Origin: Diphasiastrum complanatum
Lineage: Eukaryota; Streptophyta; Lycopodiopsida; Lycopodiales; Lycopodiaceae
DNA length: 64,000 nucleotides
Assembly (NCBI GenBank): GCA_029204225.1
Contig: CM055109.1
Location: forward strand, 35,226,496 to 35,290,495
Reading direction: 5' to 3'
Each line of letters opens with the position of its first letter. Position 1 is the first letter of the stretch. Under the pieces are notes generated by a model that made no database searches, was not told where the DNA came from, and worked only from the letters and a program-made list of their open reading frames with translations. Shown here in pieces: positions 1 to 64,000 of the stretch. The translations under genes were made by a program, and so were the position numbers.

Positions 1-46
1 AGCATGCCTTTCTTTCTCGCTTCTGACCTTCATTTGCTGTGTCTGG

Positions 47-370
47 TTGCCTTTCAATCTGCTTAAGAAGTTAGGGAAATTAGGGCGTATAATTTTGCAG
101 TCTGTGCTGTTCGCCGTGATAAGTTCATCTTTGCCTTTTATTCTCGTGTGGAAGTTAGGGCGTGAGATTTTCAGTGTGGTTGTCTGGTGTGATCAGGTTA
201 TCATTGCCTTTAATCTTGTTCAAGAAGTTAGGGTGTAACATTTTGGAGTCTTTGTTGTTTGCCATGATCTGTTCATTTGCTGTGTCTTTTGTTTTGCTCA
301 AGAGATGAGGGCGTGACATTTTGCAGTATTTTCTGTTTGCAAAGAGCTTCTTGTGATCATGGTTAGATGG
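47..370. repeat. Degenerate tandem repeat, about 4 copies of 73-84 bp
   Basis: Four diverged copies begin near 47, 131, 204 and 288. Each starts with a TTGCCTTT-like stretch, then has AAGTTAGGG(C/T)GT, then a TTTTGCAG-like stretch and a TTGTTTGCC-like stretch. The spacing of 73 to 84 bases and many mismatches indicate an old array. Small open frames across it are not supported as genes. The array may continue left of the window. Confidence 0.6.
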
Positions 371-385
371 GAACGTTTTGGAAAA

Positions 386-785
386 CATTCATAGTGGTTG
401 TCTACTTATTGAAAGCTCTAGGAATTTGTGCAGTGAGCGTTCTTTAAGAATGATTTCTTTCTGGACCGTTTGTTTTCCAATAGGATTGGAGACATATATA
501 TATATCTCCAAAAGTCGTAGTCCTTTTACCAAACTCAAAATTTGGATCGTCTGTTTGAGACACGAAGTAACAAAGACAAACTTCCTCCTGTTTTTTCCTT
601 AATTGCTTCAAAACACAAGATATTCCAGTTGTTCACAATATCTTACGTCTAAGAACTTGGCATTCTTGCTTAGGTCTTCAGCATTGTACTTTGTATTCGT
701 TGGTCTTTTTGGACGAGCAGTTCATGTTGAAATACTATTTGGTCTGTGTATGTGTGTATACTAGCGAAGTGTGCCCGCCGATGGG
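386..785. other. No recognisable feature
   Basis: The stretch is AT-rich with short unsupported open frames. I see no RNA gene, coding motif or transposon signature. Confidence 0.5.
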
Positions 786-811
786 GTGTGTGTGTGTGTG
801 TGTGCACGTGG

Positions 812-860
<49 letters not shown>
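786..860. repeat. Compound (GT)n-(GA)n microsatellite
   Basis: A GT run of about 19 bases is followed by a GA run of about 48 bases from 813 to 860. Read on the minus strand, the GA part is the (TC)n tail of the LINE 3' end that lies to its right. Confidence 0.9.
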
Positions 861-865
<5 letters not shown>

Positions 866-1000
866 GAGAGAGAGAAAGACCTTTATTAATGTCCATGAGA
901 TACCCTAAGGTTCAAACGACTAATAAACAGGTACATGTCAAGTATGCATGGTGGGAGCATGAAAGCTCTACCACCTAAAAGAAACAAGACTACAGAAAAA
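813..1000 (-). mobile_element. LINE 3' terminus, antisense, severely 5'-truncated
   Basis: Read on the minus strand, this ends with a GACATTAATAAAG-like motif followed by a (TC)n tail. The same terminus is found at 38800-38862 and 43240-43368. Only the 3' untranslated end is present and there is no ORF. The boundary near 1000 is uncertain, because the sequence between here and the Copia fragment at 1106 could belong to either element. Confidence 0.6.
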
Positions 1001-1105
1001 AGTTCCTCTTCTTCGTGTGCTGCGGACCAGCTGCTACAATTCCGCTAACGACCGGAAGTTGGGGCTTTGTCCGCTGGCATCGTTCATGGCCTAAGACCCC
1101 GATCG

Positions 1106-1972
1106 TACGCCACACAGCACAATCTGGAAATTCACCAGATTGATGTGAAAATAGCCTTTCTCCACGGAGATCTAGAGAAGGAAATCTTCATGAAGTAGCC
1201 TGAAGGATTTAGAGACTCCGACAATCGACAATATGTCTGTCGGTTGCAGAGATGCATCTATGATCTAAAACATGCATCACGAGCTTGGTATAAGAAGCTC
1301 GATAGATAGTCTTCTGAAGTCTCTAGACTTCAATCCTACAGAACCGGACTGTAATGTCTACATAAAAAGAGTAGGAAAAGATTTTGTGATACTGACTATG
1401 TTCATGGATGATTCCCTAATGATAGGAAATTCCTTGATGCTGATCATAGACACGAAGAGTCAGATTTCTAAAAGTTATGAAATCACAGATCTTGGAGAAG
1501 CAACGAAATGCCTCGGGCTGGAGATCAGAAGAGATCGAACAAAGGGCGAAATGCACTTGAGTCAGTCAGAATATGCCAAAAAGGTGCTCAAGGAGTACCA
1601 CATGATGGACTGCAAAGAAAAAGCCACACCAATGATAGCTGGAGCCAAGCTGACGAAGCAGGATTGCCCAAAAACGGAAGAGGAAGGACAAAAGATGGCA
1701 GGTATACCCTACCAAAACTTGATCGGTAGTTTGATGTACCTTACAATTTGTACTAGACCCGATCTAGCTTTCTCTGTTTACGCCTTAAGCCAATTCTCTT
1801 CCAATCCTGGCATGGCACATTGGCAAATGGCAAAACGAATCCTACAATATCTGCAGGGTACCCAAAATATGGGATTAACCTACAGAGTTGAAAACGAAGG
1901 AAAAGGATTTGAGCTACACCACTACAATGATGCAAGCTGGGTGAGCTGCAAAGATGACATCAAGTCCATATA
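1106..1972 (+). pseudogene. Copia pol fragment: C-terminal RT plus N-terminal RNase H
   Basis: This is a Ty1/Copia reverse transcriptase beginning with ATQHNLEIHQIDVK and continuing with the HGDLEKEIF region. A variant YVDD catalytic box, FMDD, lies near 1405-1416. The RPDLAFSVYALSQFSSNP region follows, then the start of RNase H (YNDASW, then DDIKS). An in-frame TAG at about 1198 and a frameshift near 1300 disable it. It begins almost exactly where the opposite-strand pol piece to its right ends (SIRLLY). It stops in RNase H at 1967-1971, where that antisense piece starts. The two pieces are therefore complementary halves of one pol arrangement in opposite orientation. Confidence 0.85.
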
Positions 1973-3740
1973 GTAGTCGTATGCTTGTCATCTTGACCAT
2001 CGACGAATATGTGTCAAAATAATCAACACCATATCTTTGCGCGTAGCCCTTCGCGACAAGCCTTGCCTTGTAGCGGCCAATGGTGCCATCTGATTTCATT
2101 TTTTTCTTGTACACCCACTTGCAGTCGACTATTTTTCTGTTTTCTGGCAGTGGCTCTAGTGTCCATGCCTCGTTTCGCCTCATCGACTCGATCTCCTCTG
2201 ACATTGTCTGCTTCCAGAATTCTCCCTCTGGACTTTGGATAGCTTCTTGATATGTTGTTGGCTCTTCAGTGAAGCTGCAGTACTCGAATTGCGTGTCTTC
2301 GCTCCACTGAAGATTGTCAGAGTAACGGTCTGGAGGTCTTCTTTGTCTTGTTGACCTTTTAGGTTCATTTCGTCGCTGCTCGAACGTTTCTTGTTCGTGG
2401 GGTTGATCTTCTGCTTCCTGCTGCTCTGGAGTCTGTGGCTCTGCATTATGATTTGATGTCTGTCCTCGATCTCCCTCTTGAATAGGCAACAACGTGAAGA
2501 TCTCATGGCCTCTTTCGTCTTTCAGTCCAGGGAATGTGGAATCATCGAATTTCACATCTCTGCTCGAAACAACCCTTTTCGTGGTTGGGTCGTAGAGCCT
2601 GTACACTTGTGTTCCGTTCGAGTAGCCGACCATGATTGTTTGCTTTGATTTGTCATCGAGCTTGCTTCTTTTTTCTTTTGGAATGTGCTTGTATGCTGTA
2701 CATCCAAACACTTGTACGTATGATAGATCAGACTTTCTACCTGTCCACATTTCGTATGGTGTCTTGTTATCCAGCGCTGTCGTTGTTGGTCTGTTCTGCA
2801 GGTGTACAGTTGCAGCTATTGCCTCAGCGCAGAATTGACTTGGCAATTGAGCCTGTGCCATCATGCATCTGGCTCCTTCGACCATCGTTCTGTTTCTTCT
2901 TTCTGCAACACCATTGTATTCTGGTGTGTATGCAGGACTGATGAATTGGTGTTCGATCTCCTGTTCTTCGCAGAATCTTGAAAATTCTTTGCTTTTGTAT
3001 TCACCTCCATTGTCAGATCTGAGGATCTGTATCTTTTTCGAGGTGTGTCGCTCTGCAAATGCCACGAACTTCTTGAAGGAATCAAACACTTCAGATTTCT
3101 TCTTTAGGTAGTAGATCGTGGTCATCCGGCTGTAATCATCTATGAACGTCAGAAAGTACCTCGATTCTGAGAGCGAATCCATCTTCATCAGTCCACAGAC
3201 ATTAGAGTGGACGAGCTCAAGAACTTCTTTGGTTCTTCTTCCCTCATGCGTGAATGGATTCCGATGTTGCTTGCCTTTCTGACAGGCTTCGCAGAACTCA
3301 GTTTCGGGCCTTGATATCTTGAGACCTGTGACTATGTCTTTCTTGCACATGTCATACATACTCCGCATGTTCAGATGATACGTTCTCCTATGCCAGAGCT
3401 GATCTTCATTTTCTGATGCATTGAATATGCTATTAGAGTTGCTGATTATCTTGGCCTGGTAGAGGTTTCCTTCTCTGCATCCGACCGTCCGCAACTTGTT
3501 TGTCATTTTCTCGATCATGCGGCATGTGTTGTTGTCGAACAAAACTCGAATTCCAAGATTTGCCATCTTGGAGATTGATAGCAGATCTTTTCTGAGTGAA
3601 GGCACGTAGAGTGCTCCTTGCAACTCTGCTTGCCCTGACAGTGTTCCCAGCTGTAGAGTGCCGATGCCTTTGACATCGTGTCTGCTCCCATCACCTAGAA
3701 TCACTGCTTTGTTATTTTCGAGCTCTTTGAAGTTGATCAA
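1968..3740 (-). pseudogene. Copia pol: integrase and N-terminal RT
   Basis: Read on the minus strand, the order is a post-protease segment (LGDGS), an integrase zinc-binding region (HRRTYH ... CEACQKGK), the integrase core and the N-terminal RT (CKWVYKKK, RYKARLVAKGYAQ, ending SIRLLY). Integrase normally inserts cDNA through a D,D,E triad. The second Asp (RSDNGGEY) and the Glu (YNGVAERRNR) are visible. The first Asp is replaced by Asn in HSNVCG, so this copy should be catalytically dead. The frame is long (about 590 codons) and otherwise intact, suggesting moderate age. RT is cut off at 1968, where the oppositely oriented fragment begins. Confidence 0.9.
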
Positions 3741-4713
3741 GTCTTCTTGTTGCAGGTGATGTGAGATGTTGCTCCCGAATCAATGACTACATCGTAGTCG
3801 TGTTCAGTGTAGCTCGTTGAAGCTTCATCAAGTATCGTGAAGGCTTCGTCACCTCTGTCAGCATCCTTGGATGACTCTGCAACATTTACCTTTTCAGCTT
3901 TGTTCTTTCTTTTTGGGTTGAATCTGCAATCGTATGCAGAGTGCCCCTTCTTCTTGCAGTGCATGCAAGGTATTGCTGGATTGAACCAGCATTTGTTGGC
4001 CGTATGGCCTGGTTTGTGACAGTGATCACATGAAGAAGATTGTTGATTCGAGGACTTCGTCTTCTCGAATCTTGGCTTGTTCTTGTTCTTGTTCTTTCCT
4101 TTCGTGAAGAGAGCCTTTTCTTGATCACTGCTTCCCTCTCCTTCGTCTCTCATCAGTCTCTCATCAGCGACAAGATTGACTGCTTTGTCGAATGTCATAT
4201 CTGGTAGACTCAGTATGAGCATTCTCAGCGGCTGATAGGACGTCGGTAGAGATTTCATGAAGTACATCAGTTGCTGTGGTGCTGGGACTTGGTGCTCCTG
4301 TCCTGATGCAGCGAGTTGAGCGAAGATCGTTTTGATCTTCTCAACGTGCTGATCCAACTGGTTCCCATCCCATCGTATGGATTGTAGCTGTTTTGAGGGT
4401 GCATGACTGAAGCTACAGTCCCCACGTCATACTTCTGTTTTAATCTTTCCCACGTTGCATGGCTGCTTTCGCAGTCTTCAATCGGCATGAGTAGATCTTC
4501 ATTTATGGACGAAACGACGATTGCCATTGCACGCTCATCTTTTCTGATCCATTCAGCTCTCCTCGGGTCTCCCTCTGAAGGTTGCACCTCTGAGAGTTCG
4601 GTCACCGACCAGATGCCTTCGCCCTTCAGAAGTGTTTTGATTTTGAATTTCCAGATTCTGTAATTTGCTCCATCAAGATTGATTGCTACTCTTGTCTGGA
4701 TTGTTGTAGCCAT
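3737..4713 (-). pseudogene. Copia gag and protease, frameshifted
   Basis: The start is the ATG at 4711-4713 (minus strand), giving MATTIQTRVAINLDGANY, a typical UBN2/DUF4219 Copia gag N-terminus (NYRIWKFKIKTLL). Two CCHC zinc knuckles follow (CX2CX4HX4C: CDHCHKPGHTANKC and CMHCKKKGHSAYDC), which bind genomic RNA. The aspartic protease motif is DSGATSHIT. A frameshift near 4375 splits gag, and a second near 3735 separates protease from the rest of pol. Copia elements normally carry gag and pol in one frame, so both are likely decay. Confidence 0.88.
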
Positions 4714-4765
4714 ATTGTGTTGTCTAGAAAATCATTGCTTAGATATCAGTAGTGATAACCTGTGA

Positions 4766-4777
4766 GCTCTGATACCA
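4766..4777 (-). promoter_or_regulatory. Copia primer-binding site, initiator tRNA-Met
   Basis: The minus strand reads TGGTATCAGAGC, complementary to the 3' end of plant initiator tRNA-Met and standard for Copia minus-strand priming. It abuts the inferred inner edge of the LTR at 4778 and lies about 50 bases upstream of the gag ATG. Confidence 0.9.
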
Positions 4778-5300
4778 TGTCGCGAAACTGGTTTTCGTTT
4801 CGTTGTCGCGAACGATTTTGTGTGTCTTGAATTTTCTTTTGCGCGGAAGCTTCACAGGAACCTAGACACGTGACTGCACATCACAGAACAGATTCTATTC
4901 TAGCAATCAAGACAGATGGCGCAAGGCAAGGAGATGCACGTAAATAGAGCAACTGTATTATCAGTAAGATTTTTAGAGTGAGATCGTCAGTGTCTCGCTC
5001 GTTGGCGGCCTGACGCTCTGCTCTTTCGCTGTGTTCTGCTCGTTGGCAGACTTTCATGCACAACTCTTTCGTTTCTAGTGTTTTTCTTTTTCTGCTCTAC
5101 TCTCTCTGTCTCTCAGTATTACAGAATAATTTTTATGATAGAGAAAGGATAGTTTATATCTCCACTATGTGGAGTTTACAAGATAGCTAAATCGAGAATC
5201 ACAAGAGTAGTTAACGCTAATCAACTAATCAGTTACTCTCTGTCGTTGCTACCTGTTTCAGCTGGGTGTGAAGTCTAGGACTCCAAGCCCGTTGAGCTGC
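4778..5300 (-). mobile_element. 5' LTR of the antisense Copia element (outer end uncertain)
   Basis: The inner edge is set by the primer-binding site: on the + strand the LTR starts TGTCGCGAAAC. A minus-strand TATA-like motif (ATATAAACT) lies at about 5152-5160, consistent with leftward LTR transcription. I could not fix the outer end, because no clear terminal CA, inverted repeat or target duplication stands out and no second LTR lies in the window. The real LTR could end tens of bases either side of 5300. Confidence 0.55.
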
Positions 5301-7560
5301 CAGCTGGCAGCGCGAAGGATTCCCCTTCGTTTCTTTCGTTCTTTTCGTTTTGCGTCCCTTTGCGGTTTTTGCGGTTTTGGAGGTATGTTTACGATTCACG
5401 AATGATTCGCGAATTGTTCGTCCTTTGAGTCAAGGGACGTTGACCTTCTCGAATTGTTCTCCGTTCGACCTTCGCTTCATGTTTGTGTTGCGGCAAAGTT
5501 GCAGGAGTTCACCATTTTTGACAATATCGGTAAATGGTGCAGCTACATGTGACAGCTCATGGAAGACTATCATGGTCTCTTTGATGGTCAATGTTGCTCC
5601 TTAGACGTCCATCCTGCGCCACGGTCTTCGCTGATCCGTCTTGTAATCCCTTACTCATTTGAAGAACTTCCGCCGCTGCCTATTTGTTGTCCCGTGGGTT
5701 TTCCATTAGTGCGGTGTTTTTAATTTCCCAATTTTGAGACTTAACTGGGTTGCCAAGTTTCATGATTTGAATCAGTTTACAAGGCTATTCTACTCCCTGC
5801 ATCAGTTGCATGGCATAGTCTCCTTCCATGCATGATCTTATTGGAGTTTTTTTCATTCTTGACTTGACTTCCACAGTTTCTTTTCCACACATGCATTTTA
5901 AGATGTTAAGCTTGTTACTGGAAGGTTTTAACTTATGCTATGTTTATAAACCAATCATTTTTTGGGGTCTTAGGACCTGGGATTAGGATGACCCTATCTG
6001 CTCCCTTCCCAAAGGTAAGGCAGGGCCTTCATGATTTTCAGAATTGCTGTCTATTGCATTGGACTTGCACTCATAGAGATGGCATCGATGTGATATATGC
6101 TCTGAAGAAGTTGACCAGCATCTTTTATTTCATATTACCTATTGTTTGAAACATTATCAAATCTCCGAAGGTTTGTGAAAGAACAAAAGCAATTATCTGA
6201 AATGTCAAACCTTGTTAGCAGTTATTGGACACATTTGAAGTTATGAACGTGTCATACTTGCATGGCGTTTGGAGCATTTCCCTCTGTCAGGCTGCATGGC
6301 GTTTGGAGCATTTCCCTCTGTCAGGCTGCGTGGAGGTAGTGGAGCTTGGAAGGCAAGAATGAATATGTAAGGGAAGAAGATGAGGGGTAGTAAGTGGCAT
6401 TGGGAAGAGGTGCTGGAGGCAACAACCATGGTAGGCGGCCTGGGGAGGTAAGAAGAGAATATGAGGCAATGCTGCATGTTGGGGTTCACAAAGCAGCAAA
6501 AGGAGCACGAAATGGCAGCAAGGGGTGGGCCGAAGGTGGAATGCGGGCTGCAGGAGGCAACTGGGAGCTTGGGGTGGGAGGGTTTTTCGACTAGGCTGTT
6601 GGGAGTTTCATTCTGGGCTGCAAATGAGAATTAACAAGGAGTACACAGTGACGTGGACAGGAGTACGTTGTGAGTAACTGGGCAGGATGCAGCAAATAGC
6701 ACCCAGCTCGGGAGCCCATGGACAGCATGCGGGGTTCGGCAAGCTTCCCTCCATAACTTTGTACCTCGAGGCCAGTAATTACATTCAACTGCAACTTTGA
6801 AGTGGAATGGTATCTAGGTAGTATATGTTTGTATGTTTTAACATCAACCAGCAAGCAGTAGCTTATATCCGTTTGGCATCAACGGAACTGGAAATTGAAT
6901 GCTGTTAATATTGATTGGAATTTGGTATTCATTTCCTTGATACGGTTATGACAATGCAGTTCTATGTTGTTTTGGTATTATCTATATATATCTCTTGTAT
7001 CTGAATCTGGGGCTGAAGATTTTTCAGGTCATTTGGATGATATAAAGCTTATATTGAAACATGTATGGATTTGTTATAGATGGAAATCGTCATCTATATG
7101 ACATTATAGTAGTTTTTTCTGTACACAGTGCTGCCGCTTAATTCAACAGAATAACAAAAAAGTATTACCAGGCAGTAGAGATCTCCGATTTAATTCTACC
7201 GATTTAGACATTTTGAAGTGTATATTGCCTTGCGGCTTTTTTTTTGGTCTTGGAAGCCTTGCTGTTCTAGCATAGTGAAATGTAATGTATTTAACATCTG
7301 CTAGCCTTACAGAGCTGGACCCTCTGTTATTGGTTGTTTCATCTTGTATTTTTCATAAAGCTGTGTACATGATGAGCCCTCTTGTGATGTGGTATTTTAG
7401 CATTCTTGTGCTGGGCTTGCCCACCGAGGTTAAATTTTCCTCTCCTAGGCCAAATTTTTTAAATAAAAAGTTGTGTACAGAAAATAAGAAGGTACAACAG
7501 TTTCAAGTATTTGGTCCCTTGCACAAGCTTTTGACGGAGATACTATGTATTGAAATAGTA
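5300..7560. other. Unassigned stretch upstream of the FLX-like gene
   Basis: No coding region could be supported. The FLX-like coding exon begins right after a 3' splice site at 7800, so a 5' leader exon and promoter should lie somewhere here, but I cannot place them. Around 6390-6590 the sequence is unusually GC-rich and purine-biased. The minus strand at 5440-5600 has an open stretch without any motif I recognise. Confidence 0.4.
6261..6328. repeat. Perfect 34-bp tandem duplication
   Basis: Two identical 34-base units beginning CATGGCGTTTGGAGC occupy 6261-6294 and 6295-6328. Perfect identity suggests a recent event. Confidence 0.95.
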
Positions 7561-7568
7561 GAGTTATG

Positions 7569-7655
7569 CTTCTTGGTTTCCAAGGGGAGGCTCGAACCTG
7601 GGACCAAAGAAACTTTGGATGCCAAGCTAACCAGTTGAGCCAACCCCGTTGGGTA
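7569..7655 (-). mobile_element. Short tRNA-derived retroposon (SINE-like) with target-site duplication
   Basis: Read on the minus strand this is a tRNA-like unit: a GGGG 5' stem, an A-box-like GGCTCAACTGGTTAG, a B box GGTTCGAGCC and a CCCC 3' stem. It is flanked by the identical 10-mer TAGAGTTATG at 7559-7568 and 7656-7665, which looks like a target-site duplication. The insert is only about 87 bases. The anticodon-arm region does not fold as a normal tRNA, so I call it a retroposed tRNA-like element or short SINE head, not a functional tRNA gene. It lies about 170 bases upstream of the FLX-like start codon, in what is probably the leader intron. Confidence 0.65.
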
Positions 7656-7825
7656 TAGAGTTATGAAGCTATTCCAGTCATACACTGTATTTTGTTTACA
7701 GATAAATCCATACATTTGACTTATAGATAAATACATACACTTGACTCATAGTACATGCAAGTTGCTGAATGCTGTTTAATCAACTTTTTGGATGAGCAGG
7801 ATTGCAGGTTATAGTTTGTGATTAA

Positions 7826-9194
7826 ATGGCCGGAAGAGGCAGAATGGCTCTGAATGCTGGAGGAAGGGGACACCAAGTAGGTGCTGGGGTTTTACACCCT
7901 AGCCTTAGTCCTTATGGTTCTCAGCTTGGACAAGGAATGGTTGGACCTCAGGGGGGCTTAGGACCTTCCCCTGCTCTAATTGAACAGAAGCTTGCTACGC
8001 AGCATGCAGAGATTCAGAGGCTTCTAACTGAGAACCAGCGCCTGGCTGCTACTCATGTAGCTTTGCGAGAAGAATTAGCAGCTGCACAGCCGGAGATTCG
8101 GCGTCTAGAAGAAGTTCTTGCTGGAGTGCAGGCTGAAAAGGAGGCTCAAATCAGAGGGTTGGTTGAGAAGCAAAACAGCATGGAGGCTGATTTGCGTGCA
8201 GCAGATTCATTGAAGGCTGAGCTTCATCAAGCTCGCAATGATGCTGCACAGCTCAATGGTATCAGGCAAGAACTTGGCACCCAAATCCAAACTCTGAGTC
8301 AGGAATTACAACGAGCACATGCAGATCTTCAGCAAGTTCCTGCTCTACGTGGTGAGAATGAGAGTTTGAGGCAAGAAATTCAGCGTGCCAGGTAAGCAGA
8401 CAGTTTCATCATATGCGTGTTTTGTGTACCGTGTGATTGAGCTTCAACCTGGGCAAATGATACTTATATGTAGGTCTATTTGTATGACTAAGAGTGTAAT
8501 GGCTATTTGGCTCTGATGAGAATTGCAGATAGTTCATTATAATCAAGTTGTAAGCTAACTTCCCGAGCTCTTCCTTCTTCGGGTGCACTTGGAAGTCCTA
8601 TATTTTTGGCGAAGTTGCAGGAACTCCGTGCTCAGGACCCCTAGTGTTTTGGAATGCTTAGGATGTCGTTCAGAACTGTGTTTGAATGCTTGGAATGTAG
8701 TTTGAAGGTGCGGGATGTAATCTATTTTTTGAAATCCAAATTTCATTATTGTACGATTTATGTGTGGGGTATAATATAATATACCAGTAAACCTTAGATT
8801 TTGATAAAATCCTAACGGCCAAGAGGTGCACTCTTACTAATAGTGATATTAAAAACAATGGCAGGCAACGTTAAAGTGAAACTGTTCTCCAATAAATTGT
8901 TAGTTGCTTAGGACTTCGTTTTTTCTGCTAGAGGTCAGGAGTTTGACTCCAATTCGCCACACAAATGAGAACATTAAAGAGCAGAAAGATAAGAGCTAAA
9001 CTTACAAGTATTAATACAAAACCGAGACCTTTCTCCTAAAAATAATAAAAATCTGATTATGGAATTAGAATATTTGAAGATACAAAAGCACCGGCTTTGG
9101 CACTCAAGCTCGTCTTGAACCAGAGGAAGCTTTCTTCTGATCTGCTGCTTTGTCACTCTTTAGTGCGCGCCATCGCTGGAGGCAGGCTCGTGCG

Positions 9195-9252
<58 letters not shown>

Positions 9253-12200
9253 CTTTTAAATTAGGCAAGATAAATCAGCTGCTGCAGTCAATTCTATCCG
9301 CGTCTTAAGACAGTATAGACTGAAGTGAAAACTAAGAGAGTATATATTTTATTTGTAACAATCTGTGTAGAGAGCAGCATGTGGTTCAGCATTGTTGTTG
9401 CCCGGTAGGCTGTTTGGAATTCGACAAAAAGATTAACCTCCTAGGAAGTAATCTGCCTGTAGGCAAGAAAATACAAATGGAAGTAAACACAGATGAAATT
9501 TTCATAGATCATGGATTTTTTGACTTTGATTGCTCTCCAAGCAGGCAGCAATGGACAGCTATCTACGTCCCAGTGCCAACTCCCTAGTAGGGACGCATTT
9601 TAGGAATGATCACGTCATGGTATCCTTTCATAATATGACTGGTCAGAGCTTTTTGCAGACTTAGGGTACACTCTTCATATAACAACTTGTGCTTTTAAAT
9701 AGTAGCTATGAGCCAAAAGAAAGGAAAATGAGGTACTTGGGCTTTCCGGGTAGCAGCAATGAAGAGTAGGTAGCCTGAGGTACTTGAGCTTACCGAGTAG
9801 CAGCCATGGAGAGTAGGGCTTCCTTAGTGTACTAGAGAATTAATGAGGCTGCAAGACCTAGTACATCTGTCCATGGCCGAGTATTAGATCAATAAGCTTC
9901 TCGAATGCTGAAAGGTGGCCCTTGGGGGAGAAAAGTGTGTTATGAATAGATAAAAAGCTGACTTAGAAGGGCAATGAGCTACCGTGATAGTTTTCCAACA
10001 ATATTAGTTTAGTGTTTACTGAGTTTAGTTAGTTTAGATTAGTTTTTTTCTTAGCTTTCCTCAGTTCACTAACTAATAAAGCTTCTTGGAAACATCTACA
10101 CTATTGTCTGTGAATATAGATACTTAGGGATCGAGTAAAATGTTCCTCTTGGATGACACATGAGCACTACATATTAAATATATTGTAAAGATTTTGCATG
10201 CATACATGCAGCCCATTGAGCATACCAATGGAAGTAGGAAAGAAACTCACGTCTGAGATGTGCGGAGGGTCAGAAGAGCATGCTGATATGCAAAGTAAGC
10301 CCTATAAGATGACTAAATAGAAGTATGGGTGTCATGAAACTCAGCCAATTCTTATCTGATCCAAGATACAAGCACTGGGTAAGAGAGTCTCGGGATATTT
10401 GACAAGAACATCTAACTTGGGATTGTTATAGAAGTCAAGTGATGAATCAATTGCTGGGAAGGTGATTCTGATGATAGGCAAGCAACCTGTGGGCATGTGT
10501 TTTTGTTAGCAATGGAAACAGTCAGTTGGAGGTCTACCAGCCAGCATTCTGTGGCACTATGCTTTAGTATCTAGGTGTATGCCAAGCTAGCAAGTAACAC
10601 AAATTTAGTCAAAAGCTAATGAGTGAATCGGGTATTGAAGGATTGGACATGAAGCTAGCTCGAATACAACGGCAAGTAGGGTGCATTTTCTTAGGGGAGA
10701 ATGAAGGCTTCTATAAGAAAAGGAAACATCTTGCTTTACAATTCCGTTTCGTTCGAGAAATGTTTCATGAAGGCACAGATTCTCTGTTACTGCAGCACAA
10801 AAGAAATGGCAGATGTTTATCTTGAATCGCTATTGGGATTAACTAATTTTGAAAGTAGCTCAAGATTGAGGGAGGGGTTGTGACCCAAACATGCAATTCG
10901 GACTTGTCAATTTGAAGTAGTCAACAATTATGGGATTGCAGCCTAATAAGCCACGCTAGACATACAGGTTCTCATATATATAAGCCAAAATGGCATATAA
11001 GACGAAGTACATGTCAGGTGTGTATATTGGAAACTAGAGGATTGTAAAAAACATCTCCGAAAAGCTGTAAAATGCGTATAGAAGGACTAGAGGTAAGGGA
11101 AAAAGATCCCTGAAATATAACATTGCTATATGCGTAAAAAGTAATGATGCCATCATCTAATCCTGCAGAAGAAAGATGTGATATGTCCCAAAAGATACGT
11201 ATTGAGTGGGGCATCGTCATTGTCGTCCGCATGGATGTCAAGTAGCTGATCGCTGGGTATGCGATCTCAAAGGGTGTCGAGTAGCTCTAGCAGTCGTATG
11301 ATGCTGTACCTTGCTTCTCTAATCTCTATGCTATATGAGTCTCATCATCAGATTCAAAAACATCACGTGGTCTTCTCCCCAAGAAGAAAGAGGTGATCTG
11401 AAGCTGAGAGGTGGGACTTTGCACTAAACCGCACCGAAGTAGTAACATCTCATGAATCATGAGAGCTACGCAGCGTGGATCCACATATGTGATGAGAGAG
11501 CGTAGTGTGTACATTTCTTCTAGGATGAAAGAGTTGTGTAGCTTGCATGGCATAAGGTGTGAGTCTACACAACATAATGGAGTGGCCGAGAGGAAGAATA
11601 GGAGTCTTTGTGAATGTGCCAAGTCTTTGAGACTTGATGCCTCTCTTCCTAAATCATTTTGGGGTGAAGCCATCATTTGTGCTAATTTTTTGTGCAATAG
11701 GTTGCCAAGTAATGCTATCGGAGGCATAACGCTACCGCACTTTACACCGTACCGACGGACTCACCTATCTCCTCTCTTCGCCCATCTGAGTTCAACTTCT
11801 TCACATCTGATATGGTCCTTGCGGCCATTAAGAGACTAAAGACCCATAGAGCGAGAGACATAGAGGACCTTGAATCCGACCTACTGATCCATGCTGTTGA
11901 CTTGCTTTCCCCATTTTGGCCACTCTCCTTAATTGTATTGTTGCCCGTGGCTTTCCATAATGTACCAATATCTGCTCTCTCATATGATTCAGGCTAAGCC
12001 TTGAGTTCCACACCAGATCATTCTTGCTGAGTTTACAGTCACACCACTTCAGCTTTATGCCATCTTTTAGCTTATCATTTATATTCAGCTAGTTATGGAG
12101 TTCCTAGTTTCAAAGTTGAGATACTCTCGGTTAGCACTTACATCATCACAGCATCTCCACCCTCAATTCCACACAATATTATCCTTGCTGAGTTTGAAGT

Positions 12201-12915
12201 CACACCAATTCAGCTTGATGCCATCTTTCAGCTTATCATTTATATCCAACAAGTTATGGAGTTCCCAGGTACAGAGTTGAGACACTCTCGGGTAGCACTT
12301 ACATCTTCACAACATCTCCACTCCCAGCGGTATCAGCTCTCATGGTATTCTCAGTGTTCTCGCCTATTTGATACATTCGGCATCTCCATCTCACATCTCC
12401 CTACTGGTTCTCATCAGTATATCCGCCACTTTCTTTAATGGACTTTTATTCAGTATACTTGGCGTGGTGAGCTGGAAGTCAAACCTGACTTTTATCAGAC
12501 TCATTTCTTGGAGTTGGATATAGTTGGGTTGCTGCTTCTACCTCGTTATCTAGATTTTGGTCTTTCGCATGGTTTCAGATTCCTATTGGGCCAGCTCAGA
12601 GTTTCCTCACACCAGCTCAGGTTTGCAAGGGGACGTTTTTAGGGTATTGCTCGAGCAGAGATGTTTTGCCAGTTTTGTACTCTTAGGGAGGTCGAGTTCG
12701 AGGACCGTTTTGTTTTCAGATGCCCCATATATTATGAGATCAGAGGGAGAAGAGCTAGAAAGAAGATCGATGAGATGCCTCCCTTTAGACACTTCATAGG
12801 CACGCTTCTTACGGCGGAGTATACGATGATAGGAGCGATGGGTAGAGCGGAGAAAATAAGGAGCATGAGTACGGGGATGAGTAACAAGATGATGATGGGA
12901 GTGACATTCCTCATC

Positions 12916-12993
<78 letters not shown>

Positions 12994-14664
12994 AATTGCA
13001 GGGCAGCAGCCAGCAGGGTCTCAACTATATTGTAAATGGACTGGCTGCTGCACTTTTTAGGTAATTTTATTAATTTTTAAACATGTTCGGCAGCAGTACG
13101 TTCCGACCTGTTTGGGTAAGGATGGGTTTCTGAGATATATTTATATACGCATATATATGTGTTATTTGACTATAGTAAATGTAATCTAGATACTGTACTA
13201 TATACATTTATGATCTATTTTATATATGTTCATGTACTAAACGATTAGATAGTACATAGGATATCGTAACTGATCAATTGGATATGGAGTTATACTTCTC
13301 CATTATATTTAGCAGTACGTTCCGACCTGTTTGGGTAGGAACTATTTTCTGAGATATATGTATATCGTATATACACAAATGTGTGTGATTTGACTTTAGT
13401 GGATGTAATCTAGATACTGTACTATATATATTTATGATCTATTTTATATACGTTCATGTACGAAATGATTAGATAGTACTTAGTTCATAGTAATTGATCA
13501 ACTGCGTTCTGGAGTTATACTTATCATTACATAGTTTTAAAGCGGAACTCATCTTCAAGTAAACTCTTTACTAAATTTAAAGAAAATTCACTTTTTGTTG
13601 AACATTTTGAAACAGAATGCTCCACATTGCAGAAACTGTTCCAGAAGTGCATATTATATGCATCCCAGAGTGCAATGTCTCTGGAAGACCTTGCATTTAT
13701 GAACTATAGTTTTTCTCATCTGCTGTTCAGATTTCTCGCCCTCCCGATCAAGATAAGGCCTGGAATAATCTTTCCTAAATTATTCTTATAAAAAATTATC
13801 AGCATTATTTTATACTGCTCAAACCAGATTCACTTTTGTCTTAGTGTTTCAAATGTACCATTTTGAGCAGAACCGCTTTTGAGTTTGAAAAGAAGGCCAA
13901 TAATGAGCAGTTTGAAGAGAGACAAGTGATGGAGAAAAATCTGGTTTCAATGGCAAGAGAGGTTGAGAAATTGCGTGCAGAATTGACAGTTGCAGAAAAG
14001 AGAGCACGTGCAGGTGGTAATGCAGGTAATTTACAGGTTTCATAGTTGGACCTTGTTTGAAAGTATTGGAGGTATCTGAAGCGGATAGGTTTTGAAAGTG
14101 AAACAACAGATGTCAATCTGGAGTTGTCCTAAGTTGACTCCTGGCAGCTGTGCTGGTGCCTTTGGAGTTTCACCCTGTTAGCTGTATCTTTTGTTTTCAC
14201 AGGTGTTCTTGCATCGATCTTTGTTTTATGGTATTTTTCATTTCAGTTGGAGGTTATGGAGGCGTGTATGATGGTTCTGATGCAGGTTACTCGGCAATTT
14301 CACAATATGGAGATGGTTATGGCATCCATCAGGTAGGATAACTTAAGTGCTTGCATCTCTACATGAGGAGCATATTCACTTGAGTGGAGTTACTTCAAAG
14401 ATGACAATTATAGTTGAGTATTTTGCTAAACTTTTCTGTGATTCTTTCCAGGTGCCAGTTGGTGTTGAGAATCGTGTGCAATATGTTGGTGGACAAGCAT
14501 CTGCTTACGGAGCGTATGATGTGAATCGCACGGCTGCAGCTCACGGAGCGTATGATGTGAATCGCACGGCTGCAGCTCATGCAGCGTATGATGTGAATCG
14601 CACAGCTGCAGCTCACGCAGTCTATGATGTGAATCGCACGGCTGCAGCTCACGTACGTAGATGA
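7826..14664 (+). CDS. FLXL1: FLX-like protein (FLC EXPRESSOR family, FLXL1-type)
   Basis: The coding exons are 7826-8391, 13871-14025, 14247-14332 and 14452-14664 (1020 bases, 339 residues). Phases 2, 1 and 0 join correctly with GT-AG borders. The ATG lies 26 bases inside an exon whose acceptor AG ends at 7800, so there is a separate leader exon. The protein starts MAGRGR with a Gly-rich N-terminus, followed by a long coiled coil from about residue 50 to 245. The family blocks [29 protein letters not shown] and [12 protein letters not shown] are all visible. The tail is Gly/Tyr-rich and ends in four 12-residue repeats. In Arabidopsis, FLX acts with FRIGIDA to activate FLC, whereas FLX-like proteins are less understood nuclear coiled-coil proteins. 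The blocks look closest to FLXL1, but exact orthology is inferred. A GTACGT at 14653 could be an alternative splice donor that would give a different C-terminus. Confidence 0.82.
8392..10150. other. Proximal part of FLX-like intron 1
   Basis: This is the start of the 5479-bp intron, whose donor GTAAGC directly follows exon 7826-8391. Apart from a GA microsatellite I see no coding material. Around 9990-10110 the sequence has an AATAAAGC motif and TTAG-rich text that may be an old LTR remnant, but no ends could be defined. Confidence 0.45.
9197..9252. repeat. (GA)n microsatellite
   Basis: An uninterrupted GA run of about 56 bases lies inside FLX-like intron 1. Neither flank carries the LINE 3' terminus seen at other GA/TC runs here, so it may be an unoccupied target of that family or simply a free microsatellite. 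Confidence 0.95.
10190..10880 (+). pseudogene. Copia RT-RNase H remnant in FLX-like intron 1
   Basis: Shifting frames give Copia blocks in the right order: [12 protein letters not shown], then a [14 protein letters not shown]-like stretch, [13 protein letters not shown] (RNase H), [13 protein letters not shown], and the C-terminal FVREM and [10 protein letters not shown] blocks. Several frameshifts and stops break it. The order ends at a purine-rich GAGGGAGGGG tract near 10868-10878, typical of the polypurine tract next to a 3' LTR. Gag, integrase and most of RT are missing upstream. Confidence 0.8.
10879..11290 (+). mobile_element. Probable 3' LTR of the intronic Copia remnant
   Basis: A TGTGACCC start directly follows the polypurine tract. 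A TATATATAAGC stretch at about 10973-10984 could be its TATA box. The right end is not determined, and no matching 5' LTR is present in the window. Confidence 0.4.
11459..11728 (+). pseudogene. Copia integrase fragment
   Basis: The block [20 protein letters not shown] followed by AERKNRSL and [18 protein letters not shown] is the C-terminal part of a Copia integrase core, including the catalytic Glu in VAERKNR. Both sides are truncated: to the left there is no upstream integrase, and to the right it changes abruptly into LINE sequence near 11729. It may belong to a different copy from the RNase H remnant at 10190-10880. Confidence 0.8.
11729..12800 (+). pseudogene. LINE ORF2 remnant, internally deleted
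   Basis: The left part matches the pre-RT region of the LINEs at 41150-41330 and 43790-43960 ([12 protein letters not shown]). The middle matches the region after the RT catalytic core. The right end has the RT-associated zinc-binding motif [20 protein letters not shown] near 12661-12721, equivalent to that at about 42605-42690. The catalytic RT core is missing between about 11960 and 12005. A 161-bp segment (12006-12166) is tandemly repeated at 12167-12327 with moderate divergence. The copy starts inside the Copia integrase fragment, so it is nested in it, and both lie in FLX-like intron 1. Confidence 0.72.
12918..12991. repeat. (GA)n microsatellite
   Basis: A GA run of about 74 bases lies near the right end of the LINE remnant in FLX-like intron 1. 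Unlike the other runs, no LINE 3' terminus adjoins it. Confidence 0.95.
13092..13530. repeat. 219-bp tandem duplication in FLX-like intron 1
   Basis: Two copies begin AGCAGTACGTTCCGACCTG at 13092 and 13311. They share the run of AT-rich text including TCTAGATACTGTACTATA, with scattered differences. No ORF or transposon end is recognised. Confidence 0.9.
14509..14652 (+). repeat. Four in-frame 36-bp coding repeats in the FLX-like last exon
   Basis: Units at 14509, 14545, 14581 and 14617 encode [GA][AV][10 protein letters not shown] four times. The DNA units differ at only a few positions. The array stays in frame and is followed by VRR and a stop. Confidence 0.95.
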
Positions 14665-17600
14665 AAGAGAGTCTAGGACTCGTGGAACGCCAATTTCCAT
14701 CACACCAACTATGCAGTAGGCTCTGCTTTAAGTTCAAGTAATAGAAATTAGACTGGTCAAGGCTTTTGCTATGATCGAGTAATTCTAAATTTGAAGTAAG
14801 GCCATAGTATGTAGTGGAAGAGATATTTACTCAAAATTAGAGTCATCCTTAAAATGTTAATTAGACTTGGGCTTAGCTTTTATGTTTGGCTTGCATTTTG
14901 ATTCAAACCTATGCCAGTATGGGATTATAGATCTTTGGTTTTATTATCTTTTGGAGTAATAGCTATCATACATGAAGGTCTGTATGTAATTATGGATTGT
15001 TCAGATGTCTAGGATCAAACTAGGCATACCTATGTGTTGTTCATACTTCACAGTGAGAATGTAAGTGAACATTATAAGTCTCACTTTTGATTCTGGGCTA
15101 GTTAAAGTGAATAGATGTGTTAAGGTTTTTTAAGGTATTTTTCTTGAGTTTTGTGTTCTCTTGTATGCCTCCTTAACCAGTCAAAATCTATAATCTAGTT
15201 TCTTGGAATAGCAACAGATGTACAAATCGAATCCTACCAGGCCATCAAACAGAGGTCAAATGAGATAAAGATAGCTATGCCTTTGTAGTATTTCCTGACA
15301 CTGAGGATATGGTGCCCTCGTTGGGGTACAAGCAGTCTTTTTTAAATCCTGTGAGGGAAAACCTAATGTCATTCAATCTTTGATCTTCTTGCAACGGTTC
15401 AATGTTTGTTGCAGAATGATTAACTTTCCAAGTAAGGTTGAGCTAAAGCGTGTTATATTTTTAGAGGTTCACAAGCAGCAGAGACTTTTTAAGATTACGC
15501 GAAAGGAAAATGCCTGGATTGATGACATTAGAAGAAATGCTGTTTGTTTGTTAATCAACTTTTAATCACATATATTTTTGTATCAAGGTTATTGAATCAT
15601 CACATTTTACAGAGTATGTAAGGGCCTGAAGGCCCTTGTTTCAATGCTGCATTATTGGTCCTCTGCCACAAAAAATCTGGACCATCCTTTGACGATATTA
15701 GAAGATCTTTTGATTTTTGTTAGATGAAGTTTGATTGAAAACTCAAAAGTATTCAGTAGGTGTTGAGCATGACTTCATATCGTTCTCTATATGATTTGGC
15801 AATCGATATGTATGAGTGCTTTGTGTACATGGGGATATGTGTCCTTGTGGATAAGGCTTGTAGTACATAATTTTCCATTGCATTGGCTGATCATGACTCA
15901 TACTACCTTAGCAAAAGAGAGTTTGCAATTAGTAGTTGTACAGGTCATTAGTACATGTTGTACGGTCAAACATAGGCACGTTTAACTTATACTGGCTTGC
16001 TATCACAATATGAAAATATTCAACTCTGGCAAGATTTCTTGAAGCTTTTACACGTTTAAGTAGGATATATTTGAGGCTACAGCTCATGCTTATGCGTGTT
16101 ATAGCAGGTATGCTTCCAACTGCGCATGTGTAGAATCTAGTTATTTATTTAAATGTCGTAAGCTCTGGGAACGTTAGGTAATGAATGCTTTACGTTCAGA
16201 GTGAACGTTTCAGATAACCTATTGTTTTTGAATGCGCATCATCCAATCTGCAAGTTATTTTAGAGTTGCGACTGTTCCATAGGCTGAGCCCCAATTATTT
16301 TTTGACTGGGCAATCTCCAAGCATAAAGTGATTTGTTACAACCACCTTCACATATTGTACGCTTGTTGAAGCCTAGTAGCTAAGTGTTGGATTGAACTAT
16401 TGCGGATGGGTAGCTCTTCTTGGCAAGTAAATATTACTCTGACATAGATTGCACAGAGAACATTTCAATATTTGAGACCTTGTTAGCATTGATAGATATG
16501 TTATGTAGAAAACAAAATCAACACTCTAGTCAATATTTGTGCATGCCCCTAGTAGGGCACACAATAGGTATGCGTCTATCTTTTGTGCAAACATAATCAG
16601 ATGGGTTTTTTTGGCACCCAGTACAATGCCAGATTGTGAGAATTATCAGCATTTGCAGGGTTTTTCCCTTGAAAATTGAAGAAATGAGTAGCCTTTTTGG
16701 AACTCTGGGAAAAATAATGCGTTTTTAAGAACATTTTATATATGGGCTTTGGAATTTATAACTATGATACTTTATCCTGAGAGTTGGAGATGCTGAGCTA
16801 AACATTAGATTTACTAGCAAAGAGGCTCTGAAAGCACAATGATGCCTGGACAGTGCCTAAACTTTGTCTGGTCTCTCTGTCTCTCTCATCAATAATTTGT
16901 GTGTCAATCTAAGGATGAGCATTCACGTGTGCTATTACTATGGTGGATTTAAAGAGAAAGTAGTTGCTGCTGCTAGCGCATAACAATCATTTCCATATTT
17001 GTTATATACCTGTGTTGCCTCGAGTGCATTGTCTTAAGTGTGAAGGACAATCTTGAGAGGAAAGTCCACCAGAACTTTAGAATCGTAGGTCCGCTAGTTT
17101 ATGGCTTTTGCTATGGATGTATAATTTTATTCTTTGTCAATAAAATTAAACAAGTGTGCCATGAGGTGGCATTTTTATTGTAGGCAGTGATGGAACTCTA
17201 CAGAAGTTTAAGATGGATGTAAATCCTGGAATTAGAGTAAGAAGTAATTTGTAGGCTCATGAATGCAAAGGTTGGAGTGGGTTAGTCAGAGAGTTGTGCT
17301 TTATAGTGCTATGTCATGGATATAAGTGTTGACCTTATCCTTTTCTTGGAATACAAAGTGCATTTGGTTTCCGTGGTTGGGATCCTCATGGATTGGGTCT
17401 GGCCAGAGGCTTTTGATTATAGCGCCTGCTATTAGTCTTACACCTTATGACTTTATGTTTTATTTTTTGTTTAGACCTGTGAAGCTTGAGGTTTCGGAGC
17501 TGACAATGATGATAGCCTCCTTTGTTGTCAGAGAATAAAGCGATTCACAAGAATTTTTAGACAGTATACATATATGCTTGCTTATGCAAAGTGTTTAGTG

Positions 17601-20600
17601 AATCAAATACATTTTTTCAACCTTGTTGCCTCATTATTTTCAAGAATCGGGTAGGTATAGTTAATTGGGCGGGGTTGGTAAAACCAGTCAACGCTTTGCT
17701 GTTTTGAAGAATGGAGGGTAATTTTATTGGAATTGTGTGAGAGTTAGAATTGCTAGGGAAGTTGTTAGACGAGCACAAGGGAGTCAGATTATGTATTGGG
17801 TCACCGTATGACATAAGTTGGCCTTAGTTGTTGTATCTATCATTCACTTATAACTTACTCGTAATTTGATACTTTCAATGAGCAGAAAACTTTAGGCGAA
17901 TGATGTGATACAGTGCACAGCGACGAACCATGGCTCAATTTCTTTCTGATTGCCGTTCCATTCATACGATGTATTGAAAAATGAAGTGAATTTACTCTAT
18001 TTTGTAACATGAAGAAAAGGGAAAAAGGGTTTTGCGCACAATTTGGGAAAGTTCCTGTGTGCCTGTATGGAGTTTGGAAGGAGCTTGTTTTTATCCCTGG
18101 AAACTATGAGCAATCATTGAAGTTGGCTTTGTTAAATGCAATGCCTCTACCAACTTCTACAACTTGTTTGTTATATGACCATGATATTACTCTCAAAGCT
18201 TGGCTTGTGTAGAATAATATATAAAATCCCATTCCGCACCCTTTGGTACAGAATGTACTTTGTTCCATATGCATGAATTGTAATAAAATTTTTGATTCTA
18301 ATCTAGGGCAGAAATGGTCATCCCAACAAAAATAGTGAGCCCAGCAGAATTTCTCTTGTGGTTCATCCTAGCAGAAATAGAGCGTTATTTTTTTAGGGAT
18401 TTGTGATCTATATACGCTATGAAAGCTTCCCAAAGAAGCGTGGTATAAGGGCAGTGTGCATTTTTGTGTAAAACTGTTGTTCAGTGTGGTTTTGGGTGTA
18501 ATTCCCCCAGCATTACATTTCGTGGCTTGGTTTTAGGACATACTTCTGCAGCATGGTTTTCGTACGTTTTTGACTGGGATCGATCATCCCGCCCCCTCCT
18601 TTTGAAATCAGGCAGCTGGGATGGATCACAAACTCTCTTTACGGGACGGGTTGAAATAATCTAAAAAAAGTTTTTAAAGGCAACTGCCAGAATCATTTTG
18701 ACTACTGCTCTTGCAAACACACAAGGACGACAGAGCTTTGTTTAGAGGTATAAGATGCTATATCATCTCTATCTAATCCATTCCGGTATGGGAATGTCTC
18801 AGATTGGAGTGTTCTAGCACTTTCCGTAGCTTATGCCAGTTGTGAGCACTGGCAGTGTCTAATATTTAAGACACAATGAGTATTCTGTCTCGTGCTGATT
18901 TGTTTTTTACTTTCACAATCTATATTAGTGGTTTTTACCAGTGGCAAATTTTCAGTTAGCAGGGCTTTCAGGGTTTGTTTTCTTCTCTTCCATATGCTCA
19001 TTTATATGGCAGATTGGAGCCGAACCCTAAGCTGATGGAGGGGAAAGGAAGTTCTAAACAACTCACTACCTGTGGAGGGCGGCTCAGGGCTATTAAGTGA
19101 TGTTAGTGGGTTTCGACTGACATATTTTTTTGTTTGATGTCTTCCGACGCCTCACTAATAGGCAGTATGAATCAGCATTGCAGATCTGTAGATCTGCATT
19201 ATTGCAGAATCATCACATCGCTTTCCAGTCGACGGACTTTGGGCTTATTAAGCAAATTTAGTGGTTTCTAGTATCTACCAGTGGCAGATCTTCACTTTCT
19301 AGGACTTTCAGGGTTATTAAGTAACATTAGTGGTTTCTTCCACTGGCTTCTATTTAGTTTAGTGGCTTCTGAGAACCCCAAATAGACAGTATGAATCATC
19401 AACGCAGTTCTGTAAATCCCTCTATTATTGCTTTGTCTGGATTTCTTGAGATTAGTCCAAGGTTGATGTGGCATGGTCATAAACTCAGTCTGCACCACTT
19501 CTACAGATGATGGCATAAGTGCTTTTGCTCTGTCAGGTTTTCTCAGTCTACTTGAAAGCTAGAGAAACAAGGCAGAATGAGCAGCACTGAGAGTTATACA
19601 TTCGCAAACCTTACTGTTGCTCAAATCAATTTAGTATTGTCTGGCACAGAAATTTTAAGATGATAAAAGTACAGTGAATAATGTCTGGTGGAAGTTTTGC
19701 AAGGCATCGTTTGGTTTCAACACGCATCCTGTTGTTGGGGCTGTACAAGTGACAGCTCATTCTGCGAATGTTCTTGAAGTTCAGTCAGTTTCTCTCCATG
19801 TGTGCGGTACCCAGTGATTGGAATGTTTATTATGAATGGTGCTTGCAACCTTTTTTCCGAAAAGCAGAAATAATGTAATTGAGTAGAATGTTTCAAGAAT
19901 AAATCCACTAATGTTAGGCTGTGAGAATTCAAGCTCATCTCAACCAAATGAAGGGGTTCAGTCTAGTTAAAATTGAGCAGTATGATAGCGTGAGATTTTT
20001 GGTTGGAGAAAGGAGCAACAAATTTTTGTGAAGCAGAAAAATGGAATCGAAAGAGGCTTTTTAAAATATTATCAGCTTACCTCGGTCTTTATTGAGTATT
20101 CAAGTTGACCTCAACCAAACATATCTGCTTCTAGGCTCTCCCATGCACGTTGAAAAAGACAAGACACTCAAGGCTTTGAAGTTTACACTTCAAGGTAGAT
20201 TGAGTAGATGCTTGTTGGTTGGGTAATAGAATTATTACTTGACATTTATTTACGACATAGCAAGCTCTGTGTTACCTGCATCCAGAGTATAACAAGAGCA
20301 AGCGTCTTTCCTGAATTAGGTCAACCATAGTTCCTGGTTGGAATCCTATAGGAGTTAGACATGATCCTAGAAATGTGACATTCACAATGAATACCTATTT
20401 CTTCATGCCAGTCTCTTCTCTCTTTAATTGGGTAATCAAATATTCAAAATATCGCAGCCGCAAGATTCAGTTAAATTTGATATTTGAAATCCAGCTGTTA
20501 TATCTGCAACTTGTTTATGCCTATATGTGCATTCCATCTCTAGGAGAAAAGCAGTGATCTACATGTATAACAAAGTCCGTGTGGTTGCCTTGTTGGGATT

Positions 20601-22150
20601 CCTACAGCACGGTATAGTGCTAAATTCACCATAAAATTCGTTTGGCATAGCCCCTAGATGCTGATTTCGTTAAGGCCTGGAGCTGAGTCCCATTGACAAG
20701 GCTTTGGTATGTGTTTAGGTTACAAGCAAGTGAAGTGATGAAATGCGATTCTTAACGTTCCCGTGAGGAAATACAGAATTCATTCGATTTGATTGCTCTT
20801 TAGTGCTTGCCTTCATCACACGACTCCCTCGCCTCTAGAGAAGTGTGAAAAACTCAGTACGCTGGTTGTTGTACAAATTTATGAAAGCTAATGTGAACAC
20901 ATGTTTGTGCATGTGATTCGTACCTACTCTAGGGCGCTGATGATGCCAGTAGCAATTTCATAGCATTTGGTCGATGTTGTGCGTTATGAAGTTTATGGTC
21001 CAAGACTCTGGTTTGACTCCATACGGTTGTGTCTCCTTTGTTCTGTTGCGCATTAGCCTAGACATGACATCGATATATTTGGTTTATCTTGATGGTAGGT
21101 AGTAAAAAGCCAATATTGTGGAGATTCCTTTAAAGGTTTGGAATATTGTGTACCTTAATAACTACAACTGTAGTGAACCTATGCCAGCTTTGCAGGTGAT
21201 TTAACAATTCTGAAAGGGTGCAGGATTGAGTTTCTAATACAGGAATCAAGCATGGACCAGAAGGTGGAACACCTGGAGATTGTTTTGTGGTTGGATATTT
21301 CAATCATGTGGCGTGATTTCTGCTGCTATAGCATGATCCTTTTGAACTTCTTTTGCATGCTCTACTTCAAGCTAAGGTTTGCTATTCAGGGGCTATTTGC
21401 TGAGTTTTCATGTGTCTTCTAAGTTTTTAGTTTAAAATTCTGGTTGATATCAGGATGCTTAGATTGCAGTGTAGAAACGTTTTTTATTTGATATGCGGTC
21501 CACTTGTTCCCATGGGCCTTCTACTTAAGACTTAAGTAGCTGGTGATCTTAAAGAAGAGCATGTGAAGTGAACATCAGATAAATTCCCTGAATATATGTA
21601 TTGAACATCCAGTCAGCGTTGATGTCACAGCATTTAATTTGTGGTATGCATGATGGGGTTGATGGTAAAAAACCTAGTGGGTGGTCGTTTTGAAGTTGAA
21701 GACTGCATGTCTGCTTAGCTATGTTGGGCCCTATTCTCCTATCCCAGACTTAACGTGGATATATTGGCTGTGAGTTCACGAATCTGTTATTTGTTTTTGG
21801 GGCTTACTTACATTGCCAAAAGTCTATCAACGGATAATGTCTGGTTATTGCATTAACGGTTTTATTGACGCTCGAGTATCTTTGCATTTTTTGGGTATCT
21901 TGGATTAGCTGCGAGACCTGGAAAGGTTTCTTGAAGGTTTATTCTCAAAGTATGTTCAAGGAGATCTTACATGCCTATCAAAAGATTCACCAGCTTATTG
22001 CTGGCTAATTGTGTGATGTTATGCTGATGCATTATTGTGCCTTTTAAGGACAAATAGTACTTGACAGGGCATACAATGCTCTAGGGTCGATTTTTTATAC
22101 AATTCAAGGGCACCTAACAATTGGATTCATTGTTTCCCTCTAAAAGTATT
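14665..22150. other. 7.5-kb intergenic stretch without recognisable genes
   Basis: The first few hundred bases presumably hold the FLX-like 3' untranslated region, but no poly(A) site can be fixed. The rest has only short unsupported open frames. I found no transposon protein motif and no tRNA-like fold. A perfect 8-bp stem lies at about 15622-15640, and a diverged duplication lies at 19088-19432. Confidence 0.45.
19088..19432. repeat. Diverged direct duplication, about 220-bp period
   Basis: A segment with TATTAAGTGATGTTAGTGG and later GGCAGTATGAATCA (19088-19205) recurs as TATTAAGTAACATTAGTGG and AGACAGTATGAATCA (about 19310-19432). Further fragments of the same motif family (CAGTGGCAAATTTTCA) occur near 18930. 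This is an old, unassigned local repeat. Confidence 0.6.
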
Positions 22151-22402
22151 GCTTTTCCTATTATGCATTAGGGTTTCTTGAAAGGCTTCGCAGAAGCCTA
22201 TAAATAGAGACTAGAGACACTCATTATGTAGTTTTTAATTTTTTGAGTGGCCTGGGCTTGATTAACTGCAATCCAACCTCTATGATTGTATTTGGTGATC
22301 TTTTAGTAATCTTTAAAGGAGTGTCTATTGTTCATTAATTATAGTCTTTATGCTTTATGTGATGCTATTTTTGTGAATTCGTTCATAGCTTGGTATTAGT
22401 GC
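22150..22402 (+). mobile_element. Ty3/Gypsy 5' LTR end with TATA box and primer site
   Basis: CTATAAATAGAG at about 22198-22209 is a strong TATA-box match. About 180 bases downstream, TGGTATTAGTGC at 22391-22402 resembles the initiator tRNA-Met primer site. The Gypsy pol blocks follow on the same strand. The 5' edge of the LTR is unknown and the 3' edge lacks a clean CA. Confidence 0.5.
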
Positions 22403-24190
22403 ACTTTTTTGGCCTTACATAGAGGAGACTTCTTTTCCTCCCCATCGCTGCCCCCTTCATCTTCTTCCATTGTTGCCCCTTCAGCTCTTTCTTCTCCCTC
22501 CATCTCTCCATTTACCCTTTTCCCTTTGTTGCTCTCTTTTTGCCCCCCTCCTTTTGCCATCTCTGGCTACGCGCTTTTGCCTTCTCATTTTGCCCCACCT
22601 TCGTTTGCTTCCCCCTCTTCCTTCCGCACTCTCTCCTCCTTTTGTCCACTTCTTTTCTCCTTGCTTTGGCCTCTCGGACCTCCCCCTCCCTAACTCCTTT
22701 TACCCACCTCCTAGCAATTCAGCCCACTCCTAACTTCCGCTGCCTTCTGAACTCCTTTTGCTCCTCTCCCCACCTCTTTTTGCCTTCCTCGCTAGCTCCT
22801 TTTGACCACTTTACCTTCTGTGCCCCCCGTCCTTCACTATGTCACTTGCTAGCACTTTACAACATAGGGTATCCTGATCAATAATGTTTCATTGCTCCTA
22901 AGCCAATTGCAGTTCCACTCCAATTGTACTATGTTTCTACTTCTGCTTCTTTTGTGGTTTTTGGTATCTCCAATCATCCGGTTTCTGATGCTTGTCCTGA
23001 TAATCTTTGTTGTTAGTCCCTTAAAATATTCGCTAAGATATGTTCTTAAAACCTTTACCTGATCATCATACTCGAGATTGTAAACAGCCATCCACTTGTT
23101 CTCTGCAATCCATGTTCATTGTCGATGATTCTGATTAGCGTCATATTTGTTCAGGTCTACAGATTACTAGTATAGGAATAATCGCCTTTGTCAATATATG
23201 GGGCACGCATTGTTTTATTACTGGTCCTATTGTTTTTTATGTTTGTGTTGCAGTTGTCGATGCTACCTCTCTTTTGCAGATCTAAGTTGCCAATTTTAAT
23301 TTCATTTTAGAGTACGCTGATCCTTCGTTGCCTTACCTATTGTGTTGCTGACTTTTGCCGCTCAAGCCGACTTCTATATTATCCTTGTTGAAAGGTATGC
23401 CATTATCCTTGGCATCGATTGGTTTGCATCCCTTAAAGATGTTACCCAGGTTGGTCGAGTAGAGTATTTGTTACTCATGATGGATATTGTTAACCCTTAA
23501 TGGTGATGAATTCCAAGTTGATTAACATCTTCTTTCTAGTAAACAATTTTTTCAAGGACTCCCTAAAGCATATTGTGCAGACATTATGCTTCTCCTGCGT
23601 CTTCCTCTGCGGTCCAGCCAGTCATATTCACTAACAAAAATATCTCGATGCTTTGAGGAACCTCTCTCTTCTACATTAACGTGATGTGAACGATTGTATT
23701 GGTCTTCTTCTTGGTTTTGTTCCTGCTTCTAACGTAACGTATGTCTCATCAAGAAAAACCTGATGTTCACAAACAAGTCGGATTCATTCTGGCACAGTCT
23801 TATCATTCCTAATCAAAACCCCTTTGTTGCTTAGGTGTTGCTTGCTGACAAAAGAGATACTATTAAGTGTTTCTGTAGTGATTGTCGTGCTTTAATTTGT
23901 CTTAGTATATGTAATCAGTACCCTCCCCTCATATAAACGATCCTTTTTACCAATCAAGAAAAGCTTGTGTGTTCTCTAAGATTCATCTTCGATTTGGTTC
24001 TCATCATGTTCGTGTGCATCCCAACAAGCTTAAGAGAACTCTTTATACTACATCTGGTTGGTATGAGTTTTGTGCTCTACCTTTTGGTGTTTCTAATGCT
24101 CCAACTACTTTCTAAATGGTCATGAGTAATATGATTAGACCCGTTATTGGCACTTGTCTTGTTTATTTACTTTCTTGGTTGCTCATGGTG
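22403..24190 (+). pseudogene. Decayed Ty3/Gypsy gag-pol
   Basis: A pyrimidine-rich Pro/Ser-coding stretch (22410-22830) may be the gag N-terminus. A knuckle-like CQYMGHA lies near 23190. A protease-like block with IILGIDWFASL lies at 23368-23440. The RT blocks are clear: VLLADKRDT and DCRALI near 23840-23900, then SKIHLRFGSHHVRVHP, GWYEFCALPFGVSNAPTTF and LVYLL at about 23974-24175. These match the Gypsy motifs KIDLRSGYHQIR and PFGLTNAPATF. Stops and frameshifts are frequent and the catalytic YxDD is lost. RNase H and integrase are not seen. Confidence 0.75.
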
Positions 24191-27100
24191 CTAATTCATT
24201 CTATTTAGACCTGGCCTCGACCTTCATAAAATTTGAATGCTTTAAGGCCTTTGTCTAAATAGCTTGATCTCCGAATCATGGAGATATGAAAGCTCAAAAG
24301 GGAGGGGACTACTTTGTCCAAGAAACTATTGTCAGAGGAAATACTTGTAGATTGCTGGCTGAAACGACCTGCATTGAACATTTGTGTTTAATGAGTGCCT
24401 TTTTTCTATTGTTCAAGATGTCTCTCTTGTTCTGCCACCATCGCGTGCTCCACGATACCATGATTCCATGTCTCTTCATGATCCTTGCTGACCATGAGCC
24501 TATGCTACTACATCTTGGTCATTGACCATCTTTTACAGAAGAATCTACAAGTTCCTTTTCCTGCATGAGTGATCTCCATTCCTTGTTGCAATTGGTGTCC
24601 ATCATCATGCTCAGCTGCCCAAAATGTTGTCTTTCTATTGCTCCTCCACATTAGTATGATTCAATATTGTGTACCTTCCAATTGAGGCCCTCCAAGCCTC
24701 ACCCTGTAAGATTCAAGCAGAACTTTCAGGAGAGTAACTGCACCTGCCACTGCTCCAAATCCACGGGTTGGAAGCTTGTGTGCAAGTGAGAAGAGAGAAA
24801 TATCAATTGCTCTTGTTGCTAAAAAGGAGAATAGAGTTCTGGGGCTCCAGCTTGCATCCCAACAAGTACTATCTAGCAAGGAAAAGGTAGCTATCAGTGA
24901 GCAACGCCATAAAGAAAACAAGAACATGATGTAGTCTGGATCTAATTGTATGATTATGGTCAACTCACATCTTGACTGCTTGCCAAAGATGCTCATTAAG
25001 TTGCTACTTGTGACAAACTTGTCCCCTACTTGCGCTCAATGGCTAGCCAAATTTGTGACCATCACCTTTGCCCTCTGGGAACTAATTGGTTTGGGGACTG
25101 TGGGGTCTTGTTAAGTCCCATACAAATACAAAGAAGACATAAGCAAACATTCAATTCACTCCCACTAGTGTTTCCTAGAATCGTGGTTCAAATGGAGCTA
25201 AAATTGTGAATAGTTAAAGAATCAAACGAGCATGATTCGAATCCCAAAGGATTGAAATATAGTTCGTTGACCCAAACAAGATTGGGGGCCTATTCGACGT
25301 CTCTTTTGCAGACACTTGTGGAGCCTAGGTGAGGGCAAGGAAGAGCAAAGCGGAGGAAGAGAAAGGTGGGTGAAAAAGGAGGAAGGGATAGGGACGACAA
25401 AAGGAGGAAGGAAAAGGGAGGAGGAAAGAGAAGAAGAGGATCTATTGTTAGGAGGAGGAAGAGGAGCTACCCACTATTGCACCAAATAGTTTTCTCCCTT
25501 TGTATATTGGTTGAATTTCTAAATTGCCCTACCTTTTTTGAGGTTTGCACTTTCTCTTTGAGTTTTGAGTCTCTTAAAAGGTTTGGATTTATTTATTTTA
25601 ATACTGCCTCTCTTTAAATATGTTCTAGCAATAATTTTCTCAATAATGTTGCAGGCAAGTGACTGGCTTCAAATTTGGAGATCCAATCAAGGTCTAGGGT
25701 GACCCCCTCCTGGCATGAAGTGCTGGTGAGGTGAAGAGATCCTTGTGATCGTGTAACAATTTGTTCCACATTTGGAGCCTTTGGGACTAAGAGGTGGATG
25801 TGCAATAATTTCAAGACGAGCTACATGGGTGGTTGTACATGTATACTAGCACATGTATTGGATGTGTATGGCTACAAGATCATGGCTTGCTTGCTTGCAC
25901 CACATTTTTGCACTACTTTTTTGTTTGTTGGTAGGAGGTGTGCCCACTCACCTCTAGGTTTGCCAACAGGTAAGTGCATCACTTAATGAGATAAACAATG
26001 GGAACAATTTAACAGATCAACAAATGGAAATTTCACTTACATAGATGAAGATACTACCTTTTCCTAACTTATGATTTCAGCTTGAACCATATACGCGGGA
26101 AATGCTGGATAAGAAACCAGAGGTGGTGGATGAGTGATTAATAAATTGGAATAGTTACTTTAATTTCCATAGTATCCCTGAAGAGCAAACAATCGAGAAT
26201 TTAGTTTTGTTTGTCCATGTTTGTTTAATCATCGTGGCAACATGTTCTCTAGGGCCTTTGACTTGAAGGTGTACGACATGTATTTACACATCATAATTTG
26301 TGGTTGATTTGCTTCTTGTGAGCGTTGAAGATGAAAGAAAGGATCTCGCTAGTGAAAATGTTGTAGATTTTGTAGGCTGCAAGTTCATCAAGGACCTGCA
26401 AGGGTTCAAGGATGAAGATTCCCATGATTCTATATGGAACAAATGAGCAAGAAGAAGAGACCTTTTGCAACCAGAAGATGTGTCTACTTATGCAACCTCC
26501 CTTTCCACTAAGCCAAAACTCTTGATCAAAAGACATGAGTTAGGTAGTTGCCACTGTTGGCGGTGAGTGGTAGCTGATCAAGAATCTGAGGAAAAAGATG
26601 TTGAGGGCTCTTAGGTTGATTGCATGGCAGAGATCTCAAGCGAATTTGATTTTCACGGGCTTAGTACATCCGTGACATTGTTTTATTCCATTGGAGTGAT
26701 GTGAAGAAGGGCCACATGATTAAAAGTATGGTGTTTTCTTATATTGGCACCATGTTTTTGAGAGCCATTGACACTTCTATGCTAGGTATATTACTAGGTA
26801 TATGTTCTAGCTAATTAAGCAAGCCATTGGGGAGGTGGGGCCTAGTAATGTGGTGTAGGTGATCATGGGATAATGGGTTTTGCTTCTATGGGAACAATGG
26901 TGAACGAGGCATACCCCACATATATTTTGTATATGATGTGCATAGTATGTTGAACAGATTGAGGATACTGCAAAGTTGCCTTGGGTCAAAGGGTGGTGGA
27001 TGTCGTGCGGTTCTTGGTGGAGTGTATTACCAAGAGACCATAGGCCCTGTAACCCTTGTAATGTACAAAGGGTGCAAAGCCTTGCAGATTTGGAAACTTG

Positions 27101-30100
27101 TCCTCAATAGGCTTGCTTTCATCTTCATCATTCTTGAGCTACTTCTAAAGGTGCACAATATGCTTTAGATCATGTGATTGTTTTGAACCATGGGGCACAA
27201 TGGAGGAGATCTCGAGAGGCTTAAGGCAAGCACTTTGGGATGATTGTATCGTCATTACGGTCTTGTGATGAGTCCAGGTCCATGGTTTGTAGGGCTGTAG
27301 TTGATACATATTTTGTGCCTCATCAGTGGAGAGGGATCAACCGTGGACCTTCTCTATGAGTTTATGGACAGATTGGGTTGGCAACTAGATAGTTGCACAA
27401 AGTTGAGCTACATGAATAATCTCCTCTCTTTGTAGTTTCTAGTATAGATTTTATAAATTTTTGCAATGCAAGAAATGGTGTTTTGTGAATTGTTGTTGTC
27501 ATGCTAAAATTTGATTCTTGAATTCTTATCGTCAATTCTCGAGTAGTCCAAAACTTTACACCTTAAGTTTGAACACACAAGCTTGAGGAAGTAATGGCCA
27601 TATGGCAAAGTAGACCATAAGCCTCTGTATGCGGTAGGAGACTCACGTCATCCATTGTGGAGGACTGAGTTGCAATGCCGAGACCCTAAATAGGATGTGG
27701 GATGGTTCACCCATATTCAACAACTCATGATAAATGTTGAGAAATTGCAAGCACCCAAGGATGACCTTTTGATTTTTAGGAACCGTAGGCTCACCTTTGG
27801 GAGGCTTATGGCAGAGCAAAGAGTTGGCATGCTATGACTAGTCTCTTGGTGGGAGAAACGTAGAGCCTAGGTTGCAGCAAAATTTTCCTCTCTCAAGACT
27901 ATAACATGGTTTCTTGTGAGAGAAATAGTATCATCTTTTCTTTCATGCACACAAAGAAGAGGATTGGACTTTCTACTTCATAGCTAGAACGACTTGTTAA
28001 TGTGCATTTGACTCTGTCTTCTACAGAGAGAGCCCATGTAAGTATGTGATGATTGTCTTTCCTTAAATGCATGTAGAATCTTGCGAATCTGTTGCTTGTT
28101 ACTAGGTAGAACTCAGGACTTAGATTTCAACAAATATGTCAAACTTTTCCTCATGAATCGTGAAATTGCAAAGGAAAACCTAGACTAGATTGACATCACC
28201 AAGTCTGCCTCCAAGATCATAATAAGAGGGAGAAGCATTCGCAATTTTCTTCCTAGGTCATTAGCATGGGTAGGTAGGCTTTGTCAAGGAAAAGATTGTA
28301 TGGAAATTTTAAGGTTTTTGCTTTCTTACTTATTAAGGGAATTGGTATATTGTGTCTTGACTATCTTCACCATCCTAGGAAGTTCTTGGGGGAAACTTTT
28401 CTCATGGATGAATTACCATTGGAAATTGTTACTAGAGGAAAAAAATTGCACTATATAGAAAAGGAGGCTAAGGAATTTGTTTGAAGGAGTATGACAACTT
28501 ATTGTATTCTCAATCTTTGCCTACACTCGTGGACAAAGAAGTTGATAGCTGAGGAGGTTGTTGCATCCATTATCTTGTAGTGGAAAATAGATAACATCCA
28601 CTAAGGATCACTTCAGAGGACACCATATTTGAGCACGTTATGCAGGGGAAGGATACCAATGATCAAGTGGTGAGACTGAAGATCAAGTGGTGAGACCGAA
28701 TTTTGACTTTGTTTCCCTTGCGTTTATATTTTGCTTTGTACTTAACATAATCGCTTCATGAGTTTGCCGACGGGTATTGTTGTTGCAAGAGGAAATGAAA
28801 AGGCAGAATTATGTTGCACAAGGAGACTTGATAAAATATGCTTTCACTATAGAGAGGAAACAGGGGCAAATAGGAGGCCAATGCCTTGGAGATGAAGGCA
28901 AATCGAGCATATCAAGACGCGGTGGAATCAATAGCCAAGTGGTAGTGCAATAACTCTTCATTGACTCCTAGAAGAAAAGCTCATCGGAAGGATTGTTGCA
29001 AATATGGCCCTTTTTCATATAGCTACCTCCAACTAAGAACCACAATAAGAAACCTTCAGAATTATGTTGCACAAGGAGACTTGATAAAATATGCTTTCAC
29101 TATGGAGAGGAAACACTTCCGAGAGGGGCAAATAGGAAGCCAACGCCTTGGAGATGCTCATCGCAACGATTGTTGCAAATATGGCCTTTTTTCATAAGAA
29201 ACCTTCAATCTATTATCCTTCTTGAAGAACGAAACCAAGTGTAGACTAGACGTGAGAGATCTTACTACGTATATGGAGGCCCTTAAGAAATAAATAACCG
29301 AGATCCTACCATTCATCTAGAGGCCATCAAGGGAATATAGTACTATGAAGCTATGAGATTAGGGCATACATCAACATGGCACAAATTTGAGAGTATATGT
29401 GCTGCCACTTGGACCCTAGTGAAGCTTGCCTAAGTTTGTCCACTAAGAATACATATAGGCACCATGGGTATGGCCCAATCAATCACCATGTGAATAACAA
29501 TGATTGAGGTGTCAAATGAATGAAGTCATTGATACTCTACTTACTAGTCCCAATCATATGTTTTTAACTCATCCTAACTCAAAATGTATCAAATGCAAAT
29601 ATTGAAGGGTTGTGTTGACCAAAGTTTAGAATAGATGCAGAAAGGCATAAATGAATCTGCAATGTGAATTGAGGAGATCCAAGATCAACCCTGAATGGAA
29701 ATCAACATTAAAACTCACCCAAAGTGAAATCAAATTTCTCGTGTGTGGATCAGTCCATGGATATCGATTTGAGAGAATAGGACATGAATAAATTCGTTGG
29801 GCTCTCCGATCATAAAATAGATTTGAACCTTGAATCTAGAACAAAATCAACAAGGAGAACAACAATTAATGGGAAAGGTCATAGCAATGAATCGCGGCAA
29901 TTCGCTAGAAACTTAGTTCCCCAATATTGCTCTCAGAAGATAGTAAACCCTAGTTTTTGATCATGTAAACTAGGGCAATCATAATCATAAATTCATGCTT
30001 TATTTATTTATTTATGTATATATGTGTGTGTGTGTGTGTATCCTTGTAGAAAAATTCATGGATTGTTGGAAAAGTCATTAGCCTGATGGGACTTGGTTTG

Positions 30101-31950
30101 CAAATGTTTGGCAGCTTGGAGTTCCATACGATATGGTCAAGTACAGAGGCAACAAGATTTGACAATTTGAATAAGGAGGGCATATAATGGACGGGAACGA
30201 TGTCCAACTTTGCAAGTGGTGTTGTGATGCGGGTGGTAACACTTTTACCCATATCGTTCTTCTTCCTTTCAAAGTTGTATACTGGTCCCCAAAGTTGTTT
30301 TGCTCATCATCTTTCATCAATATTCATGCTATTTATATAGTCATCATTTAATTGTTCTCTTTTTGTGTATTAGTCACATGAACATCAATAGCTTCGCAAT
30401 TCATTTTTCTTTTCTGTTTCTCAGGCACTGTAATTCAGTGCTTAAAAAGCCTTCAAGCTTAAATTATATCACAAATAAATGTCAAATTGTTACGTAGTCT
30501 AGAATGTCTAGTAATCTAAACAACAATGTCGGTTTATTGATTGATTGGTGTTTGCTTGAATTCAGTTCTGTTTGCTACTCATATTGTTTGCACTTTTACC
30601 CATACTGTTCTACTATTTGGTAGTAGAATCATGCAGATTATAGAGGGAGATTTACTTTTTTAGTAGAGATATTTGGAGGTGGTCATATTTGATGATCCAG
30701 AATGTTTGTCCGTAAGGTATTTAGTATACAAACAACTTCATTAGACTTTTGGTCTCCTTATAAGACGTTTGAATAACACCCTCTGACTTTTATGCTTTAT
30801 TGTCTAATCCCTACAACCTAGCCGATCTTTGTCACAGATATTTCGAGAAGAAAAAAATATTTCCTGTCGGCAATCTATAAATCCATCCATCTGAAATATT
30901 TCATTTTCTTTTGACATGCATAAATTTTGCTGGATACTGTAGAAAATGTGAGCTCAATCATGGGACAAATTTTTGTATTTACTAAGAATTTTTTTCATTT
31001 CAGATGGGGGTTAGTTGAAAGATGTTGACTAAGTATTTGGAGATGGCAGTAGTGAAGATTGATGAGCTACATATTGTAGATGGTTGGAGTGGTTGGAGAT
31101 TTTTTTTGGCAAAACGATAAGAAAAAATTGTATCATTCTTTGAAATAATGCAAAAAGGTGGGAAACATAAAGTTCCCTAAAAAAGGGTTTTTTTTCAAAA
31201 TTTAATGAGAATCATGAATGGATGTGAATGAGTGTGGATGGAAACTGTTTGAAACTGTTTGTGATTCTTTGGAACTTTGACAGTTGACTTTAGGTGTTTT
31301 GTTAATTTTAAACTATTGGCCTAATTTTGTGGGGTCCGATCTTCTTCAGGGTAGGTCTCTAACATGATTCAAAGTTGTTGGTAGCTTTTTCCAATTTTGG
31401 ATGCTCAAGGAATACAAAAATCAACTAGTAATTCTACTCAGATAAGGCTAAAGATTAGTGACTTGCAAAAGTGAAAAACATCTTATGCACGACACAAATT
31501 GCAGGTTGAGATAGGACTATGTGCCACGACAGCTTTTTTGTAATGCCAAGGGACACTCCATAAAGGGCGTAATGAGATGCAGATGGCAATCACAGAACGA
31601 AGCTAGCTAGCCATTTTGTGAACATTGCTCTGGGCGATTTAAATCTAATAATCATGCCTCTTATGACACATGCAAACAAGATTGTCCTTGCTTCAAATTT
31701 TCATTCAATGTAACAGAACATAAAAAGATTAAAAAAAGGTTTGAAAACAGGCTTTGGAGTCTTGGCTTGTATTTGCAAAACCTTTGAGGCGCCAATTAAG
31801 CTTCAAAAAAGGATGCCAAAAAACAGGCTGAGAATGATGGCGGAAAAGAAGGTAATCTTTCTGTGTGCGCACTATTTTGCTCCTTAAAGATCTGTTTTGT
31901 AGCATGCTATGAGTTTGGATAGTGAAGATCTGTTTGGAAAATGCAGTTGA
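24190..31950. other. 7.8-kb unassigned, AT-rich stretch
   Basis: No gene could be supported. The minus-strand frame at 24661-24996 (111 codons) is hydrophobic and unrecognised. A purine-rich tract at 25330-25470 is low complexity. There is nested local duplication at 28804-29215 and a short (GT)n at 30019-30039. Much of this is probably decayed transposon sequence, but I cannot assign it to families. Confidence 0.4.
28804..29215. repeat. Nested local duplications
   Basis: A block beginning CAGAATTATGTTGCACAAGG at 28804 recurs almost exactly at 29057. A second block, GATTGTTGCAAATATGGCC, occurs near 28990 and 29167. The different offsets (253 and about 178 bases) mean at least two duplication events. 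Confidence 0.8.
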
Positions 31951-32069
31951 CATAATTAAATTCAAAGAAGATTTAGATGCCATCTTGTTGGGGAATTTTA
32001 TGGAAGGATTGAAAATGCCCAACCGATTTTTTATGAGGAATGTGGTCAGATGCCTCCTGAGGATTTGAG

Positions 32070-32905
32070 AGATTGTCTATGGACGACAACAATCCCATCA
32101 TCAACTTTAGTAAGGAACTACTCAATCTTTGTGATGTACATGAACTTGTTATATGCGATGGACTGCATAAGTGGCTATTCTCAAATGGCTGTATTCCCTC
32201 GTCCATAAAAGATAATAGCATTGTTGAGTATGTTTTGGCATCACTTAGTACATTATAACTTATTGGAGATATGAAAGTTGCACCTTTCTTGAAATAGGAT
32301 CAGCATCCTATTCTTTTGTATCTAAATGTCACTTGTGAAACCCCTATATAAAAATCTGAAAATTTGAGCAGAAAATTTTAAGTTTGTATTTCATAAGAAA
32401 GATGTATACGAGGCCTTTTAGAAAGACACTCTAGCAAAGCAATTATGGGGGAGAGAACCGCTTTTCCCAAAAATCCCTAGTTTGATGAAGAATGCAAAGA
32501 GGCTAAAAGGAAGTCAAAGCAATCCGGTGGTGCTGGGAAGTATTTTTCATGCTTACAATCAGTTGCTTTCAAAGAAGAAATTGGATTTTGTATGGAAGCC
32601 AACAAATTCGCTGTCCTATGTGGAAAAGGATTCTAAGAGCAATTGGAAAGAGCTACTTGGCAAACCCAAAAGACATGCAAATCATATTTGGCTGATTCAT
32701 GGTTCTTGTATGCCAGAAAATCATATGAAGTCATTTGCATCATGGGATGTTCCATTAACCAGCCACACATGTAGGGATCTCTACAGGAGAAGTGAAAAGT
32801 TGGAATTACTAGCTCCTCTTATGGCAAAGCTCAAGATATCGAAGGTCTGCAAGCTGAATTCTTCAAAATGATTAAAAAGGTTCTTGTTCCTTTTATCAAG
32901 GACCA
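32070..32905 (+). pseudogene. LINE ORF2 remnant of a second type
   Basis: The endonuclease C-terminus is visible as MDDNNPIINF, LCDVHELVICDGL and SIVEYVLAS at about 32073-32245. The linker that precedes RT appears near 32472 as FDEECKEAKRKSKQSGGAG, where the expected preceding Trp codon is TAG. The start of the RT domain appears near 32815-32900 as DIEGLQAEFFKMIKK. Frameshifts separate these blocks and the RT core is absent. The sequence is unlike the LINEs at 37-44 kb, so it is a different family. Confidence 0.65.
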
Positions 32906-32927
32906 TTATCGGTTTACCCCGGTTCTG

Positions 32928-32955
32928 AGAACCGTACAGTGAACCGTACGGTTCT
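32928..32955. repeat. Hairpin: perfect 10-bp stem, 8-base loop
   Basis: AGAACCGTAC at 32928-32937 is exactly complementary to GTACGGTTCT at 32946-32955. GAACCGTAC recurs near 32980, suggesting a small inverted and direct repeat cluster. It does not have the U-tract expected of a terminator, and its role is unknown. Confidence 0.8.
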
Positions 32956-32959
32956 TAAA

Positions 32960-33950
32960 TTTTTTTGCTCAGAACTGTGGTGAACCGTACTGATTAATAA
33001 ATTGATTAATCAATTAATTCTTTTTTTAGTTTCCCCCCCAAAAAATAACCCAAAAATTTGCAAAGAAAAAGGCCAAAAAAATCTGAACTCCTTTAGGTTT
33101 TTTTTAAAAAAATGTGTTTTTATGGGTTTTTGGGGTTTAGACATGTCATATGAAGACTAGTACTAAGCAGATACATCCAATTTCTATCTCCAACCTAGTG
33201 GCTTTAGTGCTTATTGTGATAACTTTAAGTCATAATTTTTAATTAAGAAGATTAAAACTTGGGAAGCTCTAAGAGATTGTTTTGAAACACAATAGCATTA
33301 TAGCAGGTACATGGTTAATGAAAGCAAGACACCTGCCACCTAGTATTCGAACCTTAGAATCAAGATTGAAATCAATGGCTTCAATGCTCAATGTCAAAAA
33401 TTACAGTTTAAGAAGATTGAAGAACTTTTTAGAATTGTTTCAAAACTTTGGACATGGTAGTAGGTACTCGATAACATGTCAACAATCACACTTCTATGCC
33501 TAGCCCTTATCTTATATGTCTATCCCTAATTTGGGCCCTATATGGACCCCATAAATAGGTGATATACACTTGTAGATACTAGATACTACAATACACCATA
33601 CATATTACAAGACTAAGTTGAAAGTTCACAGTGCTGAGTGCTTCAAAGTTCACACGTAGTGACATGACCAATTATGACTTACCAGTGACCAGAAAATTGA
33701 AATAGAGATTACAATTTACATTTAATCATGATTCATCATAACTTATAAGCTATAGTACGTAAAAGATAGTCCATAGTACATGATAACTCCAAAGATGAGT
33801 CATGACTCATGACACATGCACAATGCACGCAGCATATCACAATCTCAGATATGCAAGCACTTAATCTTGAACACTTTCTCCAACGGCAATAAGTTGTCCT
33901 CTCAGATCTTTCACCCAAGTAAAGTAGTCCGTTACTATTCACATGTACCC
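32960..33950. other. Unassigned stretch
   Basis: The sequence is AT-rich with poly(A) and poly(T) runs at 33000-33130. Its short frames have no recognised motif. It separates the LINE remnant from the antisense Copia gag fragment. Confidence 0.4.
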
Positions 33951-33954
33951 ATCT

Positions 33955-34209
33955 TCAATGTATGAAAAGCTTATTAGTCAAGAATAAGATTCGTGATTGA
34001 TTTACCATCTCATACAAGTTCTTCAGTATATCCCAAGCCTCCTTGGGTCCAACAACATCTCTGATATGAGGTATAATCATATCTCTAACTGACAAGTTGA
34101 TGATATGATGAGCTTTTCTTCTACGTCTTTGATACTCCCGCAACTCTGAACTTCCATATGCTGTAGTTTGTTTCATCAAGCTTGCTAGACTCCGGTAACA
34201 CATCATCAT
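33955..34209 (-). pseudogene. Copia gag fragment, antisense
   Basis: The minus-strand product contains REYQRRRRKAHHIINLSV, IIPHIRDVVGPKEAWDILKN and LYEMVNQSRILFLTNKL. This is the UBN2 core of Copia gag (KEAWDxL, then Y, then a leucine-rich helix). The gag C-terminus, protease and pol are missing to the left. The leader, primer site and LTR of the same element follow in order to the right, so this is the 5' stub of one element. Confidence 0.8.
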
Positions 34210-34264
34210 TCAATCCTGCCATAATACTGATCTATAGCAACTTCCAACAACTAATTTTGCTCCA

Positions 34265-35187
34265 ATCAGCAAGCAGATCTATCAGAAAACCAGTGAACAG
34301 ATCTGTCAGACAACCAGCGAACAGATCTGTCAGACTACCAGCAAGCAGGTTTGTCAGACAACCAGTGATCAGCTTTGTCAGACAACCAGCGAACAAATCT
34401 GTCAGACTACCAGCGATTAGGTCTGTCAGTCAACCAGCGATTAGGTCTGTCAAACTACCAGCAATCAGGTCTGTCAGCAGACTACCAGCTCACCAGCTCT
34501 ATCAGACTACCAGCGAACCAGCTCTGTCAGACTACCAGCGAACCAGATGCCAGATCTGTTCTGCAGTGATCCAAGATTATAGACAGTTAGTGATATGCAG
34601 GCAATCAATCTAATTTCTGCAATCAGTAGGTAGCAATCCAACATGCAGCCAACAATCTGTCTCAATCAATCTCAGTGATAGACACCAGCAGCAGATTTGA
34701 TACCACCAGTAGCGATTCAGGTGCAGAGATCCAGATCCGTTGTCTTCCCGACACCGTCAACTCTGCAAACAGGTCTGTCAGACAACCAGTGATCAGCTCT
34801 GTCAGACAACCAACGAACAAATCTGTCAGACTACTAGCGAACATGTCTGTTAGTCAACCAGCGATCAGGTCTGTCAGACTACCAGCGATCAGGTCTGTCA
34901 GACTACCAGCGAACCAGCTCTGTCAGACTACCAGCAAACCAGCTCTGTCAAACTACCAGCGAACCAGATGCCAGATCTGTTCTGCAGTGATCCAAGATTA
35001 TAGACAGTCAGTGATCTGCAGACAATCAATCTAATTTCTTCAATCAGTAGGCAACAATCCAACATGCAGCCAACAATCTATCTCAATCCATCTCAGTGAT
35101 AGACACCAGCAGCAGATTTGATACCACCAGCAGCGATTCAGGTGCAGAGATCCAGATCCGTTGTCTTCCCAACACCGTCAACTCCGC
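34265..35187 (-). repeat. 24-bp minisatellite blocks and 421-bp duplication in a Copia leader
   Basis: On the + strand the unit is AACCAGCGAACAGATCTGTCAGAC or a close variant. About 11 units lie at 34265-34545 and about 8 at 34765-34965. The unique sequence after each block (34540-34765 and 34961-35187) is nearly identical at an offset of 421 bases. The array sits between gag and the primer-binding site of the antisense Copia element. The open frames across it on the + strand are a by-product of the 24-base period. Confidence 0.85.
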
Positions 35188-35257
35188 ATGCAGCTTTGTC
35201 TCCTCCAATTAATCTTCTTGCAACCCTGCAAATAAACTCTCTCTTACCAAATAGCTT

Positions 35258-35269
35258 GCTCTGATACCA
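35258..35269 (-). promoter_or_regulatory. Copia primer-binding site, initiator tRNA-Met
   Basis: The minus strand reads TGGTATCAGAGC directly inside the LTR edge at 35270, so it fixes both the orientation and the LTR boundary. Confidence 0.92.
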
Positions 35270-35695
35270 TGTTAGAATTTGTGATACAAATTCTAAATGA
35301 AGATACTAGTCCTACTAGCACTCACACAAAACCAAGCATAGAGAGAATTTAGATCATAGGAGAATTGAGCAATTGCTTTAGCATAATGGAATGAATGGAA
35401 TGATTGTGGTGCCAACCTACTTAAATAGATTCTCTAATCAATGAGAAAAGCTAAGAGCCTAAAGTAAATAGCAAAAGAGCAAAAGCTAATTGCTATAATT
35501 ACTACCTATATCGGGTAAAGTCCCAAGATGAATTTCTAAGTACTAAATAGATCCTAATTTAGTTGTAGTGCGCCCACCTACATGCATAAGCCTTAAAAAA
35601 CGAATTTATTATAAATAGAATGGCCCCTAAAAATAGCACGCAGGCATGGCCAAACTATCATTAAGGGGTATCAAAATAAACATTAATTCCTAACA
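35270..35695 (-). mobile_element. Copia 5' LTR, 426 bp, antisense
   Basis: The + strand starts TGTTAG and ends CTAACA, a 6-bp terminal inverted repeat with the canonical TG...CA. The inner edge abuts the primer-binding site. The LTR lies directly next to the hAT transposase remnant at its outer side, suggesting insertion into it. There is no 3' LTR in the window. Confidence 0.85.
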
Positions 35696-35759
35696 GTGTT
35701 TTCGTGACAACCTGTACATTGGATTCCGACAAAGGTTGAATCATAACTCATGAACATTG

Positions 35760-36970
35760 AGCATTCTGCAAAGTTCAAATAAGTCACAACGAACGTCGAA
35801 ATCCATAAAAAACAGTAAATGGCAAATGCAAATTGCAATGTTCAATGTAACGTCAATGTTGAATGTGCATTATAGACTAAAGTGCATACATGGACAACAT
35901 TTTCTTTTCCGACTTCCTCAATGGCCTGTGAGATGTACTCAAACAATCTCCTGTCATCCAATGCCAAGCCTGCCTCCGATGTATCAATGGACTTCAAAAA
36001 CATGGTGTCCATGCAAGAAGACACCAATATATTCACAATATGACGCCTCCTTACATCGGTCCAACCATCTGATAGGATGGTGCATTCATGCCTAGAACGT
36101 TCAACAAAAGTTTCAACATTCAAGTAACTTGGAGGCCTCAGGCTACTAGCTAGAGCACCAAAGAGTCAAGAGTCAAGAGTCAAGTATAAAGTTGAAATTT
36201 GAAAGTTGAGACTTTTAACTTACAAATTTGAAAGTGCAAACTCGAAACTTGAAAGTACAAAGGTTTTTAAGGAACTAAGGTATACCTCGTCCATGACTTC
36301 CTGATGGGCTGTAGATCATTTTCCACGGACTGCCGCTCAACATATAGCTCTCTTGTCCTTGACTGCGCCATGCTTGAGCCTTCCCACTCAGCACCGATAC
36401 AAATACTGCTCGTATCCCTCCATGCAGGGGTCATAGCCACATGAAAGGGGAGGTCGCACAAGTAAAAGCACCTCCTAACAGCAACAATAGTTGCATCCTT
36501 GTTCGACTGCTAGAAGGGTGCCACATAAATGTCCCTACCTCTAAGCTGTCCTCAACCCCTATCACCACCAGCCCTACCAGTAGCACTAGCGCCCGCTCCA
36601 CCTACTAGCACTGTCTAAGTCTCTCCAGAAGAAGAAATGGATGTGGAACTAGTACCAGCTACATGTTACGGCTGTGATGTGGAATCTCGGCACTCTGCCG
36701 CACCTGTAACAATGTATTATATTGCAAATGTTTAAACTTTAATGGATTATGTAATATGGTTGATGACAAAAGGTCACAAAGTCGCATGAGAGTCATCCCC
36801 GATCCCGGCAATCAGCAGTGACTTTGGTGCTTGCGTGCAAACAACGATCTCGTATCCTTGGAGAGGTAAGATGCACCCTTATATGAACGGGACCTCCTCC
36901 ATAAGTTTTCTGCAATACTTACAAGTCCACTTCTTTGTGCCTGACGTGCCATACCCTGAAATTTAGGATG
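35760..36970 (-). pseudogene. hAT transposase remnant (BED finger plus DUF659)
   Basis: Read on the minus strand, a BED-type zinc finger (KKWTCKYCRKLM, then YEIVVCTQAP) lies near 36930-36840. The pre-catalytic region (CDLPFHVAMTP) is at 36461-36267. The DUF659 catalytic block CTILSDGWTDVRRRHIVN is near 36085-36030, with EVGKENVV after it. The conserved Asp of SDGW is present. A stop (TAA) interrupts the finger, frames shift between blocks, and the C-terminal dimerisation domain is missing because the sequence stops near the Copia LTR at 35695. hAT elements move by cut-and-paste, but this copy is dead. Confidence 0.82.
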
Positions 36971-37111
36971 ACGTGATCCCATAGAGGATCCCGTTGTCTC
37001 GGCATAGCTAATAGCTATGAACTAATAACTTTGAACTTCACAGTAGTAAGTACTAATTTCAAAATTCAAAGCAAAAACTAATCCTAAACCCTAACTTCTA
37101 AGCTCTAAGTG

Positions 37112-37154
<43 letters not shown>
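37112..37154. repeat. (TC)n microsatellite at the 5' junction of LINE copy 1
   Basis: This TC run of about 43 bases stands directly before the 5' end of the first LINE in the chain. Matching runs stand at the other junctions. Confidence 0.95.
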
Positions 37155-37156
<2 letters not shown>

Positions 37157-38810
37157 GGCTATGGAGGGCGCCCTCCCTCCTCGCAGCTATGGTGGCACCC
37201 TCCTATCCCTCGCTGTCTCTCCATCTCCATCTTTGGCTTTCCCTTGCTGCCTGTCCCTCGCTGCCTGATCCTCGCTCCCTTGCTGACCATCGCCTTGCTG
37301 CTGACTATCGCTCCTTGCTGCCTGCCCATCGCTCCCTGTCCCTTCCTGTCTGACCATCGTTCTCTGTCCTGTCTCTCGCTGACCCTGCCCCTCCATCGCT
37401 GATCCTGTCCCTCATGCTTGTCCTTCACTGACCCTCACATCCTTGCTAACTGTCCCTTGCTGCCCTGGCTGACCACTGCCCCCTGCCCCTTGTCCCTTGC
37501 TGATCCGGTCCCTCCATCGCTGTCCCTCTCTCCTTTCCCTCCATCACCGTCCCTCCCTCTCTCTTTTGGCCCATCCTTGTATCTCTCTTCCGGACCATTA
37601 TGGTTGATTGGCAATCAGTGAATCGGAAGGGGAAGAAAACCCCTCCCCCTTCTCCTTTTGTCTTCTCAGCCATCCCTACTACGGCTCCAAATCCCTTTAC
37701 CTTGCCCCCTCCCTCTCCTGCTTCCTCTCCCTCGCCCATACCCCCCACTCCCGCAACCGCTACCTCTTCTCCTACTGCCACTACCCCCTCTACTCTTTCT
37801 TCCTCCTCTCCCTCTTTCACCCCTTCATCTTCATCCCCCCCATTGTCTCCGTCTCTTTCAGCTGAATTTTTATCTGGTTTCCCCCGTATCATTGATTTTC
37901 TTCGTGAGGACAATGCGTCCTTGCTTGCGATCATCAAGAAACAAGCATTCCAAATCTCCACTCTGGAGAACACGGTCTTGGCCCTACAGGGCAAAGTTGG
38001 CATTCTTGAGGTTGATGTTACTTATCTCAAGAATGAACTAGAATCAGATGAAGAGGAAGAAGAAGGAAGCGACAATGCGAATTCAGAAGACATGGCAAAG
38101 TAGCTGCAAGAACGGGTTCACTCCTTGGAGCAGCAACTTCAACAATCGAAGAGTTCTTGGGCCTACATGCTCAAGGGTTCTAAGCAAGTTATTTTTGAAT
38201 CCATTCAAGAACATCAAAAACGAGATCTCAAGGCCCTCAATGTCAGGGTTAGGGGAGCTTCTTTTGCGGGTAAGGACCTCGTGGCTGAGGCAAATGCTTT
38301 TATTCATTCCACCTTTGGTCTTAAAGAGGATGTCATATCTGCTGCTTGGGTGGGTAAGCTCCAATCCACCACAGTGTTTTTGCAATTCAGGGATGCTTTG
38401 TTTCGGCAAAAGTTTTTGTGTAAAAGAGGCTGCCTGAAGGGGTCTACTATTTTTATGGATGAAGACTTGACGCCCATTCAATGGACTGAGAGAAAGAAAA
38501 TTATCGCAGATGCCAAGGCCAATGGTTTCCGGACTCTTTTTCGAGACGGACGCCCTGTCTTGGTTAAAATTGCATAACTTAAAATTTCAGATTCTTCTCC
38601 CTCTCCTACGTGAGAGATGTTTTGAGCTACGGCCATTTATTTCCTCTCCTGCTTGAGAGATGAGCTTTCTTTACATAGCGATTTACATTTTACGTTTTAG
38701 TTTTAGTTTCGTTTTCTGTTGACGGCACTGTCCCGTCCGAGTTCTGTTTACTTTGTTGTACTACCTCTTTAGTCTGATATGCCTTTTGGCATGGAAAAGA
38801 CATTAATAAA

Positions 38811-38862
<52 letters not shown>
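37155..38862 (+). mobile_element. LINE copy 1: ORF1-only (half-LINE), complete 3' end
   Basis: A C/T-rich, Ser/Pro-type low-complexity leader (37155-37600) is followed by ORF1. A roughly 240-base 3' untranslated region follows, ending in CCTTTTGGCATGGAAAAGAC, an AATAAAG motif and (TC)n (38815-38862). ORF2 (endonuclease and RT) is absent altogether. The 3' terminus is shared with copy 2, which does carry ORF2 remnants. Mobility would need proteins from another element, as for mammalian HAL1. The next LINE starts immediately after the TC run. Confidence 0.75.
37600..38577 (+). pseudogene. LINE ORF1 protein with an in-frame TAG
   Basis: The ATG at 37600 opens MVDWQSVNRKGKKT, followed by a roughly 75-residue Ser/Pro/Thr-rich low-complexity segment. 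A coiled coil (about residues 105-145) and an acidic patch come next. A TAG at 38101-38103 interrupts codon 168, and the same frame continues to 38577 (about 325 residues in all). The second part has a leucine heptad region, an RRM-like block (KALNVRVRG) and a C-terminal domain (DEDLTPIQWTERKKI). This order resembles vertebrate L1 ORF1p (coiled coil, RRM, CTD), an RNA-binding chaperone, and not the zinc-knuckle ORF1 common in plant LINEs. The stop may be decay or, less likely, read through. Confidence 0.7.
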
Positions 38863-38865
<3 letters not shown>

Positions 38866-38938
38866 CGTGCGCGCCTTGATCCATTCAGCTCCACTGCAGC
38901 CCTATCCTCCCTCCATTGCTCCACTCATATGGCTTCGC

Positions 38939-39997
38939 GCAAGGTGGGAGCCAACTCCCCCCGCTCCCACCTCGCTCCATCTCCAGCCCCTCCATCGCTG
39001 GTTCCTCATCCTCCATCATTGGTTGCTCCAACAACTCTCCTGCCTCCAGCGCTACTGTTACAGACACCCAGGGGCCTTCAGCGCTGCTGTTATAGATATC
39101 TCCAATGATGCTGCCTTACCTACCTACAGCACTGCTGTAACCATCGCTGGCAGCAGTATTCCTACTGCTACCAGCACCTATACCACCTCCAATGATGCTG
39201 CCTCCATCGCTGCTGCAGTATCCCTACTACTCCCAATACCTCCACTGCCTCCAATGCTGCTGATCCATCGCTGGACAATCAGCTGCAGTAGTCTTTGAAT
39301 TTGCTGTCCCCTCATCGGAAGTGCTCTTCCAAGAATTCTCTTGTTGAAGAGGATATCTACACACCAAGAAAGGCATTTGAAGGGTATCTAGAAGCAGAGG
39401 TGGATGCTTTAAGACTCGAGGTACAAGAAGTTAAGCTGACAATGATGACGGTATTTCAAGATAACAGGGTTCTCAGGCAGAAAATTCAGACCTTGGAGGG
39501 AACGCCATCCCTAGTGACAAACAAAATTAACGAGCTGGAGCGACATCTGAGCGAACACAAGGAGCCTACAAAATCATGGGCTTCATTGTTCTAAAAAGAA
39601 GATGGTAATGCTGCTCTTATGTCTACTATCATTTCAGCTACTATCTCTGAAGAAAAACTACGTGACTTCAAATCTCTCAATGTCCGAGTTCGAGGTGTTC
39701 TTGACACTCAAGATGCTATGAAAGAGGCAAAATCCTTTTTAGATACTACATTGAGTTTCAATACTGATGGATTGGATAAGGCACGACGAACCAAAAAAGA
39801 CAATTCTACTCTCATTATCAAAAGAGGAAAGGACCAGAAAATTGAGACTCAAACCTAAATTAAAAGGTACACAGATTTTCTTGGATGAGGATCTTACATA
39901 TATCCAAGTTCAGGAACGTAAAAAAATTTTTCAGGAGGCTAAAGCATCAGGACGTTTTGCAGTTTATCCAGATGGTCAGGTTCGGTATTTGGATTGA
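38939..39997 (+). pseudogene. LINE copy 2 ORF1, frameshifted
   Basis: The ATG at 38939 gives MASRKVGANSPRSHLAPSPA, a Ser/Pro-rich start like that of copy 1. Frames then change. A coiled-coil block (YLEAEVDALRLEVQEVKLTM) lies at 39385-39450, an RRM-like block (KSLNVRVRG) near 39670-39700, and the CTD block (FLDEDLTYIQVQERKKIF) near 39876-39930, ending VRYLD and a stop. The domain order is the same as in copy 1. Confidence 0.68.
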
Positions 39998-40098
39998 GGT
40001 CCATCTACCTCCAGCACCTAGGAAGTTGGGGCTCTCGGGCGTAGGAGCAGCCCGAGACCCCATCCATATCACCCACATCACCTACATCCACCTCGCCT

Positions 40099-42950
40099 TT
40101 GTATCAAGCTATGGAACTGTAATGGCATTCATTCTTCATCAGTAGCAGGAGATTTAGAACTTCATTGCAAAGGGGGATATCCTTCTTTTCACAAAGACTT
40201 CATCTGATACCCATATTGCCTAAAACAATCTCAAAAAAAAAAAACGATTTTGCGCGATTCTGGGAAAATCCCGAAACGCGTTTCTGAATCGCGATTCTGA
40301 TCATGATTCAGAATCGCGGTGCATCTTTGGTATGGGATTGCCATGATATCTGCTGATGATGGTGGCCTAGTCTTTGCATATGGTGAGCATTTTCTTCTAT
40401 TGGGTGAGGCCCACGAGCTTGCCATTTTTTATGGCTTATGCTGATGATGGTGGCCTGGTCTCTGCATATGGTGAGCATTTTCTTCTATTGGGTGAGGCCC
40501 ACGAGCTTGCCATTTTTAATGGCTTATCTTGTTGGCTGACTTCTGGAGACTATGCTTGCCACTCCCATAGTGGTGGGGATAGTGTGTGGACTATATCATG
40601 GGGTCACCATCTCTTCTACCCTTTCTATCTAACTTTATTGTTTCTCCCACCACATTATATGACCATTCCTTTCTTTCCATCAATTTGGGCTCAGTGTTGA
40701 ACCTCTCTCCTTCTAATCCTTCTTATATGGAATGTGCCCCTGTTTACATGTTCAATAATGCTTAAACTCATCTCTACCAAGATGCTCTCTCCCCCATACT
40801 CTGTAATTTTCCATACGATAGCCCACTCCAATCCCAAACATCTTTCCTTACTATAGCTCTTCATACTGCCGCTTCCATGGCCTTCCCATCCACATATCGT
40901 AGGAAATCCACGTATACGAAGCTTCATCATCCTCACCAATCTTGGTATGATGATATATGCAAACAACTTCACCTTCAAGTCAACACTGCACAATCCCCCC
41001 ATCTTCGGCATCTCAGACACCTATATAGCTAGCTATCTTGTTATAAAAAACGCATATACGAAACTTTTGAAGGGAAATGCCTTGTGGATCTTCTATATAG
41101 TTCTTCATCTGTTGCTTTTTGGCGTGAGGTTATTCCTCGTGCCCACCTCCATTGCTGAGAGATTTATGTAGTTGGACTGAATATGCCACCTTACTTTATA
41201 CTTTTCGCATTGATCTGATTGTTATATCTCCTAGTCCCTCCACTTTCTCCTTTTTCACTCCTAGCGTGGTCTCCCTTACCATTGAGAAAATGAAGACTCA
41301 CCGTGCTCGGGATGTCGAGGATCTACAGAGAGAGTATATTGTTGTTTTGTGGATTTCCAAAAAGCGTTCGACTCTATCCCATGTCATATGCTTATCCAAA
41401 GGCTGAGAGATCTTGATTTTACTGATACCATATTGGCTATCATGGCACTCTATGAGCAGGTTTTGGGATGCTTCAGATTAGATGAAGGTCTCTCGGAGAG
41501 AGTTAGGAGCACTGTTGGGGTGAAGCAGGGTTGTTCCCTCTCCCCCTCGCTCTTTTGGTTTGTATATTCATGAGCTTGAGAGAGCCATCAATCAACATGG
41601 TGGTATTGGCTGCAGGCATGGTGATATACTCATTTCCATTTTGCTTCATGCTGATGATGTGGCCTTGCTATCTGCATCTAGCGAGGGGTTGTAGTGGCAT
41701 TTGGATACATTACAGGTTTTTGGAGACTTATTTGGTTTGAATGTGCATACCAGGAACATCAATGTTATGATCTTTAATACCTCCAGGACCTTTATGCAGC
41801 GACAATTATTCACTCTAGGGGGACAACCACTTGAGGTGGCATCCCCTTACACCTATTTGGGGACTTCCTTCACGGCTTTCAGTATGACACACTGCCACAA
41901 CTAGACTACATAAGGGGCATGTTGCGTTGGGTACTCTCGAGCACTTTTGCTTCATCAAGCACATTCGGGATGCCCCGATTAAGTGCAACCTATTTGATAC
42001 TATTGTTGCACCCACAATTATGTATGCTGTAGAGGCTTGGTGCTCCGCGATTCCTGAGTCAGAGTGGACTAGCATATGCTTGTACGCATGATCTGGGCCA
42101 AACCATCTGTTCCTCGCCAGGTTATACTTGCTGAGTTTGTCATTATTCCACTACGGGTTGAGGCTATTTTCAGGTTGATCATATGCATCCAGAGCGTGAT
42201 GAGTCTTCCGGTTTCACGATATCCACACACAGCTTTTCTCTCTTCTCAACAACTTCATTATTTCCAAGGTCATCAACTATCATGGTACTCCCAGGCTTCT
42301 CGTCTGCTATGCATATACGACATTGACATTTCTGATCTATTAGTGGTTTCTCATTAGTATATCAGGGGGGTTATTTATCATGCATATTCTCAAATGACTT
42401 GGCAGGGGCCCTTGGGGGTCAAACTAGACTTCTATTGCTCCAGTTTCCTAGAGCTAGACAATGTTGGGGTCCCAGTTTTGCCACGTTATTTTGGATAGCT
42501 GACTTTCATGTTGCCTCCATTTTACTCTGGGTCAGTCCAAGTTTCCTCACATCAACTATATGTGGAGACGGGGCGATTCTAGGGCATCCCTCATATGAGC
42601 AGATTTTGTCAGATGTGCACATTAGGGGAGGTGAAGTCAGAGGAGCATTTTCTATTTAGATGCCTTGTCTATTATGGGATTCGAGGACGCTATCATTGTC
42701 TTTTCCGGGATTCTCCAGTCACTTCACTCACTCATTTTATACGTTGACCCTCGATGTGTGGCACTGTTGCTTCGCGAGATGTTCCTACTTCGTAGAGACA
42801 TTTGTCAGAGAGATCAATCAGTATGGATACCATGACTCCCAACAGACTCAGATTACCTCCTGGAGGTGATCTAGAGCAGATGCCGATATTTTGTTAGAGG
42901 ATGAGTCAGATATCTTACCTCGGGATACTCATCACAATCGCGGATAGCGT
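40099..42950 (+). pseudogene. LINE copy 2 ORF2: endonuclease, RT, zinc-binding end
   Basis: ORF2 of LINEs nicks the target and reverse transcribes from it. The endonuclease starts near 40099 (IKLWNCNGIHS), and its C-terminal part (EAHELAIFNGL, then SGGDSV) lies at 40351-40610 with an internal 88-bp duplication. RT motifs are DFQKAFDS near 41350, GVKQGCSLSPSLF near 41517 and HADDVALLS at 41647-41673, a variant of the catalytic ADD box. A YLGTSF block follows near 41855. The zinc-binding C-terminus (FCQMCTLGEVKSEEHFLFRC) is near 42605-42665. Frames shift repeatedly. An AT-run plus near-palindrome at 40233-40325 interrupts the endonuclease and may be a separate small insertion. Confidence 0.75.
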
Positions 42951-43280
42951 ATTGCCTCCAGACCACATGTTACAATTACCAGGAGACTTCCCAGACCTAG
43001 AGCTCGTGGGCGTAGGCCCACTGCTTCAGCACCTGCATCTTCTTTTATACTTACTTTCTTCAGCAGTGTTTCGGTGGTGACATGATCTATCACACAGTCC
43101 GGACGGTTATTGTATAGTCTGAGAGTAGTTTAGAGATTTTGTCTGGTCTTGATAGACCAATCACATTAGCTAGTAGTTGTTGTTATGGAGACATTTATAT
43201 GCTCCTTTCAGTATTTATCACACTTGAGATGTATTTATTTGGTCTTATATGCCTTTTGGCATTAAAAGACGTTAATAAAG

Positions 43281-43368
<88 letters not shown>
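43281..43368. repeat. (CTTT)n-(TC)n microsatellite joining LINE copies 2 and 3
   Basis: A CTTT run (43281-43327) passes directly into a TC run (43328-43368). The left side is the 3' end of LINE copy 2 and the right side is the truncated 5' end of copy 3. Confidence 0.95.
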
Positions 43369-43371
<3 letters not shown>

Positions 43372-44420
43372 TCATGGGGTCACCTTCATCCATTCCCCTC
43401 ATTCACAGCTTCCATATCTCTCGTATTACTCTCTCTGATCATTTGTTCCTTTCCTTCGCTATTGGCCACCTTCCACCATCGCAATCTCCACCACAATCCA
43501 CACTACCCCGTGCACCCAAATAACACTTTCCACCCCCTCTACATACCACTCTACCAAGAATCCCTTGCCTCCTTACTTCACTTCTTTCCACAGAACAAAC
43601 CACTGGAGTCTCAAGCCGCCTTCCTCACCACCTCTCTCCATACTGCTGCAACTTTGGCTTTTCCATCTAAACCTCAAAACGACAAACCAGCCCATCTGCG
43701 ATCACGTCGACCTTTCCATCCACCATGGTACGAAGTTTATCCCTCATGCTCCACCCCCTCTTCTGGACGATCTACATATTTGGATTCTGGACCGACTATG
43801 CTACCCAACTTTACACTATACCCACTGATATTACGCCCATCTCCATCTCTCCTCGACCTTCAGACTTCACCTTTTTCACCCCTGATTTGGTCCTGGAGGC
43901 TGGCAACAATCAAAAGACCGAAAACCCATCGAACTAGAGACATTGAAGATCTTGAATCCGAGTAACTGATTCACGCCTCCGACACTCTTGCCCCTACACT
44001 ATCCACTCTCCTTAACCATGTTGTTGTTGAAGGCTTCCCATCCTCTTGGTTCACCAACATCATGCATCCCATCTATAAAAATGGTGACGCCATGTTACCT
44101 AGTAAATACCGCACTATCATGATTGTGGGCATGTTCTCACGAAGTTATATGGCACCATCCTTCAGTTTGCAGTTAGCTCAGAGGCAGAGTCCGGGAGATT
44201 GCATGCATTGGGTCAGGCAGGGTTCCGCGCTCATTACTCCACTAGGGATCACATATTCATGCTTCGAGCTCTCATTGAGGAAACTAGGCACAAGAAAGAA
44301 AAGGTTTACTGTACTTCAGGAAAGCCTTTGACTCTGTCCCACGTTCTCTACTTATCCAGAGACTACGCGACTTGGGTTTCTCGACAGATATTATTCTAGC
44401 TATCATGGGACTTCTTGTCA
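43369..44420 (+). pseudogene. LINE copy 3: 5'-truncated endonuclease-RT fragment
   Basis: It begins against (TC)n in the last part of the endonuclease (LMGSPSS, related to the SWGHHL region of copy 2). The linker and pre-RT block follow (FTFFTPDLVLEAGNNQKTEN near 43868-43930). The RT N-terminus (GFPSSWFTNIMHPIYKNGDA near 44030-44095, and DSVPRSLLIQRLRDLGF near 44331-44380) ends at IILAIMGLL near 44410, where similarity stops before the catalytic box. Several frameshifts occur. No 3' terminus is seen, so the copy is cut at both ends. Confidence 0.72.
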
Positions 44421-44623
44421 CTTCTCGACTTACTTCGGCACTGACGGCTAGGTCCATGCAGCAGTAACCCTCACCTTGCATCTTCAACTACTTGCAAGTG
44501 ACGGGTTTGTTGGGTCGTTGGTTACAAAACACTTGACCTAGCTTGGCCCAAATGCCTAACCATGGTTACGGGCCATCGCCATAGCTTACTGTTGACTGGC
44601 CCTTTGGTAAATGAATTGGTCTG

Positions 44624-46867
44624 AGGTCATTGTCAGGTCCTGGAGTGGGGCCTAGCAATCTCTATGATTTTTTCTTATCTGCTGCGTTTAAATGCAATCA
44701 TTTTAGGATCCAGCATGTTAGATCTCTCAGGGACTTCCTTTGAGCTTGTGTCACAGATACCTTTTTGTCTGAGTACCTTATTCATACTTAACATGTTTCA
44801 AAATTCTTCTTGTACAATGATCAGTTCTTTGACCAAGCAATGTAAATATTCATTGTATTTTTTAATGTGATCCTTTCAAGATCTAATCTATCTTAAAAAG
44901 GCAACAATCTACTAGTTCCTATGTTTTGCGGTCTTTAGGCTTGGCACCCATCTTCGTAAACATATTCCAAACTTGGCTACTGTTGATGCTTTTGAATGCA
45001 CTCATGTAAAGATAACTGCATTTTCTCCAGTAGGTGCCATAAAAAAACTTGAATATTCTGTTTTAAAATTTTCAATGGTAGTTGAATCACCACCCTTTGG
45101 ATAGAAATTTCATTATTTAAAGCTGTGCTTCTATCAATCAATGAACTTGAATAAACTTAATCATGCATTGGTGCTTAAATTGGTAGCTAGATTGTAAATG
45201 ATTTTATTGATCCTAGAAAGCTCATAGAACTCTCTTTTGCCTTTCGAAGCTGATGACATTACTACTATACGCAGTAAAATTAGCTTATGAGATTCAAAGT
45301 TTTGTGTGGAAAAGCTCATTCATGATTCTTGTAGCTACTACAAGGTGATGATAATCAATGCAAAGCTTTGTCAGGTCATTGTCAGGTCCTGGAGTGGGGC
45401 CTAGCAATCTCTATGATTTTTTCTTATCTGCTGCGTTTAAATGCAATCATTTTAGGATCCAGCATGTTAGATCTCTCAGGGACTTCCTTTGAGCTTGTGT
45501 CACAGATACCTTTTTGTCTGAGTACCTTATTCATACTTAACATGTTTCAAAATTCTTCTTGTACAATGATCAGTTCTTTGACCAAGCAATGTAGATATTC
45601 ATTGTATTTTTTAATGTGATCCTTTCAAGATCTAATCTATCTTAAAAAGGCAACAATCTACTAGTTCCTATGTTTTGCGGTCTTTAGGCTTGGCACCCAT
45701 CTTCGTAAACATATTCCAAACTTGGCTACTGTTGATGCTTTTGAATGCACTCATGTAAAGATAACTGCATTTTCTCCAGTTAGTGCCATAAAAAAACTTG
45801 AATATTCTGTTTTAAAATTTTCAATGGTAGTTGAATCACCACCCTTTGGATAGAAATTTCATTATTTAAAGCTGTGCTTCTATCAATCAATGAACTTGAA
45901 TAAACTTAATCATGCATTGGTGCTTAAATTGGTAGCTAGATTGTAAATGATTTTATTGATCCTAGAAAGCTCATAGAACTCTCTTTTGCCTTTCGAAGCT
46001 GATGACATTACTACTATACGCAGTAAAATTAGCTTGTGAGATTCAAAGTTTTGTGTGGAAAAGCTCATTCATGATTCTTGTAGCTACTACAAGGTGATGA
46101 TAATCAATGCAAAGCTTTGTCAGGTCATTGTCAGGTCCTGGAGTGGGGCCTAGCAATCTCTATGATTTTTTCTTATCTGCTGCGTTTAAATGCAATCATT
46201 TTAGGATCCAGCATGTTAGATCTCTCAGGGACTTCCTTTGAGCTTGTGTCACAGATACCTTTTTGTCTGAGTACCTTATTCATACTTAACATGTTTCAAA
46301 ATTCTTCTTGTACAATGATCAGTTCTTTGACCAAGCAATGTAGATATTCATTGTATTTTTTAATGTGATCCTTTCAAGATCTAATCTATCTTAAAAAGGC
46401 AACAATCTACTAGTTCCTATGTTTTGCGGTCTTTAGGCTTGGCACCCATCTTCGTAAACATATTCCAAACTTGGCTACTGTTGATGCTTTTGAATGCACT
46501 CATGTAAAGATAACTGTATTTCTCCAGTTAGTGCCATAAAAAAACTTGAATATTCTGTTTTAAAATTTTCAATGGTAGTTGAATCACCACCCTTTGGATA
46601 GAAATTTCATTATTTAAAGCTGTGCTTCTATCAATCAATGAACTTGAATAAACTTAATCATGCATTGGTGCTTAAATTGGTAGCTAGATTGTAAATGATT
46701 TTATTGATCCTAGAAAGCTCATAGAACTCTCTTTTGCCTTTCGAAGCTGATGACATTACTACTATACGCAGTAAAATTAGGTTGTGAGATTCAAAGTTTT
46801 GTGTGGAAAAGCTCATTCATGATTCTTGTAGCTACTACAAGGTGATGATAATCAATGCAAAGCTTTG
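44624..46867. repeat. 749-bp tandem triplication, over 99 percent identical
   Basis: Copies start at 44624, 45373 and 46122, each beginning AGGTCATTGTCAGGTCCTGG. Only a handful of differences separate them: for example copy 1 has GTAAATATTC where copies 2 and 3 have GTAGATATTC, and copy 3 lacks one base near 46520. Copies 2 and 3 share more variants, so they separated last. An 83-codon frame recurs identically in copies 2 and 3, but it has no recognised motif and is not claimed as a gene. The unit resembles no transposon I know. An assembly artefact is unlikely because the copies differ. Confidence 0.97.
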
Positions 46868-49800
46868 AAAGTTGAAAAGAATGCTTAGCTGGCTTTTGTT
46901 CGCTCAGAAGCTTTGCTGAAATTTTAGGATCTGATAATGTGTGTTATTACACTTAATCTTTGCTTTAATTCAAGAGATTGTTTACTTCAAAATGGCTGTA
47001 TATTGTGGAGTTCATCCTGCAAAACTTTTACCTAAGCTGTATTGGAGTACATATTAATGCAAAGATTCATTGATGGCTTCGTTTTCTTCTCCTAAGGTCC
47101 TGATAGTATACTGTATGGCTTATGCGACTATAATTTGTGGTAACTTATTAGAAGCTTAAGTGCTGACACTGGACACAGGAGGCAACAGGCCCTCACGTTG
47201 TGTGATGTGTCCACGCTATTCAACTTGTTGACGATGATGTGTTTCATGTTGAAATGATTAATCTGGCTCTGTAAGGGAGTCATAAGTTAGTCTGCCACGG
47301 TTTGTTCGGTAATAGATGACGAGTGCCATGTTCTCTGGGTATTGTGGCGATTTGATCACTGGATGCAATTTAAGCTATAATTTAAATGCCCTGCAAAAAA
47401 AAGAAAGTCTGGCAGTCTCTTTAGCATTTATCTGTCCTTTTGTTAACGTTCAGCGTTTTTGCTCTGAAATAACTAAAAGGATGTTGAAATTGATGATATT
47501 GTTTATTTTCAGAAATCGTTAGAGCACATTTGAACTGCTGAAGGTGATGCCCATTGGAAATCAGATCTCAAGTGATCAAAAGTTGACATCAGGAATCTGT
47601 CCCCAAGAGCTTTTCAAGGATGAATCATGGATGAAAATGGTTCTGAAGGATCAAATTGTTGCAAAATATGGAGCAATCTCCATGACCATGAGGTGCATCC
47701 AAAAAGGGAGCACATATTTTTGGAGAATTAGGCAAGTGCAAGGACAAGCCTAAATCTATTTGCTTGCAATGAGGCTAAAAGGGAGAACGTTTCTTTGTGC
47801 AAGTGCAAGGACAAGCCCAGATCTATGTACTGGACTTATTTATTGCTGGTTTCAACCAAGAAAAGTCTACACAGGTAGCAGCTTATGCTTGGTTTGCACT
47901 TGATGGTTTGTCATTCCCATGCCTATTTTTGTTGGTTTTCTCAACATATGTAGTAATGTCAGTGTCTCCTTTTGCTTGTAAAATTGGAAATTGATCTAAC
48001 AAATTGTGTATCTAATTTAGTGGTTTGTGCAGAAATTCTCAACAGGAAAAGGATGATGTGACCACATGCATCAAGTTGCAATGAGTTGGTGAGCCAACTG
48101 GAAGAGCCTGCATAAGTGTTCCTGAAAGGGGCATATTTTTGGAAGAAAATTCAAATTCTTTTTCTAGAACAAGTGCAAAAATACATGTTTAGACGTAGCA
48201 ACTTACATAGTGAGGTGTTGTTTGGATTGCATAAGCTGGATCTCAAATTTCAAGTGATAGATTGCTGTTAAAAATATATGAGATTGAGTAGACTGCAATC
48301 CACGAGTCATTGACAATAATTGTCAAAACTGTGACTTAAATGATGTGTGCCACCATAATGGATTAATGATAGCACGAGCACATCCACATGATAAAGATGG
48401 GAAGAGCATGATCTTATAGGCAGTTTCAATGGCTTGGTAGAGAGTATGAGATAAGAACTTAACACACACATCAGCTGCAACAAATTGGTGACTATGAACA
48501 TTTGGAAAGCGAAGTTTTTTCAGTGTAATTATGATTATAGGGGAAATGCTGCATCACATTCTGAGGATTAATTAGGGGTCAAATAGCAGCAGCTGATACG
48601 TCTACGTAAGTAGTGTGTCTACAATAGATGGAGGTATGACATAATATGGGGTTAAGGTGCTTGCTAATTAGAAAGAGTGGTAGCATGAGACCGTAGGCAT
48701 TGCTATTAGCAATGGGCCAGCATGCAGATGGAATATATCATTTACAAAAATAGCTACTCTTGAGTTAGTTTTACTACTATTTAGTTTAAAGTATAGGGAA
48801 GTTGGATGGACAACTTGAAATTGATCGCCGGAAATTAAAAGAAAAAACTTTAGTGACACATCATAAATATTCATACCACTGTACTTGTGAAGGGTTGCTA
48901 TTTCTTGCAAACCCCAATTCGCATCTGCCACAAGGGCAAAACACTATTCCAAGCTAACTACCCTCCCCTGTGCCCCACCAAATCTCCCATTCCCTTGTAC
49001 TAAATATACGCTGTTTCAAGCTGTGCAATTAAATTTTAAGTAGACATTTGAAGATCATTACATTGTTACATAGTAAATGGCTCATGGTACATATGTTAAA
49101 TGTTAAATTCTGGAGTCAGTTTTTTGTTTATGTTATTAAGAAAAGATAAGAGGATATTACTTTGCCCTACTTGAACAAAATTTATGTGAGTACACTTCGT
49201 GAGGCCACAACAGTGCAACTATCAAAATTTCTAAAATGACTGCACAGATTTTTAAGGTAATTGTGGAGGTTAGGGTTCCCAGTGGTGTTACAAATATCAT
49301 TGGCATTTTAGTATGAAGAATGCCTTTAGAGCCCTTGCATTTTGTTGCCCCTCGTTTTTCAAGATTTCTTTACAATAGCAATATGATTAACAAGGTCACT
49401 AGAAGAGGATCAGGAATAATTTAAGGGATGGTTCTTTGTATAGGTCTTTATGGTACAAATCAGTGTAGTTTTTAATAAGAGACAAGGAATGATGGCATGA
49501 GAAGTATAACAATCAGAAATGCAAGTAAAGTGCCAGTTTTTGGTCCTAACAATTCGATCCAAGTTGTAGGGGGGAGAATGTCCATGCTTTGTGGAATCTC
49601 ATGAATCACCCCCGTGCATGCAAATGAGAGAAATACGTAAGATTGATACAATAATTAAGAAATAATCAAACATCTAATTAGCATACAAAAACAATCTCAT
49701 AAGCAAAATCACCTCCAAAGCACACATTTCGCTAACAACATTCTTCATATTTGTAAGCAACATGGGCTGCATGCATGGCTCCAATGCAGAAAACAAAATT

Positions 49801-50285
49801 TCTCAATATCGAAAAGTAAGGTCTAGGCCTTGAATGATTGTACTAACCTCCACTATCCAAATGTTAGACAAATCACTCACAAATTTGCTACTATGATCAA
49901 ACAAACACCATACATGATTGAATATATATAAATAGAACTTGAAGTGCATTAAGATATGAACCTTAACCTACTATTAGTAGGTATTTTAGCACCTAAATCA
50001 TCATCATAAATCTCATCAATAGCATCCAAAACTAGCTACTCCAACAATTTCCACAACAAATGCAAAGATAAATGCAAAATCAAGATAGAAATTCCATAAA
50101 TGATCTTCTAACCAACAATGAACTACTCAACCTCCTTTTCCATAAATATTAGTCTATTTATAGGCATGAGAGATGAATCTCTCTCCTCTCTCTAGAGTCA
50201 CATAGCCCTAAAATATAAAAAAATGAACCCTACACTATCAATTTTAGTCCATATGGCCAAATTACATCAAATAAATGCCAATTTG

Positions 50286-50352
50286 TGGTCAAGTGGAGGC
50301 CAAACATGTACATATAAATACCATATGTACATGTTTGGCCTCCGTTTGACCA
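50286..50352. ncRNA. Near-perfect 30-bp hairpin, possible small-RNA precursor or MITE core
   Basis: The left arm 50286-50315 pairs with the right arm 50323-50352 at 28 of 30 positions, with a 7-base loop. The central arm sequence is GAGGCCAAACATGTACATAT. The length and pairing fit either a young miRNA-like hairpin or the core of a small inverted-repeat transposon. Neither transcription nor a target gene can be shown here. Confidence 0.4.
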
Positions 50353-52386
50353 AAAATGGACAAGCAAAGGAGTTGACAAATTCTCACATCAACAACTATG
50401 CTTCTCTGACTTTCTTAACTTGTTCCAATTCTGCATGTGTAAACTTACTTTGAAAGTAGGCATCATCACTTTCTCCTAGTTTCCTCACGAGTATAGAATG
50501 TCCTTGAGCTCAATTTAACAACTATCTTTTCATTTAATTTATTCAAAATACAAAACCAAATCAAATCATGAGGAAATATTGGAAGAATCGAAATTTGAAT
50601 TGAATAATCAACTAAGTTCAATTGTTCCACCATTCTACACATATCATGTAAGCCGATTCTAACATGATCAAACCAGTTTGAAATACATATGAATTGCTAG
50701 ATTTTCCAATGAAAAATTAGTTAACAAGCTTTTCAATTACGTCACTTCTATAAAAGTTTCAATAATGCCATCAATAATTAAAAAAATTTCGTAGGCTATG
50801 AATTATTTCTAAATTGCATCAATTGATCAAACCACTAATCCTTTTCATTGATCAATTTACATGATTGATATAATTTGGAATTTGACTTAACAATGGTTGG
50901 TATTAATAAAAACATTTAAATATTGCTTGCTAAAATATTTTTTGTTCGATTAATACGATGATTTTTTATGGAAGAGACTTTTCATAAGCAAGTTTTTTCC
51001 ATGATTGATGGATTATTGATGATATTTTTGGTGACGTTAAATCATTATATCATCATATGCATGAAAAGCTATCACTCCAACATATTAAAATGAGGTTTCG
51101 AGTAGTCAACACAACTTGATTACTATTCAACCCTTATATATATTTTTTCACAAATGATTCACATGTAGATCTTCCACATGTAGAACTTCCTTGACAATTA
51201 ATGCGCCAGCCCATCCTCCCTCCATTTGGGGGTTGGAATTCAAAAACCGAAGTGGATTTGCACTATGTGTTAGCTGTTCTCTCTCTAGTTATGGTGATAA
51301 AAGTTTGGAAAATTAAAAAAATTATTGTTGCATGGATCTTTCACGTGTGAAATGTTATTTGCCTAATTTTTTTTTTGCGTAGAAGTTTCAAACAAGGTTC
51401 TTTTTTTTTTTTTGGAAAAAGAGCACTAGGGAGTTGAAACCTCCTTACTTATAGAGGACTAATGATCAAACCATTTAAAAACGTACCTTGAGTCATACAC
51501 GAGTTTCTACTTTCACCAACTATTGGGAAAATAAAATTTCATCTTGTAACCTTGGCTTTCAGATCAAGATTGTGCAAAGTTTTTATAAACTTCAATGAAT
51601 GTCATTTACTTTGAAGTGTCTAACTTTAACCAGTAGCTAAGATTTTGACTCGAGAGTTGCACTCTAATAGCTTATATGAAAGCACAATGCCACAAAATGA
51701 TGTGACATATTTTTTAGCTTAAATGCAAAGAGATGGGTCTCAAAACACAAATAAGAGTAAGAAAAAAAAAATACAATAATAAATATCCACATGTCCTATC
51801 ACAAAATTATCACACTTCAAACTATGCATTTTCTTAAGTTTTAAGAATAAAAAGAAATCCAAATTGCAAAAATCTATGACTCCTAAGACCTAGGCCCACT
51901 TATTTTATTGAGTCCTCTTTGGAGTCAAGAAATGCCCTAATTTGGAAACATTAAGATTGATATCAATGAAAGATGAAGCCCTATAGTTTATATTAAATGA
52001 ATTCCTCAACCTTTTTGGACCTCTTTTCAAAGCAAGATATACCCGAATATGGAAAACCATGACTTTGCTACCAAGGAAAGGTAAAGCCCTAGGTCCAAGA
52101 GATTTATCTTAGTCAACATTTTGGTCCTCTTTACGAAGCAAGATATATGTGTATTTGGAAAACACTTGACTATGCTATTGAGGAAACATGAAGCCCTAGA
52201 GATTTATCTTATAATTTCTCACAACCTTTTTAGTCCTCATTTCAAAGATGAATGTACCCTTATTTGGAAACAATAATAATGCAAATAAGGAGTGAGAAAG
52301 CCGTAGAGGTATTCCCTCGATCGGACGAAATGCGTAGGTCCCGTGACGCTTGGAACACGCTCAAAGGGTGAAGGTCCAAGGAACAT

Positions 52387-52438
52387 ATTTTGCATTGTGA
52401 GTGAGCAGGGGTCCCGCTCATATTCGACAATGCAAAAT
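52387..52438. repeat. 52-base hairpin
   Basis: ATTTTGCATTGT (52387-52398) is exactly complementary to ACAATGCAAAAT (52427-52438). An inner imperfect stem (GAGCAGGGG with TCCCGCTC) extends the fold. Its role is unknown. Confidence 0.7.
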
Positions 52439-52672
52439 TGCAAAATGTTAGTTAGATTTCGTCATGATCTCTTCACTATCATGAAGCAATCTACAGGCTT
52501 GCATGAGAGTGGCGTGATGGCCACACGTCCACTCACCTTTCACTAGGTTCACCCACCCACTTAGCTTTCACGAGCTTCATCACAGTCTTTTTAACGCCTG
52601 ATATAACCACACGACGATCCAAGGGTGCAGGTGAAGTGAGAGAGAGGGAGAGGAGTCGTTGTCTCAGAGCAA

Positions 52673-52764
52673 CTCTACCCTTGGATGGGCATCTCAGATC
52701 TCACCTCTACCCTGGGATGGGCATCTCAGATCACCTCTATCCTTGGATGAGCATCTGGGTGCAC
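52673..52764. repeat. Three tandem 30-32 bp units upstream of the EMF1-like gene
   Basis: Units at 52673, 52705 and 52735 share CTCTAYCCTKGGATGRGCATCT. They lie a few hundred bases before the probable transcription start of the EMF1-like gene and could be promoter elements, but no factor site is recognised. Confidence 0.85.
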
Positions 52765-52949
52765 ACGACATTAGATGCGTGTGCGGTGTTTTTGGACGAG
52801 AAGACGTAGAGCGAGTGTTCCATGGGTTTTTGGACCTGTCCTTGTTGGTGTCCTTATTGGCTTATTGGTGTAGATAAGAGGAAAAAAGGTGTCCCTTATT
52901 CTCATTGGTGGGTGCATTTCCAAATTAGTGCCGGCTCCTTGTAACGTCA

Positions 52950-53350
52950 GTTGCTTGATGCTTGCTGCATTGAGTAAGTAGGGAGCGGGAGCGGGATTGG
53001 ATCGTCTCCCATATTTCAAATGCTCCTCCTCCTCCTCCTCCTCCTCCTCCTCCCTTTTGCATCCCAAATACAGAAAAGACACAAAAAGAATCAAAGAAAC
53101 AAAGAAAGACAGAAGAAACTGAGGAAGGAAAGCAAGCAGCAGAATGTCTATAGTTCTTCTTGGAAATCGTATCTTTTCAGCGAACTCCTTCCGAATGTCT
53201 ATATTTCTTCTTGGAAATCATATCTTTTGAGCGAACTCCTTCCGATCGATTGTGATTCGCGCGAGGGCAGGCTCACAAGGTCTTGCTCCCTGGAATCAGC
53301 TGATCCTCGGGATAATCTGTTGCTCAAGAGGAATTTCGGTTCTCATCTTG
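52950..53350 (+). other. Probable first leader exon of the EMF1-like gene
   Basis: A CTC/TCC repeat (53018-53053) is followed by a purine-rich stretch and a 51-bp tandem duplication (53143-53193, 53194-53244). A good 5' splice site, CATCTTG then GTGAGA, lies at 53350/53351. CT-rich leaders with a first intron are common in plant genes. The transcription start is not defined and the exon is inferred from composition and splice signals only. Confidence 0.4.
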
Positions 53351-54060
53351 GTGAGAGTTTTTTTATGCTTGTTGTTTTCGGGTTAGGGTGGCAAGGGATA
53401 ATAACCTGGCATTACTCTCACTCTCTTCCCGCTCCGGTAATTCGACCTCATTCCGTTTTTGGATATTGCGGTTCTTCGTTTCCTTTTTCCACTCTTTTCC
53501 GGTTATTTGATTGTTGCTGGGCTGGTGCGATGGATCTTGCGCTAAGGATCTTGCAGCCACAACAGTTTTTCAGCCCCGTTCTAATACCAGGAGGTAAAAG
53601 TTAAGCCTCCGTGATTCTTCTTGTTGTAGTATTGCGATTTCTAAGCCACCAGCAGATTTCTTGAATGCACCTCGTAAGTTTTCAATATACAGCTCCAGCT
53701 TGTATCATTCCATAGTTGTCAATCCGAAGTCGGTTAAATGAGACAATACAGACAGGTTGTCTAATAGTTTGATCTGGTTTTCTTGTATTCCAGTTTTCTC
53801 TAGTGTAGAGAAGCAGTTATATGGTGGCTACACCGTAACTTTGAACCCTAGAACTCCTCCTCTTACTATGTTCTTGGTTCTTTCTTTTTTCCATTTATAC
53901 CAGTGTGGATGTTTGAGGTCTTACTTTGATTGTTACTCTCCGAAAAGAACATTTGCGATGCTTAGAAGTGGATCTGAAAGTGACCTAGATCAATCTCTCT
54001 TTTTGCTTTAAGCTCAAAAGAGGTACTCATTCTTACTTGTCTGACATGAAGTTGATGCAG

Positions 54061-54145
54061 GCTAGGAATTGGACACAGCACATGTGCCAGAATTTTGTCT
54101 TGGTAGTTAGTGCATATGGGAAGCAAGAACGTGAAGACACTCGAG
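54061..54145 (+). other. Candidate second exon of the EMF1-like gene
   Basis: An 85-base segment is bounded by an acceptor (GTTGATGCAG at 54060) and a donor (GAG then GTACTG at 54146). It holds an ATG at 54116 encoding MGSKNVKTLE up to the donor in phase 0. Arabidopsis EMF1 also begins MGS, so this could be the true start. However, joining it directly to the exon at 56988 puts that exon out of frame, so one small exon would have to be missing between them. Otherwise the segment is untranslated leader. Confidence 0.35.
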
Positions 54146-55179
54146 GTACTGAAACCTTAACCTTTATTGCCTTAAATCTTACTTGAGAATTAGTGGGCAA
54201 ATTGGTGTCGGTCTAGAGGGGCAGATAGACTATGCCTTGTAAGTTTATATTCTTCTCATAAACAGGTCAGAAACAATGAAGATCCTTCTATTCGATAATT
54301 AAAGTTGATTGGTCAAAATCAGCACCAATGAAGATCCTTCTATTTGATAATAAAAGTTTATGGTCTGTTTTGACCCTTGGAGTTTTGGAGCTTCTACAAA
54401 TGGCTTAACTTTATGGGTGCACTTGCACATGCGACATGCAACATTTTCTGCAAGTTGAAATCTAATTGTTTTCAGAATATCAAGGGCCAAAAAATGCAAA
54501 TAGAATGTTTTTGGCCCTGAATATGGCTTCAAATGCCGTATTGAGCCGGTTTCTAGCTGTTCTTGCCTGTTTTTGTACCATTTTCAAGGTTTACCTTCAA
54601 AATTAAAAAAAATTGTTATTTTTTAGGCCATTTCATGTTTTAAGATCATCTTTGGGCTGTTTCAAGTTCAATTTTTGTGATCAATTTTTTATCTTTTTAC
54701 ATATCTCTCTTCGTAAAGAAATTTGAAATTGTTGATGGCATGGCATATTCCTTGTATGTGTATTAAAATTGCCGTATGCATGGCCCTTTTTGGGATACCA
54801 TATTGAAAACGGTATACTATTTTGGTAACTATTGCTATAGGTGACCGTTTGCCTAAGCAATAATCTTGCAAGTAGGAAAGGTGAAAGCAATCTCAGAGCT
54901 GGAAGAAATGCAACTTGAATAAAAATCAGAAAACGACAAAGGAAAGCAAGAAGAAACACATAAGGAAGATCTTTGCACAAAGGATGAAATTTTTTTTTCA
55001 CTTAGGAGATCTAACAATTTTAGAGGTTACCAAAAAGGTTCTCAAAGATGACCATGGGAGAAATAGAGGAGCCCATTACTGAAAGATTGTGAAGAAGCGC
55101 GACACAAGGGGAGAATGCAGACAAGTGGATGATGGCAATACAAGAAAAAATTAGGTCAACAATGCAAGATTGAACTTGG

Positions 55180-55465
55180 ATACTCACCAGCTTACTTGAG
55201 GGGAGGACACCCATAGGTTGCAATTGGGTTTGAAAATAAAACATGATGGAGATGGAGGGATAGAAAAGTATAAGGCTAGATTAGTTGCCAAGGGTTACAC
55301 TCAAGAGAAGGGTGTCGATTGCATAGAGACCTATGCACTAGTGGTAAAACTAATCTCCACAAGAACAAATCTCCCAGTATTAGTGATCATTGAATTCATT
55401 GTACACATAATAAATGCTTTTCCAAATGGAGAACTCGAGGAGATTTACACGGAGCAACCAATGTA
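55180..55465 (+). pseudogene. Copia RT fragment in the EMF1-like intron
   Basis: The block KIKHDGDGGIEKYKARLVAK, then GYTQEKGVDCIETYALVVKL, then NGELEEIYTEQPM, is the N-terminal Copia reverse transcriptase. It lacks the catalytic YVDD region, which would follow. It carries substitutions at conserved positions (ETYALV for ETFAPV) and ends abruptly. Confidence 0.8.
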
Positions 55466-55599
55466 AAGCTCATCAATCTTCACCTGCTCGGTTAAATTGG
55501 AGTTAGTTAAGAACAAATAGAGCCTTGGAAATATTAAGTAACCCAATTGTTAATCACCAAACCCTTGATCACCTCCAAGCTTGAGAGACATCAATAGCA

Positions 55600-56050
55600 T
55601 TGTCGATTTATGTCCTATGTCATAGCCATGGCATTGCATACCACACCATGAGCCACTTGACTAGGGAGGTGCTCGACAATCACTAAGAGCTCTTATCAGT
55701 TCGAATAATCCAACTTATGCCACTAGTACCCCTTATTGTGCAGCAGCAACAACTACTCCCACATGTCCAATTGAGGTGTCCTCTAATTGACCTAAGTAAT
55801 TCTAGTTATAGCCAACTATAAACGACCTTGAGTGCTAACCACTAGTTCAAGCCTAACCTCTGATGTAAGGCTAGAAGTTGACTAATTATACCATATGATT
55901 CTGGATGATCCGTTCGACCAAAACTTAATGTGGTCTCAAATTTTGAAAAAAGAAAGTCCAGAAATGTCTTGTGAATTGAGCATCATGGTCACTCACCACA
56001 TCGCTTGACAAACCATAAAATTTGAAAAGCTACTCACCAAAAGTTTGAAC
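55600..56050 (-). pseudogene. Ty3/Gypsy integrase fragment, antisense
   Basis: Read on the minus strand, VSDHDAQFTRHFWTFFFQNL near 56005-55930 matches the Gypsy integrase core around the second catalytic Asp (SDRD, then FTSRFW). SFGRTDHPES follows, where the family has STAYHPQTDG. The catalytic Glu region is degraded. This is a short decayed relic next to the Copia RT fragment, in the same intron. Confidence 0.6.
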
Positions 56051-56570
56051 ACTTCCAAAGGGCTTTGTGTTGCTTTTTATTGGAATAGATGTTGCCTTTT
56101 TTGTTATGCAATTTATTGTTGCTCAAACAACATCGTTATTCTTACTAGTCAAGTGAGGTCAAGTTTCATCATAGAAGATTACAAGGAGCATGGTGCCGGT
56201 AGACAGAAGCAAAGTAGGAGGATAATTTATTATTTTTTTATAAATGGATTGTGGAGTTTTGGTGGAGCAAACCTTACTTTTGAAGTTTTCCTTCATACAA
56301 GTCGTGGAATTTGTATTCAAAGCATGATAAAATATCAAAAACTGATAATCAATGACAAATCAGGCTTTTTTTTTTTCTTTCCAACTGGTCTGGGATCCCA
56401 GTTTGAACTGGCCCTATACGATTTGCCAGTTCAAACCTTCGTCTTTTGAACCACGGTTCATGGCAAAACTAAGATAGGCACAAGTTTGGCAATGCGTTAG
56501 AAGAAAATTTCCAAGTTTGCAAGTGCATGCAGAGTTAATGGTGACTATTAGTTTTAGCATCCATAGCTAG

Positions 56571-56765
56571 ATATGATTGGAGTAGAATTTGGTTCTAACT
56601 TCTATCTCTCCAGAGAGTGCTTGATGCTCCTATCACATGCACATGGGTGTGCCTTTTAGTATCGACAGTTTATATGATTGTTGTAGAATTTGGTCCTCTC
56701 TCCAGAAGGTGTTTGATGCTCCTATCACATGCACATGGGTGCACCTTTTCCTTATGTGCCAGTTT
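56571..56765. repeat. About 100-bp imperfect tandem duplication
   Basis: ATATGATTG, TAGAATTTGG, CTCTCCAGA and TTGATGCTCCTATCACATGC occur in the same order at 56571-56670 and 56672-56765, with an indel of about 9 bases. Confidence 0.8.
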
Positions 56766-56919
56766 TGGTACCACAGGTCCAGCATGCAGTAACATTATTA
56801 TATGAATATATTCTATTCTGTCTTGGGTATTCAAATGTTTTTTATTTTAATTGCTTCATATGTAGCTGTAACATGTGCATGAGAATGCGTGAGGTATTTG
56901 GTTTTCACTACAAGATGTG

Positions 56920-56981
56920 TTCTGATGGTGCTTTGATCAGCTGCACAATGTTCTGATGGTGCTTTGATCAGCTGCACAATT
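56920..56981 (+). repeat. 31-bp tandem duplication carrying a splice-acceptor-like AG
   Basis: Two identical units (56920-56950, 56951-56981) each contain TTTGATCAG. With the CTGCAG at 56982-56987 they put three AG dinucleotides within about 50 bases just before the first supported EMF1-like coding exon. Confidence 0.92.
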
Positions 56982-57006
56982 CTGCAGGTATTCAAGCAAA
57001 CACGAT

Positions 57007-59210
57007 ATGAGAATGTATTTTCTTCATAAACGAGCCCTTACATTGGAAGGAGTGTTGGCAACATTAGAGCAGGCAAATACTTCTAAGTTAGAAAGTTGTG
57101 ATCTGCATGGGGAAAGCGCTTCTTGGAGCGAACAGAAAATGGAACAGTCAGAAGACTCAGCTGCACAAGAAGTTTTCTCATCATCATTTACAATCAGGTA
57201 CCTTTGGTTGGACGTACTTTTTTGTTGTAAGCCTTAGCCTTATGACATTACTGTCATGTGAAATTGACTGTAAATTTGGAAATTCTCTAATCTCATGGAG
57301 ATTTTTTGCATAGATTTTTCCTTTCTGACTCAATGTTTTAGCAGAAGACCACAAGCTCAGAGTGAAATATTAGATTAGAGAGGCAGTCCACATTTTACTC
57401 TCTATGGCTTGATAATGAGCTGACTCTTGAAATGAATACTGCTCAAATTACCACTTCTTGATTCTTGGTACTTGAAGCTGCTAGGTGTTGTAATTTAAGC
57501 TGTATTCATTCCTATCAAGAATCGTTTTCACGAAGCTAATTGTCTCATTAAATTTCTAGGAGGCATTCACCTACTGGTGTTAACAAATTGTTGATTCACT
57601 GGAATTGCAATTTGGAGTTTGTTGTCTGCCTACCGTGCTTACAGTTTTGCTGGTTCATATCAAAAATTGCTTTTCAAAAATTCAGTCTTCTTACATTCTA
57701 GTAACCGTTCACCTACTGCCAATTCAGAGGCTATGTGTTGCAAATGCAAGAGAGGGATAAAAGCATTGCCTGGCCATTTTCATCAATGGCACCAATGAAC
57801 AGATCTAAGAGCATCGAGGTATTCCTCCCACTTATTTGTGCATCTTCACCTGGGATGTCATTAGATGTTACCAGCCAACAAGATGCATTGGTGACGGGTG
57901 AAAATACAAGCATCAAAGAAAAACAATTTCATGCGGATTTCAGGTTGCATGTCAATTTAGGGGACGAAACAAGGTGCAATGACTTTGATTTAGAATTCGG
58001 AGGTCAAATAAAAACAATTGATGGAGCATGTCCTAGGACTTATGTTGTGGAGACTGATAAACCTATCAACGAGCATTTAACTGTAGCCATCGAGAGTAAG
58101 TTGGCTAGTGCACCTAGTAGTGATGAATTTTTGAGAGAAGAACAAGATCTGAAATTATTTCAAAACATGGGAAAGGGATTGACATTTGAGCAGGAACATC
58201 ATGCAGAAATGCAACTTTCTGTCAAGAGTCAAACTAGGGTGGATAGTAACGGTGAGCTCTTGGGTGATCCAAAAGAAGCTGAGCTGCTTAAAAACTTGGA
58301 ATCAGAAGGGAATTCACAGAAGCAACAATCTTCAAACCTACCACTTTCTGTCGAGAAGCTCAACGATGAAAAATTTGTTTGGGAGAAGGCTTTCAAATTC
58401 AACAAATTCTGCTTGTCAGCAACAAAAGATCCACAGAACTTTACACAGAGAGAGGACGATGTTCGGGATGATAATCTTTGCAAAGGGAGAACACGATGTT
58501 CAAATTTCGGTGATGAGTCAGTGGACATTCTTGAAGATAGTATAGAGGAAGAAGCATTGTGTGACCAGGAAGTTGCAAAGAATGATATCATTCAAGTGGA
58601 GCGAGGTGCTTTAAAATCTCAGATGGCCTTGATATCCGATCAATTTGACACTATTGCTTGTCCAGAATCAATTTCATTCACTATTTGCGATTCAACCCTT
58701 GATTCCAAAGAGATAGAAGGACATAATAAACGATGTTCCAATTTCTCTTTTCCAAAGGAAATTACCCAACCTTTTAAACTAAGGAAACTAAAATGCAAGG
58801 CAAAAAAAACTCGATTGCTTTCAGACATCATACAATGTGATCCTCAGATCGAAGACGCAGCAGGCATCGCTGATCTTCGACAACGGAGTACGGAAGAACC
58901 ATCCGCAGACAGAAGTGCTGAAAGTCAAGTCATTTCTATAAGATCATCTGACATGGAGAACATGTCAAATCACTTATCAAATCATCAAGTAACTTCAAAT
59001 GTTGGAGCAGGAGATATACTGCATGCAGAACCGTATAGTTTTCAGGTTCAAGCTTATAGTCAAAGCAGGAACAAGGAACCAGCAACTACACGCATTTCTC
59101 ATAGGGTGAGATCAAAAAGAAAGTGCATCTGTGGTTCCATGGGGAGAAATAAGAGAAGGGTGTTTACACGGAAATCCACTTCTTTGAGACCTGTTTCCCA
59201 GCTAAAAAAG
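57007..59210 (+). CDS. EMF1: EMBRYONIC FLOWER 1-like protein, 3' end not found
   Basis: The exons are 56988-57197 (in-frame ATG at 57007) and 57728-59210, with acceptor CAG and donor AAAAAG then GTAATC, and phases agree (2, then 0). About 560 codons are present. Across the junction the product reads SSSFTIR then GYVLQMQERDKSIAWPF. This matches the conserved N-terminal EMF1 block (Arabidopsis: FSMR, GFVAETRERDLRKCWPF). A second EMF1-type motif, KKTRLLSDII, lies near 58806-58835 (Arabidopsis: RKVRLLSELL). The rest is hydrophilic, Ser/Glu-rich and basic near the end, as in the family. EMF1 is a nuclear Polycomb partner that keeps flowering genes silent. Arabidopsis EMF1 is about 1,100 residues, so downstream exons should exist, but none was recognised before 64000. 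The true N-terminus may lie in an upstream exon. Confidence 0.72.
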
Positions 59211-59272
59211 GTAATCTTCGTACTACAATTATTCCTAGCAGAGATTAATTGCACATTCTGTACTGGTAATTT

Positions 59273-59640
59273 AGAATATGGGGCATCTGGAATGCCCAAA
59301 CATAGTATTGTGGTTTCTTACTCCTAAGTCTATTTATGCTTGTTAGCATGTGTTTTACATCAGCTGATGGATTTTTATTTTTATTGTGATCTGTAAACAG
59401 TATATGTATGTGTTTAGTTATCATGCTCAAAAGCACACGGTGGTGTAAATTAAGATTATAATTATCATGTACTGTTAAGATTGACAATATGGGGTGGCTG
59501 GGATACCCAAAAACAGTATCATTGTTCTTTTACTCTTTAACGGTATTTTTATGCTGGATAGCACATGTTTTATATCAACTGAGGGATATGTACGTTCAAT
59601 GTGATCTGTAAACAGCATATGTACGCTAGAGAGAAATGCA
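59273..59640. repeat. Diverged duplication, about 215-bp period
   Basis: AATATGGGGCATCTGGAATGCCCAAA (59275 on) recurs as CAATATGGGGTGGCTGGGAT (59487 on). Matching later blocks are GTGATCTGTAAACAG near 59387 and 59603. It lies in the intron after the last EMF1-like exon found. Confidence 0.7.
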
Positions 59641-59649
59641 GAGAGTAAT

Positions 59650-61500
59650 CTACAAAGAGCAAGAGTCTGTTGCTATTCTCCACCTGACCTATTGCACATA
59701 GGAAGAAGTGATGTCATGTCTCCTTCGAAACTCACACATTTATTCCCTTAAAATCCTCTGGCCTTAACCTTTGGCACATGAAAATGAGCCACCAGCTCAT
59801 GCCTCTTGTCTGTACCTTGACACATAGGCATGTTATGCAAGAGCTTCCGAAACCCTTTGACCATGTGTCCCTTGTGAACATACTTCAATACAGACCCATG
59901 TCACAGGCAGGTGACTTAGCCATTTACCATTACATGTCTGATCCTTTTTACAATTCTGCAATTGTCTATTACATCTGCTGAAAGTAATTCTATGCTAGGG
60001 ATCAAATAACAACATATGACATTATTGCCCCCGGACCTTTCAGTTTATCGTGCTTGATGTTAAAATCAAAGTAATGGCATGCGAATGTTGCTCGGTTTTC
60101 CTAGTACTATCATCGAAAGGTTTTCCAGGCCATGTTATCTGTAGCAAATGACGACTTAACTGCCTTTCTCTAAAGTTCAAAACTCTAGGAGGCCCAAGCA
60201 TCAGCTTAATTGCTCATGCAAAAGAATGATGCCATTAGTATAGAAGTTATCTCCATCAAGCAAGACCATTTTCAAACGAGAAATAGGACTACTTTTGCAC
60301 TCTTGAGTTAATTCTAGCTTATCACTTTGTTCATTTTTTTAATAAGAGTTTCCATGGTTCACAGAATTCTAAAAATAGTTTGTGACACTTCCCTACCACC
60401 AAAGAAGTTGAGTTTCTCTCTATTTGGAGGAAAAAGATGTCCCCTTCCTCGAACTCGACATAGCGAACTCAAGCATGCTTTTCATTTTAGTTGCACTAGG
60501 AACTTCTCAAGACATATCTAGAATACATAGCTAGACAACATTCCGGTATAGTGCATTCCAAGACGTGTAGCAGAAATGCCTTTTTTTTAAAACCTAGATA
60601 GCAACTTATACTTGGTTATTGACAAGACATAAGTAGTTCTGGCTAACTAAGATTCTTTGTTTTTTTAGTTCTGTATTATAGTTTTAATTTGGATCCTGAC
60701 TTTTTGCATTGCATGGATGCTTAAAATAAGCTTCACCTAATGGCATTATTGACTTTTCAAATTAATTTTGCAAGCTTGCAAAATATGACCAATTTTTTTT
60801 TCCATAAATTCTGGCCACGGCAGCCCTCTTCTCATGGGCACAGTGAGGGGCAAAAAAATGCCGGTGGCAAATGAAGGCGGATCTTCGCGTGTGAGCATTT
60901 GGCATCGGAGGCAGTGCACACAGGCTTCATGGGATTAAGTTTGCGATTCAATAGGATCTGCTCCAGTTCAGTAGCATTGTCTGCAGTTTAGGGTTGTTTA
61001 GTACGGCTTTTTGGGTTTGGCATGGTTCAGTGTGCATTTCACTGTGTTTTAGTAAAGGTTCAGTCCCAAATGTCCGTTCAACAGTATTTGTGGAATTTTT
61101 GTCATTCAGGTTTATGCAATTAATCAAGATTTCACCTAACTGCTTGTGGCAGACCTGATCCTACTGGAGACTTGTCTATTTGAATCCTCTAATTTTTGGT
61201 TCGTGATACGGATTGCGATTTGATTCATGATTCGCTATTGAAACCTATGTAAGATTTTTATTCGGTATTTTTAGCCTCCAAAGGAAGTGAGTCACCGTTT
61301 GCAAAGAGGAGGCAAATAGAGGGGCCTGTCACAGTCTATGGTGAGCATTTAATGTGTCTAGGAGCCATAATTTGCAACATATGTCATATGATCCTATAAG
61401 CGATCCCTAGCCTGTGTCATGATATCTATATTTTCTCCTCTTCTTGAATCCTTAGCCTCTTGACTCTCCTTGGCAATTGCCGTCTTCTCGCATGCTTCTC
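59650..61500. other. Unassigned stretch downstream of the EMF1-like exon
   Basis: If the EMF1-like gene is intact, this is intron or holds short exons that I could not recognise. No transposon protein or RNA gene was seen. A GC-richer patch lies at 60815-60910. Confidence 0.4.
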
Positions 61501-61549
61501 CTTGTTGCTTTCTCTCTTCCCTTTTCCCTCTTCCTGACGTTATGGCTAA

Positions 61550-62309
61550 TCCTTAAATCCTAAATTCTATTGGATTATTCTCCTGAGACTAATCGTTTTT
61601 AATCTTCATCCACTACATTATCCAGCTCTGCAGGTTTATGCATGTTTCTACACAATCTGCAGAAATACTTGGGAATCGCTCAATTTCCAGGAAGTACCAA
61701 CTGGATGGATGCCAGCTCATGATGGCCAACTGGCCATTAAGATCTACGATCTAATTAGCTGTCCTACTGGACTTGCCGCATTTTTGCTTAGTATAAATAG
61801 CTGATCTCTCAAGCTTTCAAGCTTGAACACTCTTGAGCATTCTAGCGCAGTTCTTTAGAGTTCATTTAGAGTTTTGCTATTAGCGCTTACTGCTTATCAG
61901 TAGAAGTGCAAATTTAGATAGAGATCTTCAGTTACTCAAAGATAGCTTAGAGTATGCGATTTCTATCCGTAATTGTCTTATGCTCATCATCATCTGTTTC
62001 ATGCTGAATCAATCTATCCTTTATTGCATTCAGTATTATATCAGAATGTATGCATCTCTGTGATAGTTTTGTAGCTGATAAATCTCATATTGCTTTTCTC
62101 TAATAATTCAGTGTTTGGCTACGTAATCACTGTAGTATTGACGATTTCAAAGTTAGTTACTATAAGATTGAACATGACTTTTGTCATTATGTTTTGTTCA
62201 ATATTGATAGCCGTAGTCATGCATTAGGAAAGTAGTCTTCATTCCGCTGCACTCGATAAGTCGTTTACTGCCTTCGACTTGTCGTTATTGCTATCACCTC
62301 TTTCCACCA
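61550..62309 (+). mobile_element. 5' LTR of the right-hand Copia element (outer end uncertain)
   Basis: The inner end is set by the primer-binding site. A TATA box, GTATAAATAGC, lies at about 61791-61801, leaving roughly 480 bases of R-U5 before the primer site. The outer end is a guess, because no target duplication or terminal TG could be fixed. Confidence 0.55.
61791..61801 (+). promoter_or_regulatory. TATA box of Copia LTR
   Basis: GTATAAATAGC is a close match to the plant TATA consensus and sits in the middle of the inferred LTR. Confidence 0.65.
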
Positions 62310-62321
62310 CGGTATTAGAGC
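62310..62321 (+). promoter_or_regulatory. Copia primer-binding site, mutated
   Basis: CGGTATTAGAGC differs from TGGTATCAGAGC at two positions. It overlaps a perfect 16-base palindrome, TATTAGAGCTCTAATA (62313-62328). Confidence 0.7.
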
Positions 62322-62535
62322 TCTAATATTTAATATTAGAGCGTACCTTCATGATATCAGAGCGATCTGTTATACCAGGGCTCTAATACTTGATATCTTT
62401 CGCGATATCAAATCGATACCATATTTTTCAATTTGCGGTATCAAATTTCAGTATCAGATAGTTGTTTCCAATTGTAGCGCAACGCAGTATCTCTCTCATA
62501 ACGTCATCAATATATCGACAGACTAAAGTCCCAGA

Positions 62536-63330
62536 TGGATTTTCAGAGTAAAGCCGGTCTTATCGCAGACAAGTTGAATGGATCCAATTACGACTTGTGG
62601 AAATTTAAGATGAAGCCTTGCTAATCACCAATGAGTTGTGGGATGTTGTCGCAGGTACAGAAGAGAAGCCTGAAGACGACACAACCGACTCAAAATGCAA
62701 GTCGAAGGATGGTAAAGCCTTCACGCTTATTATTCTCAATATATTTAACACTCAGATTGGCCACATATTTGAAGCTAAAACTTCGAAAGAAGTATGGGAC
62801 ATCGTGAGCTCACTATATGATGTGAGAGACGTAACTTCTAAGTTACATATACGAAGAAAATCTTCACTCTCAAGATGTCGAATGGTGATTCACTTCAGAA
62901 TCCCGTTAACCGGTTTAAGAATCTCTTGCAACAGATGGCCACTGTCGGATCAGTCATAGACGATCAAGACACAATCATGACATTGCTTTCAAGCTTGCCC
63001 TCTACATATAAGAACTGGGTGATGATCATATCAACACACTCAGATTTAACTCTTACCAGAGTTATCACTATGTTACTACAGGAAGATAATTGAAGAAGTC
63101 AAGACGCTTCGTCGACTTTATCATCTCATGCTCTATATGTCAACAAAGGCTCAAAACGATAGAAGCAGAAAAGTTCTAAGCAGTCCGCATCAAATCAAAA
63201 ACCGACTCAAAGTCAAGAACCATTATCAAATCCACAATGAAGAAGAAGATGTTCTGTAAGTATTGCAAGCGCACTAATCATGAAAACTAGGATTGTAGGG
63301 TTCTGAACGCGAAGAATGCCAGTAAGCAAC
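62536..63330 (+). pseudogene. Copia gag, frameshifted
   Basis: The ATG at 62536 gives MDFQSKAGLIADKLNGSNYD then LWKFKM, the Copia gag N-terminus. A frameshift near 62612 moves to LITNELWDVVAG and EVWDIVSSLYD. Another near 62880 moves to LLQQMATVGSVIDDQDTIMT and LLSSLPSTYKNW. The CCHC knuckle CKYCKRTNHEN*DC (about 63252-63298) contains a TAG stop. At least two frameshifts and several stops make it non-functional. Confidence 0.82.
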
Positions 63331-63341
63331 CAGATCAATAG

Positions 63342-64000
63342 GTGAATGCAGTCACAGCACCTCCCGACATCGACATGGATGAAGGAGCATTTATGGTCAA
63401 AGACCGAAAAGCACTATTGGATAATTCTTGGTTTCTGGATTCTGGAGCTACTCAACATATGACCAATCATCGTGAACATTTTCACTCCTATACGCCTTAC
63501 AATACAATAAGATACGTTCATCTTGGCGACAATAGCACTCACACTATCGAAGGCGAAGGTATTGTGAGATTGAAATTCCAGCATGATTAATCCAAACTAC
63601 TATCAAATGTTTTGTATGTTCTTAAACTTTCTACAAATCTGCTATCAGTAAGTAGGATCACTGATTTAGGTCATAAGGTAGAGTTCGAGTCTGATCAATG
63701 CCGAATTATCGATAGGACAAGTAAAATCCTTGCACTCGGCAAGATGCATGGAAACTTATATAGATGGCACATTGTTATTTTGATACTAGTCAAGCCTTGA
63801 AAACTTCTGTTCTTGTCAATAAAGCATTACTATGGCATCATCGATTAGGACACTTGAATCATACATCTGTTTCATACATGTCTAAATGATCCCTAGCACT
63901 TGATCTAACTATCCAGCCGATAAAGTCGACTTCCCTGTCTGTCATAGCTGCATCCTTGGAAAGTAAACTAGGATTCCCTTTAGATCAAGTCATAGGCATG
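63342..64000 (+). pseudogene. Copia protease and integrase N-terminus, runs off the window
   Basis: The aspartic protease motif DSGATQHMTNH lies at about 63440-63472, followed by VHLGDNSTHTIEGEG. A linker (LSTNLLSVSRITDLGHKVEF) follows, with a stop near 63588. The integrase zinc-binding start (LWHHRLGHLNHTSV) lies at about 63830-63873, followed by a stop. The rest of pol and the 3' LTR would lie beyond 64000. Confidence 0.82.

Follow-up and report, generated by a model that had tools for sequence, protein, structure and literature searches.

(TC)n arrays as probable preferred, orientation-fixed targets of APE-type LINEs and their ORF1-only relatives in Diphasiastrum complanatum

To our knowledge, targeting of microsatellites by LINEs has been described only in animals. 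Kibi, a member of the Tx1 clade, is said to have been reported by Kojima and Fujiwara in 2004 as a (TC)n-specific LINE of fish, and the NeSL lineage of LINEs has a restriction-like endonuclease. The elements described here share with Kibi the target repeat, (TC)n, and an APE endonuclease but differ from it in their plant host, relaxed specificity, own (CTTT)n tail and ORF1-only dependants. An APE is used by target-specific elements of the Tx1 clade, and Togen elements of fish are (TG)n-specific, NeSL-related LINEs (PMC4640811, partial text). Togen is similar in having a microsatellite as a target; however, it is related to NeSL, whereas an Exo_endo_phos (APE) domain is present here. In the green lineage, nested LINE clusters are formed by Zepp of Chlorella and Coccomyxa, one cluster per chromosome having been inferred (PMC3446292, partial text), with an (A)n tail (PMC3747384, partial text). 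Clusters of nested LINE copies are common to both systems, but in place of one cluster per chromosome and an (A)n tail, TC arrays occur here along contig C1 as well as on the further chromosomes that were sampled. Lepidopteran RTE elements with SSR tails also associate a LINE with a microsatellite (PMC2887409, partial text), but there the LINE makes the microsatellite, while here the microsatellite precedes the LINE at the duplicated loci that were read. A plant LINE that targets microsatellites was not recognised in the literature searched, where coverage of subscription journals was limited; the preliminary description of the locus likewise knew of no such plant family.

The window analysed is a 64,000-nucleotide stretch of D. 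complanatum contig CM055109.1. Three copies are joined in it head to tail on the plus strand, between positions 37112 and 44420. A TC array read in the sequence at 37112-37154 forms the 5′ junction of copy 1 (37155-38814). By ORF1 homology and genome search, copy 1 is a non-autonomous element of a type repeated in the genome, 1.66 kb long, which consists of ORF1 (frames 37504-38103 and 38104-38577) and a LINE 3′ end and has no RT. The next TC array, also read in the sequence (38815 to ~38862), leads into copy 2 (38863-43280), a decayed LINE with ORF1 remains and a reverse transcriptase fragment at 41286-41573 (RVT_1, E = 4.8e-9). The (CTTT)n tail of copy 2 is followed by a TC array, together occupying 43281-43368, and this array is the 5′ junction of copy 3 (43369-44420), identified by reading and by a partial match to locus L085 as a LINE truncated at its 5′ side within the endonuclease. 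The terminus pattern TGCCTTTTGGCAT..AAGAC.TTAATAAAG is found twice, at 38780-38811 as the 3′ terminus of copy 1 (TGCC...TTAATAAAG) and at 43250-43280 as that of copy 2. The 3′ end of copy 3 is not preserved: near 44420 the copy gives way to other repeats, and as no 3′ terminus remains in the window, only its 5′ junction is informative. Thus, the TC repeats that the preliminary description placed at all three junctions, and the start of the truncated copy 3 directly against one of them, are borne out. Its picture of three LINEs end to end is correct as to the junctions but has to be amended for copy 1, which is not a whole LINE.

The 5′ flank of the chain (36890-37111, plus strand) is not LINE sequence and has a 91% identical paralogue, L086, at C1:100.47 Mb. 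The entire chain is present again at C17:48.15-48.16 Mb (L002) with 98-99% identity and different lengths of the CTTT and TC repeats; the two chains are therefore products of one duplication and not of two independent events. Other repeats in the window include a tandem array with units of 24, 72 and 421 bp (34267-35188) and, where copy 3 ends, a ~750-bp unit repeated directly about three times (44620-46900). TC runs were also seen by eye on the minus strand, at 12991-10960, 9250-9197 and 896-814. Behind one of them stands a LINE-like fragment whose terminus has diverged, and behind another a possible ORF1 start; in the third case a LINE-like terminus (ACATTAATAAAG) comes before the run.

A 1183-aa ORF2 contains an Exo_endo_phos domain (E = 2.5e-14) located N-terminal to RVT_1 (E = 1.6e-33). 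Since both domains are found in one ORF2, 5′ truncation is frequent and the 3′ end is constant, the elements can be assigned, at the level of sequence, to APE-type non-LTR retrotransposons (LINEs). The R2/NeSL (RLE) group, which has a restriction-like endonuclease and no APE, does not fit, Exo_endo_phos being present. In a PDB search, the RT was nearest to those of R2 and human L1. An RNase H domain is reported for plant L1 (PMC4640811, partial text), and no Pfam match to RNase H was obtained in the 1183-aa ORF2 at E values up to 0.05. An A-rich tail is found in 224 of 233 flowering-plant L1 families (PMC3747384, partial text). The A-rich tail of angiosperm L1 is absent here, the tail being (CTTT)n, and neither (CTTT)n nor (TC)n occurs among the plant and algal LINE tails tabulated in the available part of PMC3747384.

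The genome (1.74 Gb, 5,176 contigs, the large ones numbered to at least C23) was searched with the terminus pattern. The exact pattern matched 3,484 times (1,719 + 1,765), while its reversed control gave no matches genome-wide. A shorter terminus with (TC)5 within 12 bp had 2,022 forward matches (the reverse-strand count, 8,674, is inflated by overlapping matches counted repeatedly), and the same terminus with (GA)5 within 12 bp had a single match in the genome. A sample of 90 copies was then composed of the first 90 exact termini listed on one chromosome, C1, up to 51.3 Mb; flanks of 1.5 kb on each side were fetched for the first 30, and 750 bp upstream plus 200 bp downstream for the other 60, with a 5-kb extension for six. 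In 72 of the 90 copies a TC run of at least 5 units lay no more than 60 bp from the terminus, and no copy had a 3′ GA run, i.e., the orientation of LINEs at TC is almost always one way. In most of the 18 copies that lack 3′ TC, short CTTT units give way to unrelated DNA; L010 and L076 have CTT units, and in a few copies a short stretch of TC is present.

The abundance of TC behind the terminus is also what speaks for a rival view, that the LINEs carry or make a TC tail of their own and so seed microsatellites where they land, TC at the 5′ side being a coincidence or a later expansion. LINE-made microsatellites are documented (PMC2887409, partial text). We consider this view improbable. Because copies without 3′ TC end mostly in CTTT units, we attribute the TC to the target and regard (CTTT)n as the main form of the tail that belongs to the element. 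Two further subfamilies whose own tails differ, represented by L085 (TTAATAATAATAATTC..) and L007 (..CTTCTTC), run into TC as well. In 5 cases out of 64, (AC)n or (TA)n follows the TC run directly, which looks like a pre-existing compound microsatellite. Simple repeats other than TC have also been entered, (CTT)n at L076 and (TG)n at L153, which suggests a wider taste for such repeats.

A tail cannot account for TC upstream of a truncated 5′ end that has no LINE before it. The 5′ ends of the 90 copies were sorted by a script run with simple repeats masked, in which the TC class required at least 4 units within 25 bp of the break. No end was reached in 24 copies, LINE sequence continued within 150 bp upstream in 31 and was found further upstream in 8; of the rest, 14 had TC at the break and 13 did not. 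Two of the latter, L052 and L099, were removed as breaks made by an LTR element, leaving 25 resolved truncations, 14 at TC (L016, L027, L029, L030, L047, L059, L062, L066, L068, L070, L079, L083, L096 and L101) and 11 elsewhere (L009, L011, L018, L046, L049, L077, L084, L097, L102, L110 and L111). The TC run is at least 40 bp long at nine of the 14 breaks and only 8-12 bp at five; at L059 the break is separated from the run by 14 bp, and the L083 fragment, ~49 bp long, is embedded in the centre of a TC array. Among those counted as non-TC, the L077 break adjoins a (TC)n(TA)n tract on its (TA)n side, and L084 and L097 terminate in CA, as LTRs do. The eight copies with LINE further upstream comprise L010 and L023, which are interrupted LINEs, contiguous in the reference, L034, L037 and L061, which look rearranged, and L028, L071 and L112, which are possibly genuine truncations outside TC; if they are included, the count at TC becomes 14 of 28.

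The expected frequency is far lower. Given the orientation, 0.5-1% of window positions adjoin a TC run of at least 4 units, and within TC-rich LINE loci 5% do; the binomial probabilities of 14 out of 25 are 4e-22 and 2e-12, respectively, for copies that are not fully independent. GA was found at the 5′ break in none of the 90 copies. Thus, as the preliminary description had argued from copy 3, truncated 5′ ends lie against TC far more often than by chance, and the bulk of them is not in non-TC sequence, though by a narrow margin (14 of 25, or 14 of 28 with the three doubtful copies). Almost fully truncated copies abutting (TC)5 gave 31 overlapping matches at 16 places genome-wide, at least three of which are possible alternative-haplotype copies, and none abutting GA was found in the genome. 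Several of these junctions read TCTC joined directly to TTATATGCC, which is compatible with joining by microhomology.

LTR-like insertions nested in LINEs (L010, L023, L052, L099) look like 5′ truncations, and because of them a naive survey of flanks would overcount non-TC sites. The L052 break is secondary: in its paralogues L090 and L091 the flank leads on to a motif resembling TGGTATCAGAGC, which we take to be a primer-binding site, and the flank is accordingly interpreted as an LTR end. At L099 the break is made by a repeat ending in ..CTAACA, read as an LTR end, that is also present at L117 and L118. The non-TC breaks of L010 and L023 are likewise secondary, the LINE resuming upstream.

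On the 3′ side, TC is present in 9 of the 11 non-TC truncations versus 11 of the 14 TC truncations, and TC at the two ends is thus uncorrelated (Fisher p = 1.0). TC at the 3′ side only could result from insertion at the edge of an array or loss of the upstream target, or equally from a TC tail of the element itself. The own-tail view draws on these nine copies, and on L102, where 3′ TC is present and the paralogue L116 continues into non-TC sequence, and L047, whose paralogues L092 and L093 have no TC at the 5′ junction.

ORF1-only elements probably occupy the same kind of site. The genome search with copy 1 scored 40 of 818 candidates, the window and 39 other places, each of the latter aligned over ~1.17 kb or more at 82-98%, and copy 1 ORF1 matches the LINE ORF1 of L085. 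This half-LINE family is abundant; its members share the LINE 3′ terminus, have TC at the 3′ side and a long CT-rich 5′ region, and are presumably mobilised by autonomous LINEs. A second sample was made of the first 20 ORF1-only copies that start at query positions 443-451, with two unplaced contigs omitted, and both ends were read. L139/L141 and L150/L154 are duplicates, leaving 18 distinct loci; the 5′ ends lie beyond the fetched stretch, and therefore the 3′ side alone was counted. One copy, L153, is the (TG)n case mentioned above, and L142 lies in a CTT-rich non-TC site. Seven of the 20 are followed by an internally truncated sense LINE that starts within ~12 bp of the TC end; these are six distinct loci (L140, L146, L150=L154, L151, L157 and L158), L157 resting on weaker matches. 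The junction between copies 2 and 3 of the window is therefore of a common type. Other ORF1-only copies are followed by an apparent LINE start (ATGGC.. just after TC), for which no BLAST match was obtained.

Truncated 5′ ends placed directly against the tail of another LINE are thus common, as they should be if the reverse transcriptase jumped in a single event from truncated LINE RNA to the TC end of another RNA and laid down a whole chain at once; the L035 junction even joins two LINEs without TC. But no LINE was found upstream, in the stretch fetched, of the TC-flanked copies L016, L029, L030, L059, L066 and L096, and we regard such template jumping as very unlikely to be the general origin of the chains. 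We give equally little credit to assembly of LINE fragments by recombination between TC arrays. The arrays are long and numerous, and whole chains have been segmentally duplicated (L002, L139/L141, L150/L154), but recombination within TC moves the sequences located outside the array and cannot by itself set an internal position of a LINE against TC.

Duplicated loci with and without a LINE bear on all these alternatives. The strongest pair is L077 (C1:33.0 Mb) and L085 (C1:77.1 Mb), whose flanks are 100% and 99% identical and which contain the same older truncated element. At L077 the terminus of the older element is followed by uninterrupted TC and then by GTATATAT.., while at L085 a LINE from a different subfamily, 4.9 kb long, interrupts the same TC tract and has TC on both sides, the same GTATATAT flank coming next. 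This LINE has both ORFs open, ORF1 with 366 aa and ORF2 with 1,183 aa. TC therefore preceded the LINE, and insertion was sequential. A single template-jumping event does not produce a duplicate that has the older element alone and another in which an extra LINE follows it, and recombination does not explain how an element whose two ORFs are open was gained between flanks that are otherwise almost identical. At L086, compared with the window on the 5′ flank (the 3′ flanks not being comparable), the TC array is in the same place and non-LINE sequence follows it, so the array came first relative to the window copy. At L094 (C22) a TC array stands before the 3′ flank of L066 (88%, BLAST); the upstream stretch gave no BLAST match to the L066 5′ flank, to which it is similar by eye in the alignment, and L094 is probably an empty paralogue of L066, which carries a truncated copy. 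At L087 (C3) the 5′ flank of L030 (95%) is followed by TC in the same place and then by another LINE ORF1 (E = 4e-13).

Other loci were less simple. L009 entered a non-TC site, since its paralogue L088 reads GCATCAATTCCTACTGG without TC. The 5′ flank of L028 is present also on a second contig. Searches for empty sites of L018, L029, L059, L011 and L096 found only places that also carry the insertion, no allelic empty site was found among the loci compared, and no target-site duplication could be read inside TC.

The TC arrays free of LINE at L077, L086 and probably L094, together with the CTTT tails, lead us to reject an own TC tail as the general explanation; it may still apply to copies with TC at the 3′ side only. 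Template jumping and array recombination may add some junctions, but L085 and the TC-flanked copies without an upstream LINE are not explained by them. We conclude that (TC)n arrays are, with high probability, preferred and orientation-fixed targets of a group of APE-type LINEs and of their ORF1-only dependants. The preference is strong and not absolute. The TC targeting put forward in the preliminary description is therefore upheld as a preference, by the truncated breaks (14 of 25 against 1-5% expected by chance, with GA at 0 of 90) and by L077/L085, L086 and probably L094. Strict TC specificity of the family is rejected, given L009 with its paralogue L088 and the 11 truncations out of 25 that are not at TC, and the (CTT)n and (TG)n sites of L076 and L153 also depart from strictness.

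Insertion might proceed as follows. The RNA would probably end in ...TTAATAAAG(CUUU)n. The endonuclease would nick the GA strand of a TC array, and the GA end so released could serve as the primer for copying the RNA from its CUUU tail. The upstream end, in many cases truncated, would be rejoined into the array or at its edge, often by TC or CT microhomology. Where the array is left on both sides with its polarity, it could be hit again in the same orientation, yielding head-to-tail chains. Arrays without a LINE at duplicated loci, and the array remaining on both sides of the LINE at L085, are observed.

A broader proposal, whose chances we put at slightly under even, is that a lineage of plant APE LINEs evolved a preference for (TC)n independently of the animal Tx1/Kibi elements, that several subfamilies with different 3′ tails and an ORF1-only parasite share this landing pad, and that the system, since insertion can leave the pad on both sides, turns ordinary microsatellites into self-extending one-way arrays. 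The elements, present in thousands of copies, would represent microsatellite targeting by LINEs in a plant. The L085 insertion, with both ORFs open, is recent enough to separate two near-identical duplicates. The preference of an APE for a simple repeat, and the resolution of 5′ truncation in the repeat or at its edge, are therefore testable here. For SSR markers it is relevant that many TC microsatellites of this genome are sites of LINEs.
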